Part shown: piece after piece, positions 1-5,290 of the stretch
Layout: every line of letters starts with the position of its first letter
Numbering within the stretch: the first letter of the stretch is position 1
Assembly: GCA_031254255.1 (NCBI GenBank)
Contig: JAIRUT010000069.1
Span: 1 to 5,290, forward strand
Direction of reading: 5' to 3'
DNA length: 5,290 nucleotides
Source of the DNA: Coriobacteriales bacterium
Lineage (GTDB): Bacteria; Actinomycetota; Coriobacteriia; Coriobacteriales; UBA8131
The notes under the pieces: generated by a model
What the model saw: the letters and a program-made list of their open reading frames with translations, nothing else
What the model was told of the DNA's origin: nothing
Databases searched by the model: none
Position numbers and translations under genes: made by a program

Positions 1-1524
1 AACAATCATGATCAGATCATTTTTCGAGAACAGGAAGCCGCTCGAATCCATCACAATCGCCTGATCTTCGATATCCAAAATAGCATCTTCTACACAAAAT
101 TGACCGAACGAACCCTGACCCTGACCGATGATCGCACTCAGAGGTTGCTCAAAGATACCCTTGGGCAGCAGAGCAATAGTGATTTATACAATGCCACGCT
201 TTTCTTGGATTCCAACATCATCTACAAGACAAAAACCCCGACCTTGGAGGCCGAGCAGAATCTTCTCCAGAGCCCGGACTACAGCTCGACAATCGTCAGT
301 GCCGAAGACGGCGACTATCTGCTGATTGTCTCCAGTCTGCAGATAAATGACCTGACTTACAAACTGGTGAGCTCCACCGATATCACCTCAACTTACAAGC
401 TCTTCCAAGCCGATTTCGATCAGGTGCGCCTGGTCAGCATAATATCTGCCCTGATCGTTGCCGGTATTTTGCTTCTGGTTGTCCGCGGGCTGCTCCGACC
501 ACTACGCAGCTTGTCCTCCACAACGCGCCGAATCGCCTCCGGTGAACTGGACAAACGCGCTGCCGTCCGGGGTGACGATGAGTTGACTGAGGTTGCCCGC
601 AACCTGAACTCCATGGCTACCTCGATCCAAAACAACGTCAACGAGCTTGAACAGTTGGCCGAATCCCGCAAGATCTTCATCGGCAATCTGGCGCATGAAA
701 TGAAGACCCCGCTGACCTCAATTCTCGGATATGCCGACATCCTGCGCATCCAAAAGTCGGTCAGCGACGATCAACGGCGCGAATATGCCAACATCATCGT
801 CAGCGAGACCAAACGCCTACAGAGCCTTTCGGGCAAACTGATGGAACTCCTGTCTGTCGGCTCCCTTGCTCCAAATCTTTCGGATGTCGAACTGAACGGA
901 TTGATATCGGAGCTGGCCATAACCCTTCAGCCTGTCTTTTTGTTGCATAAAATGAACCTGATATGCGACATGCCCAATGGAGAGATCACGGTTCGAGCTG
1001 ACGTGGAGTTGCTGAAATCCCTGCTCTACAACCTGATCGATAACGCCATCAAAGCCTCGACCTCGGGATCGGACATTGTGGTAGCAGCCCTTCCAACAGC
1101 TTTTGCCGAACCTGCCGCTGCGAACAGCGACATGAAAGAGGGAAAGGGTGCCAAGTCGGACAAAGCGGCGACGGAATCCGTGGAATCTGGCAAGAAGGAG
1201 GGCATACCGAGCAAGGTGACGGTAGAACTCGAACAGGTGGAGAACAACAAGTCAGGAAAAGGAAGCGAGGGAAAGTTACGAATCTCAGTCAGCGACAGTG
1301 GGATCGGTATTCCGCCCGAAAAGATCGCCCAGATCTCCGAGCCCTTCTTCACGCTGGACAAGGCTCGAACCCGCAAGCATGGTGGCGCCGGCCTTGGTCT
1401 GGCGCTTTGCGCCGAGATCGCCCGCGCCCATGGCAGTGAGCTCCAAATCACCAGCGAATCGGGCGCCGGTACAACCGTCTACGTCGATTTTCAGTTGGTC
1501 AGTCTTGAGGGTGATGCAAAATGA
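1..1524 (+). CDS. Sensor histidine kinase (HAMP-HisKA-HATPase_c), N-terminus missing at window edge
   Basis: Membrane two-component sensor that autophosphorylates on histidine and passes phosphate to a response regulator, probably encoded just left of the window. The frame is open from base 1, so the TTG at 100 is not taken as the start and the gene is 5'-partial. Counting codons from base 1: an extracytoplasmic sensor part to about residue 143; a membrane helix 144-161; a HAMP linker about 162-215 with the RPLRSLSSTTRRIASGEL signature; the HisKA H-box NLAHEMKTPLTSILGY with phospho-acceptor His232; an N-box LLYNLIDNAIKAS with Asn348; a G1 box SDSGIGI with Asp432; an F-box EPFFTLDKAR; and a G2 box GGAGLGLAL at 461-469. 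All catalytic motifs are intact. N-box to G1 is about 84 residues, some 50 more than usual, because of a Lys/Glu/Ser/Ala-rich insert (about residues 366-404). It overlaps the next gene by ATGA. The family call is secure; the stimulus is unknown. Confidence 0.96.
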   Translation, partial: NNHDQIIFREQEAARIHHNRLIFDIQNSIFYTKLTERTLTLTDDRTQRLLKDTLGQQSNSDLYNATLFLDSNIIYKTKTPTLEAEQNLLQSPDYSSTIVSAEDGDYLLIVSSLQINDLTYKLVSSTDITSTYKLFQADFDQVRLVSIISALIVAGILLLVVRGLLRPLRSLSSTTRRIASGELDKRAAVRGDDELTEVARNLNSMATSIQNNVNELEQLAESRKIFIGNLAHEMKTPLTSILGYADILRIQKSVSDDQRREYANIIVSETKRLQSLSGKLMELLSVGSLAPNLSDVELNGLISELAITLQPVFLLHKMNLICDMPNGEITVRADVELLKSLLYNLIDNAIKASTSGSDIVVAALPTAFAEPAAANSDMKEGKGAKSDKAATESVESGKKEGIPSKVTVELEQVENNKSGKGSEGKLRISVSDSGIGIPPEKIAQISEPFFTLDKARTRKHGGAGLGLALCAEIARAHGSELQITSESGAGTTVYVDFQLVSLEGDAK

Positions 1525-2690
1525 GGAAGCACTGGGGCAATATCTTGACGATAGTTCTGACGGTGATCATCCTTGCAGCCGGTACTATCCTCCCAACCCA
1601 GCTCTACCCGCTGATCGGTCAATACGAAAATAAAGTCGTCGGACTCGAGGCGCCAACCGGGTCGGAAGAAAGCCAGGATGTTTTTGATGAGCCTGTCCAC
1701 CTCTATCCGTGGGATCAATACGACAGCAACAACGTGCGGCCGCTGACTACAGCTGAGCAGAGTCTGATCAATGATCACAAGGTGTTGGACTACCTGTTGG
1801 CCGTCCTTGAAAACCGCGGGTTTGATATTCAGGCCAACCCTCGTTATCGCGACGACCTGCTCTCCTCCTTCGTCTACCTGCAGATAGTCAGCGATACTGT
1901 CCAGAGCTGCCTTGTCTTGATGGATAAGGATCTCGACCGTGATGGAGTGGCTGACCTGCGCTGTGCAGTTGACCTGCAGGGCAATGTGATTTCTTTGTTG
2001 ATACTGAACCCGGGCTATCAGAAGGTGAATCTTGCTTTGCCACCTTCGGCAACCGATACAAACAGCAAAACCACTGACAGTCAGGGCTCTGACAGTCAGG
2101 GCACTGTTGCCGATTCCAGCACACAAGATGCCAACAGCTCCATCAGCGCTAATAGCCAGTCCGAAAGCACGGAGACAAACTCCAATGCCAGTGACTCCGG
2201 GCAAACAGGAACAGGAGCGGGAACAGGAACAGGAACAGGAACTAGCGAAGATATTTCTGCGCAGAATGCAACAGATTCAGTGCAAAACTCAACAAGCTCC
2301 GATCAACCCGAATCCAATGCTAACGCCACGATAAACCCACATTACTTGCCCGTCAACGAGAACATGAGCCTCTGGGCCTTTGTCCATACTACAACTCAGG
2401 AAGTCGACCAAAACAACCAGGCAATCCTCTACGACCACTTCCGAACCATCGACACCAGTTTTCAAAAACAATATGGGTACTCATTCATCGGCCTGCTGAA
2501 AATCCAAAGTGGGTTTGTTCCCAGCCCCGAGGAACTTGCCCCCATCAATGGGGTAGAAATCGTTCCCCAGATCTTCACAACAAATGAATACAGGCTCTTT
2601 ATCTATGACTTGCCCTCATCAATACGCGTCATCCTCTACTTGGATGTATCGACGAAAGAGTGCGCAGGTTTCACGATCCAGCAATTTTGA
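1521..2690 (+). CDS. Membrane-anchored extracytoplasmic protein with low-complexity linker, co-encoded with the kinase
   Basis: I do not recognise a family. The ATG at 1521 overlaps the kinase stop (ATGA) and is preceded by a GAGGGTGA ribosome binding site inside the kinase 3' end, which fixes the start and implies translational coupling. The 389-residue product has a short basic N-terminus (MRKHWGN) and a hydrophobic segment at about 8-25. No lipobox cysteine is seen, so it is probably a signal anchor with the rest outside the cell. A first folded part (about 45-172) includes D137-L-D-R-D-G-V-A-D145, matching the DxDxDGxxD calcium-loop pattern. Residues about 175-271 are a Ser/Thr/Asn/Gln/Gly-rich linker with short DNA repeats. 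A second folded part (about 272-389) is aromatic-rich and ends TIQQF. The context suggests an accessory or regulatory partner of the kinase's sensing domain, but that is inference. The coding call is strong; the function is unknown. Confidence 0.9.
   Translation: MRKHWGNILTIVLTVIILAAGTILPTQLYPLIGQYENKVVGLEAPTGSEESQDVFDEPVHLYPWDQYDSNNVRPLTTAEQSLINDHKVLDYLLAVLENRGFDIQANPRYRDDLLSSFVYLQIVSDTVQSCLVLMDKDLDRDGVADLRCAVDLQGNVISLLILNPGYQKVNLALPPSATDTNSKTTDSQGSDSQGTVADSSTQDANSSISANSQSESTETNSNASDSGQTGTGAGTGTGTGTSEDISAQNATDSVQNSTSSDQPESNANATINPHYLPVNENMSLWAFVHTTTQEVDQNNQAILYDHFRTIDTSFQKQYGYSFIGLLKIQSGFVPSPEELAPINGVEIVPQIFTTNEYRLFIYDLPSSIRVILYLDVSTKECAGFTIQQF
2074..2102 (+). repeat. Two-copy 15-bp direct repeat in the linker coding region
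   Basis: The 14-mer CTGACAGTCAGGGC occurs exactly at 2074-2087 and again at 2089-2102, a 15-bp period. It lies in frame and encodes the duplicated peptide DSQGSDSQG. This looks like a small slippage duplication in the disordered linker of the membrane-anchored protein. Confidence 0.85.
2205..2240 (+). repeat. Hexanucleotide tandem repeat (ACAGGA)x6 encoding Thr-Gly repeats
   Basis: Six consecutive hexamers: five are ACAGGA and the third is the variant GCGGGA. The unit is two codons, so the array encodes TGTGAGTGTGTG (residues 229-240) without changing frame. It sits in the middle of the extracytoplasmic linker, where copy-number change would alter linker length only. The repeat is seen directly; length variation between strains is a prediction. 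Confidence 0.9.
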
Positions 2691-2700
2691 CGAACAATTA

Positions 2701-2742
2701 CAGGTGGTATTTGGTGGTATCTGCAAGTACCACCATCACCTG
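2701..2742 (+). other. Imperfect hairpin with a competing direct repeat, just after the two-gene operon
   Basis: Starts 10 bases after the stop at 2690. GGTGGTA (2713-2719) pairs with TACCACC (2728-2734) around an 8-base loop, and the outer CAGGTG (2701-2706) pairs with CACCTG (2737-2742) across an uneven internal loop. GGTGGTAT also occurs a second time at 2703-2710, so the TACCACC strand has two alternative partners 10 bases apart. No T-tract follows, so it is not a canonical intrinsic terminator. It may protect the mRNA 3' end or be a protein-binding site. Confidence 0.45.
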
Positions 2743-2764
2743 AGCCACCGCTCCAGATGCCGTC

Positions 2765-2799
2765 GTTCTATCCTTTATTGGATAAGAACCGCACTTTTT
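2765..2799 (+). terminator. Weak intrinsic-terminator-like hairpin with a downstream T5 tract
   Basis: GTTC-TATCC (2765-2773) pairs with GGATA-GAAC (2780-2789) around the loop TTTATT, with one bulged A at 2785. T5 follows at 2795-2799 after a 5-base gap. It is the only hairpin in the 3' region of the kinase operon that is followed by a T-tract. The stem is A/T-rich and the T-tract is offset, so termination here would be inefficient. Confidence 0.3.
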
Positions 2800-2843
2800 G
2801 CATGTTCCTGACATTTGTCTGACTGGACACTGGCATTGGGGTT

Positions 2844-2865
2844 TTATCATTAGATCAGTTGATAA
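2844..2865. promoter_or_regulatory. Operator-like inverted repeat TTATCA-N10-TGATAA
   Basis: Perfect 6-bp half-sites at 2844-2849 and 2860-2865, with centres 16 bp apart. They lie immediately upstream of a -10-like TATAAA at 2871-2876. The spacing would suit a dimeric regulator controlling a rightward transcript into the hairpin-rich region. No good -35 box stands at the proper distance, so both promoter and operator are tentative. Confidence 0.2.
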
Positions 2866-2876
2866 GGGAATATAAA

Positions 2877-3096
2877 GCGTGTTTCCTTACGCTAAAGGTC
2901 GGACGGGAAAGCAACGCCCCCCCCCAGGGTTGGCTCTTCCTCCTTGTGATTCATCCCACAATCCTTTCTTTCCTTGGTTTCCCATCCGACCGTCCATCTC
3001 TCAGCAAGCAAGCTTAGGAATGGCCCTCCAACAGCTTGACGCGAAGACCCTCTGTTTCTCTCCTACCCTCCTCATGAGAACAGGGGGTTTTCGCGT
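2877..3096 (+). ncRNA. Candidate structured RNA region (hairpin-dense, no known family recognised)
   Basis: About 220 non-coding bases hold a succession of inverted repeats. AGCGT/ACGCT (2876-2880 with 2889-2893) is a small hairpin. GGTCGGACGGGAAA (2897-2910) pairs with 2978-2991 over 13 of 14 positions and encloses a C9 tract (2917-2925) and a TTGTG/CACAA stem (2944-2948 with 2957-2961). CAAGCT/AGCTTG (3009-3014 with 3033-3038) directly abuts an 18-bp helix (3039-3056 with 3079-3096). That helix has two non-Watson-Crick positions, and both are G-U only if the plus strand is the RNA. In contrast, the single imperfect pair of the 14-bp stem is C-A on plus and G-U on minus, so the strand is not settled. 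It could instead be the 3'-UTR of the minus-strand TraX gene, or two palindromic repeats. I match it to no riboswitch, 6S, SRP, RNase P or tmRNA signature. Confidence 0.3.
3039..3096. repeat. Long inverted repeat / hairpin with 18-bp arms
   Basis: Positions 3039-3056 pair with 3079-3096 without a bulge: 16 Watson-Crick pairs plus G3046-U3089 and U3051-G3084. Beyond a bulged T at 3057, CTC 3058-3060 pairs with GAG 3076-3078, leaving a pyrimidine-rich 15-base loop. No T-tract follows on either side, so it does not look like an intrinsic terminator. It ends 23 bases from the TraX stop codon. Confidence 0.7.
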
Positions 3097-3118
3097 ATTC
3101 GCTGGTTCTAAGCCCGCC

Positions 3119-3910
3119 TCAGCCCCCTGTGATCCAGGGCAGCCATCCGGGAATCCAGTTGCTGGTGACCAGGCCAAAGACCACGCCAATCAACGTGATA
3201 TGCAGCGGATAGTAGGCGTAGAAAAAATACTTGAGCGGCCGGCCTCTTTCCCCATTGTAGAAATAAACCAGGAAAATGGTCGCTGTTGCGCCGATGAAGG
3301 AGTAGAAGAGCTGCGGAGTGTAAAAGCTCCAGACCCGACTAACCACAACGCTGCTGATGCTGGGATCCATCTGCATTCCCAAGATCTGCACCACGTTGCT
3401 CAAGGCGTATATCCAAACTAGCACAATTGGCAAAAACGCCCGCATGCCGCGGTTGCGCAGGCGGTGATAGAGGAGGATCATCGGCACGCCGATGTAGCTC
3501 CAATCGCACCAATGGCTTGCCACGATGGCCAAGACCACAATGCCCCAGAAGAGGATGCGGTTTTTCAGGCGATCGTCTGCCCAAATGACCAGCAGGCCGA
3601 GTAGCAGGGTAAAAAGCACGTTCAGTCTGAACTCGTTGCTTAAAACCCAGAAAAATGGAAACACCGAAATCGCCGCAAAGATCGCCAGGCGCAGTGCATA
3701 TTTGCCAACGTCGCGGGTGTGTTGGTATCCGACGGTCAGCAGGAAGGCCATGATCGGGAAGGTCAGGCCACCCGGCAGGAAGAGCAGGCAACGGGCGACA
3801 AAAGGAAGCTGGTACATGAAGGCATTGCCGATGTGATCAGCCGTCATCCCAATGATGGCGATGATTTTCAGGGTGAAGGAGTTTATGGATAATGATCTCA
3901 GTTTTTGCAT
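3119..3910 (-). CDS. TraX-family multi-spanning membrane protein
   Basis: A 263-residue integral membrane protein of the TraX family, named after the F-plasmid pilin N-acetylase; chromosomal Firmicute members have no proven substrate. Family signatures visible: LKIIAIIGMTADHIG near the N-terminus (Asp25-His26), then FPIMAFLLTVGYQHTRDVGKY at 51-71, FRLNVLFTLLLGLL at 94-107, and the C-terminal KYFFYAYYPLHITLIGV with His237. I count about eight or nine hydrophobic spans. The length is normal for the family and the gene looks intact. The start at 3910 is supported by AGAGGT ending four bases upstream, and a promoter-like -35/-10 pair lies further up. It is transcribed divergently from ppx, and converges on the kinase operon across the hairpin-rich gap. 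No conjugation or pilus genes are nearby, so a role in transfer is unlikely. Acyl or acetyl transfer to an envelope molecule is only a family-based guess. Confidence 0.92.
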   Translation of the reverse strand: MQKLRSLSINSFTLKIIAIIGMTADHIGNAFMYQLPFVARCLLFLPGGLTFPIMAFLLTVGYQHTRDVGKYALRLAIFAAISVFPFFWVLSNEFRLNVLFTLLLGLLVIWADDRLKNRILFWGIVVLAIVASHWCDWSYIGVPMILLYHRLRNRGMRAFLPIVLVWIYALSNVVQILGMQMDPSISSVVVSRVWSFYTPQLFYSFIGATATIFLVYFYNGERGRPLKYFFYAYYPLHITLIGVVFGLVTSNWIPGWLPWITGG

Positions 3911-3949
3911 CTTGACCTCTGGCCGACTCGGGGCTTCGCTTCCTGGGCA

Positions 3950-3978
3950 ATTTTATATGGCTGCTATACTATATACAA
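3950..3978 (-). promoter_or_regulatory. Putative sigma-A promoter of the TraX-family gene
   Basis: On the minus strand, TTGTAT (3978-3973) and TAAAAT (3955-3950) are separated by exactly 17 bp. Each is close to the TTGACA/TATAAT consensus, at 4 of 6 and 5 of 6 matches. Initiation would fall near 3943, giving a leader of about 33 bases before the ATG at 3910. It overlaps the rightward extended -10 of ppx. Confidence 0.6.
3962..3970 (+). promoter_or_regulatory. Putative extended -10 promoter of ppx
   Basis: TG-C-TATACT: a TG dinucleotide one base before a 5-of-6 TATAAT match, the extended -10 form that tolerates a weak -35. No good -35 is present at 17 bp. Initiation near 3977 would give a leader of about 88 bases before the ATG at 4065. 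The element lies between the -35 and -10 of the leftward TraX promoter. Confidence 0.45.
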
Positions 3979-4064
3979 ATTTTTGTTGGAGCAGTTGAAG
4001 GCGCGAAAAACGCAGCCCGTGAAACTGCTGGATAACTCGCCAATACCAATACAGAAGGATTGAG

Positions 4065-5207
4065 ATGACTTTGAAACCTCCCGCACAACCCCTGCAGCTT
4101 TCACTTGGCGGCCAACGGATTGCCGCCTTCGACTTTGGCACGGTGACCACGCGCCTGTTGATCGCCGAGGTCGGCTCAATTGGCATCCACGAGCTGTTGC
4201 GGGAGACCCAGATCACCCACATGGGTCAGGACTTGGATTCCACAGGAGTGATCAGCCTAGAGGCCATCCAGCGGGTGCTGAAAACCTGTCGCAAATACTT
4301 GGCCTGCGCAGCTGCACATGCAGAAGAACAGCAGGTCAAACTCGTCGCCGTTGGAACCTCCGCCTTTCGTGATGCCCAAAACAGTGATGAGCTGTTGCAG
4401 GCTTTGAGCCAGTTGGGAATCCAACCACGTATCGTTACCGGAGCCGAAGAGGCACGCCTGAGTTTTCTAGGCGCCCTGAGCGGTTTTGAGATCGACGATC
4501 TGGAAGACAAAAAGGGGACGGTTCTTTTATGTCCTGCACAATCAGGCGGATCATACGGAAGGTTGTCTTCAGGACATAAAAGAACCGTCCCCTTTTTGTC
4601 TTCAAACATCCTGGTCGTCGATATCGGTGGTGGATCCACGGAGCTGATCGCCGGCGAGATGGACACTGGCCACAAAGATGCAAATGCGGCAAGCAACTGG
4701 GCCTCAGATCTAGCCCAAAGTTCCATTCGGCAAAGCCATTCCTTCAACATCGGCGCCCGTCGCCTCACCGAACGCTATCTGCATAGTGATCCACCGAAAG
4801 CCAGCGAGCTGGATGATGCGCGCCAATTTACGCGCACACTGTTGGCTCCCTGGTTCAAGGAGCTGGAGGAACAAGCTTGGGGCATTGACCACATTATCGC
4901 TGTGGCCGGAACCGCCACGACAGTGGTTTCGATCCGCGACAACATGGTGACCTATGATCCCCAGAAGGTTCACGGTAGCTCGGTCTCATTATCTGAGTTG
5001 AAAGCTGCAAACGAGCAACTCTGCTCGCTGCCTCTCTCAAAGCGCCAGCAGGTGGTTGGCTTGGAACCAGCTCGGGCTTCTGTGGTGATCGGCGGCCTAT
5101 TGATTCTGGAGATAGTGCTGGAGCTAGCAGGCATCGATCACTACATTGCCAGCGAAAGCGATATCCTTCGTGGCATAATCTTCGATGCTTGGGAAAGTGC
5201 CAATTGA
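4065..5207 (+). CDS. ppx: Exopolyphosphatase / Ppx-GppA family phosphatase carrying an in-frame palindromic insertion
   Basis: Cytosolic ASKHA-fold phosphatase expected to hydrolyse polyphosphate ends and/or pppGpp. The ATG at 4065 follows AAGGA (4055-4059) at 5-base spacing. Motifs in order: nucleotide/phosphate loop AAFDFGTVTTRLL (Asp23; usually DIGTNSTRLL, so V-T replaces the common N-S); VAVGTSAFRDAQN at 95-106; TGAEEARLSFLGAL with the likely catalytic Glu128/129; VVDIGGGSTELI with Asp186; NIGARRLTERY; AVAGTATTVVSI at 279-290; DPQKVHGSSVS at 298-308; and the C-terminal GLEPARASVVIGGLLILE and SESDILRGI. The 380 residues exceed the roughly 300-330 usual for short Ppx proteins. Residues 147-180 come from the palindromic element at 4503-4603, and a smaller Ala/Ser-rich expansion lies at about 200-222. 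All recognised motifs remain, so the enzyme may be active. Polyphosphatase versus GppA activity cannot be told from sequence. Confidence 0.95.
   Translation: MTLKPPAQPLQLSLGGQRIAAFDFGTVTTRLLIAEVGSIGIHELLRETQITHMGQDLDSTGVISLEAIQRVLKTCRKYLACAAAHAEEQQVKLVAVGTSAFRDAQNSDELLQALSQLGIQPRIVTGAEEARLSFLGALSGFEIDDLEDKKGTVLLCPAQSGGSYGRLSSGHKRTVPFLSSNILVVDIGGGSTELIAGEMDTGHKDANAASNWASDLAQSSIRQSHSFNIGARRLTERYLHSDPPKASELDDARQFTRTLLAPWFKELEEQAWGIDHIIAVAGTATTVVSIRDNMVTYDPQKVHGSSVSLSELKAANEQLCSLPLSKRQQVVGLEPARASVVIGGLLILEIVLELAGIDHYIASESDILRGIIFDAWESAN
4503..4603. mobile_element. 101-bp REPIN-like palindromic element inserted in frame within ppx
   Basis: Left arm 4503-4536 and right arm 4570-4603 are exact reverse complements over all 34 bases; each contains the GGGGACGGTTC core. 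The 33-base spacer has a further short stem (ACAATC 4538-4543 with GGTTGT 4561-4566, one G-T pair). The perfect symmetry ends at both edges. With one extra base (A4604) the added unit is 102 bp, exactly 34 codons (residues 147-180), and no stop is introduced. Flanking ppx sequence (DDL before, NILVVDIGGGS after) joins naturally when the unit is removed. No transposase is encoded, so any movement would be in trans. The form fits REP/REPIN sequences moved by Y1 (RAYT) transposases, and I recall similar GGGGACGG-type palindromes in Clostridia. The class is inferred; the palindrome itself is certain. Confidence 0.85.
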
Positions 5208-5290
5208 TGGTTTAGCCCTCAAAAAGGTAACATTTGGCACCAATTTGGTATACACGGGCTTCAAAGCTTGGCAAAACCTGGCAAATGGTG

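Follow-up and report, generated by a model that had tools for sequence, protein, structure and literature searches.

The ppx/gppA gene of the studied contig was found to carry a 34-codon palindromic insert. This insert is probably a REPIN-like dimer of inverted 32-nt hairpins with a GGGGAC core, which lies in a variable loop of the enzyme and was likely placed there in trans by a RAYT transposase. The window (the whole analysed stretch of 5,290 nt) is contig C142 of an 849,686-base MAG that was 51% complete, and its features are listed in Table 1. In the inverted-repeat search, the two palindrome arms (4503–4536 and 4570–4603) were 34 nt each, 100% complementary and 33 nt apart. The runner-up among the inverted repeats reported in the window had 24 nt and 75% complementarity. 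The RNA of positions 4480–4630 was predicted to fold with −85 kcal/mol, whereas shuffled sequences averaged −39.2 (sd 3.6), which corresponded to a z of −12.7, and none of 200 shuffles was equally good. The Rfam search of the window gave no match at the gathering score. The ppx frame stayed open across the palindrome, as the initial annotation had noted together with the perfect 34-nt arms and the 34 residues read in frame.

Table 1. Features of the ppx region of the window.
Feature	Position	Strand	Evidence
ppx/gppA gene, 380 aa	4065..5207	+	open frame; Pfam PF02541 (Ppx-GppA) 1.9e-42; AlphaFold2 model resembling Ppx/GppA structures
34 inserted codons, residues 147–180	4503..4604	+	unaligned against 3cer; absent in 13/13 relatives; low pLDDT
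Whole REPIN-like palindrome	4503..4603	.	inverted repeat with 34-nt arms, 100%; genome family of 19 sites
Left 32-nt hairpin repeat unit, core GGGGACGGTTC	4504..4535	+	unit comparison; sequence
35-nt spacer of the ppx dimer	4536..4570	.	no significant similarity to any other dimer spacer of the same genome
Right 32-nt hairpin repeat unit, inverted	4571..4602	-	unit comparison; 32/32 identity to the left unit

Elsewhere in the window, the intergenic region 2860–3110 was structured, with nested inverted repeats and a predicted fold of −96.7 kcal/mol (z −6.5). It occurred as a single copy in the genome and gave sub-threshold Rfam matches only, and it is possibly an unknown RNA or a terminator region. 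Furthermore, positions 1521–2690 encode a 389-aa protein with a Ser/Thr/Gly-rich low-complexity middle, directly 3' of a HAMP/HisKA sensor kinase gene, and the Pfam search of this protein gave no match.

The position of the insert in the protein was studied by comparison with homologues. Residues 147–180 were absent from all 13 aligned Ppx relatives, and the solved homologue 3cer aligned to 17–146 and 181–374, so that exactly the insert was left over. The Ppx sequence was preserved on both sides. Of the two closest relatives, P0003 possessed a short loop at this place and P0002 a long loop of unrelated sequence. In addition, the Ppx proteins P0004, P0005 and L022 had longer loops with no sequence relation to the insert. 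Because several relatives have unrelated longer loops there, the insertion site is a variable loop. The AlphaFold2 model had a mean pLDDT of 86.1, with values mostly above 90 outside the insert and below 50 at residues 2–12, 145–156 and 159–175, and its best structural matches were Ppx/GppA proteins. The clean gap in the homologues, the preserved flanks and the loop position were in agreement with what had been expected from the DNA alone. A similar result was obtained for the other two interrupted proteins of this genome. The DUF4130 protein showed a clean gap at the insert in nine of ten relatives, and the closest relative had an unrelated insert of its own. RimM was short at the insert site in six of seven relatives, and the remaining one had a Pro/Gln-rich insert. 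The element is thus found where loops vary anyway. RimM gave no match to solved structures, and the predicted structure of the DUF4130 protein was set aside as a poor model (mean pLDDT 47).

The palindrome search of the own MAG gave 42 matches with both strands counted, which were reduced to 19 sites, so the dispersed REPIN-like family suspected earlier does exist. Three of these sites (ppx, the DUF4130 gene and rimM) interrupted a gene, so that coding sequence stood before and after the repeat. The DUF4130 insert (C83:301–399) divided a Pfam match of 2.8e-34 into two stretches, and the gene was missed by the in-house gene caller. The rimM insert (C87:5662–5693) was a single unit; the Pfam RimM matches of this protein were just below the cut-offs, and its relatives are named RimM. 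Moreover, the C126 site lay at the start of a peptidyl-tRNA hydrolase, of which it may be a leader sequence, and the C23 site met a radical-SAM/DUF512 gene at the contig end. The remaining 14 sites were outside called genes or overlapped a gene end, several of them less than 50 bases from a gene. At C91:557–587 and C89:1928–1961 of this MAG (G000), the repeat encoded the last codons of a called gene (KGDGSFMS and KGDGSFLS, respectively), and these repeat-derived ends are possible new C-termini. The named best relatives of Ppx, DUF4130 and RimM were mostly Coriobacteriales, Coriobacteriia or Eggerthellaceae of the Actinomycetota, which was different from the Firmicute host assumed in the initial annotation.

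Each palindrome arm contains a 32-nt unit that is itself a hairpin, in which the core is flanked by two stem halves (for example AAGACAAAAA and TTTTTTGTCTT). Two inverted units together make up a REPIN-like dimer, which is about 99 nt long. In the own MAG, 12 unit pairings were listed, one of which (C147) was overlapping, leaving 11 dimers. The spacer was 35 nt in six of the 11 (99 nt in total) and 32, 33, 33, 37 and 43 nt in the rest, and the arms were identical in four. The two arms of one copy resembled each other more than the arms of different copies did, and 13 of 20,000 permutations were as good when all 12 pairings, including the overlapping one, were used. The GTCCT ending was present in both arms of the ppx copy and elsewhere in only one arm of C78:3277. 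The correction between arms suggested by the initial annotation fits this result, and copying of the dimer as a unit also fits. Related spacers were observed in four dimer pairs (C126/C70 and C20/C147, both inverted; C78/C89; C91/C157), indicating that dimers are copied whole. Inspection of the repeat flanks in the own MAG by eye revealed no consistent target duplication. The idea that the repeat had evolved to be stop-free was rejected as unsupported: the 32-nt unit was open in all six frames against a shuffle mean of 5.15 (P 0.29), its ATG variant in five (P 0.23) and the whole 101-nt palindrome in four (P 0.02, as one of three tests).

The occurrence of the repeat was investigated in other genomes. 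The palindrome was matched in 10 of 60 genomes (own included), and the 12-mer AAAGGGGACGGT was present in 22 of the 60, with 207 copies in G013 and 39 in G027, compared with 0 or 1 per strand for its reversed control. In a draw of 396 genomes from the class, taken without G013 and G027, AAAGGGGACGGTTC was found in 32; the genomes with at least three copies all belonged to the window's own family, and the others had one or two. A GTDB contig scan with a longer pattern gave five stretches, from two Clostridiales Family XIII MAGs, a Coriobacteriales MAG, a Syntrophomonadaceae MAG and Eggerthella sinensis DSM 16107; for the E. sinensis copy, no convincing gene was found around the repeat. Phage carriage was considered and dropped: one viral contig had an 18-mer match, without the paired stem.

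In-frame inserts were found in many enzymes of these genomes. G013 had them in Mfd, an ABC-F protein, an ABC transporter ATPase, RlmL, a DUF2229 protein, a radical-SAM/DUF3641 protein, a DAO-family oxidoreductase, a class V aminotransferase, PyrD and a PyrK-like protein, and G027 in TrpF, TrpC and threonine synthase. The acyl-CoA synthetase of G027 had an in-frame insert of a different repeat type. Several in-frame repeats were present in hypF (2376–5000) and trmD (6132–7097) of L114, a Clostridiales Family XIII MAG sequence, which indicates that the repeat class reaches beyond Actinomycetota. Gaps against solved structures fitted the inserts in TrmD (92–152), PyrD (13 residues), acyl-CoA synthetase (163–225) and RlmL. 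In one rlmL gene of G013 (L158:765–3305), repeats were inserted in frame at three or more separate places. The adjoining trpF and trpC of G027 (L163:12943–14609) each carried an in-frame dimer of one 38-nt repeat.

The frequency of in-gene copies was estimated from a 603-kb sample of G013, of which the in-house caller assigned 87.7% to coding sequence and a part of which had been selected for its known repeats. A hairpin filter of stem ≥6 gave 51 elements; this filter also accepts 53 of 3300 random places and loses real copies such as L158:2283–2357. Seventeen of them were in genes, five overlapped a gene end and 29 were outside; among the 17, L199:7404 at least was chance-like, and a few were close to the end of a gene or within a short ORF. 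From the 17 in-gene and 29 outside elements, about 8% of genic insertions would be inferred to survive if insertion was random and all intergenic copies survived. In 23 in-gene units of G013, the three reading frames were used 16, 6 and 1 times, and the rare frame of the G013 stem runs into a TGA. An in-gene location, earlier regarded as an oddity, was therefore not exceptional, either here or in the own MAG.

The link of the repeats to a transposase was examined. The own MAG, which is only 51% complete, gave no Y1 transposase match at E 0.01. A Y1 transposase match was present in 25 of 60 relatives, and the narrow core was found within the 1.5-kb flanks of five of 30 Y1-domain loci. For 16 Y1 loci with longer flanks, five of which had been picked for having the core, a GGGGAC hairpin occurred within 800 bp of the transposase in eight, on both sides in five, and the other half had none near. 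The hairpins at these 16 loci numbered 22 in 30.3 kb near the gene compared with 16 in 79.0 kb farther away. The G031 locus had the window's exact core. In G013, the richest in repeats here, the one Y1 gene had no GGGGAC hairpin within 800 bp.

In G027, a RAYT-like gene (L162:5593–6360) was flanked by inverted repeats on both sides. Compared with the repeat inside trpF, trpC and threonine synthase, these showed 4–6 differences in 38 bases. Five of the six units in these three genes were identical to the 38-mer, which had 21 copies in 108 kb with up to four mismatches allowed. G027 thus ties transposase, repeat and in-gene insert together in one genome, though in another genus. All five RAYT-like proteins tested were below the NCBIfam RAYT cut-off (53–77 against 80 bits), and RAYT was still their best match. 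Helix-turn-helix matches in the transposases were weak and below the Pfam cut-offs (best HTH_23, 1.9e-4, 21.6 against 24.6 bits), and four of ten proteins had none. Because G027 supplies an in-gene repeat, a transposase-side repeat and the transposase, RAYT-driven insertion is directly testable.

A RAYT encoded elsewhere would move or copy the dimer as a single-stranded hairpin, and selection would then remove the insertions that break the frame or the fold. The survivors would be those with a length that is a multiple of three, a stop-free frame and a position in a loop. For ppx, a protein product with a flexible 34-residue loop is predicted, and this loop would be of no benefit and of little cost to the enzyme. 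The element is therefore most probably selfish DNA whose translation is tolerated, rather than a domesticated part.

A much less likely explanation is inactivation or down-regulation of ppx: the long, perfect RNA hairpin would be a target for a nuclease such as RNase III, or an obstacle to translation, and the gene would be on its way out. The very stable predicted fold agrees with this; an in-frame, stop-free outcome can arise by luck, and after a recent insertion the intact downstream sequence would say little on function. However, similar in-frame inserts occur in many core enzymes, several per gene in RlmL and HypF, which makes lasting inactivation improbable. The domestication proposed in the initial annotation, in which selection would keep the extra loop for a new and useful property of Ppx (regulation or binding, for instance), appears more doubtful still. 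The open frame, the identical arms and the extra loops at the same place in several related Ppx proteins would suit it, but those loops are unrelated in sequence, the same repeat class occurs in many unrelated proteins, and the insert is predicted to be disordered. An assembly or binning artefact joining unrelated contigs at repeats is hardly credible: four of the 19 sites are at or very near the end of a contig (for C22, C23, C74 and C128, the contig stops in the repeat or within about 10 bases of it) and all in-gene copies found are from MAGs, but the flanks in ppx, the DUF4130 gene and rimM are those of one gene each, in order and in frame, and genes of other genomes are likewise continuous across their inserts, where a chimera would join different genes. 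Contigs ending at repeats are expected because assemblers break there, and two of the contig-end sites could be halves of one site.

The REPIN-like family enters core enzymes (Mfd, RlmL, PyrD, TrpC, TrpF and TrmD) as well as intergenic space, and it occurs in a lineage for which none was described in the available parts of the cited literature. Furthermore, DKKGTVLLC or TKGTVPFV stretches in proteins of these bacteria should be annotated as inserted repeats, not as conserved motifs. Among the matches listed in a search of the open-access literature by title and start of abstract, there was no paper on the present repeat family. REPs inside genes have been described before from other phyla; the novelty is the GGGGAC-core family, its Coriobacteriales-like host and a possible substrate for a RAYT subclass reported without REPs.

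According to the accessible sections of PMC3733652, REPs and REPIN dimers with their RAYTs are short hairpins and inverted dimers in many copies near or inside genes, as in the present family. Intragenic REPs, most of them in O. terrae and R. conorii, add about 20–30 or more residues to unrelated proteins (PMC3733652, same sections), in agreement with our inserts, and the available portion of PMC6006769 notes that even the transposase genes can contain in-frame REPs. The repeat also flanks a RAYT-like gene, here in the related genome G027. Compared with the two REP super-families, in which a GTAG or CGTC tag remains unpaired at the base of the hairpin (PMC3733652, in part), the present repeats have a conserved GGGGAC core between the stem halves; the 32-nt unit has no GTAG, and CGTC occurs only inside the core on the complementary strand. 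The host is also different from the REP hosts of that text as far as available, being of an actinobacterium-like lineage, and the word 'Actinobacteria' has no occurrence in PMC3733652. The Rickettsia palindromic elements are alike by behaviour alone, as in-frame palindromes in many unrelated genes, and belong to a different phylum; RPE-4 and RPE-6 were placed with the CGTC repeats, for which no transposase association was found (PMC3733652, available part).

The core resembled the motif of TIRYT elements. Their GGGGWSAS terminal inverted repeats stand beside TIRYT transposases (PMC3733652, in part), and RAYT subclass 2.1, probably the same as TIRYT, is given without REP-like sequences in the accessible text of PMC6006769. 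Similarly, the GGGGAC-type motif here flanks Y1 transposases of about 250–300 aa with a possible C-terminal helix-turn-helix (compared with PMC3733652 and PMC6006769 as far as available). The window core GGGGACGG departs from the TIRYT motif GGGG[AT][CG]A[CG] at one place, and GGGGACAG beside the G014 gene fits it. Unlike what the available part of PMC6006769 gives for TIRYT and subclass 2.1, the repeats here are hairpins and dimers that are widely spread and enter genes. Judged from sequence, the GGGGAC repeats are a possible candidate substrate for the RAYT subclass reported without REPs. We tentatively suggest that GGGGAC-core REPINs might be the missing mobile substrates of the large RAYT subclass 2.1 (group 1) and, together with this, a standing source of in-frame segments in Coriobacteriales housekeeping enzymes, several per protein in places.
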